A stretch of DNA of 64,000 bases from Streptomyces sp. DvalAA-14 (lineage in GTDB: Bacteria > Actinomycetota > Actinomycetes > Streptomycetales > Streptomycetaceae), in NCBI RefSeq assembly GCF_900091855.1, contig NZ_FMCH01000413.1, positions 1-64,000 on the forward strand, read 5' to 3'. Below, in pieces: positions 1 through 64,000 of the stretch. The notes beneath the pieces are model-generated. The model was given only the letters and a program-made list of their open reading frames with translations, had not been told where the DNA came from and did no database searches. Both the position numbers and the translations under genes were made by a program. Numbering within the stretch: position 1 is the stretch's first letter; every line of letters starts with the position of its first letter.

Positions 1-668
1 CGCGCCAGGTCGAGGACGACGGTCCGGCCCCGGTAGGTCTCCACCAGGCCCTCGTCCTGCATCGTCCGCAGGCACCGCACCACCGACTCCCGCGAGGTCG
101 CCGAAGCGCCCGCCAGTTCCAGTTGGTTCATGTGCACCGAGATGGCGCCCGGCGGGGTCGGCTCGGCGACCCCGTAGCGCCTGGCCAGCTCGACGAGCAC
201 CCGGGCCACCCGCACCCGAGCGGTGTGCGCGCCGTGCCCGGCCCGCAGGATGTCGGAGTCCCGCAGCCGCGCCACCACGCTGCACAGCACGGAGGCCGAC
301 AACTTCTCGTGCTCGCCGAGTAAACGGCGGAAGGTCTCGGCGGCCACCACGACGCCGTCGACCCGGACCATCGCGATCACCGTGGCCGACCGCGGCGACC
401 CGTCCAGGCAGGACAGCTCCCCCACCAACTCGCCCGGGCCGCGCAGCGCCAGCAGGCTCGTGTAGCCGTTGTCGGAGTCGGAGGTGACCTTTGTCAGGCC
501 GTCGGTGATCAGAATGACGAAATCAGGGTGGCCGCCCTGGCGGATCAGCACCTCGCCCCGCTCCCAGGCCCGCACTCGGCCGGCCGCGCGCAGCACGACC
601 AGTTCCTCCGGTCCGAATGGCACAGGTGGCCCGGACAGTCCTGGCGGCAGACGGTCTTCGGCTGTCAT
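1..668 (-). CDS. Crp/Fnr family transcriptional regulator (C-terminus cut by window edge)
   Basis: Cyclic-nucleotide-binding type regulator. About 222 residues are visible, and the last few lie beyond the left edge. The first two thirds form the jelly-roll cNMP-like domain, with phrases such as GELVGELSCLDGSPRSATV, which corresponds to the phosphate-binding cassette region. The end is a Crp-type winged helix with SRESVVRCLRTMQDEGLVE. The start is the ATG ending at 668, which has a purine-rich GGGGGAGGGCGAGG just upstream. The gene is divergent from the PycTM-like gene at 840, with about 170 bp between them. A cNMP-sensing regulator facing a Pycsar-type membrane protein may be functional, but that link is inference. 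Whether a nucleotide is bound cannot be judged from sequence alone. Confidence 0.9.
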   Translation of the reverse strand, partial: MTAEDRLPPGLSGPPVPFGPEELVVLRAAGRVRAWERGEVLIRQGGHPDFVILITDGLTKVTSDSDNGYTSLLALRGPGELVGELSCLDGSPRSATVIAMVRVDGVVVAAETFRRLLGEHEKLSASVLCSVVARLRDSDILRAGHGAHTARVRVARVLVELARRYGVAEPTPPGAISVHMNQLELAGASATSRESVVRCLRTMQDEGLVETYRGRTVVLDLA

Positions 669-839
669 ATGACCTCGCCCTCCCCCGACGCTGTTCGAGC
701 ACATCGTAGAAAGAAAACGGCCGTTGTGGGTCAATTGACGCAGAGTCCCTCAATCTCTTCTGTCACCGTGCTAAAGGAGGGTGGGGACCCTGGGGGGCGG
801 ACGGGGGCCGAGCACATGGTGTCGGGGGGAAGGGACTTG

Positions 840-1499
840 ATGCGCGACGAAGCGACCGCGGACGCGGACCACGAGCCGGCGGGGCCGGGCGGAGCCGGTA
901 CGGGCGGGGCCGGAGCCGGAGCCGGTACGGATGGGGCCGACAGGGCCGGCCCAGCTGCCCGAGCCGACCGAGCCGACCGAGCCGACGGGGGGCACGGGGC
1001 GGCGGGACCCGGCCGGGCCGTCGACACCGCGTGGCGGATCCACGCGTCCCTCGCCGACTGGACCAGCAAAGTGGACAACAAAGCCGTCTTCGCGCTGAGC
1101 ATCGAGTCGGCCATGCTGGCCGCGACCGCGGCCCTCTCCAGCGGCGCCGCCTCCCCCCTCGGCGTCGGCAGCACGCCGGGGATCTGGCTGCTCCGGTCCG
1201 CGCTGGTCCTGCTGGCCGCCGCCGCTCTGCTGTCCATCGGGGTGGTCACGCCGCGGATGCGGGGCGGCGGGGTACGCGTGGACTGGCCGGACAACTTCAC
1301 CTACTTCGGCCACCTGCGCCTGTGGGAACCGGACGCGCTCGCCGCCCGCCTCCGCGACGCCGATCCCCTCACCTCACTGAGCCGCCAGATCGTCGCCATG
1401 TCCCAGATCGCCTGGCGCAAGTACGTCCTGGTCCGCCTCTCCCTGCTGCTCGCCGCCATCGGTGCGGCCTGCACGGTACTCGCGGAACTGCTCGGGTAG
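840..1499 (+). CDS. PycTM-like (Pycsar effector family) membrane protein
   Basis: 219-residue protein. The first ~60 residues are low-complexity Gly/Ala/Asp/Arg with ADRADRADRADGG repeats. Next comes the region VDNKAVFALSIE, which resembles the start of the Pycsar effector TM domain. Three hydrophobic segments follow: AVFALSIESAMLAATAALSS, a stretch around LLRSALVLLAAAALLSIGVV, and a C-terminal helix VRLSLLLAAIGAACTVLAEL. The start at 840 is preferred over in-frame upstream starts because GGGGGGAAGGGA lies directly before it. In the known family such proteins disrupt the membrane when a cyclic pyrimidine nucleotide is made. No cyclase gene is visible here; one could lie left of the window. 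The divergent neighbour is a Crp-type regulator. Confidence 0.65.
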   Translation: MRDEATADADHEPAGPGGAGTGGAGAGAGTDGADRAGPAARADRADRADGGHGAAGPGRAVDTAWRIHASLADWTSKVDNKAVFALSIESAMLAATAALSSGAASPLGVGSTPGIWLLRSALVLLAAAALLSIGVVTPRMRGGGVRVDWPDNFTYFGHLRLWEPDALAARLRDADPLTSLSRQIVAMSQIAWRKYVLVRLSLLLAAIGAACTVLAELLG

Positions 1500-1548
1500 C
1501 GCGGCGCGGCACCGGGGTACGGGCGGCGCGGAGCCGAGGACTCGCGGG

Positions 1549-3861
1549 TCAGGAGGGGCCGGTCGCCGCGGCCCGGCAGCGGGTGCTCGCTTCGGCGTCC
1601 CCGATGGACGCGAAGACCTCCGCCGCCCGTGCGAAGGCACGGCGGCTGTCCTCGGTGCCGCCCTCCTCGGCCAGCAGGGCGGCCAGTCCTTCCAGGGCGC
1701 GCCCCTGCAGGTAGTTCGCCTCGAACGCGTCCATGAGGGCGGTCGCCCGGGTGAGCGCCGCGATCGCCTCGGTGCGGCGGCCGAGCAGCGCCAGGCACTG
1801 GCCGATGTGCGACAGCGAGTGCGGCCGCAGGTGCGCGGCGATGCCCGGCGTGATCCCGGAGCTTTCGTCGGTCACCAACGCGAGCGCGAGGCGGTACTGC
1901 TCCAGCGCTTCCTCGTGCTTCCCGCTGTCCCGCAGGCAGAAGCCGACATTGGTGACACACGTGTAGCGGACATGCGCGTCCCCCAGGGACGTGGACATCT
2001 CGGCCGCCCGGGACGCGGCCGCGGTCGCCTCCTCCAGCCGCCCGAGCATGCGCAGCGCGTTCGCGGCATACAGGCGCGACCATACGATCTGCGCCGTCGC
2101 GCCGCTGCGGACGGCCAGGGACATGGCCTCGGCGGCGAACCGCAGGGACGCTTCATGGTCCGCGGGCGGCTGCCCGTGGGCCCAGGCGAGGTAGTTGAGC
2201 TGGGCGGCCTGCTGCACCGGGTCGCCGAGGGCCGCGGCGGCCCGCGCGCCCAGCCTGAACACCTCGGTCCAGTGCCGTCCGTGGATCCACCGGTCGGAGA
2301 ACCAGTGCATGGACTCGGCGCAGTCGAGGACCGCGGTGTGCCGCCCGCTCGCGGCGGCCTGCCGCAGCGCGCCCAGCCAGTTGTCCACCGACGCGCGCAG
2401 CCAGCGTTCGGCCTCCTCGGCCGAGGCCAGGGGGGCGAGGTCGGGGTCGGGGTGTTCGGGACGGCCGTAGCCGGGTTCGAACCACCGCCCGGCCGTCGTG
2501 GCCGTCCGCAGCAGCCATGACGTGGCCCGCCGCGTGACCTCCGCACGCGCCGCCGGGGTCTCCTCCGCCTGGAAGCGGTCGCGGGCGAACAACCGGACCA
2601 GGTCGTGGAAGCGGTAGCGGCCGGCGGCGCCGTCCAGCAGCAGGCCGAGGTCCACGAGGTCGTCGAGCGCGTCCCACGCCTCCTCGATCGGCAGTCCGCC
2701 GGCGACGGCCGTCAGGTCGGCGTCGAAGTCCTGGCCGGGGATCACCGCCAGACGCCGAAACAACTGCCGGGCGGGCGGCGCGAGTTGCTCGTACGACATG
2801 CCGAACGCGTTGGCGATCTTGAGGTCGCCTGCCTTGAACTGCGCCAGTCGGCGTTCCTCGTCGGCCAGCCGTCCGGCGAGTTCGGCGGCCTCCCACTCGG
2901 GCCGGCTGGCCAGCCGGTTGCCGATGATCCGCAGCGCCAGCGGCAGACCTCCGCACAGTTCGGCGAGCCGGTCGAGGTCCGACTCCGCGTCGTACGCCGC
3001 GCGTTCGCCCACGATCGCGGTGAGCAGTTCGGCGGCTTCCCGCAACGGCAGCGGACCGAGCACGAGCCTGCGCACCCCCTCCAGACCCGCCAGCAGCCGC
3101 CGGGTGGTGATCACCGCGCGCCCGGCGCCGCCGCCCGGCAGCAGCGGGCGCACCTGCTCCTCCGACGCGGCATTGTCGAGGACCACCAGGACCCGCTTGT
3201 CCCGCAGCGACGACCGGTACAGCCAGGCGCGTTCGCAGGTGTCGTCGGGGATGCGGCGGTCCGGGACACCCAGCGCGCGCAGCAGCGACCGCAGGGCGTC
3301 GTCGGGAGCCAGCGGCTGTTGGGACATGCCGAACAGATCGAGGAAGAAGACCCCGCCGGGAAAACTCGGCCGTACGGAATGGGCGGCGCGGACGGCGAAC
3401 GACGTCTTCCCCAGCCCCGCCGAGCCGGTGACCACACCCACCACACCGACGCCGGGCGAGCTCTCCGCGTACACGAGTTCGCTCATCCAGAGCAGTTCGG
3501 CGGCGCGGCCGGTGAAGTCCGGGATCGTACGCGGCAGTTCGCACAGTCCGCTCGGGCCGCTCAGGCCACTCGGACCGCCGGGGCCACTCGGTCCGCTCGG
3601 TTCGCCAGGGCTACTCGGACCGCGCGAGCCGCCCGGACGCGTCCAGTGATCCCGCAGCCTGCCCTCACGCGCCAGCTCGATCAGCCGCGTTCGGGCATCC
3701 CCGTCGAGCGACAGCGCGTCGGCCAACGCCGTCACCGTCCGCTGCTGCGGCCCTCTGCTGCGCCCGCGCTCCATGTCCGACAGCGTCCGCGCGCTGACCC
3801 CCGACGCCTCGCCCAACTGCTCCAACGTCAGGCGCGCCGCCCGCCGGTGGCCGCGCAGCAC
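1549..3861 (-). CDS. XRE-type HTH / NB-ARC ATPase / TPR transcriptional regulator
   Basis: 770 residues, in order: an XRE-like helix-turn-helix (1-65, LEQLGEASGVSARTLSDMERG), a collagen-like Gly-Pro-Ser linker (about 78-106), an NB-ARC STAND ATPase with Walker A GSAGLGKT (146-153), Walker B RVLVVLDNA and GLPLALRIIG, then TPR-like repeats to the end. This architecture is typical of AfsR/SARP-related actinobacterial regulators without the SARP DNA-binding domain. The GTG start at 3861 is the first available one. The frame stays open upstream without a usual start codon, so the true N-terminus may differ slightly. It is divergent from the large NTPase operon at 4229 and could regulate it, which is inference. 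Confidence 0.88.
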   Translation of the reverse strand: MLRGHRRAARLTLEQLGEASGVSARTLSDMERGRSRGPQQRTVTALADALSLDGDARTRLIELAREGRLRDHWTRPGGSRGPSSPGEPSGPSGPGGPSGLSGPSGLCELPRTIPDFTGRAAELLWMSELVYAESSPGVGVVGVVTGSAGLGKTSFAVRAAHSVRPSFPGGVFFLDLFGMSQQPLAPDDALRSLLRALGVPDRRIPDDTCERAWLYRSSLRDKRVLVVLDNAASEEQVRPLLPGGGAGRAVITTRRLLAGLEGVRRLVLGPLPLREAAELLTAIVGERAAYDAESDLDRLAELCGGLPLALRIIGNRLASRPEWEAAELAGRLADEERRLAQFKAGDLKIANAFGMSYEQLAPPARQLFRRLAVIPGQDFDADLTAVAGGLPIEEAWDALDDLVDLGLLLDGAAGRYRFHDLVRLFARDRFQAEETPAARAEVTRRATSWLLRTATTAGRWFEPGYGRPEHPDPDLAPLASAEEAERWLRASVDNWLGALRQAAASGRHTAVLDCAESMHWFSDRWIHGRHWTEVFRLGARAAAALGDPVQQAAQLNYLAWAHGQPPADHEASLRFAAEAMSLAVRSGATAQIVWSRLYAANALRMLGRLEEATAAASRAAEMSTSLGDAHVRYTCVTNVGFCLRDSGKHEEALEQYRLALALVTDESSGITPGIAAHLRPHSLSHIGQCLALLGRRTEAIAALTRATALMDAFEANYLQGRALEGLAALLAEEGGTEDSRRAFARAAEVFASIGDAEASTRCRAAATGPS

Positions 3862-4228
3862 CTCCCCGAACCCAGGACCCTCACCCAGTCGCTCAGTGAT
3901 GGCGCCACACCCCTTCCCAGCAGCGAAGTCCGCCCGCCGAGCCGCACCCGGACCCCCGACTGGGCCCGTTCTATCACCCGCGCGGCCGACGCATCACCGA
4001 CCCGTCGCCGGCCGAGGCGGGCCGGGCCCAGCAGAAGAGCGAGGACGGCCACGCCCGGGGCCAGCCGGTCCCCTGCCCTGACGAAGTCCTCCGGTGACCC
4101 GGCGGGCGCCATGGCACTGCCGGCCGCGCCAGTTCAGCGAAATCGGTGCGAAAGCCACCGCCCCAGAGCACAATTGACGACCCGCCGTCCATTTGTGGCG
4201 GCCGGCGGGTCAGTCACCTGGAGACGTC
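3862..4228. other. Divergent intergenic region
   Basis: About 370 bp between the NB-ARC regulator and the large NTPase operon. I see no gene on either strand that looks coding. Promoters for both units are expected here, but no clear -35/-10 pair or operator was identified. Confidence 0.5.
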
Positions 4229-7200
4229 ATGTCGGTGGGGAAGCAGGCGTTGTTCGAGCGGCTGGACCGGGGTCCGTCCTTCTTGCTCCTGGGGCAGAGC
4301 TATCTGTCCATCGAAACGGGACACGACCCCCTGGTGGGGCCGCTGGCCAGGTCACTGGGCATGGACAGCTTGCCCGAGACCGCCTACAAGGCGCTTCTTG
4401 GCGCCGCTCCCGACAACCGGGAGGCAGCGGCCAAGGCGATCAGCGACGCCGGACGGGCACTGGTACTGCCGCCGTCATTGAAGACCACACTGGAGTTCCC
4501 TTGGAACGGCGTGGTCTCCTCGGCCATCGATCCCTCGTGGCGGCTGGGTCTCCAACAGGACTGGAGGACGGTCCAGGAGACGGTGCCCCAGCGCGACCGA
4601 ACGCGCCTGTCCCGCGACAAGGCCGACGTCCAGGCGCTCATGCTCTTCGGAGGCGTTGACCAGCCGGTCGATGAGAAGCCGCCCGCGACGAAGATGGAGC
4701 TGTCGCGACGCAGAGCGCTTGCGGCTGAGGCTCTGTCGCGGATCATTACGGACGGACTGACCCCGCGGGGTCTGCTGGTGGTGGAAGGCTGGTCGCTCAA
4801 CGACTGGCTCGACCCGGAGACGCTGTACAGCCAGATCTGCGACGCGGTTCCGAACCAGGTGCACCTGTTCTCCACGACCGACGACATCCTCGCGGACGAG
4901 TTCGTACGTGAGGCGATACATCTGAAAGTGCTTGTCCCGCATCGGGAGACCTTCGCGTCCTTGGTGGAGGAGGCGCGCAGCACTGGTCGTTTGAGCGACA
5001 GCGGCTCGACCACCACCTCGACACACGCGGTCCGCGTCGGCGAGCGGCGCCTGCCCATCGACCGGAGTCGCTGGCAGCGGATTCTGCCGTACGCCCGCCC
5101 GGTGGACGTGGACCTCCTCGACGATCCGCCGGCTGAGTCCAAGCATCGGCGCTTCCAGAAGTTCCGCGAGTTCCTCGGTGCGAGCGACGGCTCGCCGACC
5201 TGGTGGGCCCATGCCCGCGACCTTCCCTTCCAGCGCAACTTCGAGAAGATCCTGGCGGACTTGGTGGAGGATGCCGCGACATCCCCCGAACGGCAGGGGC
5301 CGCTCCTGGTCGTCGGTCAGTCAGGGACGGGGAAGAGCGTCGCTCTGGCCCGGCTGGCCTTCCAAACCGCCCGGAGCGGGAGGCGCGTCGTCGTCCACAT
5401 CCCGCGCAAGTCGACCCGCCCGGAGTTTCAAGCCCTCGATGACTTCTGTCTGTGGGCGGAGGAAAAGTCAGGAGCAAACACGCTGATCGTGTGGGACGGC
5501 ATGTTGGAACCTGATGAATACCAGCGGCTCTTCGACTATCTGCGCAGCCGGGGCCGCAAGGTGGTCATGGTCGGCAGTTGCTACTGGGATGCGGACCAGT
5601 TCGGCGACGGTGGCGGGAGAAAGCGCGGTCGGGCCGACAAACCCGTGCGGACGGCCCTGCGATATCGGAGGGGCAAGGATTTCGTCGAGGCACCGGCCAC
5701 CATCGCCGGAAAGGAGCTTGACCGATTCACCCGCTACCTGGCGGACTTCGGCATCGTCCTCAAGGGCGCGGACGAATCGATCGTGGCCCACGATCGGTCC
5801 TTCCTGTCGGCTCTGTACCGCCTGCTGCCCGACGCGCACGCCCCGCTGTCGCGCGGCTTGGTCCTCGAACTGAGGCGCTCCGAGGAGCGTCTCGGCCATG
5901 CCGCCCGTACATCGATCCATTACGAACCGCCCACCATCATGGCGGCGGCGCTGGAGGAGGCCGGCCTGCTGCACGGCCTGGACGCGCGTGCGGGTGCCGC
6001 GGAGGAGAGCACCGCCGCCTGGCAGGACGACCCGTACGAGCGTCTCCTCAGCTTGATCCTGCTGATTCACAGCCACGGCCTGCGCACGCCACTCGAACTC
6101 GCCCTGCGCACCATCGGCCGCGACGGTGTCCGGAATCTTCCGGACCTGCTGAGTGGCATAGACATCATCCGCTGGGACGAGGACGAACAGGACAATTACA
6201 CCCTCGGGGGGCGCAACCAGTTGGAGGCGACCCTGCTGACCAACTCCCGCAGGTGGGGGGAGGAGCGGGAGGCGGATCAGATAGCCGAAGTGATCCAGCT
6301 GGTCAGGGCCGACTCCCGAGCCCGTAACGGTGGCCCGGAAATCGAGTTCGTCATGGCGCTTCTCACCGCGATCGGCCCGCAGAAGAACCGGGAACAGCGG
6401 AAGTACGCCGCCCAGTACCTGCCGATCGCTGATTCCATCGCCAAGCTGAGAATGCTGGTCTCCAACCCGGTGATTTATGCACGGCTGACCCACAAAGAAG
6501 TGAACATGCGGCGTGAGTGGGCGGTGTGGGACCAGCGCCGACAGGGGCCGGACGTCGCCCTGCGACGCCGCGCCCTGGAGGCGGCGCAGGAGGCCGTGGA
6601 CGAGGCTCTGCGGGAAGCGGAGGACCTGGGTCACCGACGGGACATCCGTATGAACCTCTACGTCGAGCAGGCCAGCGTCCGCGGCTCACAACTGTACGAG
6701 CTGCTCCACTCCGGACCCGACGGCGGCGTCCCTCAGCCGCTGCCGAGCGAGGAGTACATCTCGGGCGAGCTCCGGGAGCTCAAACGAAGCGTCCAGTCGG
6801 CTCTGGAGTGCGAAGCAACCAACTACTACCCGGTGGACGTGCTCTGCTGGGCGACTCGCGACACGTTCAAAGCGGGAGCCCTGTCCGACGAGGCCGCGGC
6901 CACCTTGGTCGGTGACTGCCTGAGCGCCCTGACCGTCATCGACCCGGAGACGCTGGAGCCCGGACAAGCCGGCCTCTACCACAGCAAGTTCGTGGAAATC
7001 GCCTCGCTTGCCCGCGACCATTTCCTGGCCGAGCAGCAGTTGAAAAAGCTGGAGGCGTACGACGAGCCGCTGGCGGCCTTCCTCTATGCCCTGAAAGTCA
7101 GTGGCTTCCTCAACAACGAACCCCGTCAGGAGGGTGTGCAGCAGGCGCTGGATCATCTCAGGCGCAATCCCCTCCGACTGCAGGACGAACGCTGCGCGCG

Positions 7201-7771
7201 CCTGGCCGTCGACCTGCTGTGGTTCGCGCGAACCGGTGAGCGCTTCCTCTCCGGTGAGCGCCAGACCCTGCCGCTGGATCAGGCTGCCTGGCGGGAATGC
7301 CTCGAACTCACGGAACTCGCCTCGACCTACAACGCGATGCCTTCGCTCAGGGTCCACTTCATGCGAGCCCTGGCGCTCTTCCACCTGGGCAGCACCGACC
7401 GGGCGATGGAGGCGTTCCGGGACCTCGACCGGCTCTCACTGGAACAGCGGGATCGCCGCCGCGTGATCAACGTCTACCTGTCGAGTTGGGAGGACGGCGC
7501 TCCTCGCGTCTTCCGGGCCCGGGTCCTCCGGGTCGACACGGACTTCCACGGCGGTCGCTGCTGGGTGGAGGGGTACCAGCGGGAGCTCCCCTTCGACCCG
7601 TCCGGCTTCGGACCCGACCAGGCCGTCGAAGGCAGGACGCTGGACGCCTACATCTCGTTCAACATGATCGGTCCGCGGCTGGAGCCCCCTCGGGAACCCG
7701 GCGAGCGTCGCGGGCCCACTCTCCTGGGGCCGGCCGCCCAGCAGCAGAGCGACGTACGAGGTGCACGGTGA
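4229..7771 (+). CDS. Giant P-loop NTPase with SIR2-like N-terminal region
   Basis: 1180 residues. The N-terminus (about 12-130) has FLLLGQSYLSIETGHDPL and a later FPWNGVVSSAIDPSW. These recall the nucleotide-binding start and the TTN-D-type motif of SIR2-like defence proteins, but the match is weak. A STAND-like P-loop core follows: Walker A VVGQSGTGKS near residue 365, a Walker-B-like TLIVWDG near 417, and a sensor-like VVMVGSCY. The remaining ~650 residues are predicted helical and TPR-like, as in STAND sensors. The ATG at 4229 is chosen because GGAGA sits 5 bases upstream. The stop overlaps the next gene's GTG by 4 bases, so the two are translationally coupled. Function is not established; a defence or signalling NTPase is the most likely guess. 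Confidence 0.75.
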   Translation: MSVGKQALFERLDRGPSFLLLGQSYLSIETGHDPLVGPLARSLGMDSLPETAYKALLGAAPDNREAAAKAISDAGRALVLPPSLKTTLEFPWNGVVSSAIDPSWRLGLQQDWRTVQETVPQRDRTRLSRDKADVQALMLFGGVDQPVDEKPPATKMELSRRRALAAEALSRIITDGLTPRGLLVVEGWSLNDWLDPETLYSQICDAVPNQVHLFSTTDDILADEFVREAIHLKVLVPHRETFASLVEEARSTGRLSDSGSTTTSTHAVRVGERRLPIDRSRWQRILPYARPVDVDLLDDPPAESKHRRFQKFREFLGASDGSPTWWAHARDLPFQRNFEKILADLVEDAATSPERQGPLLVVGQSGTGKSVALARLAFQTARSGRRVVVHIPRKSTRPEFQALDDFCLWAEEKSGANTLIVWDGMLEPDEYQRLFDYLRSRGRKVVMVGSCYWDADQFGDGGGRKRGRADKPVRTALRYRRGKDFVEAPATIAGKELDRFTRYLADFGIVLKGADESIVAHDRSFLSALYRLLPDAHAPLSRGLVLELRRSEERLGHAARTSIHYEPPTIMAAALEEAGLLHGLDARAGAAEESTAAWQDDPYERLLSLILLIHSHGLRTPLELALRTIGRDGVRNLPDLLSGIDIIRWDEDEQDNYTLGGRNQLEATLLTNSRRWGEEREADQIAEVIQLVRADSRARNGGPEIEFVMALLTAIGPQKNREQRKYAAQYLPIADSIAKLRMLVSNPVIYARLTHKEVNMRREWAVWDQRRQGPDVALRRRALEAAQEAVDEALREAEDLGHRRDIRMNLYVEQASVRGSQLYELLHSGPDGGVPQPLPSEEYISGELRELKRSVQSALECEATNYYPVDVLCWATRDTFKAGALSDEAAATLVGDCLSALTVIDPETLEPGQAGLYHSKFVEIASLARDHFLAEQQLKKLEAYDEPLAAFLYALKVSGFLNNEPRQEGVQQALDHLRRNPLRLQDERCARLAVDLLWFARTGERFLSGERQTLPLDQAAWRECLELTELASTYNAMPSLRVHFMRALALFHLGSTDRAMEAFRDLDRLSLEQRDRRRVINVYLSSWEDGAPRVFRARVLRVDTDFHGGRCWVEGYQRELPFDPSGFGPDQAVEGRTLDAYISFNMIGPRLEPPREPGERRGPTLLGPAAQQQSDVRGAR

Positions 7772-8703
7772 CTACGGCGCAGCCCACGCCGCCGGCCGCA
7801 CCCGAAGTCGCCTGGAATCGCATCTCCCGCATCCATCGGAATCTCGACCGGCTGGCCCGCCACCTCTTGAAGCGTCCAGCGGGCGCGGACGTCAGCCTGC
7901 CTCCACCGGACTTCACCCACCCGCAGACCGCCTTCTACTTCGCCACGATCTGGATGCGGGCGTGGTACTCGGAAGCCTGGGCGGCGTCCAGCAGGTGGCT
8001 CTACGAACAGGCCGCGGCCCTGGGACATACGCCGCCCGAGAAGGACTTCGCGGACACGATGCGCCGGTTACGCGCGTTCCTGGTCCATCACATGGACGCC
8101 TCGGTCTCCGAGGGCGAGGAGACCGAGCGGGTGTGCAACGAGTGGTTCGAGCGGGCCTGCGGGTCCGTCGTGCCGCAGTCCGCCTTCGAATGGCATCACT
8201 GCTTGGCCAGGCTGCTCGAACAGAACGAGGCCTATGCCCACTTCATGCTGGCCATAGCCAAGTCCGTCGAGCGCAGTCCGGAGAAGTCCACGCTGGTGTT
8301 GCAGTGGCGTGCCGCCCTGGAGCGTCAGGACTATCCCCGCTACCGGCAGAGCCTTCAGGAGGCGGCGGGAGACCTGGGGCTGCAGCGGCTCAACGAGCAG
8401 AAGCTGGACAGCATCCATTCCAGGTACCGGGTGCGGTGGGCGAAGGCCCTCGAAAAACTGGGGCACGACGCCGACTTCGACCGTGAGATCCGGCTGCGCG
8501 CCGAGTGGGCCCTGCTCGCCGACACGAGCGGCGCCCTGATCGTCTCCGCCTCGGACGTCATGGAGGCCCTTGAGCTCTCCCCCGGCCCCCAGGTGGCCCA
8601 TGCCCTGCGTCTCGCACAAATCCTGCGGGAATTCCACCCCGACGACTCGGCCGAGCAGCTTCTGCGGCGCCTGGCCGGTCAGTGGGTCGCCGCACGACAG
8701 TAG
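7768..8703 (+). CDS. Hypothetical partner of the giant NTPase
   Basis: 311 residues starting at GTG within the GTGA overlap with the preceding NTPase gene. The protein is soluble, rich in Trp, Arg and Glu, and looks mostly alpha-helical, with no transmembrane segment and no recognised catalytic motif. The overlap means both proteins are probably made in fixed ratio and may form a complex. I do not recognise the family. It is followed by a convergent acetyltransferase, so the operon ends here. Confidence 0.8.
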   Translation: MTTAQPTPPAAPEVAWNRISRIHRNLDRLARHLLKRPAGADVSLPPPDFTHPQTAFYFATIWMRAWYSEAWAASSRWLYEQAAALGHTPPEKDFADTMRRLRAFLVHHMDASVSEGEETERVCNEWFERACGSVVPQSAFEWHHCLARLLEQNEAYAHFMLAIAKSVERSPEKSTLVLQWRAALERQDYPRYRQSLQEAAGDLGLQRLNEQKLDSIHSRYRVRWAKALEKLGHDADFDREIRLRAEWALLADTSGALIVSASDVMEALELSPGPQVAHALRLAQILREFHPDDSAEQLLRRLAGQWVAARQ

Positions 8704-8745
8704 GTGCACGCGCGGCACCGGCGTGCCCGATGGTTGTCCGTCGGC

Positions 8746-9294
8746 TCAACGGGACGGCATGACCGGGGACCACACCCCGAACCACTGCTCGGCGCCGTAC
8801 TCCTCGAACCGCTCCACCTCGGTGAACCCCAGCTTCGCCGCGAGGCGCATCGCGCGGCCGTTGACGGTCTGCGTGCAGAGCACCACCGGCTCGCCGGCCA
8901 GCGCGTCGGCGTACCAGCCGAGCGCCGCCGCGCACGCCTCGGCGGCGTATCCGCGGCCCCACGCCGCCGGCAGGAATAGGTAGCCGAGTTCGGCCTCCCC
9001 GGCTTCCGGACGGACGTGGCCCGGACGCTGTGCGTCGCGCCGATCCAACGTGGTCATGCCGATCATCGCCCCATCGAGATCGACCACAAAACAGCCAGGG
9101 CGCCGCCCGGGCACGGCGGGCACCGCGCGCTCAAGCTCATCACGCGGACGGGGGCCACCGATATAGGTGCCCACCTCCGGCGAGGCGAACAACTCGACAA
9201 ACGCCGCACGGTCCCGGGCCTCGGACGCGCGGAGCACGAGCCGCTCGGTCCTGATCGGGGCAGGTGGCCAGGCAACGGGTCCGGACGCAGTCAT
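8746..9294 (-). CDS. GNAT family N-acetyltransferase (RimJ/RimL type)
   Basis: About 182 residues. It begins with RTERLVLRA, the typical start of RimJ/RimL-like acetyltransferases that act on protein N-termini or small amines. The acetyl-CoA pyrophosphate-binding region is GYLFLPAAWGRGYAAEACAA, where RGYA corresponds to the Q/R-x-x-G-x-G/A motif. The family-typical NGRAMRLAAKLGFTEVE follows near the C-terminus. The ATG ending at 9294 is preferred over the longer reading frame, which adds only ten non-conserved residues. It is convergent with the two-gene NTPase operon. The substrate cannot be predicted. Confidence 0.88.
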   Translation of the reverse strand: MTASGPVAWPPAPIRTERLVLRASEARDRAAFVELFASPEVGTYIGGPRPRDELERAVPAVPGRRPGCFVVDLDGAMIGMTTLDRRDAQRPGHVRPEAGEAELGYLFLPAAWGRGYAAEACAAALGWYADALAGEPVVLCTQTVNGRAMRLAAKLGFTEVERFEEYGAEQWFGVWSPVMPSR

Positions 9295-9348
9295 CACGAC
9301 GAGCCTAGCCAGCAGGCTCGGCAACGATCAAGCCTCCGGACCGATCAT

Positions 9349-9780
9349 CCCATGTACCGACAAGACGGGGACGGTCACCGAGAACCGGATGCGGGTCACC
9401 CGGATGTGGCTGCCCGGCGCCGAACTGGACGCCGCCCGGGCAAAAGGGCGATCGCCGTGCCGAGCTGCTGGCAGCAAGCACCGCCGCGTGCACGACCGCC
9501 GAAGCACCGGTCGAGAACCAGCCCGGCGGCACCGGCGCCACCGGCGGCCCCACGGAACTCGCCCTCCTGCGGCCGGCATCGGAGCTCGGCGTAGGAGGGA
9601 CCACCTCGCAGCGTTGCGTCCGCACGCCGGACCGTCTTCCATTCGACGCCCGCCTCAAGCGCATGTCGACGGTCGACGAAACCGCCGGCGACGTGGTGGT
9701 GCTACGCGGCCGCGGGTCTGCGCGTGCTTGCCGTCGCCCGGCGCGTCCTGCCCGGCGGACACACCGCTCCGGATACGGCA
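9349..9780 (+). pseudogene. P-type cation ATPase remnant, frameshifted
   Basis: The phosphorylation signature CTDKTGTVTENRM is readable from 9353. It is followed, in a frame shifted by one, by GGPTELALL and LPFDARLKRMSTV, which match the nucleotide-binding region (normally G-x-PTE-x-AL and PFDS-x-x-KRMS). Then, shifted again, YAAAGLRVLAVARR appears. The order of motifs is that of a calcium/magnesium-type P-type ATPase, but the transmembrane segments before and after are missing and at least two frameshifts are present. It is a decayed fragment wedged between the acetyltransferase and the oxidoreductase. Confidence 0.8.
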
Positions 9781-9786
9781 TCGGGG

Positions 9787-10734
9787 TCAGGGAAGAAACC
9801 GGCCGGCCGCGGCGATGAGTTCCTGCAGGCGGAGCCCGCGTGCGGCGTCCAGCGGGCCGGGCACGCCCGAGCGGACCGCTGCCGCGAACTCGGCCCGGAG
9901 CAGTGGCCAGCTCTCCCGGTGGCTCGCCCCCTCGCTGTCCCAGGTCAGCTCCTGGGCGGGACCGAGCAGTTCGACGCGGGTGCGGGCCCGGGGCAGCCGG
10001 ACCGCGCCGGACAGTGACGCCTGGCTGACCGCGCCGTTCTCGTGCTCGCAGGTCAGCTCGACCCAGCGGCGCGGATCACCGGTGGCGCGCAGCGCGGCGA
10101 TCGGGCCGACAGCGGTGTCGAGCAGGTCCAGCAGATGGGGTCCGAGGTCCAGCAGCGCTCCCTCGGTCAAACGCCAGCCGGTGGCCATCTCCCCGCCGAG
10201 AAAAGCGCCGTGCAGGTAGCAGGAACGGGCGCCGGTCACCTCGATGCGGCGGGCGGCGGCCAGGAAGTCACGGGTGGCAGGGTGATAGCGCTTGGTCAGC
10301 ACCATCTGCGAGACCACTCCGTACGCGGCGACGGCCTCGGCCACCGCGCGGGCCCCGGCGAGATCGGCGCCCAGAGGCTTGTCCAGCAGCAGAGCCTTTC
10401 CGGCCTGCGCGGCGCGTACCGCGAGCTGCGCCTGGACGGCGGGCGGCACGGCGAAGGCCACCGCCTCGCACCGGTCGAACAGCTCCTCGGGAGAGTCGGC
10501 CACGACCGCGCGGTGCGCGCGGGCGAGCGTGGCCGCGGCGTCAGGCCGCCGGGCCCAGACCGCTGTCAGGGTGGTCTCGGGTCCGGCGGCCAGCATGGGG
10601 GCGTGCATGTCCCGGGCCCAGGGACCGGCGCCGATCAGGCCGACCCGGACCGGGGCGGGGGACGCCGGATCAGCAGCCGGATCAGCAGCCGGATCAGCTG
10701 CCGGATCAGCAGGGGAAGGGAATGCGGATGACAC
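9787..10734 (-). CDS. Gfo/Idh/MocA family oxidoreductase
   Basis: 315 residues. The N-terminus contains a tandem repeat of the tetrapeptide ADPA (12-bp DNA repeat), then the Rossmann motif VRVGLIGAGPWA. DKPLG and a later DLGPHLLDLL match the conserved DKP and substrate-domain motifs of this NAD(P)-dependent sugar/cyclitol dehydrogenase family. The start is GTG at 10734 with AGGAG about 10 bases upstream. It lies just downstream of the ROK regulator on the same strand, 33 bp away, and probably belongs to the sugar locus. The substrate is unknown. Confidence 0.9.
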   Translation of the reverse strand: MSSAFPSPADPAADPAADPAADPASPAPVRVGLIGAGPWARDMHAPMLAAGPETTLTAVWARRPDAAATLARAHRAVVADSPEELFDRCEAVAFAVPPAVQAQLAVRAAQAGKALLLDKPLGADLAGARAVAEAVAAYGVVSQMVLTKRYHPATRDFLAAARRIEVTGARSCYLHGAFLGGEMATGWRLTEGALLDLGPHLLDLLDTAVGPIAALRATGDPRRWVELTCEHENGAVSQASLSGAVRLPRARTRVELLGPAQELTWDSEGASHRESWPLLRAEFAAAVRSGVPGPLDAARGLRLQELIAAAGRFLP

Positions 10735-10767
10735 GGGTGGTACTCCTGTCGGGAGCCGGACGGGGCC

Positions 10768-11976
10768 TCAGTGGGAAATGGGTTCGCCGGCCGCTTCGCC
10801 CAGCCGCGCGTCGGCCTGCTCGGGCGCGTAGAGGTGCTCGACCACCATGGCGGTGGCCCCGGCGAGGGCGGCCCGGTCGCCGAGCCGGGCGGTGACCACC
10901 TGCAGGCTGCGGGTGGAGCGCGGCAGGGCGCGCTGGTAGAGCAGTTCCCGGATACCGGTGAGGAAGTGGGTCTCGGCGAGGTCCCCGGCGATCATCAGCA
11001 CCCCTGGGTTGAGCAGGGTGACGGCCGTGGCCAGCACCTCGCCGCAGCGCTGGCCCGCCTCGCGGGCCAGCCGTACCGCGTCGGGCTGGCCGTCGTCCAG
11101 GTGGGCGCGGACATCGGTGCCCGAGTCGGCGGCGACACCGAGCGCCGCGAGCTGCCCGGCCACCGCCCGGCCGCTGGCCACGGCGGCCAGACAGCCGTAG
11201 GAACCGCACATGCAGCGGGCATCGGGACGGTCGTGCAGCCGGATGTGGCCGAGGTCGCCCGCGCCGCCGTCCACGCCGCGGAAGACCTCGCCATCGATGA
11301 CGACGCCGGCGCCGATACCGGTCGAGACCTTGACCAGGACGAAGGTCGAGCAGTCCGGCCAGCCCGCGCGCTGTTCGCCCAGCGCCATCAAGTTGGCGTC
11401 GTTGTCGATCAGCACCGGCAGCCGCGGGCCGGTGCCGGCCCGTTCGGCCAGCGTCTGCCGGAGTCTGTCCCGGATCGGGTAGCCGTCCCAGCCCGGCATG
11501 ATCGGCGGCCGGATGACCAGACCGGACTCGAACTCGACCGGGCCGGGCACCGAGAGTCCGACGCCGCACACCGACGCGGCGGGCCGGCCGGTGCGCGCCA
11601 GCAGCTCGGCGAACCAGGCGGCGAGCCGGTCCAGCACCTGCTGCGGACCGTCGGCCACCCGCAGCACGCCGCGCTGCTCGGCCAGGACGGTGCCGGCGAG
11701 GTCGAGGACGGCGACGTGCCCGTGGGTGGTGTCCAGATCGGCGGCCAGCACCACGGCGTGACCGGGGTCGAACGTCAGCCGTACCGATGGCCGTCCGCCG
11801 GTGGACAACTGCCCCGGGGTCTCGGCCAGCCAGCCGGCCGCGAAGAGCCGGTCCAGCCGATGGCCCACAGTGGAGCGGGACAGTCCGGTGAGCGCCTGCA
11901 GTTCGCCCCGGGTGCCGGCCTGTCCGGTGCGGACCAGGTTCAGCAGATGTCCGGCGGTACTCCGGGGCGATGCCAT
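10768..11976 (-). CDS. ROK family transcriptional regulator
   Basis: 402 residues: an N-terminal winged HTH (TGLSRSTVGHRLDRLFAAGWL), then a sugar-kinase-like ROK domain with phosphate-binding VLIDNDANLMALGE, GIGAGVVIDGE and the zinc motif RCMCGSYGCL. ROK regulators without kinase activity usually repress sugar operons and release DNA on sugar binding. The start at 11976 is preferred over the ATG at 11994, because the codons after the upstream ATG spell the Shine-Dalgarno AGGAGG, nine bases before 11976. It sits 22 bp after the ABC permease genes, so it probably regulates its own transporter. Confidence 0.92.
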   Translation of the reverse strand: MASPRSTAGHLLNLVRTGQAGTRGELQALTGLSRSTVGHRLDRLFAAGWLAETPGQLSTGGRPSVRLTFDPGHAVVLAADLDTTHGHVAVLDLAGTVLAEQRGVLRVADGPQQVLDRLAAWFAELLARTGRPAASVCGVGLSVPGPVEFESGLVIRPPIMPGWDGYPIRDRLRQTLAERAGTGPRLPVLIDNDANLMALGEQRAGWPDCSTFVLVKVSTGIGAGVVIDGEVFRGVDGGAGDLGHIRLHDRPDARCMCGSYGCLAAVASGRAVAGQLAALGVAADSGTDVRAHLDDGQPDAVRLAREAGQRCGEVLATAVTLLNPGVLMIAGDLAETHFLTGIRELLYQRALPRSTRSLQVVTARLGDRAALAGATAMVVEHLYAPEQADARLGEAAGEPISH

Positions 11977-11998
11977 CGAGTCCGGCCTCCTCATGGGT

Positions 11999-12865
11999 TC
12001 AGCTCTTGTCCGCGCCGGTGGTCAGGCCCTCGGTGAGGAACCGCTCCGCGACGTAGAACAGGATTATCACGGGGATGGTCAGGACGACCGAACCTGCCAT
12101 GAGGACCGTCGTCGGCACCTCGATCGCGTTGTTCATCTGCGAAAGTCCCAGCGAGACCGTCCACTTGGACGGGGTCGCGGCCAGGAACAACAGTGCGAAC
12201 AGGAACTCGTTCCAGGCGATCATGAAGACGTACAGTCCGGTGGCCATCAACGACGGTGCGGCCAGCGGCAGTACGACGCGGCGCAGGATCTGCAGCCGCG
12301 AGCAGCCGTCGAGTGCGGCGGCCTCCTCGATGCTCACCGGGACGGTGGAGAAGTAGTTCTTCAGCATGTAGATCGACACCGGCACGGTCTGCGCGATGTA
12401 GACCACCGCCAGGCCCACCAGGCTTCCCTGCAGCCCGATGCGGGCAAACATCACGAACAGCGGCACCGCGAGCAGCGTTGCCGGGAACAGGTACACGGCC
12501 AGGAACATGGCGCTGATCTGGCGGCTGCCGATGAACTTCAGCCGGCTGATCGCCCACGCGCCGGGTATGGACGCGGCCAGTGTCAGCACCACGGTGCCGA
12601 GCGAGACCAAGGCGGAGTTGCGCAGCATCCCCAGCAGTCCCTGGCCGCCCTTGGAGGTCGGCTCCAGGATGGTCTTGTACGTACTGAGTGTCAGGTCGTG
12701 CGCGTCGATCCACAACGAGCCCGGGTGCAGGAGCAGTTGGCCGGTGGGCCGGAAGGACAGCATCACCATGTAGTAGAAGGGGAACACGGTGGCTATCAGC
12801 AGGGCGGCGATCACGACGTACCGCAGGCCGCCGAACAGGCGGTCCTCGAACTGTGCCCGGCTCAT
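11999..12865 (-). CDS. Sugar ABC transporter permease (MalG type)
   Basis: 288-residue inner-membrane permease with six hydrophobic segments. It carries the EAA loop EEAAALDGCSRLQILRRVVLP, which docks the transporter ATPase. The phrase FPFYYMVMLSFRP near the N-terminus is typical of the MalG/LacG branch. The start ATG overlaps the stop of the MalF-type permease (ATGA, 4 bases), so the two are coupled. No ATPase gene is nearby. In streptomycetes one shared ATPase, MsiK, commonly energises such transporters; that it does so here is inference. Confidence 0.93.
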   Translation of the reverse strand: MSRAQFEDRLFGGLRYVVIAALLIATVFPFYYMVMLSFRPTGQLLLHPGSLWIDAHDLTLSTYKTILEPTSKGGQGLLGMLRNSALVSLGTVVLTLAASIPGAWAISRLKFIGSRQISAMFLAVYLFPATLLAVPLFVMFARIGLQGSLVGLAVVYIAQTVPVSIYMLKNYFSTVPVSIEEAAALDGCSRLQILRRVVLPLAAPSLMATGLYVFMIAWNEFLFALLFLAATPSKWTVSLGLSQMNNAIEVPTTVLMAGSVVLTIPVIILFYVAERFLTEGLTTGADKS

Positions 12866-13887
12866 GCGTCTTCCTCCTGGACACGCTTGGCGAAAAATGC
12901 GAAGTAGACGCCGAGCAGCACGACGAGGATGACGGCCAGGACCAGGGCCTGGGCGGCCGCGGCGCCGACGTCGTAGCTGGCGGTGAGGAAGTTGTAGACC
13001 CGGACCGAGACCACTTCGGTGCCGGAGTTCCCGCCGGTGAGCAGGTAGATGTCGTCGAACTTGTTGAACGTCATGATGAACCGCAGCACCGACAGCAGCG
13101 CGATCACCGGCATGAGCTGCGGCAGCAGGATGTGGCGGAAGCGCTGGGTCAGCGTGGCGCCGTCGACCGTGGCCGCCTCCTCGATTCCTGCTGGCACGGC
13201 TTGCAGCCGTGCCAGCAGGAACAGGAAGGCGAACGGGAAGTAGCGCCAGATCTCGAAGGCCACCACGGTCATCAGGGCCAGCGGCAGATGGACGTGGACG
13301 CCCAGCAGGTCCACCGGGTAGGAGCTGGTGGACAGGAACGCGATGGGCTTGTGCCAACCCAGGACATGCGCTCCCCAGTTGTTGATGATGCCGGTCTGCG
13401 GGCTGAGCGCGGTCTCCCAGACGAAGGTGACCGCGACGACCGGGGCCACGTAGGGAAGCAGCATGGTGCTGCGGACCAGTCCGCGGCCGCGGAACGGACG
13501 GCGCAGGGCGAGCGCGGCGATCAGGCCGAGCACGATCGACCCGACGGTGCCGCCGATCGTGTAGACCAGCGTCGTCCACAGTGAGCTCCAGAAGCCCGGG
13601 GCGGTGAAGACCTGGTCGAAGTTGCGCCAGGTCCAGTGGCCGAACAGGCCCATGCCCTGCAGATCGATCAGTTTGGCCTGCTGGAAGGCGAGCAGCACGG
13701 TCCAGGCGATCGGCAGGATGACGATCACCAGGACCACGAGCAGGGTCGGCGTGACGAACGCCAGACCGGCTCTGTTCTGCTGGCGTTCCATGGGCGAGGG
13801 CCGGCGGCGTTTCCCGCCGGGGGGTGTGCTCATCGGTGTTTCCTCATCGGGCGGCTCGGGGCGGCTCGGGGCGGCCGTGCTGGACAT
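12862..13887 (-). CDS. Sugar ABC transporter permease (MalF type)
   Basis: 341 residues: a basic, Pro-rich cytoplasmic N-terminus of about 40 residues, then six transmembrane helices and the EAA loop EEAATVDGATLTQRFRHILLP. The start ATG at 13887 overlaps the binding-protein stop by one base (TGATG), so translation is coupled and this start is preferred over an ATG further in. The partner permease follows with a 4-base overlap. Confidence 0.93.
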   Translation of the reverse strand: MSSTAAPSRPEPPDEETPMSTPPGGKRRRPSPMERQQNRAGLAFVTPTLLVVLVIVILPIAWTVLLAFQQAKLIDLQGMGLFGHWTWRNFDQVFTAPGFWSSLWTTLVYTIGGTVGSIVLGLIAALALRRPFRGRGLVRSTMLLPYVAPVVAVTFVWETALSPQTGIINNWGAHVLGWHKPIAFLSTSSYPVDLLGVHVHLPLALMTVVAFEIWRYFPFAFLFLLARLQAVPAGIEEAATVDGATLTQRFRHILLPQLMPVIALLSVLRFIMTFNKFDDIYLLTGGNSGTEVVSVRVYNFLTASYDVGAAAAQALVLAVILVVLLGVYFAFFAKRVQEEDA

Positions 13888-15290
13888 CAAAGGAGCGTCT
13901 TCTTCAGTGCTCCGACGGCGTCCTTGGCCTGGTGGGCGGCGTCCGAGGGGGACAGGTTGTCGCCGCCGGTCATCGACCCGATGGCCTTGGGCACCGGCAG
14001 CGTGCCTTCGGTGGCGCCGACCAGGGCGCCCTGGCCCTGGGTGATGCCCCAGCGCTGCATCTTGCCGACGCCGGCCAGCAGCTGGTCCAGGAAGGCGGCG
14101 GAAAACAGCTTGTTCATCGGCTCCACGGTGTCGACGCCGATCTTCATGGCGCGCCAGTCGGTGACGTACTTCTGGGGGTCGGCGGTGGTGCCGGAGCGGA
14201 CCGGGATCTTTCCTTCGGGCTCCATGCCGAGCCAGCCCTCGTAGCCGCCGCTCATCATGAACTGCACGAACTTCTCGGCGTCCGGGGCGTTGGCGTACTT
14301 GGTGATGGTCCAGGAGGAGATCTCGCCGAACTGCGCGGGCTCGGTGCCGTCCGGGCCCTTGATGGCGGTGACGATGCCCGAGTTCTTGGTCAGGAAGGAC
14401 TTGTCGGCCTTGCACTGCGGGCAGTTGGGCAGTACGTCGTTGCGCAGGCCGGCCAGTGAGTTGAGGAGGTAGGTCGACCACACGACCATCGCGGACTGGC
14501 CGGCCTGGTACGTCGCCCGGGTGGTGTCGACGGTCTGGGTGCCGGCCGGGCCGGAGGCCGCGAGCTGCTGGTAGGCCGCGAAGGCGTGCTCGCACTGCGG
14601 GCTGTCCAGGGAGACCTTGCCGGCGCTGTCCACCAGTTGGCAGTTGTTGGCGACCGCGAAGTCCTCGAAGCTCTGCTGGGTGAAGACGTCCGTGGGGTCG
14701 TCGGCCACGGAGATACCGGTCATGGAGCCCTTGTCGAGGGTCTGGGCCGCTTTGAGGATGTTGGCGTAGGTGTCGGGGACCGGCAGGTGGGCCTTGGCGA
14801 AGAGGTCCTTGCGGTAGACCAGGATCTGCTGCCAGGAGTCGCTGGGCACGGACAGCGCCTTGCTCCCGTCGCTGGTCAGGTTCAGCGCGTTGGGGCTGAA
14901 GGTGGAGCGGCCGAGACTGTTGAGCACCTTCGCGGTGGCGTCGGTGTTGATCAGGCCGTTGCTGTACATCTGCCAGATCGGGGCGAGCGGGATCCCGCCC
15001 ATGACGTCGGGCAGTTTGCCCGCGGCCGCGGCCGACTCCACGAGCTGGGGGAGTTGGCTCTCGTCGACACCCACCAGGTTGACCTTGATGCCGGTCTGCT
15101 TCTCGAAGGTGTTGATCAGCTTCTGGGTCACGGCCATCCGGGGCGGGAGGTTCTCCTCGCTCCAGACCGTGATCGTGTTCCCCGTCCGCGGTGTCGAGCC
15201 CTGCGCGGAGCAGCCGGCCAGCAACCCGATACCGAGTGCCGCCGCCATGCCCGCCGCCAGGCTTCTGCCGCTGAGCGACCACATGCGCAT
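13887..15290 (-). CDS. Sugar ABC transporter substrate-binding lipoprotein
   Basis: 467 residues with a lipoprotein signal peptide: a positive start, a hydrophobic stretch and the lipobox LLAGC. The mature part begins around TITVWSEENLPPRMAVTQK, typical of the MalE-like cluster 1 solute-binding proteins for oligosaccharides or sugar derivatives. The start at 15290 is chosen over an upstream in-frame ATG because AGGACGGG lies just before it and it leaves a normal signal peptide. It is the first gene of the minus-strand transport operon, so it is probably transcribed from the shared promoter region at 15291-15443. Confidence 0.92.
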   Translation of the reverse strand: MRMWSLSGRSLAAGMAAALGIGLLAGCSAQGSTPRTGNTITVWSEENLPPRMAVTQKLINTFEKQTGIKVNLVGVDESQLPQLVESAAAAGKLPDVMGGIPLAPIWQMYSNGLINTDATAKVLNSLGRSTFSPNALNLTSDGSKALSVPSDSWQQILVYRKDLFAKAHLPVPDTYANILKAAQTLDKGSMTGISVADDPTDVFTQQSFEDFAVANNCQLVDSAGKVSLDSPQCEHAFAAYQQLAASGPAGTQTVDTTRATYQAGQSAMVVWSTYLLNSLAGLRNDVLPNCPQCKADKSFLTKNSGIVTAIKGPDGTEPAQFGEISSWTITKYANAPDAEKFVQFMMSGGYEGWLGMEPEGKIPVRSGTTADPQKYVTDWRAMKIGVDTVEPMNKLFSAAFLDQLLAGVGKMQRWGITQGQGALVGATEGTLPVPKAIGSMTGGDNLSPSDAAHQAKDAVGALKKTLL

Positions 15291-15443
15291 GAACCCGTCC
15301 TCACTTGCCGACCTTGTGTGAACAACGTGTTGCATAACACCATCACTTTTGCTTGTTGACAAGACCTAAGTCTTCGATATCTTCGACGTAACCCAGGTAC
15401 ATGCGTCTGGTCCAACAGGTTTCTTGCAGGTTTCGGAGTCGTC
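15291..15443. promoter_or_regulatory. Divergent promoter region with two candidate operators
   Basis: A region clearly less GC-rich than its surroundings, between the transporter and catabolic operons. It contains a plus-strand TTGACA (15356-15361) and, 16 bases later, TATCTT (15378-15383), a plausible promoter for the catabolic genes. Two palindromes are visible: GTGTT-GCAT-AACAC (15327-15340) and AAGAC-CTAA-GTCTT (15361-15374), the second overlapping the proposed -35/spacer. Binding by the ROK regulator encoded at 10768-11976 is inferred from position only. Confidence 0.5.
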
Positions 15444-16490
15444 GTGGAACGCATCGTCCAGTTCACCGGTCCTCGTCAGGTCGACGTCGCGACCGTCCCC
15501 TCCGAACCTCTGCCGCCGGGCCATCTACGGGTCCGCACCCGCTACTCGGGCATCTCCGCCGGCACCGAGCTCACTGCCTACCGCGGCACCAACCCGTACC
15601 TGACCCGCACCTGGGACCCGCAGGTCCGGCTCTTCCGCGACGATGTGGCCGGGATCACCTACCCGGTGGCGGGATGGGGCTACTCCGAGGTCGGCGAGGT
15701 CACCGAGGTCTCGCCCGAGCTCGACGGCACCCCTGGCCTGCCCGCTCCGGGCGATCTTGTCTGGGGCATCTGGGGCCACCGCAGCGAGGGCGTCGTCCCG
15801 GTCGAGCGCATGATCGGCCACCGCCTGCCGACTGGGCTCGAACCCCTGGCCGGGGCCTTCGCCCGGGTCGGGGCGATCGCCTACAACGCGGTGCTGGCCG
15901 GGGACATCCACCTCGGCGAGGACGTGGCCGTCTTCGGGCAGGGCGTCATCGGGCTGCTCACCACCCGGCTGGCACAGCTCAACGGCGCCGTGGTCACCGC
16001 CGTCGACGCCCTCGACAGCCGGCTCGACGCCGCCCGCCGGTTCGGCGCCGCGCACACGCTCAACGCCCGGGCCGGCGCAGTCGCCGAAGCGGTCCGGCAG
16101 ACCACTGACGGCCGGGGCGCCGACCTGGCCATCGAGATCAGCGGCGCCTACCCGGCTCTGCACGAAGCACTGCGTACGGTCACCGCCGGTGGCCGGGTGG
16201 TGGCCTCCGGCTTCTACCAGGGCGACGGCGTCGGCCTGCGGCTCGGCGACGAGTTCCACCACAACCGCGTGCAGCTCATCTGCTCCCAGATCGGCGGCGT
16301 CCCGCCACAGCTCGCGCACCGCTGGACGGTGGAGCGCCTGCAGCAGACCTTCCTGCGACTGGTCGCCGACGGGCAGGTGGACACCGCGTCGCTGGTCAGC
16401 CACCTGGTGCCGGCCGCCGAGGCGGCCGACGCCTACACCCTGATCGACGAGCGTCCGGCAGAGGCACTTCAAGTCGTCCTGGAGTTCTGA
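15444..16490 (+). CDS. MDR-family zinc-type dehydrogenase
   Basis: 348 residues. The GroES-like N-terminal half has YSGISAGTELTAYRG. The Rossmann half has VAVFGQGVIGLLTTRLAQL and an ADLAIEISGAYPALHEALR segment. The usual catalytic Cys of zinc alcohol dehydrogenases at the GISAGTE position is absent, as in the BchC-like subgroup. The GTG start follows GGAG by a normal spacing. It is the first gene of the plus-strand catabolic operon and, with the Gfo/Idh/MocA enzyme, suggests oxidation of a sugar or cyclitol. The substrate is not known. Confidence 0.88.
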   Translation: MERIVQFTGPRQVDVATVPSEPLPPGHLRVRTRYSGISAGTELTAYRGTNPYLTRTWDPQVRLFRDDVAGITYPVAGWGYSEVGEVTEVSPELDGTPGLPAPGDLVWGIWGHRSEGVVPVERMIGHRLPTGLEPLAGAFARVGAIAYNAVLAGDIHLGEDVAVFGQGVIGLLTTRLAQLNGAVVTAVDALDSRLDAARRFGAAHTLNARAGAVAEAVRQTTDGRGADLAIEISGAYPALHEALRTVTAGGRVVASGFYQGDGVGLRLGDEFHHNRVQLICSQIGGVPPQLAHRWTVERLQQTFLRLVADGQVDTASLVSHLVPAAEAADAYTLIDERPAEALQVVLEF

Positions 16491-16552
16491 GCGTCCGCAC
16501 GGTTTCCGCGTCGCGAGTCCCAGCCCCCAGATCCCGAAAGGCCCCCTCCCCC

Positions 16553-17353
16553 ATGCTCAGACTTGCCTGCCAGGAGCAGCTGCTGCCCGGCGACACCCTC
16601 CAGGCCAAGTGGGACTTCGCCCAGGCCGCGGGCTACGACGCCATCGAGTTGCGCGGCAAGGGCGACTTCCACTTCCGCAGCCGGCTGCCGGAGCTGCGCG
16701 CCGCCCTCGCCGACGGCGTCGTCATGCCGACCGTGTGCGTCGACATGCTCCACTTCTTCGGTGCCTTCGACGACGACCTGCGCCGGGACGCCGTCGAGCA
16801 GATGAAGTCCCAGCTCTCGGTGATCGCCGAGCTCGGCGGTCTCGGCGCCCAGACCCCCGCGTCCTACGGGATGTTCTCCCGGCGGCTGCCCCCGTTCGAG
16901 CCGCCGCGCACCGAGGCCGGGGACCGCGAGGTGCTGCTCGCCGGACTCGCCGAGCTCGGCGAGCACGCCCGGGCCGAGGGCGTGACCCTGTTCCTCGAAC
17001 CGCTCAACCGCTACGAGGACCACATGGTCAACCGGCTGGAGCAGGCGGTGGACCTGATCCGCGAGGTGGGGCTGGACTCGGTACGGGTCGGCATCGACAG
17101 CTACCACATGAACATCGAGGAGGCCGACCCCTCGGCCGCGATCATCGCTGCCGCCCCGTACATCGGGCACGCCCAGGTCAGCGACTCCAACCGGTTCCAG
17201 CCCGGCGCCGGCCACCTGGACTGGCCGGCGTGGCTCGGTGCGCTGCAGGCGGCCGGCTACGAGGGCTACCTGGCCGCGGAGTGCCGGCTGGCCGGCGACC
17301 CGCTCCAGGCCGTCCGCTCGGTGCCCGGGTTCCTGCGGCGGGCGGCGGGATGA
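16553..17353 (+). CDS. Sugar phosphate isomerase/epimerase (TIM barrel)
   Basis: 266 residues of the xylose-isomerase-like TIM-barrel family. Metal-binding-type residues are visible in LFLEPLNRYE (catalytic Glu), GIDSYHMNIEE (Asp, His) and HAQVSDSNRFQPG, then a closing Glu in GYLAAECRL. Known members include hydroxypyruvate isomerase, inosose dehydratase and D-tagatose/psicose epimerases; which applies here cannot be decided. Its stop overlaps the next start (ATGA). Confidence 0.88.
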   Translation: MLRLACQEQLLPGDTLQAKWDFAQAAGYDAIELRGKGDFHFRSRLPELRAALADGVVMPTVCVDMLHFFGAFDDDLRRDAVEQMKSQLSVIAELGGLGAQTPASYGMFSRRLPPFEPPRTEAGDREVLLAGLAELGEHARAEGVTLFLEPLNRYEDHMVNRLEQAVDLIREVGLDSVRVGIDSYHMNIEEADPSAAIIAAAPYIGHAQVSDSNRFQPGAGHLDWPAWLGALQAAGYEGYLAAECRLAGDPLQAVRSVPGFLRRAAG

Positions 17354-18699
17354 CGGCCCTGCTCGAAACCGGTGTCCAGCACACCTCCCACGACGACCAG
17401 CTCAGGGCTGCCGCGATCCGCGTGCTGCTGGACAACTGGACCGGCACCGGGACGGTGCCCTCGCGGTCGCTCTACCCGCACCAGTGGAGCTGGGACTCGG
17501 CGTTCATCGCCATCGGACTGCGCCACCTGTCGCCGCGCCGCGCCCAGCAGGAACTGGAGTCGCTGCTGAGCGCCCAGTGGCACGACGGGCGCGTCCCGCA
17601 CATCGTCTTCAACCCCGGCGTGCCCGCCCAGGCATACTTTCCGGGCCCGGGCTTCTGGCGGTCCTCGACCGCCGGCCGGGACGGCGGCGCGCCCGCGGTG
17701 GCGCAGACCTCCGGGATCGTGCAGCCGCCGGTGCACGCCCTGGCTGCCTGGCTGGTGCACCGCGCCGACCCCAGGGAATCGGACCGCCGCGGCTTCCTGC
17801 GCCGGGTGCACGGCAGGCTCGACGCCTGGCACCGCTACCTGGCCCACAACCGCGACCTGGGCGGACACGGCCTGGTCGCGATCGTGCATCCCTGGGAGCC
17901 GGGGCTCGACAACAGCCCCTGCTGGGACGCGCCGCTGCGCCGGGTTCGCCCGGCGGCAGCGGGCTCCTTCCGCCGCGCCGACCTCGAACACAGCGCCCCC
18001 GCCGACCGCCCGACCGACCTGGACTACGCGCGGTACGTCCGGCTGGCCACCGACTACCGCGACCACGGCTACGACGACGCCCGCACCCCGCACGCCTTCC
18101 GCGTGGAGGACCCCGGCTTCAACGCGCTGCTCATCGCCTCGGAGTACGCGCTGGCCGACATCGCCGAGGCGGTCGGCGCCGACCCGGCCCCCGCTCGGGC
18201 CCGCGCCAAGCGGCTCACCGGCGCTCTGCTGGACCGGTTGTGGGACGGCGAGCGGGGCGTGTTCGCCGCTCGCGACCTGTATGACGACCGGCTGCTTCCG
18301 GTGTTCGCCGTGAACGGGCTGCTGCCGCTGGGGGTGCCCGGCCTGCCCGCGAACGTGATCTCCGCGCTGGTGGCCGCCGCCACGGGCGAGCACTTCCGGC
18401 TGGGCCGGGTACACCTGGTGCCCAGCTACGACCTGGCGGGCGCCGAGTTCGACGCCAACCGCTACTGGCGCGGTCCCAGTTGGTTCAACACCGCGTGGCT
18501 GATCCACCACGGGCTGCAGGCCGCCGGCGAGACGGACCGGGCCAGTCGGCTGCGCGCCGGCTTTCTGCGCGACGCCCGCGCCACCGGCTTCGCGGAGTAC
18601 ATCGACCCGCTCACCGGGACCGGCCGCGGCATCCGTGACTTCAGCTGGACGGCCGCCCTCACTCTGGACCTGCTCACGCACCACGAGGACGGACGATGA
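17350..18699 (+). CDS. GH63-like glycoside hydrolase (mannosylglycerate-hydrolase type)
   Basis: 449 residues forming an (alpha/alpha)6-barrel-type glycosidase. Characteristic phrases are YPHQWSWDSAFIAIGLRHL near the start and NRYWRGPSWFNTAWLIHHGL near the end, as in the MGH1/GH63 family, whose acid is often an Asp in WDS and base a Glu near the end. The start overlaps the preceding stop by 4 bases. The absence of a signal peptide indicates cytoplasmic action on an imported oligosaccharide or glycoside. The exact substrate is unknown. Confidence 0.83.
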   Translation: MTALLETGVQHTSHDDQLRAAAIRVLLDNWTGTGTVPSRSLYPHQWSWDSAFIAIGLRHLSPRRAQQELESLLSAQWHDGRVPHIVFNPGVPAQAYFPGPGFWRSSTAGRDGGAPAVAQTSGIVQPPVHALAAWLVHRADPRESDRRGFLRRVHGRLDAWHRYLAHNRDLGGHGLVAIVHPWEPGLDNSPCWDAPLRRVRPAAAGSFRRADLEHSAPADRPTDLDYARYVRLATDYRDHGYDDARTPHAFRVEDPGFNALLIASEYALADIAEAVGADPAPARARAKRLTGALLDRLWDGERGVFAARDLYDDRLLPVFAVNGLLPLGVPGLPANVISALVAAATGEHFRLGRVHLVPSYDLAGAEFDANRYWRGPSWFNTAWLIHHGLQAAGETDRASRLRAGFLRDARATGFAEYIDPLTGTGRGIRDFSWTAALTLDLLTHHEDGR

Positions 18700-20684
18700 C
18701 GACCACCGACAGGATCCTTGTCGGCCAGGGTACGTTCGCTGTAATAGGGTCAAATGGCGACATAACAGGCAGAGAGGGTGCTACTCCGGACGGGCTCTTC
18801 CTTCGCGACGCCCGGCACCTGAGCCGCTGGCGGCTGACCGCGAACGGCCAGCCTCTGGCCGTGCTGACCGGCACCGACGAGAACACCGTGCTGGTACCCC
18901 CGGGCACCCGCGACGAGCCGCCGGCGTACACCGCGCTGCGCGAGCAGGCGGTGGGGGCGGGCGTCATGGTCGAGCGCATCAGGCTCCTCAACAACCTGCC
19001 GCGACCGGTCCGGGCCGACGTCGAGTTGACGGTCGACGCGGACTTCGCCGACCAGTTCGAACTGCGGTCGGACAAGCGCCATTACGACAAGACGGGCGCG
19101 GAGCGCGAGACCGCGGAGCAGGCGGGCGGCGTGACCTTCCACTACCGGCGCGGCGCGGACTGGTCGTCGTCCACCGGCGTCACCGCGGTGCCGGCACCGG
19201 ACGCGGTACGCGCGGTACCGGAGGAGGACGGAAGCAGGACGGCGCGGGTCCTGGTATGGCAGCTGGCCCTGCCGCCACACGGAAGCTGTGAACTCACCCT
19301 CGCGGTAACGGCGTCCGCCGCGCACGGTCCGGCGCCGGCCGAGGTGGTCGGCGACCGCGGCCTCACCGCTCCTGCCGTTCTGCGTGCCCAACAGAGCCTG
19401 GACGAGGGCGCGTTCGTCGAAGCATCGCCCCAGCCGGACCAGATGACGGACCAGCCCGAACTGGCCCGGGCGGTGCGGCAGGGCCTGGTCGATCTGGCGG
19501 GCCTGCGGGTGCCCGCCACCGGGGTGGACGGCGAGGCCGTCCGGATACCGGGGGCGGGAACGCCCTGGTTCCTCACGCTCTTCGGCCGTGACTCGCTGCT
19601 CACCTCATTGTTCAGCCTGCCGTACCGGCCCGGTATCGCCGCGGCCGTGCTCACCGCACTGGCGGCCGCTCAGGGCACCGGCTACGAGCCGTCCCGGCTG
19701 GAGCAGCCCGGACGGATCCCGCACGAGCTGCGCCACGGCGAGCTCGCGCACTTCCACCAGGTGCCCTACGGCCGGTACTACGGATCCGTCGACGCCACAC
19801 CGCTCTTCCTGGTGCTCCTGCAGTCGTACACCGAGGCCACCGGCGACACCGCGCTCGCCCGCCGCCTGGAGCCCCACGCCCGCGCCGCGGTCGACTGGAT
19901 GTTCCGCGACGGCGGCCTCGACAGCGGTGGCTGGCTCGTCTACACCTCCGACGAAGCGGCCGGCGGACTCGCCAACCAGAACTGGAAGGACTCCGCCGGC
20001 GCGATCTGCTTCGCCGACGGCACCCAGGCCACCGGCGCGATCGCGGTCGCGGAAGCCCAGGGATACGCCTACGACGCCCTGCGCCGCACCGCCCGCCTCG
20101 CGTCGGAGGTGTGGCGGGACGATGCCTACGCCCGACGGCTGGACAGCGCCGCGGACGGCCTGCGGCAGCGCTTCCCGCAGGAATTCTGGCTGGCGGAGGC
20201 GGACTTCCCGGCGCTCGCCCTGGACGGGGAGCGTGCCCGGGTAGACGCCCTGGGTTCCGATGCCGGGCACCTGCTCTGGTCCGGCATTCTCGACCAGGGC
20301 CGCGCCGAACGGGTGGCGCGCCGCCTGCTGCAGCCGGACTTCTTCTCCGGCTGGGGCATCCGAACGCTGGCCGCCGGCCAGAGCCCTTACCACCCGCTCT
20401 CGTATCACCGCGGCGGCATCTGGCCGCACGACAACGCGGTGATCGCCCTCGGATTGGCCCGCCACGGGCTGGTGGCCGAAGCGCGCACAGTCGCCACCGC
20501 CCTCCTGGAAACCGCGCGCCACTACAACTGGCGCCTCCCCGAGGTCGTCGCGGGCTACGACCGGTCCCAGCACACCGAGCCTGTCCCCTACCCGCACGCC
20601 TGCTCCCCCCAAGCCTGGGCCGCGGCAACCCCGTTGGCCCTTCTCACGGCGCTACACGGCACCTCCACACCCCACCCGAGCTGA
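18696..20684 (+). CDS. Glycogen-debranching-enzyme-like glycoside hydrolase
   Basis: 662 residues. The N-terminal ~260 residues are a beta-rich GDE_N_bis-like domain (DGLFLRDARHLSRWRLTANG). The rest is an (alpha/alpha)6 catalytic domain with GTPWFLTLFGRDSLLTSL and SYHRGGIWPHDNAVIALGL, typical of amylo-alpha-1,6-glucosidase-type enzymes. The start overlaps the previous gene by 4 bases (ATGA). Codons 13-28 include a cluster of rare A/T-ending codons (GTA ATA, TCA AAT, ATA ACA) unlike the rest of the gene. It is the last gene of the catabolic operon. Confidence 0.88.
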   Translation: MTTTDRILVGQGTFAVIGSNGDITGREGATPDGLFLRDARHLSRWRLTANGQPLAVLTGTDENTVLVPPGTRDEPPAYTALREQAVGAGVMVERIRLLNNLPRPVRADVELTVDADFADQFELRSDKRHYDKTGAERETAEQAGGVTFHYRRGADWSSSTGVTAVPAPDAVRAVPEEDGSRTARVLVWQLALPPHGSCELTLAVTASAAHGPAPAEVVGDRGLTAPAVLRAQQSLDEGAFVEASPQPDQMTDQPELARAVRQGLVDLAGLRVPATGVDGEAVRIPGAGTPWFLTLFGRDSLLTSLFSLPYRPGIAAAVLTALAAAQGTGYEPSRLEQPGRIPHELRHGELAHFHQVPYGRYYGSVDATPLFLVLLQSYTEATGDTALARRLEPHARAAVDWMFRDGGLDSGGWLVYTSDEAAGGLANQNWKDSAGAICFADGTQATGAIAVAEAQGYAYDALRRTARLASEVWRDDAYARRLDSAADGLRQRFPQEFWLAEADFPALALDGERARVDALGSDAGHLLWSGILDQGRAERVARRLLQPDFFSGWGIRTLAAGQSPYHPLSYHRGGIWPHDNAVIALGLARHGLVAEARTVATALLETARHYNWRLPEVVAGYDRSQHTEPVPYPHACSPQAWAAATPLALLTALHGTSTPHPS

Positions 20685-20901
20685 TTCCACGCGAGATGTC
20701 CTTGACGCGCAGGTCCACGACCTGAGGCGATCCCCACGGCGGGGAGGCGGCCCTGGGTGCGCGACGGCGACGGCACCCCGGCCGGCGTCGGCAGGCCCGG
20801 GCGCCGATTGCCCACCGAAACCACACCTCCGACCTACGCATGAGGATGCACAGGCCACACCTGCCCGATTCGCCCGGATTCCAAGGCCAACGAAAACAAG
20901 A
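20685..20901. other. Intergenic stretch before the island
   Basis: About 220 bp between the debranching-type gene and the terminator at the island's left end. No coding signal, RNA or clear repeat was recognised. Confidence 0.4.
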
Positions 20902-20931
20902 AACCCCAGGTCAGAGGCCCGACCTGGGGTT
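20902..20931. terminator. Perfect stem-loop next to the left attachment site
   Basis: AACCCCAGGTC (20902-20912) pairs perfectly with GACCTGGGGTT (20921-20931) across an 8-base loop. It lies just outside the tRNA half-copy and is probably the original terminator of tRNA-Thr, displaced when the island inserted. A related stem occurs beside the intact tRNA. Confidence 0.75.
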
Positions 20932-20937
20932 CACCAT

Positions 20938-20981
20938 GGAGCCGCCTTCGGGATTCGAACCCGAGACCTACGCATTACGAG
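20938..20981. repeat. Left attachment site (3' half of tRNA-Thr)
   Basis: 44 bases identical to 42235-42278. The copy stops one base past the anticodon region, and the 5' half of a tRNA is missing, so it is an attachment-site remnant and not a tRNA gene. Confidence 0.88.
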
Positions 20982-21518
20982 ACCGTGAGTGTTCGTGTTG
21001 CGGGGTGCCCGGTCGTGCTGTTTGGTGCTGTTCTGCCTGATCAGAGCACGCGCCGCTGATTGGCTTGTGCCACCCGGTGCTACGTCGTCCGAAGGCGTCT
21101 AGCCGCCGGGCAGCCACCGGAGGCATCGGAACGGGTACACGGCGGAGTTGTAAATTCCGGACAGGAATCTGGCACGTGGGCAGTACCGCTGGACGGGAGG
21201 CTGGCCGGTTTCGGTGGGGACCCGCCTAAGGGCGGGGCCTAAGCCTGCCGTTTCACGCCGGTGATGAGGATGCCCCTGTGCGGGCGGGCCCGGAATGTGG
21301 CGCAGGAAGATGTGCAACCGCTGCGGGGGGACGCCCCAGTCCAGGCGGGCCAGCGGGATCGAGAGGGCATCGCCGACTACCTGACCGCATGGCTCCAAGC
21401 TGAGGACTTCGTCCGCAAGCGAGCACCATGGCCGGCTACGGCGTGTTTGGATACGGCGATGAGCTACGAGTTGGACCCGCCCGGCTTTCTGCGCCGGCTG
21501 GGCGGTGCCTTCGGCAGC
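20982..21518. other. Island left-end region without recognised gene
   Basis: About 540 bp inside the left end of the island. Short frames exist on both strands but none has a convincing ribosome-binding site or family resemblance. Integrase arm-binding sites would be expected in this position; none was identified. Confidence 0.4.
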
Positions 21519-22553
21519 TCACAACGATCCGGTTTCCCTGTCGAACGCCGCGACGACATCGTCCAGGACATACGTTTCCCGAGCGGATGGGCCGGCCCGA
21601 TTACCATCGGCGTCCACGTCCCATACGGAAATCGTTCCGCGCCCGTCGGGGCCGTGGAGGTTGACCCGCACGAGAAGGCTTCCCATCTGGTCCGCGGCCG
21701 GGCCGACGGACTCCATCGATTCGGCTACCGCGTGGGCTCTGGCCGATCGGTCGACGGTGTAGTGAATGCCGCCCTGACGGTATTTGGCGCCGGGCACGGC
21801 CCCGTCGTGATCAGCGCCCAGCGTGTATCGTCCACCCAGGGGTGCGCTCTTGCTGCGGCGCGTGCCTTTGACCTCAATCGTCCATAGTTTGCCGTCAGCG
21901 TCCATGGTTTCAAGATCCAGTCCCCTATTGTCGTCACCCTTCTCACCCGTGTGCTGGTCGATGACCGTGTGGCCCACGATGCCGAGCAGTACGGCTGTCA
22001 CGGCTTCGGCAAAGTCCCCCACTTCCTTGTTGGTCCGCGAGCCGCTGCGCAGATCCGCCAGCTGAGCCCGCATCGGAGTGAACGCTTTCGCTGGTGCAGC
22101 CTTGGGTGAGGCGAGGTTTCCGGCCTGCTGGGAGGTGTCCGGGGCCGACATTCGGGAATGTCGCGGAATACGTGTGATGAGGCCGAGGGACGCGGGGGTC
22201 AGGGCGTCCCGGTGCTGTTCGGCAGGGGCCCTCTGCTTTGCGACTGCCGCGAGCAAGTCCCTCAAACGCGCCTCCGTGCCGCGGACGAGTGCGGCACGCT
22301 CGCTGCGCGATACGCGCAACCGACGAGCGGCGGCCACAGCTCGTTGCGCATCCTCGACAGCCTCTGCCGACGGCGTGGCCGCCTGTTCGGCGCGTCGCAA
22401 CAACTGCTCGATCCGCTGGCGCACTGCAACGACCTGTTGAGGAGTGGGAGCTGCTGTCCTGGCACCCGGGCCGGTGGGGTGCCCCGGATTCGCAGGAGCA
22501 CTTTGCAGCCCATCGCGGGAGACCATGTTGTTACCGCAAGCCATTCGCGACAC
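21519..22553 (-). CDS. PD-(D/E)XK nuclease-like protein
   Basis: 344 residues. The N-terminal half is Ala/Arg-rich and probably coiled-coil (around QQVVAVRQRIEQLLRRAEQ). The C-terminal half has GDFAEAVTAVLLG, then DDNRGLDLE and WTIEVKGT around residues 205-228. The order (Glu helix, Asp, then E-x-K) fits a PD-(D/E)XK restriction-like nuclease core. No toxin-type delivery signal is seen. The GTG at 22553 is used, but an ATG nine codons in is possible. It is divergent from the helicase operon and is the first gene of the island. The exact role is unknown. Confidence 0.65.
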   Translation of the reverse strand: MSRMACGNNMVSRDGLQSAPANPGHPTGPGARTAAPTPQQVVAVRQRIEQLLRRAEQAATPSAEAVEDAQRAVAAARRLRVSRSERAALVRGTEARLRDLLAAVAKQRAPAEQHRDALTPASLGLITRIPRHSRMSAPDTSQQAGNLASPKAAPAKAFTPMRAQLADLRSGSRTNKEVGDFAEAVTAVLLGIVGHTVIDQHTGEKGDDNRGLDLETMDADGKLWTIEVKGTRRSKSAPLGGRYTLGADHDGAVPGAKYRQGGIHYTVDRSARAHAVAESMESVGPAADQMGSLLVRVNLHGPDGRGTISVWDVDADGNRAGPSARETYVLDDVVAAFDRETGSL

Positions 22554-22690
22554 CCCCGGTCGTCAGAGACACCAAGATGCCACACAATCTGACGATCTGA
22601 ACGGGATCTCGCAAAACGCCTGCAAGCCCTGCGGACCGGTCCTACGGTGTGCACTCAGAGCGCAGCGGCGCGTAGAAGGGCTGGTGCAGA

Positions 22691-24169
22691 TTGGTACAGA
22701 CCGAGACGGTCTTGGCGGAGCGCGGCCTTCGACCGATTCACAGTCTGACGCGGTTATGGACGGCCTCACTGCCTCCTGAGGTTCGTGACCTGGTCTACCT
22801 TCCTTTCGCTCGTCCTGGCGGTCACGACATCGCCTGGGCTGAGGGGGTCATCGACGAGAGCGACTGGCCGCTACTGCCGAATCTGTTGCCGATCATGCCG
22901 GTCGACGAAAGGTCATTCGCCTGCGTGGTCCTCTCCGACGCCGACGGCCCGACTCTCCCCGGTGAGGGCGCCGTGGTGCGGTGGCATCTCGACGTCAAGG
23001 ACGAGGCAAATCAGGCGGGGCTGCTCGATATGGACTGCATGAGCTATGTCTGGTCAGTCGCAGAGGAGTTGAGGGCACGGGATGAGGGGCTGAGGATTGT
23101 CCTCGACGAGATCGGGCCGGCTTACCAGGAGGCGTTCCTCGCCACCGACAAGCGCCCGCGCGACTTCATCGTACGGCCGGTACGTATCGCCTGCCAGAAC
23201 GTGATCGTGGCGCTTGCGGCCTTCAGCCAGGATTCGGCCTTCGACGGCCTGGGGGTCGTGGCCTGGCAGACCTGCGAGGCCCCGCACGTGGCCACTAACG
23301 AGGCAAACCGCGCACTGGCCGCGCTGATGCTCTGCGACGCCTTCAAGAGCGGCGGCACCATGGAGGTGCGCTTCGACCGCCCCGCTCGAGTCGGCGGCCT
23401 GAGCAAGGAGATCAGCGGACACCCCGAAGGGCGGGTGCCGGCAGCCCTGCGACGTTTCGGCCGCACGGTAGGCCTTGAGCTCGGGCTCGACGATCCGCGT
23501 TCGATCAGCCCTGCTGAGGCTCGGGAATTGTTCCGTGCCGTGACGCCCATGCCGGACGATCTCCGATCACACGTCGACTTCGCCACGTTCAACGAGGGCA
23601 TCGCACCAGAACGGCTCTACTTCGCCCTGATGACGGGCACCTGGCATCCGCTCGAACTGGACTTCATGCTCGCGACCACCAACCGCACCTCATCCATAGT
23701 CTCCGGCGGGGCGCCGTGGCAGAATCGCGCGGCGCGACAGGCGGAGAGCGAGGTCTGCCGGTCAGGCGTGATGGCGAGCATGCTGCACAGCCGACTTGAC
23801 CATCGCGACTCGGCGGGTAACGACAGCGGTGTGCGAGTGCTCGAAGACGATCGCCGAGGAGTGCGCTGGCACGTCGACGGCGACAGCGCCAGCGTCGAAT
23901 TCGTGGATCTCGACTCCTCGCAGCCACTGCCCTGGTGCGCCCACGGGCCGGCGACAGGGCTCCGTGTCTTCCCCCGCACCGCGGTGACCGCCGAGACCAT
24001 AGACGCAGTGCGCGCAGTCAGGAATGATGCCGCCGCCCTACTCGTACCCCTCGACTCCACCGTGTCGGTGCCCTCCGACATCCTGGTGATGAGGTGCTCG
24101 GATCGCCTGGCAGACCTCGACAAGGCCATCGAGGCCAAACTGCTCACGTCAAGGATTGCCCGCGCATGA
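22691..24169 (+). CDS. Unknown protein, first gene of helicase operon
   Basis: 492 residues, soluble, no transmembrane segment and no motif I recognise. It starts with TTG at 22691 behind an AGAAGGG about ten bases upstream; a later start cannot be excluded. Its stop overlaps the ATG of the next gene (ATGA), and the third gene follows closely, so the three are one operon. Normal codon bias, with G/C-ending third positions, supports real coding over the whole length. Being conserved in order with the helicase would support a joint system. Confidence 0.72.
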   Translation: MVQTETVLAERGLRPIHSLTRLWTASLPPEVRDLVYLPFARPGGHDIAWAEGVIDESDWPLLPNLLPIMPVDERSFACVVLSDADGPTLPGEGAVVRWHLDVKDEANQAGLLDMDCMSYVWSVAEELRARDEGLRIVLDEIGPAYQEAFLATDKRPRDFIVRPVRIACQNVIVALAAFSQDSAFDGLGVVAWQTCEAPHVATNEANRALAALMLCDAFKSGGTMEVRFDRPARVGGLSKEISGHPEGRVPAALRRFGRTVGLELGLDDPRSISPAEARELFRAVTPMPDDLRSHVDFATFNEGIAPERLYFALMTGTWHPLELDFMLATTNRTSSIVSGGAPWQNRAARQAESEVCRSGVMASMLHSRLDHRDSAGNDSGVRVLEDDRRGVRWHVDGDSASVEFVDLDSSQPLPWCAHGPATGLRVFPRTAVTAETIDAVRAVRNDAAALLVPLDSTVSVPSDILVMRCSDRLADLDKAIEAKLLTSRIARA

Positions 24170-25182
24170 GCATCGAGGCGACCGTAGGCGTGCGGCTGGC
24201 TGCCGATACGGAACTCGGCACGCTGCTGGCCGATATCGAGGCGGCACATCGTCGGGCGGTGAAGAGCGCGCCCGGCGAACGCGTCGAGATCGTCGGCTAC
24301 GAGACACTGTGCGCCGCCCTCGAAGCGAAGGCGGCAGCACGTCTGTTGCTCGATCGGTCGGCGCGGACCCCGGCGCCGGACCTGGCCACCAGCACAGCCG
24401 GGCTGTTCGTTCGCCGGGGTGCCGAGGTCATCGTAGCTCTCCGTCTGCCGCTTGAGCCCGGCGAAGTGCGTCGGTCGGTCGCTGGCGTGGCTGCCCCGGC
24501 GCCGGCTTCACCGGTCGAGATGCGCGACGACATCCACGGTCGGCGGCTGGTCGAAGCCCGGTTCCGGGAGCAGTTGGAGGCCGCAATCGCGGAGCCCGGA
24601 AGGGATCGCTCGTCGGTAATGTCGCCCAGCGGAGTGCACAACCGCGTACTCACGGAAGTACTGTGGCAATTCGCGGGCAGGCAGGAGCAACAGCCGGTGC
24701 GGGTGCCAGTGGTGTACCGCGACGGCTCCCGAGCCGAGGCCGATTTTCCTCTCCGCTGTCTGACGCTGGTCGATGAGTTGAGGGACAGCGCCCAACTGGA
24801 TCTCGAACTCCGACTCACGCTGCTCTCCATCCGTCACACCGAGATGGATCCTGTGGTCGACGGTGCCTGGCTCCGCAACAGCGAGGTTTCGAGGCCACGT
24901 CCAGCGGCGCAGACGGACGACTTCGTGTACCGGACGAGCGTGAGTCAGCTTGATGTCTTGACCCAACAAGGAACGCTGAACGTGCGGTTGTACATATTTC
25001 AGACCGGGCTCGAAACTGCCGTCGTGGGATTCTTCCGCGCTGTGGTCGAGTTTCTCGGACGACATCCGGGCCGACTTGAGGTGGTGCCCATGTTCTACGC
25101 GGCCGATGCCGGCGGGTCGGTCGGCGTCGAAGAGGAGTTTGCCAGCTTTGCATCAGGCCAGGTGTGGGCGACGAAGAGGTGA
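24166..25182 (+). CDS. Unknown protein, second gene of helicase operon
   Basis: 338 residues. The ATG at 24166 overlaps the previous stop by four bases. The protein is soluble, with mixed helices and strands and no recognised catalytic motif; the C-terminal ~150 residues look beta-rich (DFPLRCLTLVDELR, LNVRLYIFQTGLE). The helicase GTG starts only 8 bases downstream, with GAGGTGAG at the end of this gene acting as its ribosome-binding site. Translational coupling suggests a complex or shared regulation. Function unknown. Confidence 0.78.
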   Translation: MSIEATVGVRLAADTELGTLLADIEAAHRRAVKSAPGERVEIVGYETLCAALEAKAAARLLLDRSARTPAPDLATSTAGLFVRRGAEVIVALRLPLEPGEVRRSVAGVAAPAPASPVEMRDDIHGRRLVEARFREQLEAAIAEPGRDRSSVMSPSGVHNRVLTEVLWQFAGRQEQQPVRVPVVYRDGSRAEADFPLRCLTLVDELRDSAQLDLELRLTLLSIRHTEMDPVVDGAWLRNSEVSRPRPAAQTDDFVYRTSVSQLDVLTQQGTLNVRLYIFQTGLETAVVGFFRAVVEFLGRHPGRLEVVPMFYAADAGGSVGVEEEFASFASGQVWATKR

Positions 25183-25189
25183 GTCCCCA

Positions 25190-28100
25190 GTGAGCGGATC
25201 CCAGGCGCCACGTGGGAGTTCCCACAGCCAGATGCGCAAAGCCGTCTGCAAGGACTGCTTGCGCGAGGAGCAGGCGAGGCAGCTCGGCCTGTCGGCTGAC
25301 GACCTGCCGGACGACTTCGACAAGGAGTTCACCTACAACGAGAGGGCCGCACAGGCCAAACTGAACAGGGGTCAGACGAGGTCGGATCGCTGCCAGCGTC
25401 ACCGTGCCCGGCACCGCGTCAACATCCAGGGCATGGCCGTGCCGTACATCGACCTGCGGACGATCGGCGAGGCGATCGGCGCGCGCGACGAGAACGGCCC
25501 GACCGGTCCCTTCGGCGGTCTCGGTCCGATGCCGGAAGCGCACACACTGGCCCGGACCGACCAGGTGGATCTCGGCCAGTTCGGTTTCGGCATGGACGAG
25601 TCCCACATCCACGAGATCCTCAACCAACTCGCCCGTCCGGACACGCGCATCGTGGTGGTCAAGGCAGGCACCGGGACCGGCAAGTCGACCTACATGCCCT
25701 ACCGACTCCTTGACCCCCCGGAGGGCGCGGCCATCCGTCTGGCGGAGCTCGGCCCGATCATCGTCACCGAGCCCCGAGTGCAGGCGACCACCGGTGTGGC
25801 GGGATTCGTCGGCTCGGTCATGTCGGGTGCCGGCGGTGTCGGACCGGGATTCCCCGTCGGCTTCCAGGTGAGCGGCGACCGCGCCCACGACGACTCCTGC
25901 CAACTCATCTACGTAACCGACGGCACGATGATCAACTGGCTGCGTGAAGGTCGGCTCAGCACGATCGGCACGGTCGTCGTGGACGAGGCGCACGAGCGCT
26001 CCACGAACATCGACTTCATCATGGGCTACCTGAAGAAGGCAGTCGACCGTTATCCGCACCTGCGGGTCATCGTCACGTCAGCGACGTTCGACGCCGCCTT
26101 CTACCAGTGGTACTTCGGCGGGCCGCAAAAGGTCGGGGTCGTCGAAGTACCGGCGGTCAAAACCATCGGCTACGGCTTCCCCCTGTTTCCCGACCTGGAC
26201 GCGGCGGCACCTGACGGATACGACCTCACGGCTGACTGGCAGGAGGTGGTCGGGCCCGGGTTGCCCCTGCGCCACACATCGGAGCCGGACGACCATGAGT
26301 TCATCACCAGGCACTTCCAACAGCAGGCCCCACCGCTGAAAGAGTCCGAGGTCGCCCGGGACAATCAGGGCGACATCGGGTGGGTCGAGGATCTATATGA
26401 GACAACGGCGAAGCTTCTGCCTCTGCGCCTGCGGAGCCCGGTCCCGGAGAATGAGTGGAAGGAGCGGATGCCCAAGGTCTTAGGCGAGTTCATTGTCAAG
26501 CTCGTCCAGGGGCTGGACGCGGCAGGCATCTTCGGCGACGTGCTGGCCTTCCTGCCCACCGGCAAGAGCATCGACGAGGCAGTCGCCGTCGTCCGCGAAG
26601 GGCTCGGCATCCATGGCGGGCCGGACGATCCGGCCACGGTCTACGCACTGCTGTCCAGCCTTGAGGTCGACCTCAAGGTCAAGGCACTCACCGCTCAGGG
26701 CAAGGGTGACCGGCGGAAGATCGTCATCTCCACGAACCTCGCCGAGACCTCGCTGACCGTCGAGGGGGTGCGTTTCGTCGTCGACACCGGCTTGATCGCG
26801 CAGTCGGAGTGGGATCCGCAGCTGGCGCAGGGCGGCATTCCCACCAAGCCGCACAGCCAGGCGGGCATCCGTCAACGCTGGGGGCGAGTGGGTCGAAAGT
26901 CGCCGGGGTGGGTGTTTCCGCTCTACACCAAAGCGCAGTTTCTCGGCCTGGCCCGGGACACGCCTCCGGGCTCCGCGCGGTCGAACCTCGAACAGCTGAT
27001 CATGACAGCCAAGCTCGGTGGTATCGACGATGTCGTCGCCTTCGACTGGCCAGCCAAGTTCCTCCCGCCGGCCGAGGCCGGGGTCGTCCTCGACGACTCA
27101 GCACGGCAAGCGCGGGAGGTCTTCCTCGCGGAGCTCCAACGTGCCGACGCAGCTCTCAAGTCGGCCGGGGCGGTGGATCCGTCCGGCGACCCGACCTCCT
27201 TCGGCAAGGAACTGTCGCGCTCACCAGGACTGGGATCGACGGCCAGTACCATCGCGATCATGCATGCCGACCGACTGGCCTGCGTGCCCGAGTTGGTCAC
27301 CATCCTGAAGCTGCTGGACGGCACATCCATGGTCGGGCCGAAGGGCCTCCTGCTCGACAGCGACGACTGGCCCGACGAATGGCGTCTGGAGGCGGCGGAG
27401 CGCCACCGAGCTCTGGCGACCGGGTGCCAGGACGACGCCGAGCTGGCCCTTCAAGTCATGTCGGTCTGGGAGCGAACGGCGCCCGGTGTGCCGCCTTGGG
27501 AGCCGTCCGCCGCAAGAGAGCAATGGGCGCGTCAGTGGTGGATCAACCACGCGGCCCTGCTCGCATGTGCTCAGACGAGGCGGGAGATCCTGGAGGGCCT
27601 GTCGCCGGCGATGAAGGAGGAGGTCAAGCGGTTCACCGAGCCGGCCCTTGTCCGGCGCGCCCGCGGGGCCGTCACCCGGGCGATGTCCAGCCTGGAATAC
27701 CGCTTGCAGTCGCAGGACGTCTACCGCGCGGTGACCGGCGAGGGCGAATCGTTCCCCACGGGCGTCCTGGGCAACGCCGGCCTGGTGGCCAATCCGCCGA
27801 GACGGATCATTCCCCTGAAGCGCAACAAGCCGGGGGGGAGGGACCATGCCTACCTGTCGAACATCATCACCCTGGAGGACTGGGCTCTCCCGACGCCGCG
27901 CCAGGACGGCGAGGCGGTGACCGGCACTGCCGACGCCATGGACCTTCTGGTCAAGGCGTCGCGCCACGCCAAGCCGGATACCCGGCGCGACGTCCTCGGA
28001 CACCTCCAGCACGTCTGGCCGGCGGGACTGCGCGTGCGACTCCAGTTCGATCGTCGTGGCCCGGACCTGTTCGTTTCCGGTGATCCGGTCGCCTCCGTCG

Positions 28101-30982
28101 CGCCCACGCCGCTGCCGGACCTGACGACGTTGGCGGCGGACAAGGATACGGCCGGTCCGGACGACGTCGACAACGCGCCCGCCGAGGATGCCAGCCCCGA
28201 ACTGGACACTTCGTGGCCGACGCCCGTCGGGACGGAGCCGGACCGGGACATGCGGGTCGAGATGGTCGACGTCGAAGAACACGAGCGCGGTCTGCTGGCC
28301 TGCCAGGACTGCGAGCCGTGCCGGAGGGGCGACCTGGATGGATGCCTCGCCCCCCTTCGCCCGGTCGATCCCTCCCACGCCGTCGATGAACTGGCCGACT
28401 GGCGCGAGCGAGCCTCCCGGCACGTCGATGTCAGCCGGCCCCAGGTCGTGATGACCTCCGGTCAGGCCGAGGACGACCGGTGGTTCGAGGTCGTCGGGTA
28501 CGACGTGTCCGGAACGGCTCCGAAGATCCTCCTGCGGCCGGACTGGCGTAGCCCCGGTGTGGAGTTGGTTCCCGCCATGCACCCCGGCCTGGAGCCGGGA
28601 CAGGTGGTGGAAGTGATCGTCGGCCCGGAGGTGTCCGATCACCGGGGAGCCCTACGCGTCCTGTGGCGGTCCGGCGGCGCCAACCGGTTCGTACTCCGGG
28701 AGGCACCGGCAAAGCCGGACCGGCAGGATCAGTCACATCAGCTCGCCCTGTCCCTGCACCGGCGGACACAGGGTCTGCTGACCGGCCTGAAGGAAGGCGC
28801 CCGGTTGTACGGCCATGCGGTACCCCGGCCGCAGGAGGGCTGTTCCACACTCACGTTGCTCGGCCTGCTCAGCGGGCACTGGCACACGAAGGAGAACCGC
28901 TACGAGCGTCGCGAGACGGGTACGGGACGGCAGGCGAGCTTCTACAAGAGCGCGCTCCAGGGCCCGCCGAACGCAGCCGGATACGTGACGGCGCGGGCCG
29001 CACTGCACGACCCGAGCCGGGGCATCGTCCACCTCTTCGCGACGAGGGCCTTCGACCCCGGCGATCCCGCGGCCGCCACGAGCCACCACCAGGCGGACGC
29101 CGCCGTCCTCCTCCAGGTGCGCCGGGAAACCGTCCGGCTCTCCGTCGCCGGCCTGCCGACTACTCGGGTCCTTGAAGTGGTCGACGCACATCCGACAGCC
29201 TTCCACCCCCTCCGGCCACCGGAGGCACAAGAGGGCCAGGCCCAGTCGGGCGCTCCCCCGGTCGACGCGGCAGCCTTCGACGTCCTACCAAAGGGCTGGC
29301 TGCTGGCCAGTCGAGGTCCCGTACCGACACAGGCGGCCCGCGACCTCGCCGCCCTCGATCCCGGCTCGCGGGAGTGGGTCTCACGCTGCTGGTACTACTG
29401 GGCGCGCAGCCACCACCTTGCGACGTCCCGCGACGACGGCCTGATCGAGGCACCCGGGCCAGGAGGCGGGATCGCCGTCGAGGCCGACCGGCGAGTGCTG
29501 TCGAACGCCGACCGGACGCAACTCGCGGTGGCGTCGCTCTCCGCTCAGACCCCGGCCTACTGGGTCGAAGCGGTCAGGCGGGACGGAGACAGGATCGCCG
29601 AGCTGATCGGTGCGCAATCACTCCACACAACCGGGCGCACTGTCGTAGCAGCCTTCGACTCAGCAGAGGCCGCCGAAGGCCGACGGCGGACCCTCGCCGG
29701 CATATTGGCGTCACCGGCTGCCTCCGTCCGGGTCTCCGAGGGCTCCGGCGGCGCGCTCATCGGCAAGGGCGGCACTCGCGTTCAAGAGGCGCTGGCCACC
29801 CCCGGTGTGTGGTTCTACGCCTTCGACAACCGATCTTCGTCTCTGCTGGTCATCGCTGAGCCGGCCGTGCTCGACACGCTGGTGCGCACAACCTTGAGCC
29901 GCACAACCGGCGCCACCGGCCGACTGACGGTGAGCAGCGCCGCCGTCAACGGGCGGCTGATCGGCAGAGGAGGAATGGTCAAGCGGGAGCTCCTCGACGC
30001 GACCGGGTGCACCTTCGCGAATCCCCTCGCCCGAGAGTCGAACGAGTGGACGGTTCGGGGCCCGAGCCCACAGCACGTCATGGACTTCATCAGCAGGGCG
30101 AACACCATCGTCCCCTGCACCGGCGAAGTCACCGAGACCCGGTCCGCCGTGGTGACAGACCTCGCTTCGGGTCGGACGGTCACCGACCCGTGGTCGCACA
30201 CCTGGTGCGCGATTGATGAGCCCGAGGTGGAGTTGAGCCGACGAGCGGGGGGGCCTGGGCGCCGAGACCAGTTGAGGATATGTCGTTCGAGCGCGCAGGC
30301 GGCTCGGCCACTGCTCCCGACCGGCACGTTCCAGTGCCATCGACTTTCGGGTCCGACCATCGCACGCGGCGGAGCTGATCGCGCCGCCCGAGCTGCCGCC
30401 GATCGTCCTGCTGATGACCCGCCAGCACTGCAGACCCTTCCAATGCGCCGCGCATCACGATCAGACGGCCCGGCCACTCACCTGGCCGGTGAGCCGGCAT
30501 ATCCGATGGAGTGTCAGTGGGTCCGGCTACCCTCACAGCAGATGACAGGAGAACCCAGTTGTGACCACCAGCAACCCCTATCGCGGAGTCACCAGCCTCA
30601 AGTACCTGCTGTTCGCGGTCCTGACGTGCGGCACAGGGGTAGCACTTATCTACCTGTCCGGGCTGTCGTGGTTCAGGAACCACGACTCCCTCGGCAACCT
30701 CTGCAACCAACTCGGGGGGCTGGTGATCGCTTCGGTGGCACTGGCAACGCTGTGGGAACTTGTCGGCCGCCGGTCCTTCTTCCAGGAGACGCTCGAACTA
30801 CTGGGCATCGCGCACGATATTCATTCGGCTGGCCTAGAAGCCGTCGGTGTCGACTACACGAAAGTGATCGACTGGGACGTCGAATTGGATACGGTAAGAC
30901 ACTTGGACGTGTTCGCCGCGTGGGCGACGACCTGGCGAAACAGTCATCTGACAAAACTGACCGACCTCGCGGCGAGAAATAG
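25190..30982 (+). CDS. Giant DEAH-box (HrpA-like) helicase with KH motifs
   Basis: The frame runs 1930 residues. In order: an N-terminal Cys/His cluster (CKDCLREEQ then CQRHRARH), DExH helicase core with Walker A AGTGTGKST (about 160), VVVDEAHERS (about 262), SAT, TNLAETSLTV and QRWGRVGR (about 560), a Cys-rich CQDCEPC (about 1037), and two KH-type loops, IGKGG (about 1522) and IGRGG (about 1590). HrpA-like helicases unwind RNA or DNA-RNA; KH loops bind single-stranded nucleic acid. The GTG start has GAGGTGAG upstream. Convincing protein ends near 30180. Beyond that the residues look non-coding and the frame overlaps the next gene by 422 bp, so a lost stop or frameshift near the 3' end is likely. 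Confidence 0.82.
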   Translation: MSGSQAPRGSSHSQMRKAVCKDCLREEQARQLGLSADDLPDDFDKEFTYNERAAQAKLNRGQTRSDRCQRHRARHRVNIQGMAVPYIDLRTIGEAIGARDENGPTGPFGGLGPMPEAHTLARTDQVDLGQFGFGMDESHIHEILNQLARPDTRIVVVKAGTGTGKSTYMPYRLLDPPEGAAIRLAELGPIIVTEPRVQATTGVAGFVGSVMSGAGGVGPGFPVGFQVSGDRAHDDSCQLIYVTDGTMINWLREGRLSTIGTVVVDEAHERSTNIDFIMGYLKKAVDRYPHLRVIVTSATFDAAFYQWYFGGPQKVGVVEVPAVKTIGYGFPLFPDLDAAAPDGYDLTADWQEVVGPGLPLRHTSEPDDHEFITRHFQQQAPPLKESEVARDNQGDIGWVEDLYETTAKLLPLRLRSPVPENEWKERMPKVLGEFIVKLVQGLDAAGIFGDVLAFLPTGKSIDEAVAVVREGLGIHGGPDDPATVYALLSSLEVDLKVKALTAQGKGDRRKIVISTNLAETSLTVEGVRFVVDTGLIAQSEWDPQLAQGGIPTKPHSQAGIRQRWGRVGRKSPGWVFPLYTKAQFLGLARDTPPGSARSNLEQLIMTAKLGGIDDVVAFDWPAKFLPPAEAGVVLDDSARQAREVFLAELQRADAALKSAGAVDPSGDPTSFGKELSRSPGLGSTASTIAIMHADRLACVPELVTILKLLDGTSMVGPKGLLLDSDDWPDEWRLEAAERHRALATGCQDDAELALQVMSVWERTAPGVPPWEPSAAREQWARQWWINHAALLACAQTRREILEGLSPAMKEEVKRFTEPALVRRARGAVTRAMSSLEYRLQSQDVYRAVTGEGESFPTGVLGNAGLVANPPRRIIPLKRNKPGGRDHAYLSNIITLEDWALPTPRQDGEAVTGTADAMDLLVKASRHAKPDTRRDVLGHLQHVWPAGLRVRLQFDRRGPDLFVSGDPVASVAPTPLPDLTTLAADKDTAGPDDVDNAPAEDASPELDTSWPTPVGTEPDRDMRVEMVDVEEHERGLLACQDCEPCRRGDLDGCLAPLRPVDPSHAVDELADWRERASRHVDVSRPQVVMTSGQAEDDRWFEVVGYDVSGTAPKILLRPDWRSPGVELVPAMHPGLEPGQVVEVIVGPEVSDHRGALRVLWRSGGANRFVLREAPAKPDRQDQSHQLALSLHRRTQGLLTGLKEGARLYGHAVPRPQEGCSTLTLLGLLSGHWHTKENRYERRETGTGRQASFYKSALQGPPNAAGYVTARAALHDPSRGIVHLFATRAFDPGDPAAATSHHQADAAVLLQVRRETVRLSVAGLPTTRVLEVVDAHPTAFHPLRPPEAQEGQAQSGAPPVDAAAFDVLPKGWLLASRGPVPTQAARDLAALDPGSREWVSRCWYYWARSHHLATSRDDGLIEAPGPGGGIAVEADRRVLSNADRTQLAVASLSAQTPAYWVEAVRRDGDRIAELIGAQSLHTTGRTVVAAFDSAEAAEGRRRTLAGILASPAASVRVSEGSGGALIGKGGTRVQEALATPGVWFYAFDNRSSSLLVIAEPAVLDTLVRTTLSRTTGATGRLTVSSAAVNGRLIGRGGMVKRELLDATGCTFANPLARESNEWTVRGPSPQHVMDFISRANTIVPCTGEVTETRSAVVTDLASGRTVTDPWSHTWCAIDEPEVELSRRAGGPGRRDQLRICRSSAQAARPLLPTGTFQCHRLSGPTIARGGADRAARAAADRPADDPPALQTLPMRRASRSDGPATHLAGEPAYPMECQWVRLPSQQMTGEPSCDHQQPLSRSHQPQVPAVRGPDVRHRGSTYLPVRAVVVQEPRLPRQPLQPTRGAGDRFGGTGNAVGTCRPPVLLPGDARTTGHRARYSFGWPRSRRCRLHESDRLGRRIGYGKTLGRVRRVGDDLAKQSSDKTDRPRGEK

Positions 30983-31343
30983 CTCTCGCATCCGGATAGT
31001 TCTTCCCGACGGCTCCGACTCGGCTCTGGTTAGCCAATTCGCCAGCCGATTTAATATGACCCCCACGAGCGTGCAGAGTAAACTGGACGAGGCGATCGAC
31101 GGATACAAAAGCCTCGACAACGGCACCGGAACAGGTCATGTGGAAATCTATATATCACCAGTGTTCCGTACGTTCACGGCTTACCGCCTGGATGACCACT
31201 TCATCATCACGCTATATCAGCACAAGAATCACCGCAGCGGCCGGATACCTGTGTTCAAATTCCGGCGCGGTGGATCAGTGTTCAGTTTTTTCGAGGAAGA
31301 CTTGGAGGCGGTCCTCAATGGGAGCAGGCGCATTTACCCGTGA
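30561..31343 (+). CDS. Two-transmembrane protein with cytoplasmic domain
   Basis: 260 residues starting at GTG with GGAGAA upstream. Two hydrophobic helices (about 13-35 and 47-70) are followed by a soluble ~190-residue domain with RIRIVLPDGSDSALVSQFA and HVEIYISPVFRTFTAYRL. The latter vaguely recalls phospholipase-D-like folds, but the HxK catalytic motif is not seen. It overlaps the ill-supported 3' end of the helicase frame and overlaps the exonuclease start by 26 bp. Codons are less G/C-biased than in the flanks. In defence islands such two-TM proteins often act as membrane effectors; that is inference. Confidence 0.7.
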   Translation: MTTSNPYRGVTSLKYLLFAVLTCGTGVALIYLSGLSWFRNHDSLGNLCNQLGGLVIASVALATLWELVGRRSFFQETLELLGIAHDIHSAGLEAVGVDYTKVIDWDVELDTVRHLDVFAAWATTWRNSHLTKLTDLAARNSSRIRIVLPDGSDSALVSQFASRFNMTPTSVQSKLDEAIDGYKSLDNGTGTGHVEIYISPVFRTFTAYRLDDHFIITLYQHKNHRSGRIPVFKFRRGGSVFSFFEEDLEAVLNGSRRIYP

Positions 31344-31977
31344 GGTGACCGAGTTCGGCCGAGTGCGGATCTTCAGTGGCGACGTGGATGCGGCGACATG
31401 CGAAAGCCTTCTCTCCTGCACACGGCTGGCCTGGGACATCGAAACGAACGGACTGGAGCCCAAGAGGAACCTGATCGGCACTTGCCAGCTCTATTCACCC
31501 GGCTTGGGTCCCATCCTCGTCGTCGGCGTGGCCGACGAAAGACCTCCCCATCTGTCACGGGTGCTTGCTGACGCCGACGTGCTGAAGATCTTCCACCACG
31601 CGCCGTTCGATCTGTCGTTCATGGCACATCAGTGGGGTGTATCGCCGAAAAACATCGGATGCACCAAAATCGCGGCAAAACTGTTGCGTCCGTCGGCTCC
31701 CGCCATGCACCACTCTCTGCAATACCTGATGAAAAACCACTTCGGTATCACCTTGGAAAAGGGCGTTCGCTTCACCGACTGGGTCTCAAACGACCTGACC
31801 AGCGAACAAGTGCATTACGCGGTCGGCGACGTTGCCAAACTCTTGGATCTATACGACCTGCTTCTCTCCCGACTGCAGAGCAATGAACTGCTGGATCTGT
31901 ACGACCAGTGTAGGAATTTTCTGCCGACCCATGTGACACTCCGCCTCCACGGTTGTCCTGACCCTTTCCATTATTGA
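31318..31977 (+). CDS. DEDDy 3'-5' exonuclease (RNase D-like)
   Basis: 219 residues. All three exonuclease motifs are present: LAWDIETNG (D40, E42), HHAPFDLSFM (D98) and YAVGD (Y167, D171). A HRDC domain is missing, so it is smaller than housekeeping RNase D. The ATG at 31318 lies inside the end of the two-TM gene, with GGAGG about ten bases upstream, so the two are coupled. Such an exonuclease would degrade RNA or single-stranded DNA 3' to 5'. Confidence 0.85.
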   Translation: MGAGAFTREVTEFGRVRIFSGDVDAATCESLLSCTRLAWDIETNGLEPKRNLIGTCQLYSPGLGPILVVGVADERPPHLSRVLADADVLKIFHHAPFDLSFMAHQWGVSPKNIGCTKIAAKLLRPSAPAMHHSLQYLMKNHFGITLEKGVRFTDWVSNDLTSEQVHYAVGDVAKLLDLYDLLLSRLQSNELLDLYDQCRNFLPTHVTLRLHGCPDPFHY

Positions 31978-32444
31978 AAAAGCCTTACGCTCGATCCATC
32001 ACGACCAAGAGCTCTACTCAGCTTCACCGTGTTGTCGAGTGTCAACAACGCGCTGGCCAATGCTGCGCCTAGCCCTAGCCTCGATTCGTCAGCGATGGCC
32101 GCTGCCTTATGAGGTGAAAAATTCACCCCTTTTATCCCCTCTCGCGTGGGGTCTTCTGACGAGCAAGGTGATAGAGCGGGCTGGGTCGGGTGGGAGGCCG
32201 GGGTCGCGCGGATAGTTTTCTCGATGACGGCGCTGAAGCGTCCGCCAGCGCGGGCTGCGAGCACGAACATCCCGAGCCAACCCACATACATCCATTCGGA
32301 CTACTGCGCGCCCATATCCAGCTGTTGAGTGGCGCCGGTGTTCAACTCGCCTTGTTCGGGACGCCGTTCCAGATCGCAGGGCAACGGCTGAGCGTTGTCC
32401 CGTAAATGATCTACGACATGCTGGTTTGCCTGCCTGCTTCTTTG
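31978..32444. other. Island stretch with no recognised gene
   Basis: About 470 bp between the exonuclease and the broken IS5-type transposase. A minus-strand frame starting MYVGWLGMFVLAARAGG could be a fragment of a membrane protein, but it has no support. Likely debris from insertion and decay. Confidence 0.4.
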
Positions 32445-33212
32445 TCACCCGGCCAGGGTGAGGTTGTGGAGGCGGGCTATGCCGAGCACGGCGTGATGCA
32501 CGCCGTCGCCTTTGAGACGACAGTCGCGGAGGATCGTCCAGGTCTTCATGTGAGCGAAGGCGTGCTCGACGCGCGCTCGGACTTTGCGGTGAGAGGTGTT
32601 GTGTTCCTCTTTCCAGGGGGAGTTCGCTCTGGCTGGATTTTCGACAGTATGGGATGATCAGGCCGGTCCCCGGTCCCCGGTAGCCGCCGTCGGCGATGAC
32701 CGTGGTGCGGCCGACGGCAGCCTTGGCGCCGGATTCCTCCCATGCCTTGCAGTCGTTGCGGTTTCCGGTGAGCGGCCGGCCGACCACCACGACCAGGCGG
32801 GTGTCAGCGTCGATGACGCCCTGGTGGCTGGTGGAGTACCGGTAGTTCTTCGGTGGTTCGGCGATGATGTGATCCCGGGTGGGGATCAGGGTGCCGTCCA
32901 CACAATGGGCACGGTGTCCTTGGCAAACCGCTTGCGGGGCTGGAGAGCGAGCATCGGCCCGAGGTGGTCGGTGATCCGGTCCGCCGCGGACTTCGACACC
33001 CCGAACAGCGGGCCGAGCTGGCGCATGGTCAGGTTCGTGCGCCAGGACGCCGCGACCAACAACGTCCGGTCCTCCAACGAAAGGCTCCACGGCCGGCCTT
33101 TGCGCACCGCATCCGCGCCCTGACGCCGCAGAACCGTCACCAGCTTCCCGAGAGCACGCGGGCTCAGCCCGGTGAACGGGCCCATCCAGGATGGCTCTGA
33201 CGCCGTGATCAC
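32445..33212 (-). pseudogene. IS5-family transposase, frameshifted
   Basis: Reading on the minus strand from GTG at 33212: ITASEPSWMGPFTGLSPRAL, an IS5/IS112-type transposase N-terminus, then a helix-turn-helix LGPLFGVSKSAADRITDHLG. After a frameshift come the catalytic pieces VDGTLIPTRDHI, DTRLVVVVGRPLTGNRND and VIADGGYRG; a second shift leads to the C-terminal RVEHAFAHMKTW and a stop at 32445. Two frameshifts make it inactive. Terminal inverted repeats were not found. Confidence 0.85.
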
Positions 33213-33294
33213 ACCAGCCACTCGAAGATCATTCCAGTTGCCGAGGCTGCCTCCTGTCTTGGATCCTGTGTGTGCTGGGCAGGCAGCAAAGGCA

Positions 33295-33592
33295 CATGGG
33301 GCTGGTTCTTCTCCCGGACGATGCGGACACCAGCAGTCCGGATGTCTCCTGGTCATACAGCGGCTTTGCCGCGTTCCGGCGCCGTCTTGCCGAGAAGGAG
33401 GGGTTCGCCCTCTCCGAGATGTGGGGCTTCGGCGGTGAGCGCTCGTGGCGCGAGATGTCCACCGCCCTGGAGCCAATACTCGATCATCCGGATGACGGCG
33501 GTGACGACAAAGACCAGGACAACGAGGGAGGCCGAACGGACCAGGTGTTGCATGAGCGGTGTCCGTCAAAGCCTGAGCGAGCTCACTCGTGA
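33295..33592 (+). pseudogene. Truncated hypothetical protein beside the IS5 remnant
   Basis: A plausible start at 33295 gives MGLVLLPDDADTSSPDVSWS and then RSWREMSTALEPILDHPDDG, which reads like a real acidic actinobacterial protein. The tail after about 33510 becomes low-complexity and unlike protein, suggesting loss of the true C-terminus. No ribosome-binding site is clear. Function unknown. Confidence 0.35.
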
Positions 33593-33909
33593 GCCGCAGC
33601 TTCCAGGATGCGCGAGGAAGGCGACCGCCCCCACCTGGATGTCGCGGCGCATCCCAAGCCCAACGGCCGACTTGTCTGCGGCGCCGACCCATTTCCACGT
33701 TGCCGCAATTCAGGCATATTGCCCATATGTTCATCATATGAGCGATGCAGGGTAGGTCATGCGCGCCTGCCTATCGTGCCCGACCCGATACACAACGTGT
33801 TGATACTGCCTGTCAGTCTACGCTTGCGGGAGAAAATGGCACGCTAGGGAGGCTGCCGTGAGTCCTGGCTTCTAGCGACAGCTCCACAACCGGTCAGCGA
33901 GGTACATAC
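33593..33909. other. Region upstream of the methyltransferase
   Basis: About 320 bp without a recognisable gene. It probably holds the promoter of the restriction-modification genes; no consensus elements could be assigned with confidence. Confidence 0.35.
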
Positions 33910-35193
33910 ATGCGTGAAGCAGTTCCGGTGGATCGTAGCGCCATGCCCACCCCCCCAACTGCGATCGACTTGTTCAGCGGGGCAGGAGGCGCCTCCCTCG
34001 GACTGGTACAGGCGGGATTCGACCTTCGCCTGTCAGTTGACTTGCACCCGACGTACGGCGAGACTCACGCAGCCAACCTTCCGGGAGAATTCCTGCCCGC
34101 AGACCTTCGGTCGCTCGACGCCAGCAAAGTGGCGCAGGCAGCCGATCTGGGAACCCGGGGGCTGGATCTCCTCTTCGCGGGCCCACCATGCCAGGGCTTT
34201 TCGATGCTCGGATCGCGAGTCGTCTGGGACGAGCGCAATAACCTGTACCTCGAGGTGCTACGTCTAGCCTCTGAGCTCTCGCCCCGAGCCATCGTCATCG
34301 AGAACGTCCCGGGGCTACTCACTCTCGGCGGCGGGGCCTACCTCCGAGCCATCCTGGAGGGGCTCAACGAGCGTGGCTACAGGGCGGCGTGCGCAGAACT
34401 CCTGGCTGCGAGCTACGGAGCACCACAGATGAGGTGGCGCCTGATCATCGTCGCCTGGCGGCGCGACCTGGACATCCCTGCAGGGTACGGATTCCCCGCC
34501 CCCAGCCACGGCCGTAGCCGCATCGGTGATCTCTTGCCCAACGTCACGATCAGCGCCGCGGAGATTGCTGGCTTCGTGACCACACGCGAAGCCCTCGGAG
34601 ATCTGCCGCCGATCCAGGCCGGCGAGCAAGTCGAAGAGTACGCAGGCACACCAGCTGGGGCGTATCAGCTGGCGATGCGCGAAGGGCTCACGACTGAACT
34701 CTTCAATCACTACGCCGCCAAGCTGACGGAGGCGAATCTGGCACGCCTGTCTCTTCTCAAGCCTGGCCAGGACTGGCGCGACCTCCCCCACGACATGTTG
34801 CCACCAGGGATGCAGCGAGCCCTGCGAAAGGATCACACCAGGCGGTACCGGCGTATGACCTGGGACGGGATCCCGCGGTCCGTAGTGACCCGCTTTAGGG
34901 ACCCCAAGACTGGCGAGTACACGCACCCTGATCAGGACAGGACCATCTCGATCCGGGAGGCGGCGCGGCTCCAAGGTTTCCCCGACCGGTTTGTGTTTCA
35001 TGGCACTCGCTCAAGCCAATATGAGCAGGTCGGCAACGCAGTACCCGTACCGCTTGCACAGGCAATCGCGAAGGATGTCCTAAATTGCCTGAATGGAGCG
35101 CTTGGCAAGCGCCTGGAGCAGCCGTTCAGGCGCCGGCCGGTGCAGGACATCGGCATGCACGGGGAACTCGTGGAGCAGGGCGTGCTCATCTGA
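33910..35193 (+). CDS. C5-cytosine DNA methyltransferase
   Basis: 427 residues with all main motifs: I DLFSGAGGASLGL, IV GPPCQGFS (catalytic Cys94), VI ENVPG (131-135), VIII QMRWR, IX TISIREAARLQGF and X QVGNAVP. It transfers a methyl group to cytosine in a specific sequence and protects DNA from the nuclease next door. A shorter start at 33943 (MPTPPTAIDLF) is possible. The NotI-like gene follows 45 bp later, so the pair is a type II restriction-modification unit. The target sequence is not known. Confidence 0.94.
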   Translation: MREAVPVDRSAMPTPPTAIDLFSGAGGASLGLVQAGFDLRLSVDLHPTYGETHAANLPGEFLPADLRSLDASKVAQAADLGTRGLDLLFAGPPCQGFSMLGSRVVWDERNNLYLEVLRLASELSPRAIVIENVPGLLTLGGGAYLRAILEGLNERGYRAACAELLAASYGAPQMRWRLIIVAWRRDLDIPAGYGFPAPSHGRSRIGDLLPNVTISAAEIAGFVTTREALGDLPPIQAGEQVEEYAGTPAGAYQLAMREGLTTELFNHYAAKLTEANLARLSLLKPGQDWRDLPHDMLPPGMQRALRKDHTRRYRRMTWDGIPRSVVTRFRDPKTGEYTHPDQDRTISIREAARLQGFPDRFVFHGTRSSQYEQVGNAVPVPLAQAIAKDVLNCLNGALGKRLEQPFRRRPVQDIGMHGELVEQGVLI

Positions 35194-35238
35194 TCAATTC
35201 TCCACACAAGGCGTCATGACCGTACTACTCTCTAGCCC

Positions 35239-36417
35239 ATGGTCAACGCCAACCACGCGATCCGCAGCGACTACGGAAGCGCGAATCGCCCACACGTCTC
35301 AGAGTGGTTCGGTCACAGGGTTTTCCCGGTGGTTTCGCACTCGCCAGCCTCATTGGATGACCAGCTCAAGCACGCATGCCCATTTCTGAGTAACGCACTC
35401 GGAAGTGTTCAGCGCTGCGTCAAAAGCGATGAGACGGACAAGACGAAACGGAATTCGGCTGGCGTCTGCACGATCAGCTCAACCAGCAACGGGCCGCGTC
35501 AGGACTGGCTCGTCTGCCCCTATCGAGCGCTGGACAGCCGCCTCATGATCGACATGGTGAGGCGGCTGTTTAGTGTTCCGGCAAGCACGCCAGTAGTCGT
35601 TCGCCCCGCCCTGATCCTTGCGAGCGCCGACGCCCGAACGAGCTTCCTGGACAAGGTGGGCAACCCAGAGACCCGTACGTTCCTCTACTTCCAGGGAAAA
35701 CTCGGCGGCGAGATCGGATTGCCGAAGACGCCCGCCTCACCCGCCATGTCGTTCGACGTCACGGTCGTGGAGATCCTGCCTGGTAGCCAGGCCGCACTGT
35801 CAATCCTCAGCTTCGGAGAGACCGCAGTGAGGCTGGGGAAGTACGGGGTCATCGAGCTTCAGACGACGGACACGCACGGCAGCTACCGGCAAACGGTCGA
35901 AGCACTCACCAATGCGTTGAACCTCCACCCGGCCAACTTTCACGAGCAGTTGGCCGAAAACCCCGAGTGGGCGGGCAAGAAGGTCGAGGGGCCAAACGTC
36001 TCGAATGTCTTCAAGCGCACCTTCTATCAAGTTGCCTTCAAATTCCAGGCCACGAAGCGGGACTCGTCCGTGGGCTGCATTCTGGTTCTCCCGAAGCCGG
36101 TCTGGGATTCGTGGCAACCGTTCCTCGGCGCCCCAGAGCTCAAGAAGGCCGCCGACGGAACGTACCGCTTCGCAGATGACGAGAGTACGTCATCCAGCGA
36201 TTGGATCTACGTATTCGACGTGGCCGCCCAGTCCGAGGATGGTGCCCCAGCTCGGCTTGCCGTTGACATCGTCCTGGGGACCAGCGCTGCCCAGTTGAGC
36301 AGGGCTGCTCTCGATGTTGCTCCGCGCCGAGCAGTCGAGGGGCAAGGGCAGGCGGACGCTGTAGTCACTTCGCTTCGTCGCCGTCTGCGAGCGAACCTTC
36401 CCGGTCTGGAGGCATGA
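35239..36417 (+). CDS. NotI-like type II restriction endonuclease
   Basis: 392 residues. Four cysteines occur in the pattern of the NotI iron site: ACPFL (C47), C60, GVC (C77) and LVCPYR (C93). The catalytic region has FLYFQGKLGGEIGLP, MSFDVTVVEI and YGVIELQTTDTHGSYR, which carries the D and E-x-Q/K-type residues of a PD-(D/E)XK core as in NotI. It lies directly behind its methyltransferase. NotI itself cuts an 8-bp GC-only site; whether this enzyme shares the target cannot be told. Confidence 0.8.
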   Translation: MVNANHAIRSDYGSANRPHVSEWFGHRVFPVVSHSPASLDDQLKHACPFLSNALGSVQRCVKSDETDKTKRNSAGVCTISSTSNGPRQDWLVCPYRALDSRLMIDMVRRLFSVPASTPVVVRPALILASADARTSFLDKVGNPETRTFLYFQGKLGGEIGLPKTPASPAMSFDVTVVEILPGSQAALSILSFGETAVRLGKYGVIELQTTDTHGSYRQTVEALTNALNLHPANFHEQLAENPEWAGKKVEGPNVSNVFKRTFYQVAFKFQATKRDSSVGCILVLPKPVWDSWQPFLGAPELKKAADGTYRFADDESTSSSDWIYVFDVAAQSEDGAPARLAVDIVLGTSAAQLSRAALDVAPRRAVEGQGQADAVVTSLRRRLRANLPGLEA

Positions 36418-36431
36418 CCCACCCGGGGTCA

Positions 36432-36465
36432 AAGGGACCTGGCCAGGAATCAGGCCAGGACCCTT
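36432..36465. terminator. Bidirectional stem-loop between convergent genes
   Basis: AAGGG-A-CCTGGCC (36432-36444) pairs with GGCCAGG-A-CCCTT (36453-36465) with one A:A mismatch and an 8-base loop. It lies between the convergent NotI-like and AIPR genes and could stop transcription from both sides. Confidence 0.7.
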
Positions 36466-36490
36466 CCGTGCCTAGACGGCTAACCCGGCC

Positions 36491-38233
36491 CTACTCCTGT
36501 GCTTTGCGTGCTCGACCAAGCAGGTAGTTACTAAACGCCTGCGATTTTGCGGCCCTCTCCAGAATCATCCCCTCTGCTTGCAGGTAATCAGCCGACCAAG
36601 CCTTAAGGTCTTCGAACGTCGACTTGAGGTGTGGCTCACCCACCTGAGCACCTTCTACGGCAAGCCTACGCAGCTGCTGCGGCCGGCGAACCTGCTCACC
36701 CCCATTGAGCTGCTCGACGATAATCATTGCCAGATGAAATTTGAGATTGCTTTTCTGGACGATATTCGCCTCGGCGGCTTCTGACAAAATAAAGCCATCG
36801 ATTTGACGTTGAAGCCGGGCAGCCCAGAGGTAGATGTCCAGATCGACGTTGGCGTTGAATACCTGCGAGTAGTCTTCGTTGTTCTTCAGAAGGGACGAAG
36901 GTTTCCCCCGGGATTTGTCTGGCCGAGAAAGACCCATTGCCGTTATCGCCGCCCCAAGGAACTGGATGCTAATGATTTTCGACGGATCCTTGCCCTCGTT
37001 CTTATAGAATCCTTTGCGCCTATCGTAGTACCAACCATGAGTCAGGAAGTAGTCTTCAATGTGGCGCTGAACTTCGTCCGTGGCGCGCAGGGACGCATCC
37101 GTAATGGCAGTTTGACGATTGGTGGCTCTGATAACCATGTCGCGCGTTGCAGCGTCAGCCGTGACAATGATCCGAACGAGCAGCATTCGATCCTCGACCT
37201 CCGGCGCAACCGGATCCCTGAGGGTCTCAAAGATCTCATGGCTTGTTTGCAGACCGTTGACGATCTGAATGTTTGAAAGCGAGTATGTTTTAGAAGTACT
37301 GGTAGCTCCGCTGCAGATTAGGGTCACACCATTGTTCATCCACCAAAATTCCGGACTCTCAGCAGACCTAAGCGATTTCCTGATTTCTTGGTTGACCGAG
37401 ACGTTTCCCTGGTAGTCTCTTACGTTCCATTCGAACAGATGACGTCGCAGCCTGCCCTGCTCGTCGACAATTAGGTTGAAGTAGTCGCGGAGCCTGACCA
37501 GCGCCACGTGCGACTGGCCGCTCGTGGCGCTCTCCTGATAGTTCATGGCGAGCGTATAAGGAGGGCGTTCGTTGTAGCGGGCGAGCAGCTCTTTATCCCC
37601 GATGAGTTCCACGGAAATCTTTTCCGCGGCAGGCACCGTGCTCAAGATAGCCTGCTTGAGCGCATAGATCTTCGCTTCTAGCTGCGGTGTGACGTTCCGC
37701 GCATCGCCGGGAGCGGCGTAGATCACATTGACACTGATCCTTGGTCTCCGTACCAACAGCTTTTCCCAGGCGTCGCGAAATAGTCCAAAGCGCTTTAGGA
37801 GCTTGCTATTGTACAGAACTTCCAATGAATCCAGCGGCTGTGAAAGATCGAGGAGTCTCCGGAATGTTCCCTCCAGCTTCTCAATCGCCTCTTCAGTGAA
37901 GTTCGGCGTCCGCTTTGCTTGGACTACCCAAAGCTCCAAGCTTCTGTCTTGTCCGAATTCACTCGGCCTGCTCGAAGGTGTAACCACATCCGAGTCTTCG
38001 TCTAGCAGGCCGTCATCAAAGAAGACGTAGACAGCATCAATTGCGCCGTCTTGCCCACCCCCTGCGATGCCAGCCTCTACCTCCTCTAGTCCTAGATCGT
38101 ACGTTCGAAGAGCCAATCCGGAAGCGAAGATCTCAAATGCGACGGAATTCTCGGCGGAGGGAAGATTATCTTCCTTCCATGCTTCGAAAATCCGCATGAT
38201 GAGCGTTTGTGCATTACTTGGCATGCCAGGCAT
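36491..38233 (-). CDS. AIPR family (abortive infection phage resistance) protein
   Basis: 580 residues. The N-terminus has a nuclease-like arrangement: DGAIDAVYVFF (D66) then LWVVQAKRT (Q105-K107), as in PD-(D/E)XK folds. The middle has FWWMNNGVTLICSGA and IQIVNGLQTSHEIFETLR, the hallmark of AIPR/AbiP-type proteins. The DNA is clearly less GC-rich than the rest of the window, a sign of transfer. It is convergent with the restriction endonuclease. Known members give phage resistance by abortive infection; the trigger here is unknown. Confidence 0.85.
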   Translation of the reverse strand: MPGMPSNAQTLIMRIFEAWKEDNLPSAENSVAFEIFASGLALRTYDLGLEEVEAGIAGGGQDGAIDAVYVFFDDGLLDEDSDVVTPSSRPSEFGQDRSLELWVVQAKRTPNFTEEAIEKLEGTFRRLLDLSQPLDSLEVLYNSKLLKRFGLFRDAWEKLLVRRPRISVNVIYAAPGDARNVTPQLEAKIYALKQAILSTVPAAEKISVELIGDKELLARYNERPPYTLAMNYQESATSGQSHVALVRLRDYFNLIVDEQGRLRRHLFEWNVRDYQGNVSVNQEIRKSLRSAESPEFWWMNNGVTLICSGATSTSKTYSLSNIQIVNGLQTSHEIFETLRDPVAPEVEDRMLLVRIIVTADAATRDMVIRATNRQTAITDASLRATDEVQRHIEDYFLTHGWYYDRRKGFYKNEGKDPSKIISIQFLGAAITAMGLSRPDKSRGKPSSLLKNNEDYSQVFNANVDLDIYLWAARLQRQIDGFILSEAAEANIVQKSNLKFHLAMIIVEQLNGGEQVRRPQQLRRLAVEGAQVGEPHLKSTFEDLKAWSADYLQAEGMILERAAKSQAFSNYLLGRARKAQE

Positions 38234-38693
38234 TTTCTACCCCCTATTGCGAAATCGGATTAGCGTCATTCGAGCTTTCTCGGCCAAGTCAGTTCACGGT
38301 GATCGCAATTTTAGCACTCGTTCTTCCGCGACGATCACCTAACCGGAACATTGGCCCCCCATGAGCAACATCTTGTGCCATATATGCAACGACTTCCCAA
38401 GCTAAGCCGAGCCAGCGCTTGTTCGCCACGGGTAGCCACCCCCGACCATGGTGCCCAAGCAGGCCACGGGTCTGGTGCACGATCGGGCGCAGCTCCAGGC
38501 CAAGCCGATCCACGCAGTCCTGGAAGGCATTGCCTCTATGCGGAGGAGCTGGCCTTCTACGATCTTGAGCAGCGGGTTGACATACACGTCAGCAATTACC
38601 GCACAGCTCTCACCCCTGGGGCAGCTAAGGGCTGTCCCGTTATGTGCATGAGGTAGTTGGAGTGGGCGTGGGATCAACAGCCATACTTGATGC
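38234..38693. other. Island gap upstream of the HEAT-like gene
   Basis: About 460 bp with short frames on both strands that do not look like proteins. It may contain the promoter of the AIPR gene and debris of earlier insertions; nothing specific recognised. Confidence 0.35.
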
Positions 38694-39338
38694 GTGAAGA
38701 TCACGGATGTTGACGGTCTGCTGCCGGACCCGCGGAGTCTGCTGGAGGGGACCGACTGGGCTTCGCTCGAACATGCCTGTGGGTCGGCCGCAGGAACTGC
38801 TGCTTTGCTGGCAGGGCTGCTGGCCGACGACATCGACACGCAGGCCAGTGCCCTGCGGCACCTCAACGATCCGGTGCATCACCAGAACACGATCTACTCA
38901 GTGACAGTGCCTGCGGCTGCATTTGTGGCGAAGATCATTAAGGACCCACGCACGGATACCGTGGTGGCCAGCCGTGACGCCGGGCGCTTGCCGTTGCGCG
39001 CTGCCTTGCTGGACTGGGTGGGATCGGTAGCTACCGAGGTCGGCACCGAAGCAGAGGCACAGATGGCACGTGTGGGGCTTTGTCTGGAAAAACATCCGGA
39101 GTCCGTCCACGTTAGGGCACTGCGTCCTGACCTATTCCATGCTGTCTCTGCTTTCCTCCACGCTCCGGACCTTGCTATTCAAGAAGCAGCTCTTGCCGCG
39201 GCTGTTCCGCTCCTGGACGCCCCGGAACTCGTTGGGCAGCGTGCCCTTCTCACACCGCTGATCCGTGGCGTGCTGGTCTCCAGCGACAACCGTTCGTATC
39301 GCTTCATCGCCGGCCGTGGACTTAGGTCCTGGGGGTAA
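38694..39338 (+). CDS. HEAT-repeat-like hypothetical protein, probably C-terminally truncated
   Basis: 214 residues from GTG at 38694. Alpha-helical repeats such as ALRHLNDPVHHQNTIYSVTV and AALAAAVPLLDAPELVGQ recall HEAT-like proteins found widely in streptomycetes. The 3' end stops about 55 bp before an inserted IS256-type element, and the last helix pair looks incomplete, so the gene was perhaps cut. Function unknown; possibly an immunity-like protein. Confidence 0.6.
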   Translation: MKITDVDGLLPDPRSLLEGTDWASLEHACGSAAGTAALLAGLLADDIDTQASALRHLNDPVHHQNTIYSVTVPAAAFVAKIIKDPRTDTVVASRDAGRLPLRAALLDWVGSVATEVGTEAEAQMARVGLCLEKHPESVHVRALRPDLFHAVSAFLHAPDLAIQEAALAAAVPLLDAPELVGQRALLTPLIRGVLVSSDNRSYRFIAGRGLRSWG

Positions 39339-39393
39339 GAGGCGGCTTCGCTGTCCGACGGACAGGACGAGGACCCGTGTGGTCACGTCCGAT

Positions 39394-40795
39394 GGAGTGG
39401 TGTATCGATGGCCACTCGGTGATCTTGTTTTGAGGCTATGCGGTGAGTTCGGTGGGCAGGGGCGTGTTGTCGGTTTCTGACTCGTTCGGGTGGTGGGCCT
39501 TGGCGAGAAGGTCGAGCCCCATGTAGCGGCGGGCTTCGGTCCATTCGTCGTTCTGTTCGGCCAGGACGGCGCCGACGAGGCGGATAAGTGCGGTCCCGGT
39601 CGGGGAAGATCCCGACGACGTCGGTGCGGCGGCGGATCTCCTTGTTCAGGCGCTCTTGCGGGTTGTTGGACCAGATCTGCCGCCAGATCTCGCGGGGGAA
39701 GGCGGTAAAGGCCAGCAGGTCGTGCTGGGCGGTGTCCAGGTGTGCAGCGGCCTTGGGGAACTTCGCTTCCAGGGCGTTCAGCACGTGCGTCATCTGGGCT
39801 TTCACCGCGTCGGCGTCGGGTTGCTCGAAGACCGTCCGCAGCAGGGTCGCCACCCAGGGCTGGGCGGATTTCGGGACCTGGGAGAGCAGATTTCGGGCGT
39901 AATGGGTGCGGCAGCGCTGCCAGGACGCGCCGGGCAGGACCGCGCCGATCGCGTTGACCAGGCCGGTGTGGGCGTCGGAGACGACGAGCTGGACGCCGGT
40001 AAGGCCGCAGGCGGTCAGCGAGCGCAGGAACGCCAGCCAGCCGGCGCCGTCCTCGGCGGTGGCGACGTCCAGGCCGAGGATCTCGCGGTGCCCGTCGGCG
40101 TTGACACCGACGGCGACCAGCGCGTGAACGTTGACGATCCTGCCGCCTTCGCGGACCTTCTGGGTCAGGGCGTCGACCCGGACGAACGCGTACGGGCCCG
40201 CGTCCAGCGGGCGGTTCCGGAACGCTGTGACCTGTTCGTCCAGGTGCTTGGCCATCGCGCTGACCTGCGACTTCGACAACTGGGTGACACCCAGGGACTG
40301 CGCGAGCTTCTCCACCCGCCGTGTGCTGACGCCCAGCAGGTAGGCGGTGGCGACCACCGAGATGAGGGCCTGCTCGGCCCGGCGGCGGCGCTCGAGCAGC
40401 CAGGTCGGGAAGTAGCTTCCCGAGCGCAGCTTCGGGATGGCCAGCTCGATCGTGCCGGCGCGGGTGTCCCACTCGCGCGGGCGGTAGCCGTTGCGGTGGT
40501 TGACTCGCTCATCGCTGACCTGCCCGTATTCGGCGTTGCAGACCGCGTCGGCGTCGGCGGACATCAGGGCGTCGGCGAATGTTTTGACCATCGCGCGCAG
40601 CAGGTCGGGACTCGCCGTGGCGAGGTTGTCCTCGGTGAGGGCGTGCAGGGGCAGACTGTCTGGTGCGGTCATCGTGCTGATCTCCTTCGAGGCTTGACAC
40701 TTCGAAGATCAGCCGATGGCCGTCTTTCTATGCGGGCACCAACCCGGACACCGGGACAAACCCCCGGATCAGGTCCAACCCGCTACACCACTTCC
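39394..40795 (-). mobile_element. IS256-family insertion sequence
   Basis: Imperfect terminal inverted repeats: GGAGTGGTGTATCG at 39394-39407 and the reverse complement GGAAGTGGTGTAGCG at 40781-40795. The transposase lies between them. The element is inserted in the IS30-type remnant on its right; exact outer borders and target duplications are not resolved. Confidence 0.7.
39436..40672 (-). pseudogene. IS256-family transposase, frameshift near C-terminus
   Basis: Clear IS256-type transposase with NHRNGYRPREWDTRAGTIEL, KVREGGRIVNVHALVAVGV, LVVSDAHTGLVNAI (catalytic Asp) and IWSNNPQERLNKEIRRRTDV (catalytic Glu region). After GIFPDRD the annotated frame becomes non-protein, while the frame one base over reads TALIRLVGAVLAEQNDEW and ends at 39436. 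A one-base indel thus breaks the last ~65 residues. The catalytic core is intact, so partial activity cannot be excluded. Confidence 0.85.
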
Positions 40796-40806
40796 ACAGA
40801 CGCAAC

Positions 40807-41309
40807 CGGCGAGCCGATCCTGAACGTACTCACACAGCCTCTCGTCGGCGGCCAGCTTCGCTGTCTCCGGGCGCCGGGGCCCGCCGCTCGGCATGCCGCT
40901 GAACGGTAGACGCGCGGTATTCCGGCCGGTAAGCCCGGGTCGACGCATTACGTCGAAGCTCCCGCGAGATCGTCGACGGAGACCGACCCAGCAGGCGCGC
41001 AACGTCGCGGACCCCCACACCCTGAGCATGCCAGATTGCGATGTCCTCGCGCTCTGGAAACGACAGGTAGCGCCCCGACACTGTCGGCGAAAGGTTCGGT
41101 TGCACGCCGCCACCGTGCCGGACCCACCGTGTGCCGACCGCAGGCGATACCTCGGCGACGGTCGCCGCTTCCTCGGTCCTCAGTCCCCTGGCTATCGCTG
41201 CGCAGAACCGGACCCGGTCCTCGCGCCAAGCGACCGTCGGTCGGCCGGGCGACGGCATCTGTCCCCGGTACTCACGAACCCTGGCCTGCTGAGGGCCGAC
41301 ACCCATCAC
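40807..41309 (-). pseudogene. IS30-family transposase fragment
   Basis: The N-terminal part of an IS30-type transposase: YLSFPEREDIAIWHAQGVGV, then the helix-turn-helix DVARLLGRSPSTISRELRRN. A frameshift follows near ERRAP, and ETAKLAADERLCEYVQDRL continues in another frame until the border with the IS256 element. The whole DDE catalytic domain is missing. It is an inactive fragment disrupted by the neighbouring element. Confidence 0.85.
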
Positions 41310-41374
41310 TCCACCTCCAGCTATGAGGTGTTGCGACGATTAGTTGAATCCGCCCCCCGTCGCACGTTCTCAAG

Positions 41375-42191
41375 GTGCATCGCATCCTGTCACGTGCCCT
41401 GAAGATTGCCCACCGGCGCCGGCTCATTGTGGAAAACGTGGCCACCCTTGTGGACCCGCCGACCGTGGACGAAACCGAGGCGAACCCCTTCACCATCGAA
41501 GAGGCGAAAGCCTTCCTCGCCGCCCGCGACATAGCGAGACACGTTCATGCGGTGGGTGGTCGGGGTCGGTATGGGCTTCCGGCAGGGGGAGTCCCTCGGT
41601 CTGCGGTGGCAGTACGTAGACCTCGACAACGAGCTGTTCCATCCGCAGTGGCAGCTTCAGCGGCTCACGTGGCGGCACTGCTGCGCGGACCCGACCAGTG
41701 CGGCGCCCGGCTGCAACGGTTCGAGTCCTGCCCCGCGGAATGCGTGACGCACAAGGGCTACAAGCGAGGCTGCCCCCAGCCCTGTGCGAAGTCGTGCACA
41801 AGGCACGCGAGCGCCTGCCCGGAGCGCAAGGACGGGGGTCTCATCTTCACCCGCCCCGCCCGACGGCCGACCACTGGACCCGCGGGCGGACTGGGAGGAG
41901 TTTAAGGAACTTCTCGCCGAGGCGGGCATAGACGACCGGCGGCTGTACGACGGGAGCAGGCACACCACAGGCACGATCCTCAACGAGCTGGGGGTGGACA
42001 TCGTGACCATCATGGAGATCCTGCGGCACACCCAGATCAGCCAGACCCGCCGCTACGTCAAGGGTCGGTCGTACCTCTCGAAGGACGCCATGCACCGCAT
42101 GGGCGACACCTTCATGCCGCAGGTGAAGGCCCCTACTGAGACCACCGACAGCAAATCGGCCCGCGCGCAGCGTCGTCGCCGCATCCGGTAA
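41375..42191 (+). pseudogene. Tyrosine-recombinase integrase, truncated and frameshifted
   Basis: Pieces in different frames: HRILSRALKIAHRRRLIVEN (core-binding end), GFRQGESLGLRWQYVDLDN (box I Arg), a Cys-rich insertion, then GSRHTTGTILNELGVDIVTI (box II His/Arg region) and LRHTQISQTRRYV with the catalytic Tyr. The N-terminal arm-binding domain is missing and at least two frameshifts break the rest. The gene sits 46 bp from the intact tRNA-Thr, the normal place for the integrase that used this site. Confidence 0.85.
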
Positions 42192-42197
42192 AGGAAA

Positions 42198-42230
42198 AAC
42201 CCCAGGTCACGGCGAGTGAGTCCTGGGGTT
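42198..42230. terminator. Stem-loop between integrase remnant and tRNA-Thr
   Basis: AACCCCAGG (42198-42206) pairs with CCTGGGGTT (42222-42230) over a 15-base loop. It follows the tRNA on the minus strand and the integrase on the plus strand, and resembles the stem at 20902-20931. Confidence 0.65.
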
Positions 42231-42234
42231 CTCC

Positions 42235-42278
42235 GGAGCCGCCTTCGGGATTCGAACCCGAGACCTACGCATTACGAG
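42235..42278. repeat. Right attachment site inside tRNA-Thr
   Basis: 44 bases identical to 20938-20981. Together they are the crossover repeats of the island. Confidence 0.87.
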
Positions 42279-42310
42279 TGCGTTGCTCTGGCCAACTGAG
42301 CTAAGGCGGC
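42237..42310 (-). tRNA. tRNA-Thr (anticodon CGT)
   Basis: A 74-nt cloverleaf: acceptor stem GCCGCCT/AGGCGGC, D-arm with AGCTCAGTTGG, anticodon loop CTCGTAA giving anticodon CGT, and T-arm GGTTCGAATCC. The CCA end is not encoded. The 3' half is the island attachment site; the tRNA itself remains intact. Confidence 0.95.
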
Positions 42311-42557
42311 TTGCTGGGGTGCTGACACAGGGTGGCAGCAGCAGCGGGGGAAAGTCTACAGGCTTCCTGGGGGTGGTAGGGACGAGGGCGGGATCATGGG
42401 GAGGCGCTGGTCAGGGGCACCCCGGGGCCCGGGCGGCCGACGGGCGCGAAGGCGTCCGGCACTGGGCGGCGGGCGGCGGGCGCGGGGGTGGTGGGCGCGG
42501 GGCGCTGGGGAGCGGCGGCGGGTGAGGCTAGTGCTGTGGACCTGTCAGGTCACAGCA

Positions 42558-44204
42558 CTAGTTGCACTTCTTGCCGGTCGGCGGGACCCGGCCCGCAAGC
42601 AGGTAGGCGTTGACCGCCGAGTCGATGCAGGAGGAGCCGCGGGCGTACGCGGTGTGGCCGTCGCCGTTGTAGGTGAGGAGGTGGCCGGAGGAGAGTTGGG
42701 AGGCCAGGGAGACCGCCCAGGCGTAGGGGGTTGCCGGGTCGCGGATGGTGCCGACGACGAGGATCGGGGCGGCGCCCTTGGCCGGGATGCGCTCGGCGCG
42801 GCCGGTGGCGCGCACCGGCCAGTAGCCGCAGGTGAGGGAGGACCAGGCCAGGCTGGTGCCGAAGTGCGGCGAGGCCTTCTGGAAGGCGGGCAGCGCGTGT
42901 TCGACGTCGGCCGGGGAGGACAGGGCCGGCGGGAGGTCGAGGCAGTTGACGGCGGCGTTGGCGTACATCAGGTTGCTGTACTTGCCGTTGTCGCCGCGCT
43001 CGTAATAGCCGTCGGAGAGCTTGAGCAGCGGGTCGCCGTCGCCCTTCTGCGCGCTGTCCAGGGCGCCGCGCAGGGACGGCCAGGCCGTCTGGTCGTACAT
43101 CGCCGCGATGACGCCGGTCGTGCCGAGGGACTCGGTGAGCGGGCGGGAGGTGCCGGTGGACAGCGGGTGGGCGTCCAGGGATGCGAAGAAGGCGTCGAGC
43201 CGCTTGCCCGCGTCATCGACGGACTTGCTGCCCAGCGGGCAGTCGGTCCGTTTGACGCAATCGGCGGCGAACGCGTTGAAGGCGGTCTCGAAGCCGCCGG
43301 CTTGGGCCCGGCTGCTCTCCAGGGCGCTCACCGAGGGGTCCATCGCCCCGTCCAGGACGAGCCGGCCGACGCGCTGCGGGAAGAGCCCGGCGTAGGTGGC
43401 GCCGAGGAAGGTGCCGTACGACTTTCCGACGTAGGTCAGCTTCTTGTCGCCGAGCAGGGCCCGCAGGACGTCCATGTCACGGGCCGAGTCGATGGTCGAG
43501 ACATGCCCGAGGAACTTCGCCGAGCGCTTCTCGCAGGCGGCGTCGAAGGTCTTGTCGGCGGCGGTGAGCTTGCTGATCTCCGCCGCGTTGTCGGGAGTGG
43601 TGTCGACGACCGTGAAGGCGTCCATCTGCTTGTCGGACAGGCACTCGACCGGCTCGCTGCGGGCGACCCCGCGCGGGTCGACGGCGACCATGGTGTAGCG
43701 GGAGGTGACGGACGCGGGGTATCCGAGGGCCGCGTACTGCAGGTAGTCGATCGCCGAACCGCCCGGGCCACCCGGGTTGACCAGCATCGAACCGAGCCGC
43801 TTGCCGGGGCCGGCCGCCTTCTTGCGCGCGACGGCGAGTTTGAGGTCGCTGGAGGAGTGCGGGTGGGCGTAGTCCAGCGGGACCTTCATCGTGGCGCAGT
43901 CGAATTGCGGCACGCCGCAGCTGCGCCAGTGGAGCTTCTGCTTGTAGTACGGCTTGAGGTCGGCCGGGATCCGCGACGGCAGCGGCTGCAGGGAAGCGGA
44001 CGACGAGGCGGAAGAGGAGGCGCCGGCGGAAGAGGACGTACCGGGGGACGTGGACCCGGCGGACTGCGTCGAACGGCCGGGCGACGCCGCTTCGGCCCGG
44101 TGGCCGGTCCCTCCGGATGAGCAGGCGGACAGCAGCAGTCCGGCCACCGCGACCACCGTGAACGGCGTGCGGAGCAGGCGTTTGGCGCGCTTCGGCGTAA
44201 GCAT
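42558..44204 (-). CDS. Alpha/beta-hydrolase lipoprotein (tripeptidyl aminopeptidase-like)
   Basis: 548 residues. The N-terminal signal ends in a lipobox, LLLSAC, followed by a Ser-rich linker. The hydrolase has LVNPGGPGGSAIDYL (oxyanion region), VAVDPRGVARSEPV, nucleophile motif GKSYGT (near residue 260), and a C-terminal TAP-like domain with VVGTIRDPATPYAWA and GDGHTAY (Asp and His of the triad). This fits secreted SlpD/SlpE/Tap-type peptidases that remove tripeptides from proteins outside the cell. The start at 44204 gives a normal signal; a longer frame is possible but less likely. Confidence 0.9.
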   Translation of the reverse strand: MLTPKRAKRLLRTPFTVVAVAGLLLSACSSGGTGHRAEAASPGRSTQSAGSTSPGTSSSAGASSSASSSASLQPLPSRIPADLKPYYKQKLHWRSCGVPQFDCATMKVPLDYAHPHSSSDLKLAVARKKAAGPGKRLGSMLVNPGGPGGSAIDYLQYAALGYPASVTSRYTMVAVDPRGVARSEPVECLSDKQMDAFTVVDTTPDNAAEISKLTAADKTFDAACEKRSAKFLGHVSTIDSARDMDVLRALLGDKKLTYVGKSYGTFLGATYAGLFPQRVGRLVLDGAMDPSVSALESSRAQAGGFETAFNAFAADCVKRTDCPLGSKSVDDAGKRLDAFFASLDAHPLSTGTSRPLTESLGTTGVIAAMYDQTAWPSLRGALDSAQKGDGDPLLKLSDGYYERGDNGKYSNLMYANAAVNCLDLPPALSSPADVEHALPAFQKASPHFGTSLAWSSLTCGYWPVRATGRAERIPAKGAAPILVVGTIRDPATPYAWAVSLASQLSSGHLLTYNGDGHTAYARGSSCIDSAVNAYLLAGRVPPTGKKCN

Positions 44205-44299
44205 CGGCGGCTCGGTCCTCCCGTCGGATGAACATGAGCGTATCCGCCGCACGTGCCTGGCGATCGATCGACCTGTCGCCTTTTGAGTGGTTTGAGCCG

Positions 44300-45763
44300 C
44301 TAGGCATGGCCTTTCGGGGCGGGGGGCGGCGAGGATCGGGGGGACGGTTTGTGTGACGTGCGGGACGGCCGAACGAGTGCCCGTGCGTGCGTGTGCGCGT
44401 GGAGCGGGGGGTGGGTCGATGGATGGGCCGGGGGGCGGGCGGGTGCGGGTGTGCGGGCGTGAGCCGCCGGCCGGTGGGCCGGTGCGCGGGTGGGGGCGTG
44501 CGCCGGTGCGTGGCTACGCACGGGTTTCCGGACCGGGCCCGGTACGGGTGCGGGGGTCCGGTGGTGGGTACGGGCGGGGGTCCGTGCCGGTGCCGGTGCC
44601 GGTACGTGTGCCGGGGCGTGGGGCCGCAACAGAGTCCGCGGCTGGGTCAGCGGCTGGGTCAGCGGCTGGGTCCGTCGATGCGTCGGTACGTACGCCGGTG
44701 CCCGTGGCGCGAGCTGTGCCGGTACGCGGGCCCGTACCGGCGGTCCCTCCGCCGACCCCACCGCGGCAGCCCCGGGCAGGGCCGAGGCACCGTCGAGCTT
44801 CTCGGTCAGGTAGGCCGCGACCAGGCTCATCAGCGCCGACCGCCTCCCCACCCCGTCGATCAACCGTACGGCGTCGCCCCGCGCGTTCAACGACTCCCGC
44901 AACCGCACCGCTGACGCGTACGAACCGCTCTCACTGCCGAGCGAGGCGAGCAGCAGGGGTGGCTGCGGGCCGGCGGTCTCGGTGAGCTCCGGATACGTAC
45001 CGGAGATGCCGATGCCAGCCTGGTAGCGGCCCGGGTTGGCCAGAGCCTCGCGTACCGCGCACGGGGCTTGCGCGCCGATGCCCAGTACCGCGCGGGCGCT
45101 GACCGAAGTCAGGGTGCGGTAGCGGTGGGCGACCTCGGTGAGCAGGGCGCCGGAGTCGCGGTCGCAGCTGTCCGGCATGACCAGGACGAACGGGTCGGAA
45201 CGGCCGCGCCGCAGCCCCTCGGCGAGGCCCGCGTAGAGGTCGGGGTCGCCCTTGGGGTCGTCCACGTGCGCCAGCACCACCGGGTAGGCGACGCCAGCCG
45301 CGTGCGGGGTGTCGTAGAACGGCGGCAGCCATACCCGGGTGCCGTCGCTGAGCAGTTGGAGGGTGCCGCCGGACGGGTGGCCGAGGGTACGGGCCTCCGG
45401 GGAGAGCGAGGGCGGTGGTGAAGGCGCCGGCGGGGCCGGTTCGGGAGTGCGCGGCGGCGGGGGTGGGGCCGGGGCGGTCCGCGGTGCGGTGCGGGCAGGG
45501 GACGGCGCCGCCGGCCCGGCGAGCGAAGAGGCCGAGGACACGGGGGCGGGCGAGCGGTGCAGGAGCGGTACGGCGAGGACCGCGGCCACCAGCGCGGCGG
45601 CACCGGCCGCGCCGATCCGTAGCGCCACGCCCCGCCGGTCGACGGGCAGCTCGTACACGCGGCCGGCCCGTTCCCCCTGCCAGTGGCGCAGGGCGCGCAG
45701 CGCGAAGGTCAACGCGGTGGAGGCGAACAGCAGCAGAAAGAACATGCGGATCGTGTCGGCCAC
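44300..45763 (-). CDS. Membrane protein with esterase-like domain and repetitive Pro/His/Ala tail
   Basis: 487 residues. One N-terminal helix and a second (AAGAAALVAAVLAVPLL) are followed by a Pro-rich linker, then a domain with PVVLAHVDDP, FVLVMPDSCDRD and ARAVLGIGAQAPCAVREAL. This recalls esterase-D-like alpha/beta hydrolases, but the nucleophile serine is not found in the expected position. The last ~150 residues are a low-complexity tail rich in Pro, Ala, Thr, Arg and His. The start is GTG at 45763 behind GGAAGGG. The role is unknown, perhaps cell-surface. Confidence 0.7.
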   Translation of the reverse strand: MADTIRMFFLLLFASTALTFALRALRHWQGERAGRVYELPVDRRGVALRIGAAGAAALVAAVLAVPLLHRSPAPVSSASSLAGPAAPSPARTAPRTAPAPPPPPRTPEPAPPAPSPPPSLSPEARTLGHPSGGTLQLLSDGTRVWLPPFYDTPHAAGVAYPVVLAHVDDPKGDPDLYAGLAEGLRRGRSDPFVLVMPDSCDRDSGALLTEVAHRYRTLTSVSARAVLGIGAQAPCAVREALANPGRYQAGIGISGTYPELTETAGPQPPLLLASLGSESGSYASAVRLRESLNARGDAVRLIDGVGRRSALMSLVAAYLTEKLDGASALPGAAAVGSAEGPPVRARVPAQLAPRAPAYVPTHRRTQPLTQPLTQPRTLLRPHAPAHVPAPAPARTPARTHHRTPAPVPGPVRKPVRSHAPAHAPTRAPAHRPAAHARTPAPARPPAHPSTHPPLHAHTHARALVRPSRTSHKPSPRSSPPPAPKGHA

Positions 45764-46187
45764 GGCGGGACCCTTCCGGGACGGCTGCGGCCCCGCGGGG
45801 ACAGGGCGGAGCAGGCGGGACCACTGCCTGCACCTTGCATCGGCCGGTCGGCCGGTCCGGGGACGCCGTTACGGTCCGGGGCCGGTGATCACCCGAACGC
45901 ACCACGCGCTGTGCCGCGGGCAGGGCGGGGACGCCGGCAGGCCGGCTGCCTCTGCCCGCAGGCCGGCGTCGGCTCGTCGGGCCTTCTGCGGGTGGTGCGT
46001 GCGTCGCGCGGTACCGCCCCCCGGACTCCGGCCGCTACCCCCAGCGGCCCTGCGGGGGCAGGTGCGGTGGGGCTCCTTGCGCCTGGGCCAGACCGGGCGC
46101 GGACCGGTCGGCCCGGGCGGAAGAGGCCCCCAAGGGCCCGCTGGGAATACCCCGGGACGGGATCCCGGAACGACCCCAAAACCAAAG
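45764..46187. other. Intergenic stretch with no recognised gene
   Basis: About 420 bp of very GC-rich sequence before the duplicated holB end. No supported gene or RNA. Frames on both strands are low-complexity. Confidence 0.4.
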
Positions 46188-46304
46188 CACCGAGGCGCCG
46201 GAGAGGAGCCGCGGCGGCCCAGCTCAGCCGGCCCGCAGGGCCAGCGTCATCGACTCGACCGCCAGCAGCGGTGCCACATTACGGTCCAGGGCGTCGCGGC
46301 ACGC
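46188..46304 (-). repeat. Extra copy of the holB 3' end
   Basis: 117 bp nearly identical to 46326-46444, including the last 27 codons and the stop of holB (VAPLLAVESMTLALRAG) and about 35 bp beyond. The two copies are in direct tandem, 138-140 bp apart. The extra copy lies after the real stop and is not translated as part of holB. Confidence 0.85.
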
Positions 46305-46363
46305 GGAACGGCCCGAAGGCCACCGCACCGAGGCGGCGGAGAGGCGGGCCGCGGCGGACCCGC

Positions 46364-47590
46364 TCAGCCGGCCCGCAGGGCCAGCGTCATCGACTCGACC
46401 GCCAGCAGCGGTGCCACATTGCGGTCCAGGGCGTCGCGGCACGCCAGGACTGCCTCGATGCGGCGCAGGGTGTGCTCGGGGCGGGAGGAGGAGGCTATCT
46501 GGCGGATGCCGTCCATGGCCTCGGCGTTGGCGACCCGGTCCGGGGAGCGGCCGAGTTGGAGGGTGAGGACGTCGCGGTAGAAGCCGGCCAGGTCGGTCAG
46601 GGCGAGGTCCAGGGTGTCGCGCTGGGTGCGGGTTGAGCGGCGTTTTTGCCGGTCGGCGAGTTCCTTCATGGCGCCGGCGGTGCCGCGTGGCATCCGGCTG
46701 CCCGCGCCGGCCGCGGCGCCCAGGGCAGCGCGCATCTCCTCGGTCTCCTTGCCGTCGACCTCGTCCGCCACCGCCTTCGCGTCCTCGGTGGCCGAGTCGA
46801 CGAGCTCCTGGGCCGCCCGTAGGCAGCCGCCGATGTCGGCGACGCGCAGCGGCAGGCGCAGGACGGTCGCGCGGCGGGAGCGGGCGGTCTCGTCGGCGGC
46901 GAGCCGGCGGGCCCGGCCGATGTGGCCCTGGGTGGCGCGGGCGACCTGGGCGGCCAGCTCGGGGGCGACGCCGTCCCTGCGGGTCAGGACGTCCGCGACG
47001 TCCGCGACCGACGGGGTGCGCAGCGTCAGCAGGCGGCAGCGGGAGCGGATGGTCGGCAGGGCGTCTTCCACCGAGGGGGCGCACAGCAGCCAGACCGTAC
47101 GCGGGGCCGGCTCCTCGACCGCCTTCAGCAGGACGTTGGCGGCGCCCTCCGTCAGGCGGTCGGCGTCCTCCATGAGGATCACCTGCCAGCGGCCGCCGGC
47201 CGGGGAGAGGGAGGCGCGGCGCACCAGCTCGCGGGTGTCCTTGACGCCGATGGAGAGCAGGTCGGTACGGACGGTCTCCACGTCGGCGTGGGTGCCGATG
47301 AGGGTGGTGTGGCAGCCGTCGCAGAACCCGCAGCCGGGGGCGGCGCCGAGTGCCTTGTCGGGGCTGGTGCATTGCAGGGCCGCGGCGAAGGCGCGGGCGG
47401 CGGTGGAGCGGCCGCTGCCCGGCGGGCCGGTGAAGAGCCAGGCGTGCGTCATACGGGAGCCGGAGGTGTTGCTGCGGTCGCTGCGGGCGGTGGTCGACTC
47501 GGCGGTCACCTGGAGGTCGGCGTCCTGGGCGGCCGCGGTCAGTTCCGCGACGGTCCGGGCTTGCCCCACCACGTCGTCCCACACCGTCAT
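46364..47590 (-). CDS. holB: DNA polymerase III delta' subunit
   Basis: 408 residues of the clamp-loader AAA+ family. Visible: WDDVVGQ, Walker A GPPGSGRST, the zinc-binding cysteines CGFCDGC, a Walker-B-like VILMEDADRLTEGAANVLL (DEAD box equivalent) and PTIRSRC (arginine finger SRC). It loads the sliding clamp during replication. The gene is on its own here; thymidylate kinase, its usual upstream neighbour in streptomycetes, is not adjacent. The 3' end is tandemly duplicated. Confidence 0.93.
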   Translation of the reverse strand: MTVWDDVVGQARTVAELTAAAQDADLQVTAESTTARSDRSNTSGSRMTHAWLFTGPPGSGRSTAARAFAAALQCTSPDKALGAAPGCGFCDGCHTTLIGTHADVETVRTDLLSIGVKDTRELVRRASLSPAGGRWQVILMEDADRLTEGAANVLLKAVEEPAPRTVWLLCAPSVEDALPTIRSRCRLLTLRTPSVADVADVLTRRDGVAPELAAQVARATQGHIGRARRLAADETARSRRATVLRLPLRVADIGGCLRAAQELVDSATEDAKAVADEVDGKETEEMRAALGAAAGAGSRMPRGTAGAMKELADRQKRRSTRTQRDTLDLALTDLAGFYRDVLTLQLGRSPDRVANAEAMDGIRQIASSSRPEHTLRRIEAVLACRDALDRNVAPLLAVESMTLALRAG

Positions 47591-48001
47591 CGCCTACCAC
47601 CTCGCCTTGGGTCGTCGTCCGGCACGTTGTCGGCGGCCGCCGAGCGGTACGTCTCGTTCGGTCGCGCTGCCGTCCACCATTCTGCGGCACGCCACTGACA
47701 GCCCGGCGCGGGCGGCACGCGGGGCGGTCGGCGGCGTCCGCCCCGGGGCACGCACCGCCCACCGCTGGGGGCACGCACCGCCCGCCCCCCGGCCGGAACT
47801 CCCCCCGCGCGGTGGAATCGCGACCCGGACGCGCAAACCCCCGCCAACCGACTGCCGAGCGCCCGCCGCCCGCCGCCCGCCGACCGCCGCCCGCCGCCCG
47901 CCGCAAGATCAACTCCGGGGTGCCGTCCCCCAGCCGCCACGCCACGCCCCCGGTCACAGCGTCCGAGCGCCAAGGCGCCAAGGCGCCAAGCCGTCAAAGC
48001 C
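47591..48001. other. Intergenic stretch between holB and the asparagine-synthase-like gene
   Basis: About 410 bp. Contains tandem CCGCCCGCC-type low-complexity runs around 47865-47905. No gene recognised; probably the holB promoter region. Confidence 0.4.
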
Positions 48002-50290
48002 TCACAGCGACAGCCGCTGCACCCCCGAAGCCACCGCCCGCTGCTCCGGCTCTCTCGTGCCGCCGGTCCAGCAGGAACCGCGGCGGGCCAGGAGGCGGCG
48101 CAGCCACAGCTCCACGGAGACGAGTTCGCCCAGCCCGTCGAGGCCTACCGGCTCGCCGCGGGCCGCTGATTCCAGCGCGGTGCGGATCGCGCCGGCCTCG
48201 ATCAGGCCGGCCTCGGCCAGCAGGGGCGCCTCGAAGAGGTCGAGCAGCGGGTCGAGCGAGGCACGCAGGCCGACCCGGGCGGCGGCGCCGGCCACCGAGG
48301 AAGCTGCCGAGGAGGCGCCCCAGCCCGGTGGGAGGTCGCGGACGCCGGCGCCCTGCAGGACCTCGCGCAGCACGTCCGCCCGGGCGCCGGGCCGGACCCG
48401 CAGGGCGGCGGGAAGCGCGCGGCAGGCGCGGACCACCTGGTTGTCGAGGAAGGGCGCGTGCAGGCGCTGCGAGGAGACGGCCGCCGCCTGTTCCAGTACC
48501 CGGAAGTCGGCCGCCTGCCGGGCCAGTGCCGCGCGGGCGCGCCGCTCGCCGGGGCGTTCCATCGGCCAGGGGCGGCGGGCCGCGTCCTGGAGCCGCGCCG
48601 AGACCTCGGCCAGTGCCTCGCCGGTCAGCCAGCGGGCGGCGGGGCCCGGCCGGGCCCAGGCCATCGCGGCGAGCGACGCGCTCAGCGGGCCGGGCGATCC
48701 GCCGCGGCCCGGTTCGCCGAACTCGCGTCGCAGCAGGCGCAGTGCCGCGTCCTCGACGCCCTGCTGGTAGGGGGTGCGGGCCAGTCGCCGGGCGGCCCGG
48801 TAGACGGTGAGCGGCACGGTGAGCGGCACCAGCGCCGAGTGTCCGGTCACCGCGCCGTCCGCCCTGGTCAGCGCGGCGACCGGCCGCAGCAGATGACGGC
48901 GGCGCCGGTCCATCAGCAGGTCCGCGAGCCGCGCCGGGTGGGCGTCGAGGACCTGCCGGGCGCCGTATCCGGTCAGGTGGTCCGCGCCGCCCGCGGCGAG
49001 CCGGCGCCGGTGGCGTTCGGCGATGATCAGCGAGGGGCCGGGCTCGTCGGTGAGCGGGCCGAGCGCGCCGCTGGCCAGGTCCGCGTAGGGCAGCGCCTCC
49101 TCACCGCCGGGGACGACGACGTGGCGCAGGCGCGGGTCGGTGCCCATGGCGCGGGCCCGTTCGAGTTCGGCCACCCGCGCGGTGGCCGCGTAGCCGGAAC
49201 CGGCGCCTCCCACCAGGTCGTTGAAGGTGACGGCGAGCAGCCGCTCCCCGGCCAGCGACCCGGGGCTGCCGGGCAGCGTGCCGGGCATGCCGGGCAGTCC
49301 GGCGGCGAGCAGTGCCAGCGTCGCCGAGGCGCTGCCGCCGGACAGGTCGGCGCCGATCCCGGGCGCCGGCTCCTCGTCGGGGTCGGGTACGAAGCGGGGT
49401 TGCGCCAGCCGGGCCCGTACCGCTTCGACGAGCGCGTCCCGTACGCCCGTTACGGCCGCTTCCGCGTCGGCGGCGGTGGTCGGCTGGTGGCCGGCCGCCA
49501 GGGAGAGGGTCGGTTCGTAGCCGCTGATCTCCGGTGCGCCGTCCCGGAGGATCAGCGCGTGGCCGGGCGGTACGCGGCGCACGCCCAGGTAGGGGGTGCC
49601 GTCGATGAGCGCTTCGGGGGCGTCCGGGCAGGCGAGGGTCGCCGCGAGGTGCGTGACGTCGAGGCCGGCCTCGATCAGGTCGGCGAGCGGCAGCGCGGCG
49701 GTGGCGTACGCCGTACCGCCGGACCAGGGGGTGTGGAAGACCGGGCGGGCGCCGGCCAGGTCGCCCAGGACCGTGATGCGGCGGCCGAGTTGGAGTACGG
49801 CGGTGTAGCTGCCCGGCCAGGCGGTCACATGGCGCAGCGCGCCGCCGCGGGCGGCGACCAGGCCGAGGCGCAGTTCGGCGTCGGTGGCGCCGCAGCGGCC
49901 GAGGACCGCGAGCCGTGCGATGCCGGCGTAGCCGTTGCCGCCGTCGCCCATGCCGGTCCCGGGGCTGGATCCGCCCGGACCGTAAGGCCGCTGCGAGGCG
50001 CTGCCGTTGGCGTAGGAGCTGCCGTACGAGCCGCCGTAGGGGTCGCCGTACGCGCTGCCGGGCGCGCCGCCGTTGTAGGCCGAACCGCTTTTGGCCCCGC
50101 GTCCGTTGCCGCCCGGTCCGGTCGCGTCGCCGTGGACGACGCGGATCTCGTCGGGCCGCCAGTCGCCGACCGCCCACAGCGGATCGATGTCACCCCACAG
50201 GACTTGGGCGCCGACGGGCTGGAGCGAACGGGCCCGGGAGCCGGCAACGGGACCCGCGGCGGCACTGCTCCACCCCACCAACCACCGCAT
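48002..50290 (-). CDS. Asparagine-synthase-like protein
   Basis: 762 residues. The N-terminus resembles the glutamine amidotransferase half (LGDLAGARPVFH, VRRVPPGHALI) but begins MRWLVGW without the catalytic Cys2, so glutaminase activity is unlikely. It has a Gly/Ser/Tyr/Asn-rich insertion around residues 57-108. The synthase half has the PPi-loop-like DLSGGSASATLALLAAG and LHAPFLDNQVVRACRALP, an ATP-dependent amide-bond fold. Free-standing relatives include lasso-peptide cyclases, but no precursor or protease gene is near. The start at 50290 is the first fitting ATG. Confidence 0.78.
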   Translation of the reverse strand: MRWLVGWSSAAAGPVAGSRARSLQPVGAQVLWGDIDPLWAVGDWRPDEIRVVHGDATGPGGNGRGAKSGSAYNGGAPGSAYGDPYGGSYGSSYANGSASQRPYGPGGSSPGTGMGDGGNGYAGIARLAVLGRCGATDAELRLGLVAARGGALRHVTAWPGSYTAVLQLGRRITVLGDLAGARPVFHTPWSGGTAYATAALPLADLIEAGLDVTHLAATLACPDAPEALIDGTPYLGVRRVPPGHALILRDGAPEISGYEPTLSLAAGHQPTTAADAEAAVTGVRDALVEAVRARLAQPRFVPDPDEEPAPGIGADLSGGSASATLALLAAGLPGMPGTLPGSPGSLAGERLLAVTFNDLVGGAGSGYAATARVAELERARAMGTDPRLRHVVVPGGEEALPYADLASGALGPLTDEPGPSLIIAERHRRRLAAGGADHLTGYGARQVLDAHPARLADLLMDRRRRHLLRPVAALTRADGAVTGHSALVPLTVPLTVYRAARRLARTPYQQGVEDAALRLLRREFGEPGRGGSPGPLSASLAAMAWARPGPAARWLTGEALAEVSARLQDAARRPWPMERPGERRARAALARQAADFRVLEQAAAVSSQRLHAPFLDNQVVRACRALPAALRVRPGARADVLREVLQGAGVRDLPPGWGASSAASSVAGAAARVGLRASLDPLLDLFEAPLLAEAGLIEAGAIRTALESAARGEPVGLDGLGELVSVELWLRRLLARRGSCWTGGTREPEQRAVASGVQRLSL

Positions 50291-51226
50291 CGCCGCCTCC
50301 ACAGGCTGTGGACAGCCGGTGCGCGGGCGCCATCGCCGCTCGCCCCGCCTCGTCGCCACGTCTGATGTCCGGAAGACCATGCTGCCACGTGGAAGCGCTG
50401 AAGGAGGCGCAAGGGCGCAGCAAGGGACGACGGGTCGCACGCTCGGGGGGAGCGGGAAACACGCGCGAGACGAAACGTCGGATTCGCGCCAAAGTCTGCG
50501 GCACATGCCGCAGTTGATATGCCGGTGAAATGCCGGTCCGATGCGGGGCCGGCGGCGGGCGGGGGCCGGGCGGCCACCGGCGGGCGGTGGGCTCCGGGGC
50601 TGCGCTGCTCATCCGGTGCTCGTGCGGGGTCCGTGCGGTGCGGTGCGCTCCGTGCCGTGGTGATCAGCGGGTCAACGGCCCGGGAGGCATGTGCCATCCT
50701 CCCGGGCCGGTCCGCCACCCGCGGGGATTGTGGCAGCGGAACCCCTGGCCCGCCCAACCCCGGCAAGCCGCCTGCCGGGGTCGCGGGCCGACCCACGGCC
50801 ACCATGCAAGCGTCGCCGCCGCCGGCCGGACAGAGCGCACGGCCGGGCGCACGGCCACATATACCGGGAGCACAAGCCCGGCCGTGCGCGTGTCGCGCCC
50901 GCCCCCGTGCCTCGATTTTCCACGCCCGCGCAAGGTCGGCATCCAGCCTGTCCGCCGCCCGCGCGCCGGCCGCACAATGGCCGGTAAGGGACTGGTTTCC
51001 GGCCATCCGATTCCAGCCTCTTAACGGTCGGGATGCGGCGAACTACGCTGGGTGTACCCGGTTCGCACCCGTACGCGCGGCTCGGGTGTCCGGCGCATGC
51101 ACCGTGCCTGCTGGGAAACGGCGATCGCGGTGGCTGAATCGGACTCCAGGGAAGGGCGACCCCCGAACCCCATGACATCACCAGGCCGGCCGGCCTGCCC
51201 CCAGCGGCATCACGAGGTGAACCGCA
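50291..51226. other. Long intergenic region (936 bp)
   Basis: Between the asparagine-synthase-like gene and a divergent TPR regulator. Frames exist on both strands, but none has protein-like composition with a credible start. Promoters for both flanking genes are expected here. Nothing else recognised. Confidence 0.45.
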
Positions 51227-52642
51227 GTGAACAGAGAACACCGCGGGCCGAACGAGAAACTCGGCACCCTTCTCGCTCTGGCGGGCATCAGCAACGCCGG
51301 ACTCGCCCGTCGGGTCAACGACTTGGGCGCCCAACGCGGTCTGACGCTGCGTTATGACAAGACCTCGGTGGCCCGCTGGGTCACCAAGGGCATGGTGCCG
51401 CAGGGCGCCGCACCCCATCTGATCGCCGCGGCCATCGGCAGCAAACTCGGCCGCCCCGTCCCGCTGCACGAGATAGGCCTGGCCGATGCCGACCCGGCGC
51501 CCGAGGTCGGCCTGGCGTTCCCCCGGGACGTCGGCGAGGCAGTGAAATCAGCCACCGATCTGTGGCGGTTGGATCTCGCCGGGCGGCGCGGCCCGGGCGG
51601 CGGCGGCATCTGGCAGAGCTTGGCCGGATCTTTCGCAGTGAGCGCTTACGTGACCCCCGCCTCGCGCTGGCTGATCACCCCCGCCGACGCCACGGTGGCC
51701 CGTGACGCTCCTGCCCCCGGTATGGCGCATGTCGGCCACACGGATGTGACCAAGTTGCGCGAGGCCGCCGAGGACGCCCGGCGCTGGGACTCCAAGTACG
51801 GCGGCGGCGACTGGCGTTCGGGCATGGTCCCGGAATGCCTGCGGGTCGAGGCGGCACCGCTGCTGCTCGGCTCGTACAGCGACGACGTGGGCCGCTCGCT
51901 GTTCGGCGCCACCGCCGAACTCACCCGGCTGGCCGGGTGGATGGCCTTCGACACCGGCCAACAGGAGGCCGCGCAGCGCTACTACATCCAGGCGCTGCGA
52001 CTGGCCCGCGCGGCCGCCGATGTCCCCCTGGGCGGCTACGTATTGGCGTCCATGTCGCTCCAGGCCACCTACCGGAACTTCGCCGACGAGGGAGTCGACC
52101 TCGCCCAGGCCGCCCTGGAGCGCAACCGCGGCCTGGCCACCACCCGCACCATGAGCTTCTTCCATCTGGTGGAGGCCCGCGCGCACGCCAAGGCCGGCGA
52201 GGCCCAGGCCTGCGGCGCGTCCCTGGCCGCCGCCGAAGCGCTGCTGGAGCGGGCCCGCGACGGCGACGCCGACCCGAGCTGGCTCGGCTTCTACTCCTAC
52301 GACCGCCTCGCCGCCGACGCCGCCGAGTGCTACCGCGATCTGCGCCTGCCCCGCCAGGTCCAGCGCTTCACCGAGCAGGCCCTGGCCCGCCCCACCGAGG
52401 AGTTCGTCCGCTCGCACGGCCTGCGCCTGGTCGTCTCGGCCGTCGCCGAGCTCGAATCCGGCAACCTCGACGCGTGCTGCGCGGCGGGCGTCAAGGCCGT
52501 CGAGGTCGCCAACCGCATCTCGTCGGCCCGGACCACCGAGTACGTACGGGACCTGCTGCACCGGCTGGAGCCGTACAACGACGAGCCGCGGGTGCTCGAA
52601 CTGCGCGAACGGGCACGGCCGTTGCTGGCGGCGCCCGCGTAA
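51227..52642 (+). CDS. HTH/TPR-type transcriptional regulator
   Basis: 471 residues, GTG start with GAGG about ten bases upstream. The N-terminal region ([19 protein letters not shown] then [12 protein letters not shown]) looks like a DNA-binding helical domain common in streptomycete regulators. The remainder has TPR-like helices ([36 protein letters not shown]). The layout recalls developmental regulators of the Nsd type, but that assignment is uncertain. It ends just before a strong terminator shared with the convergent gene. Confidence 0.75.
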
Positions 52643-52716
52643 CAGGACCGCCTAACGGCCCCGCGTAACAGGACCGCGGACAGTCCCGCGAACAGCCCCG
52701 CTCGGCGCGGGAATAC

Positions 52717-52755
52717 GTGGGCGCCGGTCACCCCCCTCCGGTGACCGGCGCCCAC
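52717..52755. terminator. Strong bidirectional terminator
   Basis: A perfect 15-bp stem, GTGGGCGCCGGTCAC (52717-52731) with GTGACCGGCGCCCAC (52741-52755), and a 9-base C/T-rich loop. It lies between the TPR regulator and the CU044_5270-type gene, which converge. Confidence 0.88.
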
Positions 52756-52775
52756 GGGTTCGAAGTGCCCGGCGA

Positions 52776-53825
52776 TCACTCGAGCTTGTAGGCCGGCCCG
52801 GTGTACAGGTAGACGAAATCCGACACCCGGCCCTGGCGGTCGGTCGAGTCGCTCTGCAGGATGAAACCGGTGTGCGCGTCGATCAGCAGCCGGAATTCAG
52901 CGAAGTCGACCCTGGTCCCGGTTCGGCCGACGCGGTCCTTCCCGGTACCGTCGAGCCGCACTCCCGGCAGCCCGGCCATCACCCGGAAGAGAGCGGCCCG
53001 CAACTTCGGGCTCGCCGGCGAGTTGACCAGCAGGTTCTCGATGCAACCCGCCTCCGACGACGCGAACCCCGGGCTGCGCAGCCGGACCGCCAGCGCGGCC
53101 GGATCGGTGGGCAGCGTTTTCAGCTGGTCCCAGGTGATCTTTTGATCACCGACCGGCCAAAACGTCTTGTAGTCCTTCGGGATGACGGGGCGCTGCCCCC
53201 GCGGGGCACCCTTCGGCAACGTAAAGACGTACAGCGGAGCCCAGGCGTTGTTGATCTTGAACAGAGTTTGGCTGCGGCTGATGTAGTGGGACAGCGGCGG
53301 CTGCGGCCCGCGGGCGTCGGAGAACTGCGAGGTGACTTTCCAGTACGGAGCCTCCTGCGCCTTCTGCCGTGCCGCCTGGTCGGCGACGCCGTTCAGGAAC
53401 ACGGCCGCCGCGTTGGCGCTGGCCGCCGGCCGAGTGCCGCCGAGGTCCACCACCGGCAGCAGACTCGCACCGGTGGCGACCGCGGCGACGATCACGGCGG
53501 CGGGCATCCAATGGCGGCGCAAGCGGCGTACGAGGGTCGCGGTGCGGGCCGGTGCGGGCTCGATGCCCGACTCCACCGCGGCGGCGGCCCGCACCGAGGC
53601 CAGTGCCCCCGCCACCAGCTCATCGGGGGGCGGCGGTACGGTTCCGGCGGTCACCAGGGCGCCCAGGCCGGGGAGTTCGAGGAGTTCGAGGAGTTCGGCG
53701 GTCGAGAAGCCGGTACCGGAACCCCCGTCGGCCAGGAAATCCTCATTGCTGTCGCGGCCGTCGCGGCCGTCACGCTCGGCGCGGCCGTCACGCCCGGCCA
53801 GCAGGTCGTCGGTGTCGCTGCTCAT
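52776..53825 (-). CDS. CU044_5270-type membrane protein, partner of sigma factor
   Basis: 349 residues with an acidic, Gly/Asp/Arg-repeat N-terminus (GRAERDGRDGRD), a single transmembrane helix near residues 110-127 and an extracytoplasmic C-terminal domain ending SDFVYLYTGPAYKLE. This matches the CU044_5270 family often encoded with ECF sigma factors. Its ATG overlaps the sigma stop by four bases (ATGA). A sensor or anti-sigma-like role is inferred from position; no zinc-binding anti-sigma motif is seen. Confidence 0.82.
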   Translation of the reverse strand: MSSDTDDLLAGRDGRAERDGRDGRDSNEDFLADGGSGTGFSTAELLELLELPGLGALVTAGTVPPPPDELVAGALASVRAAAAVESGIEPAPARTATLVRRLRRHWMPAAVIVAAVATGASLLPVVDLGGTRPAASANAAAVFLNGVADQAARQKAQEAPYWKVTSQFSDARGPQPPLSHYISRSQTLFKINNAWAPLYVFTLPKGAPRGQRPVIPKDYKTFWPVGDQKITWDQLKTLPTDPAALAVRLRSPGFASSEAGCIENLLVNSPASPKLRAALFRVMAGLPGVRLDGTGKDRVGRTGTRVDFAEFRLLIDAHTGFILQSDSTDRQGRVSDFVYLYTGPAYKLE

Positions 53826-54634
53826 GCGAGGTCTCCTGTCATGGCGCCGCTCACAGCGGCAGGCGTCAGGGCGTCCCGCAGCCGGGTGCGGGCGCGGTGC
53901 AGCCGGGACCGCGCGGTGCCCTGCGGCACCCCCACCACGTCCGCGGCCTCCGCCGGGGTGAGCTGCTCCCAGATGACCAGCAACAGCAATTCGCGTTCGA
54001 CGCCCGGGAGTTCAGCAAGCGTGTGACGTATCAGGGGCGCCACGGCGGCCGCGTCGAGCCGCTGATCGACCGCCTGCCAGGGGTCCGTGACGGGCTCGGC
54101 GGCCGACGCCCCCGCAGCGCCCGTACTCCACGAAGCCCCGCCCACGCCGCCACCCACGCTCCCGGCCGGTCCCTCGGCCGCCAGTCCCCGCCAGTGCCCG
54201 GCCAGCACATGCCGGGCCACCCCGAACAGCCAGGCCCGTGCCGTACCGCGCGCCGGGTCGAAGCCCGATCGGCCGGCGAAGGCCCGCAGCCACACCTCGG
54301 CCAGCAGATCGTCGGCGGCGGTCGGCGCCCGCCGGGCCAGATAGCCGTGCAGGGGCGCGGAGTGCCGCCCCACCAACGGTTCGAAGGCAGCCGGGTCCCG
54401 TGCCGAGCGGGCCAGCAATGCGGAGTCCCCGTCGGCCGGTTGCTCAGCCGGGCGATCGGCCGGGCGATCGGCCGGGCGATCAACCGGTGGCTCGGCCGGT
54501 CGATCCGCCCGCAGCTCGTCCGGTCGCTCGGCCGGTGGCTCGGCAGCCGTTTCCCCGGGCGGTTGCTCGGCGTCCGGTTCGTGGTCCGCCCGGTCCGGCT
54601 CCGCGCCGTCCCGCGCACCCCGCCGCATCCCCAT
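53822..54634 (-). CDS. RNA polymerase sigma factor, ECF type
   Basis: 270 residues. A long charged N-terminus has RPADRPADRPA repeats. Sigma region 2 has DPAAFEPLVGRHSAPLHGYL and ADDLLAEVWLRAF. Region 4 has LTPAEAADVVGVPQGTARSRLHRAR. The ATG at 54634 has GGAGGGAG about ten bases upstream and is preferred over longer frames. It is co-transcribed with the membrane protein that follows. It likely directs a cell-envelope or stress regulon; targets unknown. Confidence 0.92.
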   Translation of the reverse strand: MGMRRGARDGAEPDRADHEPDAEQPPGETAAEPPAERPDELRADRPAEPPVDRPADRPADRPAEQPADGDSALLARSARDPAAFEPLVGRHSAPLHGYLARRAPTAADDLLAEVWLRAFAGRSGFDPARGTARAWLFGVARHVLAGHWRGLAAEGPAGSVGGGVGGASWSTGAAGASAAEPVTDPWQAVDQRLDAAAVAPLIRHTLAELPGVERELLLLVIWEQLTPAEAADVVGVPQGTARSRLHRARTRLRDALTPAAVSGAMTGDLA

Positions 54635-54794
54635 GGCCCACTCCCTCCGGGCCCGGTCGGTTCCGGCCCCACCCCGTACTTGCCGCTCGCACCCGGCAGC
54701 GTTCGGGGCCGGACCCGGCGGTTGGCCGCCGCAACCGCCATACTCCGGGTGGGAGATGAACCCGCAGGTCGGCAACCACGGAGGAGCCACACCG

Positions 54795-56147
54795 ATGACC
54801 CGCCCCACAACGGACTTCACCGTGATCGGCGCCGGCATCGTAGGCCTGGCCACGGCCTACGCCCTGCAGCAGGCCGCGCCCACGGCGACCGTCACCGTGA
54901 TCGAGAAGGAGCCCGGCCCGGCCCGCCACCAGACCGGGCGCAACAGCGGGGTGATCCACAGCGGCATCTACTACCGCCCGGGCACCCTCAAGTCCCGCTA
55001 CGCGCTGGCGGGTTCGGCCGAGACGCCCAAGTTCGCCGCCGAGCACGGCATCCCGTACGCGATCACCGGCAAGCTGATCGTCGCCACCGCCCCGGCCGAA
55101 CTCCCGCGCCTGCACGCCCTGGTCCAGCGTGGTCGCGAACACGGCCTGGCGGTCCGCGAACTCGGCCCGGCGCAGATCGCCGAGTACGAGCCGGAGGTGG
55201 CCGGCCTGGCCGCCATCCACGTCGGCTCCACCGGCATCTGCGACTTCGGCGCGCTCTGCGCCGCGCTGGCCGACCTCGTCACCGGGGCCGGCGGCAGCAT
55301 CGTCTACGGGGAGCGGGTCACCGCGATCGAGCGGACAGCGGATGGCGAGGTCACCGTCCGTACGACAGCGGGTCGTTCGGCGCCCGAGCATCCGACAGGC
55401 GTCCGGGCGGCAGGCGTCCCTGCGGCAGGCGTCCGGGCGGCAGGCGTCCGGGCGGCAGGCGTCCGTGCGGCCGGCGCGGCCCCGCAGCCGGCGGATCCGG
55501 ACCGGGCGGCCCCCCACCGCACCCGCGTGCTGGTCAACTGCGCCGGCCTGCACAGCGATCGCCTCGCCCGGCTGGCCGGCACCGACCCCGGCATGCGGAT
55601 CGTGCCCTTCCGGGGCGAGTACTACGAACTGGTCCCGGCCCGGCGCGACTTGGTCCGGGGCCTGGTCTATCCGGTGCCCGACCCCGATTTCCCCTTCCTC
55701 GGCGTCCACCTCACCCGGGACGTCCACGGCGGGGTGCACCTGGGCCCCAACGCCGTGCCCGCGCTGGCCCGCGAGGGCTACCTGCGCCGAACCGTCCGGC
55801 TGCGCGACCTCGCCGACACCGTCGCCTTTCCCGGCACCTGGCGGATCGCGCGCCGCCACTGGCGGCACGAGGTCGGCGAGATCCGCCGCTCGCTGTCCAA
55901 GCGGGCCTTCACCGCCGACGCCCGCCGCCTGCTGCCGGCGCTGCGCCCGTCGGACCTGACAGCCGCCCCCGCGGGCGTACGGGCCCAGGCGGTGCTGCCC
56001 GACGGCTCGCTGGTGGACGACTTCCTGTTCGGCGGCGAGGGCCCCTTCGTCCACGTGCTGAACGCACCCTCGCCGGCCGCGACCGCCGCGCTCCCCATCG
56101 GCCGGGAGGTGGCCCGCCGGGCACTGGAGGCGCTGGAGGCGCGGTGA
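54795..56147 (+). CDS. lhgO: L-2-hydroxyglutarate oxidase
   Basis: 450 residues of the FAD-dependent DAO family. FAD-binding VIGAGIVGLATAYAL lies at residues 10-24, then TGRNSGVIHSGIYYRPGTLK, the family signature, FRGEYYELVP and the C-terminal HVLNAPSPAATAALPIG. It oxidises L-2-hydroxyglutarate to 2-oxoglutarate. A pentapeptide repeat AAGVR (tandem 15-bp DNA repeat around 55400-55475) interrupts a loop and makes the protein longer than usual. It is divergent from the sigma factor. Confidence 0.88.
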   Translation: MTRPTTDFTVIGAGIVGLATAYALQQAAPTATVTVIEKEPGPARHQTGRNSGVIHSGIYYRPGTLKSRYALAGSAETPKFAAEHGIPYAITGKLIVATAPAELPRLHALVQRGREHGLAVRELGPAQIAEYEPEVAGLAAIHVGSTGICDFGALCAALADLVTGAGGSIVYGERVTAIERTADGEVTVRTTAGRSAPEHPTGVRAAGVPAAGVRAAGVRAAGVRAAGAAPQPADPDRAAPHRTRVLVNCAGLHSDRLARLAGTDPGMRIVPFRGEYYELVPARRDLVRGLVYPVPDPDFPFLGVHLTRDVHGGVHLGPNAVPALAREGYLRRTVRLRDLADTVAFPGTWRIARRHWRHEVGEIRRSLSKRAFTADARRLLPALRPSDLTAAPAGVRAQAVLPDGSLVDDFLFGGEGPFVHVLNAPSPAATAALPIGREVARRALEALEAR

Positions 56148-56304
56148 GGGGCGATGGGCGTAAGGGCCCGTCGGGGATAAGGGAGGGGGACGGCGGCCCG
56201 CGCACGCCGCGGCCCCTGACCAGGGCAGTGTCCGCCCGGCCGGCCCGCTCGCCGAGCGGGCCCGGGCAGGCGTCGGTGCCCGGCCCCGTAGAATTGACGG
56301 CACT

Positions 56305-57117
56305 GTGTCCAGCACCCCCGTCTCCGTGAAGTTCCCCGCGGGACCGGCCCCCGATCCGGCCGGTTCGCGCGGTGAGCGCCGCATCCGTACCTTCCACGCG
56401 CGGCGCGGCCGGATCACCCAGGCCCAGGCGGCTGCCATAGAGCGGCTGTGGGGGCGGTGGGGCGTGGAGCTGGACGGGGCGCCGCTGGATCTGGCGGCGC
56501 TCTTCGGCCCGGCGGGCGCGCCGGACCGACCGGACCGACCGGACCGACCGGACCGCCCCGAGCCCGTGGCCGCACCCCTGCCCCCGCCCCCTCCCCCACC
56601 CGTCGTGCTGGAGATCGGCTTCGGCATGGGTGACGCCACCGCCGCCATGGCCGCCGCCGATCCCGCCACCGGCATCCTCGCGGTGGACGTGCACACCCCC
56701 GGCCAGGGCAACCTGCTGGCGCTCGCCGACCGGGCCGGCCTGACGAACGTACGGGTGGCCAACGGCGACGCGATCGTGCTGCTCCGCGACATGCTGCCGC
56801 CGGCGTCCCTGTCCGGCCTGCGTGTCTACTTCCCCGACCCGTGGCCCAAGGGCAAGCACCACAAGCGGCGCCTGATCCAGCCCGCCTTCCTGGCGCTGGT
56901 CACCCCGCTGCTGCGGCCGGGCGCGGTACTGCACTGCGCGACGGACTGGGAGCCGTACGCCGAGCAGATGCTGGAGGTGCTGACGGCCGCGCCGGGCCTG
57001 GTCAATCAGTACCCGGGCTTCGCGCCCCGGCCGGACTTCCGGCCGATGACGAAGTTCGAGCGGCAGGGCCTGGCCAAGGGCCACGTCGTACGGGACCTGC
57101 TCTTCACCCGGGCCTGA
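56305..57117 (+). CDS. trmB: tRNA (guanine-N7)-methyltransferase
   Basis: 270 residues from GTG at 56305. SAM-binding VVLEIGFGMGD (residues 101-110) and the catalytic signature VYFPDPWPKGKHHKRR are diagnostic of TrmB, which makes m7G46 in tRNA. A linker of PDRPDRPDRPDRP (9-bp repeat) followed by a run of prolines separates the N-terminal helix from the catalytic domain and makes this enzyme longer than usual. It is followed by the PrsW-type gene 70 bp later, same strand. Confidence 0.94.
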   Translation: MSSTPVSVKFPAGPAPDPAGSRGERRIRTFHARRGRITQAQAAAIERLWGRWGVELDGAPLDLAALFGPAGAPDRPDRPDRPDRPEPVAAPLPPPPPPPVVLEIGFGMGDATAAMAAADPATGILAVDVHTPGQGNLLALADRAGLTNVRVANGDAIVLLRDMLPPASLSGLRVYFPDPWPKGKHHKRRLIQPAFLALVTPLLRPGAVLHCATDWEPYAEQMLEVLTAAPGLVNQYPGFAPRPDFRPMTKFERQGLAKGHVVRDLLFTRA

Positions 57118-57187
57118 CCTCGCAGGCCCGCCCGCGCACCGGTACGCGCCCTCGCGTGCGGACGGTACGTGCCCGTACTGTCGACAG

Positions 57188-58765
57188 GTGTCCACGTACT
57201 CGTCTTCGTCCGATTCGACCTCCGTTTCCGTAACGGGCGAACCGGAGGCCGCGGCCGACCCCGTACCGCCTCCCGAGACCGTAATGTCCGCCGCGACCAG
57301 GCCCTCCACCGGGACCGAACTGCCGGGCCGGACCGAGCCGTTGAAGCAGACCGAACCGCCCGTCGAAACGCAGGTCGACCTGCCGGTCGAAAGGCCGGTC
57401 GAAACGCCGGTCGAAACGCCGGTCGAAACGCCGGTCGAAAGGCCGGTCGAGACGCCGGAGAGCCCTCCCCACTGGCACTACATACCCCGCCGCACCTTCT
57501 GGGAGAGCAAGGGCGTACGCACCGGGGCGCTGTTCACCGCACTCGCCCTGTGCGGGGTGATCATCCTCGCGTTGGTGCGCCAGCACATCGGTACCGAACC
57601 CTTCCTGGTCGGCCTGCTGCTGGCGATCCTGCCGGTGCCACTGCTGCTGTGGGCTTTCCTCTGGCTGGACCACGTGGCGCCGGGTCCGTGGCGGAACGTG
57701 GTGTTCGCCATCGCGTGGGGCGCGTGCGCGGCGACGCTGGTGGCGATCTTCGCCAACGAGTACGGGCAGAAACTGGTCTCGTCGGCGTTCTCCGGTACGC
57801 CCTCGCAGTCCGACCACTGGGGTGCGATGTTCGTGGCGCCGCTGGTGGAGGAGACCGCGAAGGGCACCGCGGTGCTGCTGCTGTTCGTCTTCCGGCGGCG
57901 CTGCTTCGAGTCGATCGTGGACGGGATCGTGCTCAGCGGGCTGGCGGCCACAGGCTTCGCGTTCACCGAGAACATCCTCTACCTGGGTACGGCCGTCGGC
58001 GAGGACCGGGATCTGGGATCGTCCGTGCTGGGCTCGACGACCCTGGCGACCTTCTTCGTCCGGGTGCTGATGACACCGTTCGCACACCCGCTCTTCACCT
58101 CGATGACGGGCATCGGCTTCGCCATCGCGGCGACCGCCCGCCCGGGCCGCAAGTGGCGCTGGCGCTGGGTGCCGCCGCTGGTCGGCTGGCTGCTGGCGAT
58201 GGTGCTGCACGGCAGCTGGAACGGCTTCTCACTGACCTCTCCGGGCACCTTCCTGACCATCTACCTGGCGGTGATGCTGCCCGCCTGCGGCCTGGTGGTG
58301 TGGCTGGCGATCTGGGCCCGCTCCAACGAGTTGCGCACCATCCGCACCCATCTGACCGTCTACGCCGCCGCCGGCTGGCTCGCCCTGCCCGAGCCTTCCG
58401 CCCTCGGCTCGATGTCGGTGCGCGCCACCGCGCGCCGTGAGACGCGCCGCTTCTACGGTGAGGCCGCGGCCCGTGCCGTCCGCGACTACATCGGTTTCGC
58501 CACCCACCTCGCCTTCCTCCGTGCGGCCGCCACCCGCGGTGCCCCCACCGCTGATTTCGCCGCCCGCGAGGCCGAACTCCTCCACCACCTCTGGTCCCGC
58601 AAGTCCTGGGCCCAACCCGCCCTCCTCTCCGCGTCCCGCCCGACCCGCTCCCCCTACCTCCCGCCCTCGCCCCGCCCGGGCCAGTGGGGCCCGGCCGCAT
58701 CCCCGGCCCCGCGTCCGGCCGTCTACCCCTGGGCCGGGGCACCGCGCGAGGGCAAGCACCCGTAG
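57188..58765 (+). CDS. PrsW-family intramembrane metalloprotease
   Basis: 525 residues, GTG start. The N-terminal ~95 residues are cytoplasmic with a VETPVETPVETPVER repeat (12-bp units at about 57378-57450). Then about eight hydrophobic segments follow with VEETAKGTAVLL (the E-E-x-x-K metal/catalytic motif), TGFAFTENILYL and FAHPLFTSMTGIGF, and a final HGSWNG. These match PrsW, which cleaves anti-sigma factors within the membrane. The C-terminus is Pro/Arg-rich. No anti-sigma partner is adjacent, although a sigma factor lies 3 kb away. Confidence 0.9.
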   Translation: MSTYSSSSDSTSVSVTGEPEAAADPVPPPETVMSAATRPSTGTELPGRTEPLKQTEPPVETQVDLPVERPVETPVETPVETPVERPVETPESPPHWHYIPRRTFWESKGVRTGALFTALALCGVIILALVRQHIGTEPFLVGLLLAILPVPLLLWAFLWLDHVAPGPWRNVVFAIAWGACAATLVAIFANEYGQKLVSSAFSGTPSQSDHWGAMFVAPLVEETAKGTAVLLLFVFRRRCFESIVDGIVLSGLAATGFAFTENILYLGTAVGEDRDLGSSVLGSTTLATFFVRVLMTPFAHPLFTSMTGIGFAIAATARPGRKWRWRWVPPLVGWLLAMVLHGSWNGFSLTSPGTFLTIYLAVMLPACGLVVWLAIWARSNELRTIRTHLTVYAAAGWLALPEPSALGSMSVRATARRETRRFYGEAAARAVRDYIGFATHLAFLRAAATRGAPTADFAAREAELLHHLWSRKSWAQPALLSASRPTRSPYLPPSPRPGQWGPAASPAPRPAVYPWAGAPREGKHP

Positions 58766-58786
58766 GAAGACGGGCGCCCCGCGGCC

Positions 58787-59791
58787 CTATCCGCCGTCTG
58801 GCTGAAGAAGCGATCGCGGGCCGGGGCGGCGGGGGCGGACGAGAGCCCGTACTGCTGCGGCACGTTGGGCGACGGCCTCCGGAGAAAGGGCTGGCGGTCG
58901 CGGAGTTGGGGCGACACCGGAGCAGGCGGCGCAGATGCCGGTGAGCTGGTCTCGGGGCAACGGGTCGCGGCAGGTGCCGCATTCGGCGAGACCAGCGGCG
59001 GGCGCGGCGGGGTCTCGGCGGGCGCGGGGGGCGGGAAGTTTGCGGACCAGCCGGTTCGCGAGCAGGGCCCGGGCGCTGTGCACGACGGGCGGCAGCCCGC
59101 CGGCCAGCAGGAAGCGCGCCTCCACCTCGGACACCCCGCTCTCGATCCACGGCGCGGCGAGCGGCGCGAGGGCGAGCGATTCGGCGGCGCTCAGGGCGAG
59201 TTGGGGTTCGGCGCCGACCAGACGGGACAGCAAGGCGGCGGCGCGGGCGAGGGTTTCGGGCGGGGCTTCCGGTAGGACGTGGTCGGCATCGGGTGCGCCG
59301 CTCGACGCCGGTGGCGCTGGCACTGGCGTAGGTGTCGGCGTTGGCGTTGGCGTTGGCGTTGGCGTTGGCGGCAACGGGCCTCGGGGGTGGGTGGGTTCTT
59401 CTTCCGGGTTCTTATTCCCTGGGGGGAACGCTCCTGCCTTCCCGACGGCTCCTGCACCGGTTCCCGCGCGCGGGGGAAGCGGCGTCCCCGGCGGTTGCGG
59501 AGTGTCGAACACGTAGGTCTCGGTCCGCACTTGCCCGCTCTCCGGATCCCTCACCGTCCGCCGTACGTAGTACCCGAGCGCGACCAGCTCGTCGACGGCC
59601 TTGGCCACCCCTCGGCGGCCGAGCCCCGGATTGTTGTCGGCGAGCGTCCGTACGTCCTCGCGGGCGCCGTCGGGCAGGGACAGGAGGTACGCGAGGATGC
59701 CGCGCGCGGTGAAGCTGAGCCGCCGGTCCCGTAGCACGTCGTTGCCGAGCACCGTGAACGCGCGCGTGCGCGCGCTAAGGTTGATGCGCAT
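58787..59791 (-). CDS. Winged-helix DNA-binding protein with Thr-Pro linker and zinc ribbon-like end
   Basis: 334 residues. The N-terminal wHTH includes SFTARGILAYLLSLPDG and RGVAKAVDELVALGYYVRR, as in replication-initiator-like or MarR-like helix-turn-helix proteins of streptomycetes. A PTPTPTPTPTPTPTPVP linker comes from a 6-bp DNA repeat near 59335-59370. The C-terminal part contains CGTCRDPLPRDQLTGICAAC, a CxxC-x(12)-CxxC zinc motif. The start is the ATG ending at 59791. Its targets are unknown. Confidence 0.78.
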   Translation of the reverse strand: MRINLSARTRAFTVLGNDVLRDRRLSFTARGILAYLLSLPDGAREDVRTLADNNPGLGRRGVAKAVDELVALGYYVRRTVRDPESGQVRTETYVFDTPQPPGTPLPPRAGTGAGAVGKAGAFPPGNKNPEEEPTHPRGPLPPTPTPTPTPTPTPTPVPAPPASSGAPDADHVLPEAPPETLARAAALLSRLVGAEPQLALSAAESLALAPLAAPWIESGVSEVEARFLLAGGLPPVVHSARALLANRLVRKLPAPRARRDPAAPAAGLAECGTCRDPLPRDQLTGICAACSGVAPTPRPPALSPEAVAQRAAAVRALVRPRRPGPRSLLQPDGG

Positions 59792-59815
59792 CGAAGATGA
59801 CTCTCTTCGCTGTCG

Positions 59816-59847
59816 GACCCCGGGGTGTTGGTAGCACCGCCGGGGTC
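59816..59847. repeat. Inverted repeat upstream of the winged-helix gene
   Basis: GACCCCGG (59816-59823) and CCGGGGTC (59840-59847) form an 8-bp stem with a 16-base loop, 25 bp before the start of the winged-helix gene. It could be an operator or a leader stem-loop; no further evidence. Confidence 0.4.
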
Positions 59848-60065
59848 ACCAGTATGTGATCAGGAAGAAGCTGAGCGTAACTCGCCCTTCTGGTCAACTG
59901 ACAGTCACACCATCGGGTGAACTCAGCCCATTCCCAGCCGCTGTGAAGCCGGGCACCCTAAGGGGCAAGGCAACCGCTGCGGGCGGGCGGCGGTCCTACC
60001 GGGTGTCGTGCCGAGGGAGCAGCCTCGGCCGCCGCCTGCCGACACCGACGGGAAAGGACGCTGCC

Positions 60066-60341
60066 ATGGAGTTCGACCCCGGCCTCTACCTGAACGTTCC
60101 GGAGGGTTTCGACGACTCGGACGCCGAGGCGCAGGTACACCCCATCGCCAGACGGCTGTTCTCCGCCAGAACTGCCGCAGAAGCGTTCAGGGACGCCTCC
60201 GAGTGGGTCGGGGAACACAACGTCAAGGTCATCGACGTCTCGTGGAATTTCCTGTGGGACGAAGACCTGCCCAACATGCTGAGCGTCTATTTCACCTTCG
60301 AACTCGAACCCGAGGACGACGACCAGTCCGGGGACGCCTGA
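60066..60341 (+). CDS. Small acidic hypothetical protein
   Basis: 91 residues with strong GGAAAGGA eight bases before the ATG. It is acidic, with the C-terminal ELEPEDDDQSGDA, and two amphipathic helices around VHPIARRLFSARTAAEAFRD. No transmembrane segment. It is not recognised as a known family. Codon use matches the genome, supporting a real gene. Confidence 0.7.
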   Translation: MEFDPGLYLNVPEGFDDSDAEAQVHPIARRLFSARTAAEAFRDASEWVGEHNVKVIDVSWNFLWDEDLPNMLSVYFTFELEPEDDDQSGDA

Positions 60342-60619
60342 CCGCCGATGCGGCAGCCCGCCGGCGGGCGGTGTACGACGGCGCGTCCTTGCCCGGCCGG
60401 GCAGATCGCCAAGGGCGGGGTGGACATCGGCGTTCCGCAGCGTGAGGTTGCCCTTCGCCGCCGGGCATCATCCGTTCGCGTGGTTTTCCCGGCCCGATGA
60501 CGCCATCGCCGAGGACATGGCGACCGGCGCCGCCGCGATGTTGCCGGCCGCCTCGGCGAGCAGCCGAGTCCCCTCGCGATCTGCGGCGACGCGCTGCACG
60601 GCGCGGGCGAAGGAGAGGA

Positions 60620-60899
60620 TCACCCCCCGGGCGGCTCCAGCCACCACACCACGCACGACCACATCATCGGAATCGACGGCGACCACGCTCACCTGAACGC
60701 CCAGTTCATCGTCTTCCGCGTACAGGCCGCCGCGCGCCCGGCCGAAGGTTGGCCGGCCGGGGTCTCCGGCGCCCAGGGCACCGTCCAGCCGATCGAGTCC
60801 GGCTACTACGACACGGATCTGCGCCGGGTGGACGGCGAGTGGAAGATCGCCCGGCACAGCGTGCTGATGGACATGCCGATCGCCCTTCCGGGGGCATGA
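60620..60899 (+). pseudogene. SnoaL-like (NTF2-fold) protein fragment
   Basis: The frame ending at 60899 reads THDHIIGIDGDHAHLNAQFI, then ESGYYDTDLRRVDGEWKIAR and a stop after VLMDMPIALPGA, the second half of a SnoaL-like domain that binds small molecules. The upstream part has no clean start in this frame, so it is probably a decayed remnant, though a frameshift further left could join it. Confidence 0.5.
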
Positions 60900-61027
60900 C
60901 GAAGGCCGCCGCCCACCGCGACACCCGCACCCTCGGCACTGACCCCGTCCCGTACGGCGACGGGGCCTCCCGACCGCTTCCGACCGCCCGCCCAGGGCGG
61001 CGCGGACGACCGCGCGTCCCGCCCGGC

Positions 61028-61969
61028 TCACCCGTCTCGCTGCTGGGCGCGAACCGCCTGCACGGACCAGTCGAGCACCGGTGCCAGACCCTGCTGAACG
61101 GGCCAGCCGTTGATCACCGCGAGCAGTCGGACGTACCGGTCCCGGCGCGGATCGTTCAACCGCTCCAGCCGGTGCAGCAGGCTGCGGCGGAGCTCTACGT
61201 CGTCGGGGCGGCCAAGGATGCGCGCATAGTGGGCGGTGAGTGCCCCGACGACCGGTTCGGCGGCGCGTGAGGCCGGGTGCACGGCCATCGCCAACGCCGG
61301 GGCGACCTCGTCGCGGACGATTGCGGCGAAGTCGCGGTGCGGACTCGTGCTGTCGATGTGGGCCCGTTCGGCGGCGTGGTCCACGGCCACGCGCCGCAGG
61401 CCGGCACGGAAATCGGCGTCCAGCGACAGTTCGGCCCACTCCACCCATGCCCGGGCCTGCTCCGCGTCAGGGCTGTCGGGCAATTCGGGAGTCATCGTGC
61501 GGATGACGCCGGCGAAAGAGGGGTCGGCGCCGAAACCGCCGAAGACGGCCTGGAGGAAATCGTCGACCAGGCTCCGGCGTTCGGCCTCGGACAGCTGGGC
61601 CAGCTTGTGCATACGATCCGTCTCCTCGGAAGAGAGCCCGCGCTCGGCCACCACCGTCAACACCGCGTGCCGCAGCCGCAGGACGCGGATCTGCACCACC
61701 AGCGCTTCGGCGTGCACCGCGGCGACGTCGGGCAGCGAGACCTCCTGGTCCAGGACCCGCTGGATCGACGGAAGGTCGATTCCCAACTCCCGCAGAGTCC
61801 GCACGAGGTCGACGCGCGCGACGGCATCGCTGCCGTAGAGCCGGTAGCCGGCCGGGCTGCGGTCCGTCGGCGTCACGATGCCGCGATCGGACCAGGACCG
61901 GATGGTCTTGACCGTGAGACCGGTACGCCGGGCCAGTTCGCCGATCGAGTGGAGCGCTTCGCCATCCAT
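61028..61969 (-). CDS. MerR-family transcriptional regulator
   Basis: 313 residues. The N-terminal winged helix is MerR-type: HSIGELARRTGLTVKTIRSW then SPAGYRLYGSDAVARVDLVR. A dimerisation helix and a long C-terminal effector domain follow. ATG at 61969 is the natural start; the open frame extends far upstream but is not protein-like. Its target is unknown; no divergent resistance or transport gene is adjacent. Confidence 0.9.
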   Translation of the reverse strand: MDGEALHSIGELARRTGLTVKTIRSWSDRGIVTPTDRSPAGYRLYGSDAVARVDLVRTLRELGIDLPSIQRVLDQEVSLPDVAAVHAEALVVQIRVLRLRHAVLTVVAERGLSSEETDRMHKLAQLSEAERRSLVDDFLQAVFGGFGADPSFAGVIRTMTPELPDSPDAEQARAWVEWAELSLDADFRAGLRRVAVDHAAERAHIDSTSPHRDFAAIVRDEVAPALAMAVHPASRAAEPVVGALTAHYARILGRPDDVELRRSLLHRLERLNDPRRDRYVRLLAVINGWPVQQGLAPVLDWSVQAVRAQQRDG

Positions 61970-62338
61970 GCCCCCACTGTGGCGTCTCCCCCTGGAGGAG
62001 ACGCAACTCCGGCTGAGCTGGGCGCCGCTGAGTCCGCGCATCGACGACATCTGGGCGCGACGATCCGGCCGACCGATCGGCATCACCAGCCGCCGAAGTT
62101 CCCCGGCTGAGGAACTCGGCGCCGACAGCGGCGCCGGCGGTCCCGGGAGCGAGGCGGTCGGTCGCGGCGAGGGGGGCCAATCGGCGACGGGCGGCGTGTC
62201 GCGTAAGCCGGGGTAGGCGGCCGAACCGAGGCCCGCGATGTGAAGGTCGCTGGCTGCTGCCCCCTGCGGTCCGCCACCCGCTCCGGATCCTCCACCTCGA
62301 TCGGCACCGCCCATCGCCGCGGAGGATACTGAGGTCTT
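61970..62338. other. Intergenic stretch between MerR gene and vsr
   Basis: About 370 bp, no gene recognised. Presumably carries the promoters of the divergent MerR and Vsr genes. Confidence 0.4.
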
Positions 62339-62806
62339 ATGTCGCCCACCGCGTCCTCGCCCGCTGTCGCCGCGCGTATGAGTCGCCAGTCCTCGCGCGA
62401 CACCGCCCAGGAAGTAGCGGTGCGACGCATTCTGCACAGCCGGGGATTCCGCTATCGGGTCAACGCCCCCGTGCCTGGGATACCGAGACGGACCATAGAC
62501 ATACTCTTCCGCGGCCCGAAGATCGCAGTCTTCCTGGACGGTTGCTTCTGGCACGGTTGCCCCACGCACGCGACCAGCCCGAAGGCCAACGCGGAATGGT
62601 GGCGGAGCAAGCTGGACCGAAACATGGCTCGGGACCTGGAAACGACCGCGCATTTGGCCGCACTGGGGATAACGGTGTTGCGGTTCTGGGAGCACGAGAC
62701 GCCGGAGGATGTGGCACGGAGAGTGGGCCACACCGTCCGCCCGGAGCAACCGGTGGGTCCTGACGGCCAGTTCGAGGCTAACCTTGGCCCGAGCGGCACG
62801 GGTTGA
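62339..62806 (+). CDS. vsr: Very short patch repair endonuclease
   Basis: 155 residues with the Vsr hallmarks: RRTIDILFRGPKIAVFLDGC (catalytic Asp54), FWHGCPTHA, then NAEWWRSKLDRNMARD. It nicks DNA 5' of a T:G mismatch that arises by deamination of a methylated cytosine, so it normally accompanies a C5 methyltransferase. Here it precedes a methyltransferase-like gene and the start of another by about 50 bp and 1 kb. Its recognition is therefore likely that of the adjacent methylase. Start ATG 62339 has a TGAGG upstream. Confidence 0.93.
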   Translation: MSPTASSPAVAARMSRQSSRDTAQEVAVRRILHSRGFRYRVNAPVPGIPRRTIDILFRGPKIAVFLDGCFWHGCPTHATSPKANAEWWRSKLDRNMARDLETTAHLAALGITVLRFWEHETPEDVARRVGHTVRPEQPVGPDGQFEANLGPSGTG

Positions 62807-62854
62807 CGCCGAGCGGGTGCGACGCGGAGCCCGACCGCCCAGGGGGGGTTGGGC

Positions 62855-63814
62855 ATGGCAGCGGGTAGATTCTCGTCGCTGGAGATCTGCTCCGGCATGG
62901 GGGCACAGGCGCTCGGCTTGGAGCGTGCCGGTTTCGACCCGGTGATGTTGATCGACACCAACGACGCCGCCTGCACAACGATCAGCCGGAACAGGCCGCA
63001 CTGGGATGTACGCCGCCTGGACCTCATCGACTTCGATCCGGCCGAGCACCCCGAGACCTACGATGTGGACCTGCTCAGCGGCGGTCTGCCTCGGGTCAAG
63101 TCCGCAGCCGCCGTCCGACGTGCCGAGGACGAGGCCGAGCGAGGCCTTTTGCGGGCCGCCGTATTGCTCCTGACTGCCGTGCACCCGAAGGCGCTTCTGC
63201 TGGAGAACGTCCCCGACCTGATCGAGAAGGACGCCTTTGCGGGGGATCGCTCCTGGATCACGGACGAGCTCGCGCACGCGGGCTATTCATGCCACTGGAA
63301 GGTTCTGAATGCCGCTGACTTCGGAGTCCCCCAGAACCGCAGATGCGGTTTTCTGATCGCCTTCGCCGATACGCTCGACGCCCGATTCTCCTGGCCCCAG
63401 GGCGACGGTCGACCGGCCCCCACCGTCGGCGAGACGCTCGGAGCGTCCATGAGCGCCCACGGCTGGCCCGGCGCGGAGCGTTGGGCCAAGCACGCTGATC
63501 GGCCCGGTCCGGCTCTGGTCGGTGGCTCCGACCGTCGGGGCGGCGGAGATCTCGGGCCGACGGGCAGCAAGAAGGCGTGGGAGTCGCTGGGCGTCAACGG
63601 CAACAGCCTCGCCGACGATGTTCCGTCCGCCGATTTCCCGGCGGACGCGCTCCCCAAACTCACGGTCCGCCAGGCCGCGATGATCCAGTGCATCCCGGAG
63701 GATTGGAGTATTCACGGACGCAAGACCGCCGCGTATCGCCAGGTCGGCCACGCCATGCCGCCTCCGCTGGCCGGCGTTGTAGGCCGCGCGATCGCCGACG
63801 CCCTGCCCCGTTAG
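62855..63814 (+). CDS. C5-methyltransferase-like protein lacking the catalytic cysteine
   Basis: 319 residues. Motif I LEICSGMGAQALGLERAGF, motif VI ENVPD (117-121), motif VIII PQNRRCGFLIAF and motif X QVGHAMPPPL are clear. At motif IV, where C5 methylases have PC, the sequence is GGLPRVKSAA with Arg80 in place of the catalytic Cys. The second Arg of motif VIII is also changed. So the protein alone should not methylate DNA. The start at 62855 has a run of AGGGGGGG directly upstream. Its neighbour at 63824 looks like a normal methyltransferase start, so the two could be subunits. Confidence 0.85.
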   Translation: MAAGRFSSLEICSGMGAQALGLERAGFDPVMLIDTNDAACTTISRNRPHWDVRRLDLIDFDPAEHPETYDVDLLSGGLPRVKSAAAVRRAEDEAERGLLRAAVLLLTAVHPKALLLENVPDLIEKDAFAGDRSWITDELAHAGYSCHWKVLNAADFGVPQNRRCGFLIAFADTLDARFSWPQGDGRPAPTVGETLGASMSAHGWPGAERWAKHADRPGPALVGGSDRRGGGDLGPTGSKKAWESLGVNGNSLADDVPSADFPADALPKLTVRQAAMIQCIPEDWSIHGRKTAAYRQVGHAMPPPLAGVVGRAIADALPR

Positions 63815-63823
63815 GATCTCCGC

Positions 63824-64000
63824 ATGCACTCGCCCGACGACACCGTTCCGCCCGAGATCATCGACCTCTTCGCCGGACCGGGTGGGTTGGACATGGCCGC
63901 GCACGCGTTGCGCCTTCCCGTGACCGGCATCGAGTTCGACGACGACGCATGTGCCACTCGGCGCATGGCGGGACTTGCGACCGTCTCGTGCGACGTACGG
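63824..64000 (+). CDS. C5-cytosine methyltransferase, N-terminal fragment (cut by window edge)
   Basis: 59 codons are visible from ATG at 63824, ten bases after the previous stop. The sequence opens with EIIDLFAGPGGLDMAAHAL, motif I of C5 methylases, then VTGIEFDDDACATRRMAGL, a motif II-like acidic residue. The catalytic motif lies beyond the window. The tight spacing to the catalytically odd neighbour suggests co-expression. Confidence 0.85.
   Translation, partial: MHSPDDTVPPEIIDLFAGPGGLDMAAHALRLPVTGIEFDDDACATRRMAGLATVSCDVR

Follow-up and report, generated by a model that had tools for sequence, protein, structure and literature searches.

A C5-methylase homologue without its catalytic cysteine as a probable DNA reader in an actinobacterial defence locus

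Why should a gene cluster maintain a C5-methylase homologue that has lost its catalytic cysteine immediately upstream of a complete C5-methylase? The question is raised by one end of the 64,000 nucleotide stretch of Streptomyces sp. DvalAA-14 DNA analysed here (the window). A defence cluster of ∼19 kb runs from a Vsr gene at 62339 to the DrmB gene at 81697 on the contig, where contig coordinates are the same as window coordinates, and the window ends inside it. The cluster starts on the plus strand with Vsr, the methylase homologue (M1) and the second methylase (M2), continues on the minus strand with DUF6339 (PDC-M33C), M33B and the XRE-GHKL protein M33A, and ends on the plus strand with a fusion of a sacsin-type ATPase with a ResIII helicase, a UvrD helicase, DrmA and DrmB. 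Its borders are ordinary as a MerR regulator lies to the left and an ABC-2 type protein and an acetyltransferase lie to the right. The sacsin-ResIII helicase gene, outside the window at contig ∼74420 (L002:14420), carries a single-base difference within a run of A compared with its relative L091. This shifts the reading frame and therefore the copy of the system examined here may be broken or mis-sequenced. The Vsr-type mismatch endonuclease gene (62339..62806, plus strand, 155 aa) matched TIGR00632 with 98.8 bits (cut-off 97.85) and PF03852 with 7e-16, in agreement with the preliminary description of the locus. The window contains another C5-methylase at 33961–35079 (PF00145, E 1.6e-57) with an intact PPCQGFS.

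M1 (62855..63814, plus strand, ATG start) is a protein of 319 aa whose match to PF00145 (E 1.2e-41) spans the whole Pfam model. Its predicted fold (AF2 pLDDT 92) matched M.HaeIII, M.HhaI and DNMT1 in Foldseek. The C5-methylase fold and motifs I, VI, VIII, IX and X are all present, motifs VIII and X being partly altered, but the PC catalytic cysteine of motif IV is absent and M1 reads DLLSGGLPRVKSA at this place. Codon 80 (63092..63094) is CGG, and the resulting Arg80 falls on the catalytic Cys when M1 is aligned with 49 Cys relatives, GGLPRVKSA in M1 being opposite GGVPCPPFS in the relatives. In a HMMER alignment, too, the GGLPR stretch falls where M.HaeIII and M.HhaI have their motif IV region. 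Motif I (residues 9–22, LEICSGMGAQALGL, 62879..62920) keeps its glycines, with G14, G16 and G21 invariant, and motif VI, which contacts the base, keeps Glu117-Asn118 (ENV, 63203..63208; 58/58 in the Arg group). Thus the earlier account of a 319-residue protein having motifs I, VI and X but an Arg in place of the motif IV Cys is borne out by the alignments. Its inventory of motifs was incomplete in that two further losses went unmentioned. In motif VIII (QNRRC, 63332..63346), Q160 and R162 are kept but the second Arg, residue 164, is gone, and motif X (AYRQVGHAMPPP, residues 293–304, 63731..63766) reads GHA instead of GNA as Asn299 has become His.

The preliminary description had proposed that GGLPR-type variants be sought in other genomes. 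The motif IV Cys was found to be replaced in 61 distinct relatives (58 with Arg, three with Ser and none with Cys), whereas the sister group has Cys in 49/49. In the first loci collected, Arg was present in every relative of at least ∼50% identity. A class-wide sample brought more Arg sequences and the three Ser sequences, the latter in the same gene context. Codon 80 is Arg in all the relatives of at least ∼50% identity that were read save a few with Ser. The 53 distinct Arg sequences have a mean identity of 55% (minimum 38%), Arg80 is among their 50 invariant columns, and the residue is encoded by five different codons (CGG, CGC, CGA, AGG and CGT). A sequencing error at codon 80 is ruled out by these five codons and by the Arg or Ser of the relatives. 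The losses at motifs VIII and X follow the same division, since Arg164 is found in 0/61 non-Cys and 49/49 Cys sequences and Asn299 in 4/61 and 49/49, the Asn being lost from the remaining 57 non-Cys sequences. The non-Cys clade keeps Glu117 (60/61), Gln160 and Arg162 (61/61 each), the motif I glycines and a target recognition signature, GG[SA]xx[RH]GGxDLG. In M1 this signature (PALVGGSDRRGGGDLGPTGSKKAWE, residues 219–243, 63509..63583) is common to the M.NgoMIV relative (PTLVGGSKKHGGADLGPTRSKRAWA), and two of the Ser proteins read PTIVGGSKKHGGADLGPTRTKRxW, almost identical to that relative. With catalytic residues lost and the recognition part kept, the chemistry of methyl transfer appears to have been abandoned and the DNA recognition part held. 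Judged from these residues, it is nearly certain that M1 is non-catalytic. Structures with DNA exist, by their titles, for M.HaeIII C71S and M.HhaI R165N, therefore the loss of such residues alone does not abolish binding.

A tree of 110 sequences splits the 61 non-Cys rows from the 49 Cys rows by a single branch (100/92; 100% of bootstrap trees). As other C5-methylases have the Cys, this unrooted tree is most naturally read in the direction of loss. The dN/dS ratio is 0.07–0.15 for M1 in seven close pairs and 0.13–0.24 for M2. Taken together, the sequences indicate that M1 is under purifying selection and that the loss of Cys is old and happened once, with Arg and Ser interchanged afterwards. 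The dN/dS values rule out reading M1 as a pseudogene. Five or more actinobacterial families have retained a non-Cys M1. The analysis as a whole used one genome per species, draft contigs and neighbourhoods limited to 15–20 kb. In samples taken across the phylum and the class, the non-Cys type was found in few actinobacterial families only, and all the other matches read were Cys types. Three plasmid relatives in which the motif was read (L125–L127) are also Cys types.

The gene for M2 starts at 63824, nine bases past the stop codon of M1, on the plus strand and continues beyond the window to contig 64942. Read past 64000, it encodes a complete C5-methylase of 372 aa with an intact GGPPCQ (GGPPCQTFTVAG) at motif IV, so the second methylase noticed earlier is indeed a methylase and not an unrelated protein. 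An intact-Cys methylase lies directly downstream of M1 in 51/53 Arg loci, the two exceptions being one locus ended by the contig end and one with M2 elsewhere in the locus, and an intact M2 is present in every complete non-Cys locus. Three types of M2 are found beside M1 (27 of type a, as in the window, 14 of type c and 10 of type b). M.AquI and M.EcoHK31I also have two adjacent C5-methylase genes, but in those cases a single enzyme has its motifs divided between the genes, a difference already pointed out in the preliminary description. Here M1 and M2 are both full length, each spanning motifs I to X, which rules out a split two-subunit enzyme. Lone M2a-type methylases are found on phage-like Streptomyces plasmids (L151, L170 and L173), with two in tandem in pSAM1, and these could serve as counter-defence against such systems. 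A Tsukamurella plasmid (L152) carries an M2a-like methylase, UvrD, DrmA and DrmB without M1, largely the effector set of the present cluster but lacking the dead methylase.

An alternative explanation is that M1 serves M2 as a subunit that activates it or provides specificity, as DNMT3L is for DNMT3A, DRM3 for DRM2 or one half of a two-subunit C5-methylase for the other, in which case an M1–M2 heterodimer would modify DNA and M1 would have no role in restriction. The usual adjacency of the two genes on one strand agrees with this, and a study of Arabidopsis (PMC2965745) gives DRM3, a catalytically mutated paralogue, as required for the function of DRM2. However, M2 has all of its motifs plus a recognition region of its own, the M1 tree shows no fewer than five exchanges among the three M2 types, M2a and M2b have relatives elsewhere without M1, M1 is fused to DUF6339 and not to M2, and in two genomes M1 and M2 are at opposite ends of the locus, M2 there being beside DUF6339 or Vsr. 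We therefore consider the subunit explanation unlikely. The earlier suggestion of a specificity or regulatory partner survives in part. A non-catalytic partner fits well because the Cys loss is ancient, happened once and is under selection, and because the locus always contains an intact methylase. A partner dedicated to the neighbouring M2 fits less well because of the exchanges of M2 types, the occasional placing of M2 at the other end and the fusions with DUF6339. M1 seems to be a partner of the defence machinery no less than of the methylase.

Nearly all of the non-Cys loci carry DUF6339. As counted with small seed alignments, which also underlie the effector counts, DUF6339 is present in 43/46 distinct Arg loci, rising to 44 after one locus was read further, and in 0/29 Cys loci; two loci (L006/L092 and L055) have no DUF6339 within the stretch read. 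By reading frame length, 23/53 rows have DUF6339 joined to the M1 N terminus, which implies three or more changes on the tree; in the four cases scanned, both domains were confirmed by Pfam. Two Ser loci have the gene order M33A-M33B-M33C-M1-M2 on a single strand, which shows a possible origin of the fusion. A model of DUF6339 (L002:4982-5893) is all-helical and confident (AlphaFold pLDDT 89) and found no match in the PDB (best E 0.2), therefore the structure gives no function and DUF6339 is possibly, going by the model, a new fold. Two effector sets occur beside the same core, either SacHel-UvrD-DrmA-DrmB or MzaB-MzaC-MzaD, and a few loci have both. In L094/L008 and L017, effectors of the Mza type and of the sacsin-helicase type surround a single M1–M2 core. 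The Cys locus L060, which has Cys, M2b and MzaB/MzaC without DUF6339, could be akin to an intermediate.

The probable target was approached through neighbouring restriction enzymes. Among the nearest Cys relatives of M1 with a known neighbour, in Neisseria gonorrhoeae the gene after a Cys methylase with 44.6% identity to M1 is NgoMIV (1fiu, E 1e-188), and on pROB02 of Rhodococcus opacus the neighbours of a Cys relative include a homologue of NaeI (1ev7, E 8e-79) and Vsr. Both NgoMIV and NaeI cut GCCGGC. On two plasmids, from Mycobacterium paragordonae and Rhodococcus antarcticus, methylases ∼49% identical to M2b stand between Vsr and homologues of NgoMIV (1fiu, E 7e-101 and 4e-97), and the recognition region of M2b and M2c is common to these NgoMIV-adjacent methylases. 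The M2b evidence was sought after the reader model described below had already been formed. The two sets of neighbours both point to GCCGGC, which suggests that M1 and M2b/c, although their recognition regions are unrelated, have one site in common; NgoMIV adjacency leaves unspecified which cytosine M2 methylates. This does not extend to the M2a of the window, as the phage-like plasmids bearing M2a relatives contain no annotated restriction enzyme from which to take a target. Most of the Arg proteins have H228R and R237G in the recognition signature, and their site may have shifted from GCCGGC.

Our preferred explanation, with a probability of roughly 0.58, is that M1 is a pseudo-methylase that now reads DNA for a phage-defence system guided by methylation. 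M2 would mark the host's own sites and M1 would bind sites of that kind that lack the mark, probably flipping the target cytosine without being able to methylate it. M1 would then signal via DUF6339 and the XRE-GHKL protein (M33A/B/C) to recruit the helicase and nuclease machinery, namely the sacsin-ResIII helicase, UvrD and DrmA/DrmB here and MzaB/C/D elsewhere. Vsr would repair the T:G mismatches arising from the 5-methylcytosine made by M2. The support for the reader role is the association and fusion of genes, and the existence of dozens of relatives without the catalytic residue but with the recognition part suggests that M1 only reads and M2 marks. A broader proposal is that a class of actinobacterial defence systems separates the reading of 5-methylcytosine from its writing. 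In such systems a dead but conserved C5-methylase, either fused to DUF6339 or coupled with it, would license two unrelated effector sets at sites protected by an exchangeable second methylase having a different recognition domain for the same target. This we put forward tentatively, at slightly less than even odds.

Three other explanations can be set against the reader model. M1 might act chiefly by binding DNA to regulate transcription of the cluster, just as certain C5-methylases repress the operons that encode them, with the dead active site sparing the promoter from methylation. Lost catalysis with a kept recognition signature would suit such a role, but sites like GCCGGC should be common in G+C-rich genomes and would make a poor operator, an XRE-domain protein, M33A, is already present in the cluster, and repeated fusion to DUF6339 is not expected of a regulator, all of which makes this improbable. 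Less probable again is that Arg80 performs a new DNA chemistry, such as a different modification or the removal of a base. The Arg is constant across 58 sequences and the motif I glycines and ENV are kept, but three members of the clade in the same context carry Ser, which weakens Arg as a strict new catalytic residue, ENV has become ETT in two and QNV in one, and the motif VIII and X residues are lost. Finally, that M1 is a decaying methylase without function, as three lost active-site residues might imply, is contradicted by selection on M1 as strong as or stronger than on M2, by the 50 invariant columns over 53 sequences, by the lack of stops, by repeated fusion and by the spread over families, and can hardly be maintained.

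If the reader model is correct, M1 would be a bacterial counterpart of pseudo-methylases of the DNMT3L/DRM3 type. A dead methylase with a predicted target beside an exchangeable writer would mean that recognition and modification can be separated gene by gene, which bears on the discrimination of self from non-self in DISARM-like and GHKL-ATPase systems. The label 'DNA cytosine methyltransferase' attached to M1 is a warning for annotation as the protein is probably not an enzyme. Full-text searches of the open-access literature for DUF6339 and PDC-M33 returned no paper and no description of the M1 family there, though absence from that literature is not proof, and the passages found of a 2025 survey of YprA-family defence systems contain no dead C5-methylase.

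Several known systems resemble parts of this locus. The closest relatives of M1 itself are the M.NgoMIV-type C5-methylases of GCCGGC restriction-modification systems, with ∼44% full-length identity, the same recognition signature and Vsr as a frequent neighbour. However, the known members keep the Cys, the motif VIII Arg and the motif X Asn and are found without M2 or DUF6339. As in class 2 DISARM, DrmA (NF038325, 994 bits, above the cut-off, E 1e-298) and DrmB (PADLOC, 4e-63) adjoin a C5-methylase. Unlike DISARM, the cluster has the additional sacsin-ResIII helicase, UvrD, DUF6339, XRE-GHKL protein, Vsr and dead methylase. The one model of the DrmC phospholipase-D nuclease used, PDLC02592, had no match in the genome, and the genes after DrmB are ordinary. 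A PADLOC match to the DruM model of Druantia type II was rejected as a generic methylase match, no further Druantia component being identified. In DISARM, methylation represses activity and sensing has been proposed for DrmA (PMC9142583), which would make a separate reader unnecessary; the two ideas are compatible. The sister loci of M1 resemble the Mza systems and the MORC/paraMORC restriction-modification operons (Iyer et al. 2008, PMC2292703) in bringing together a GHKL ATPase, a Z1 helicase, DUF4420, a C5-methylase and Vsr, and it is in these loci, not in the cluster of the window, that MzaB, MzaC and MzaD are found. A division into a dead and a live methylase is not described for those parent operons; a search of that paper's text for 'inactive' and 'cysteine' found neither word and no dead methylase. 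The nearest working precedent for the reader role of M1, by analogy, is BrxX (PglX) of BREX, in which a methylase fold detects unmodified DNA on behalf of a large complex. Besides being a methylase, BrxX senses the DNA of phages, and BREX defence depends on DNA binding by BrxX (PMC11842806). It differs from M1 in being an active adenine methylase of an unrelated family, and it is reader and writer both, whereas in the present locus these roles would be divided between two proteins.
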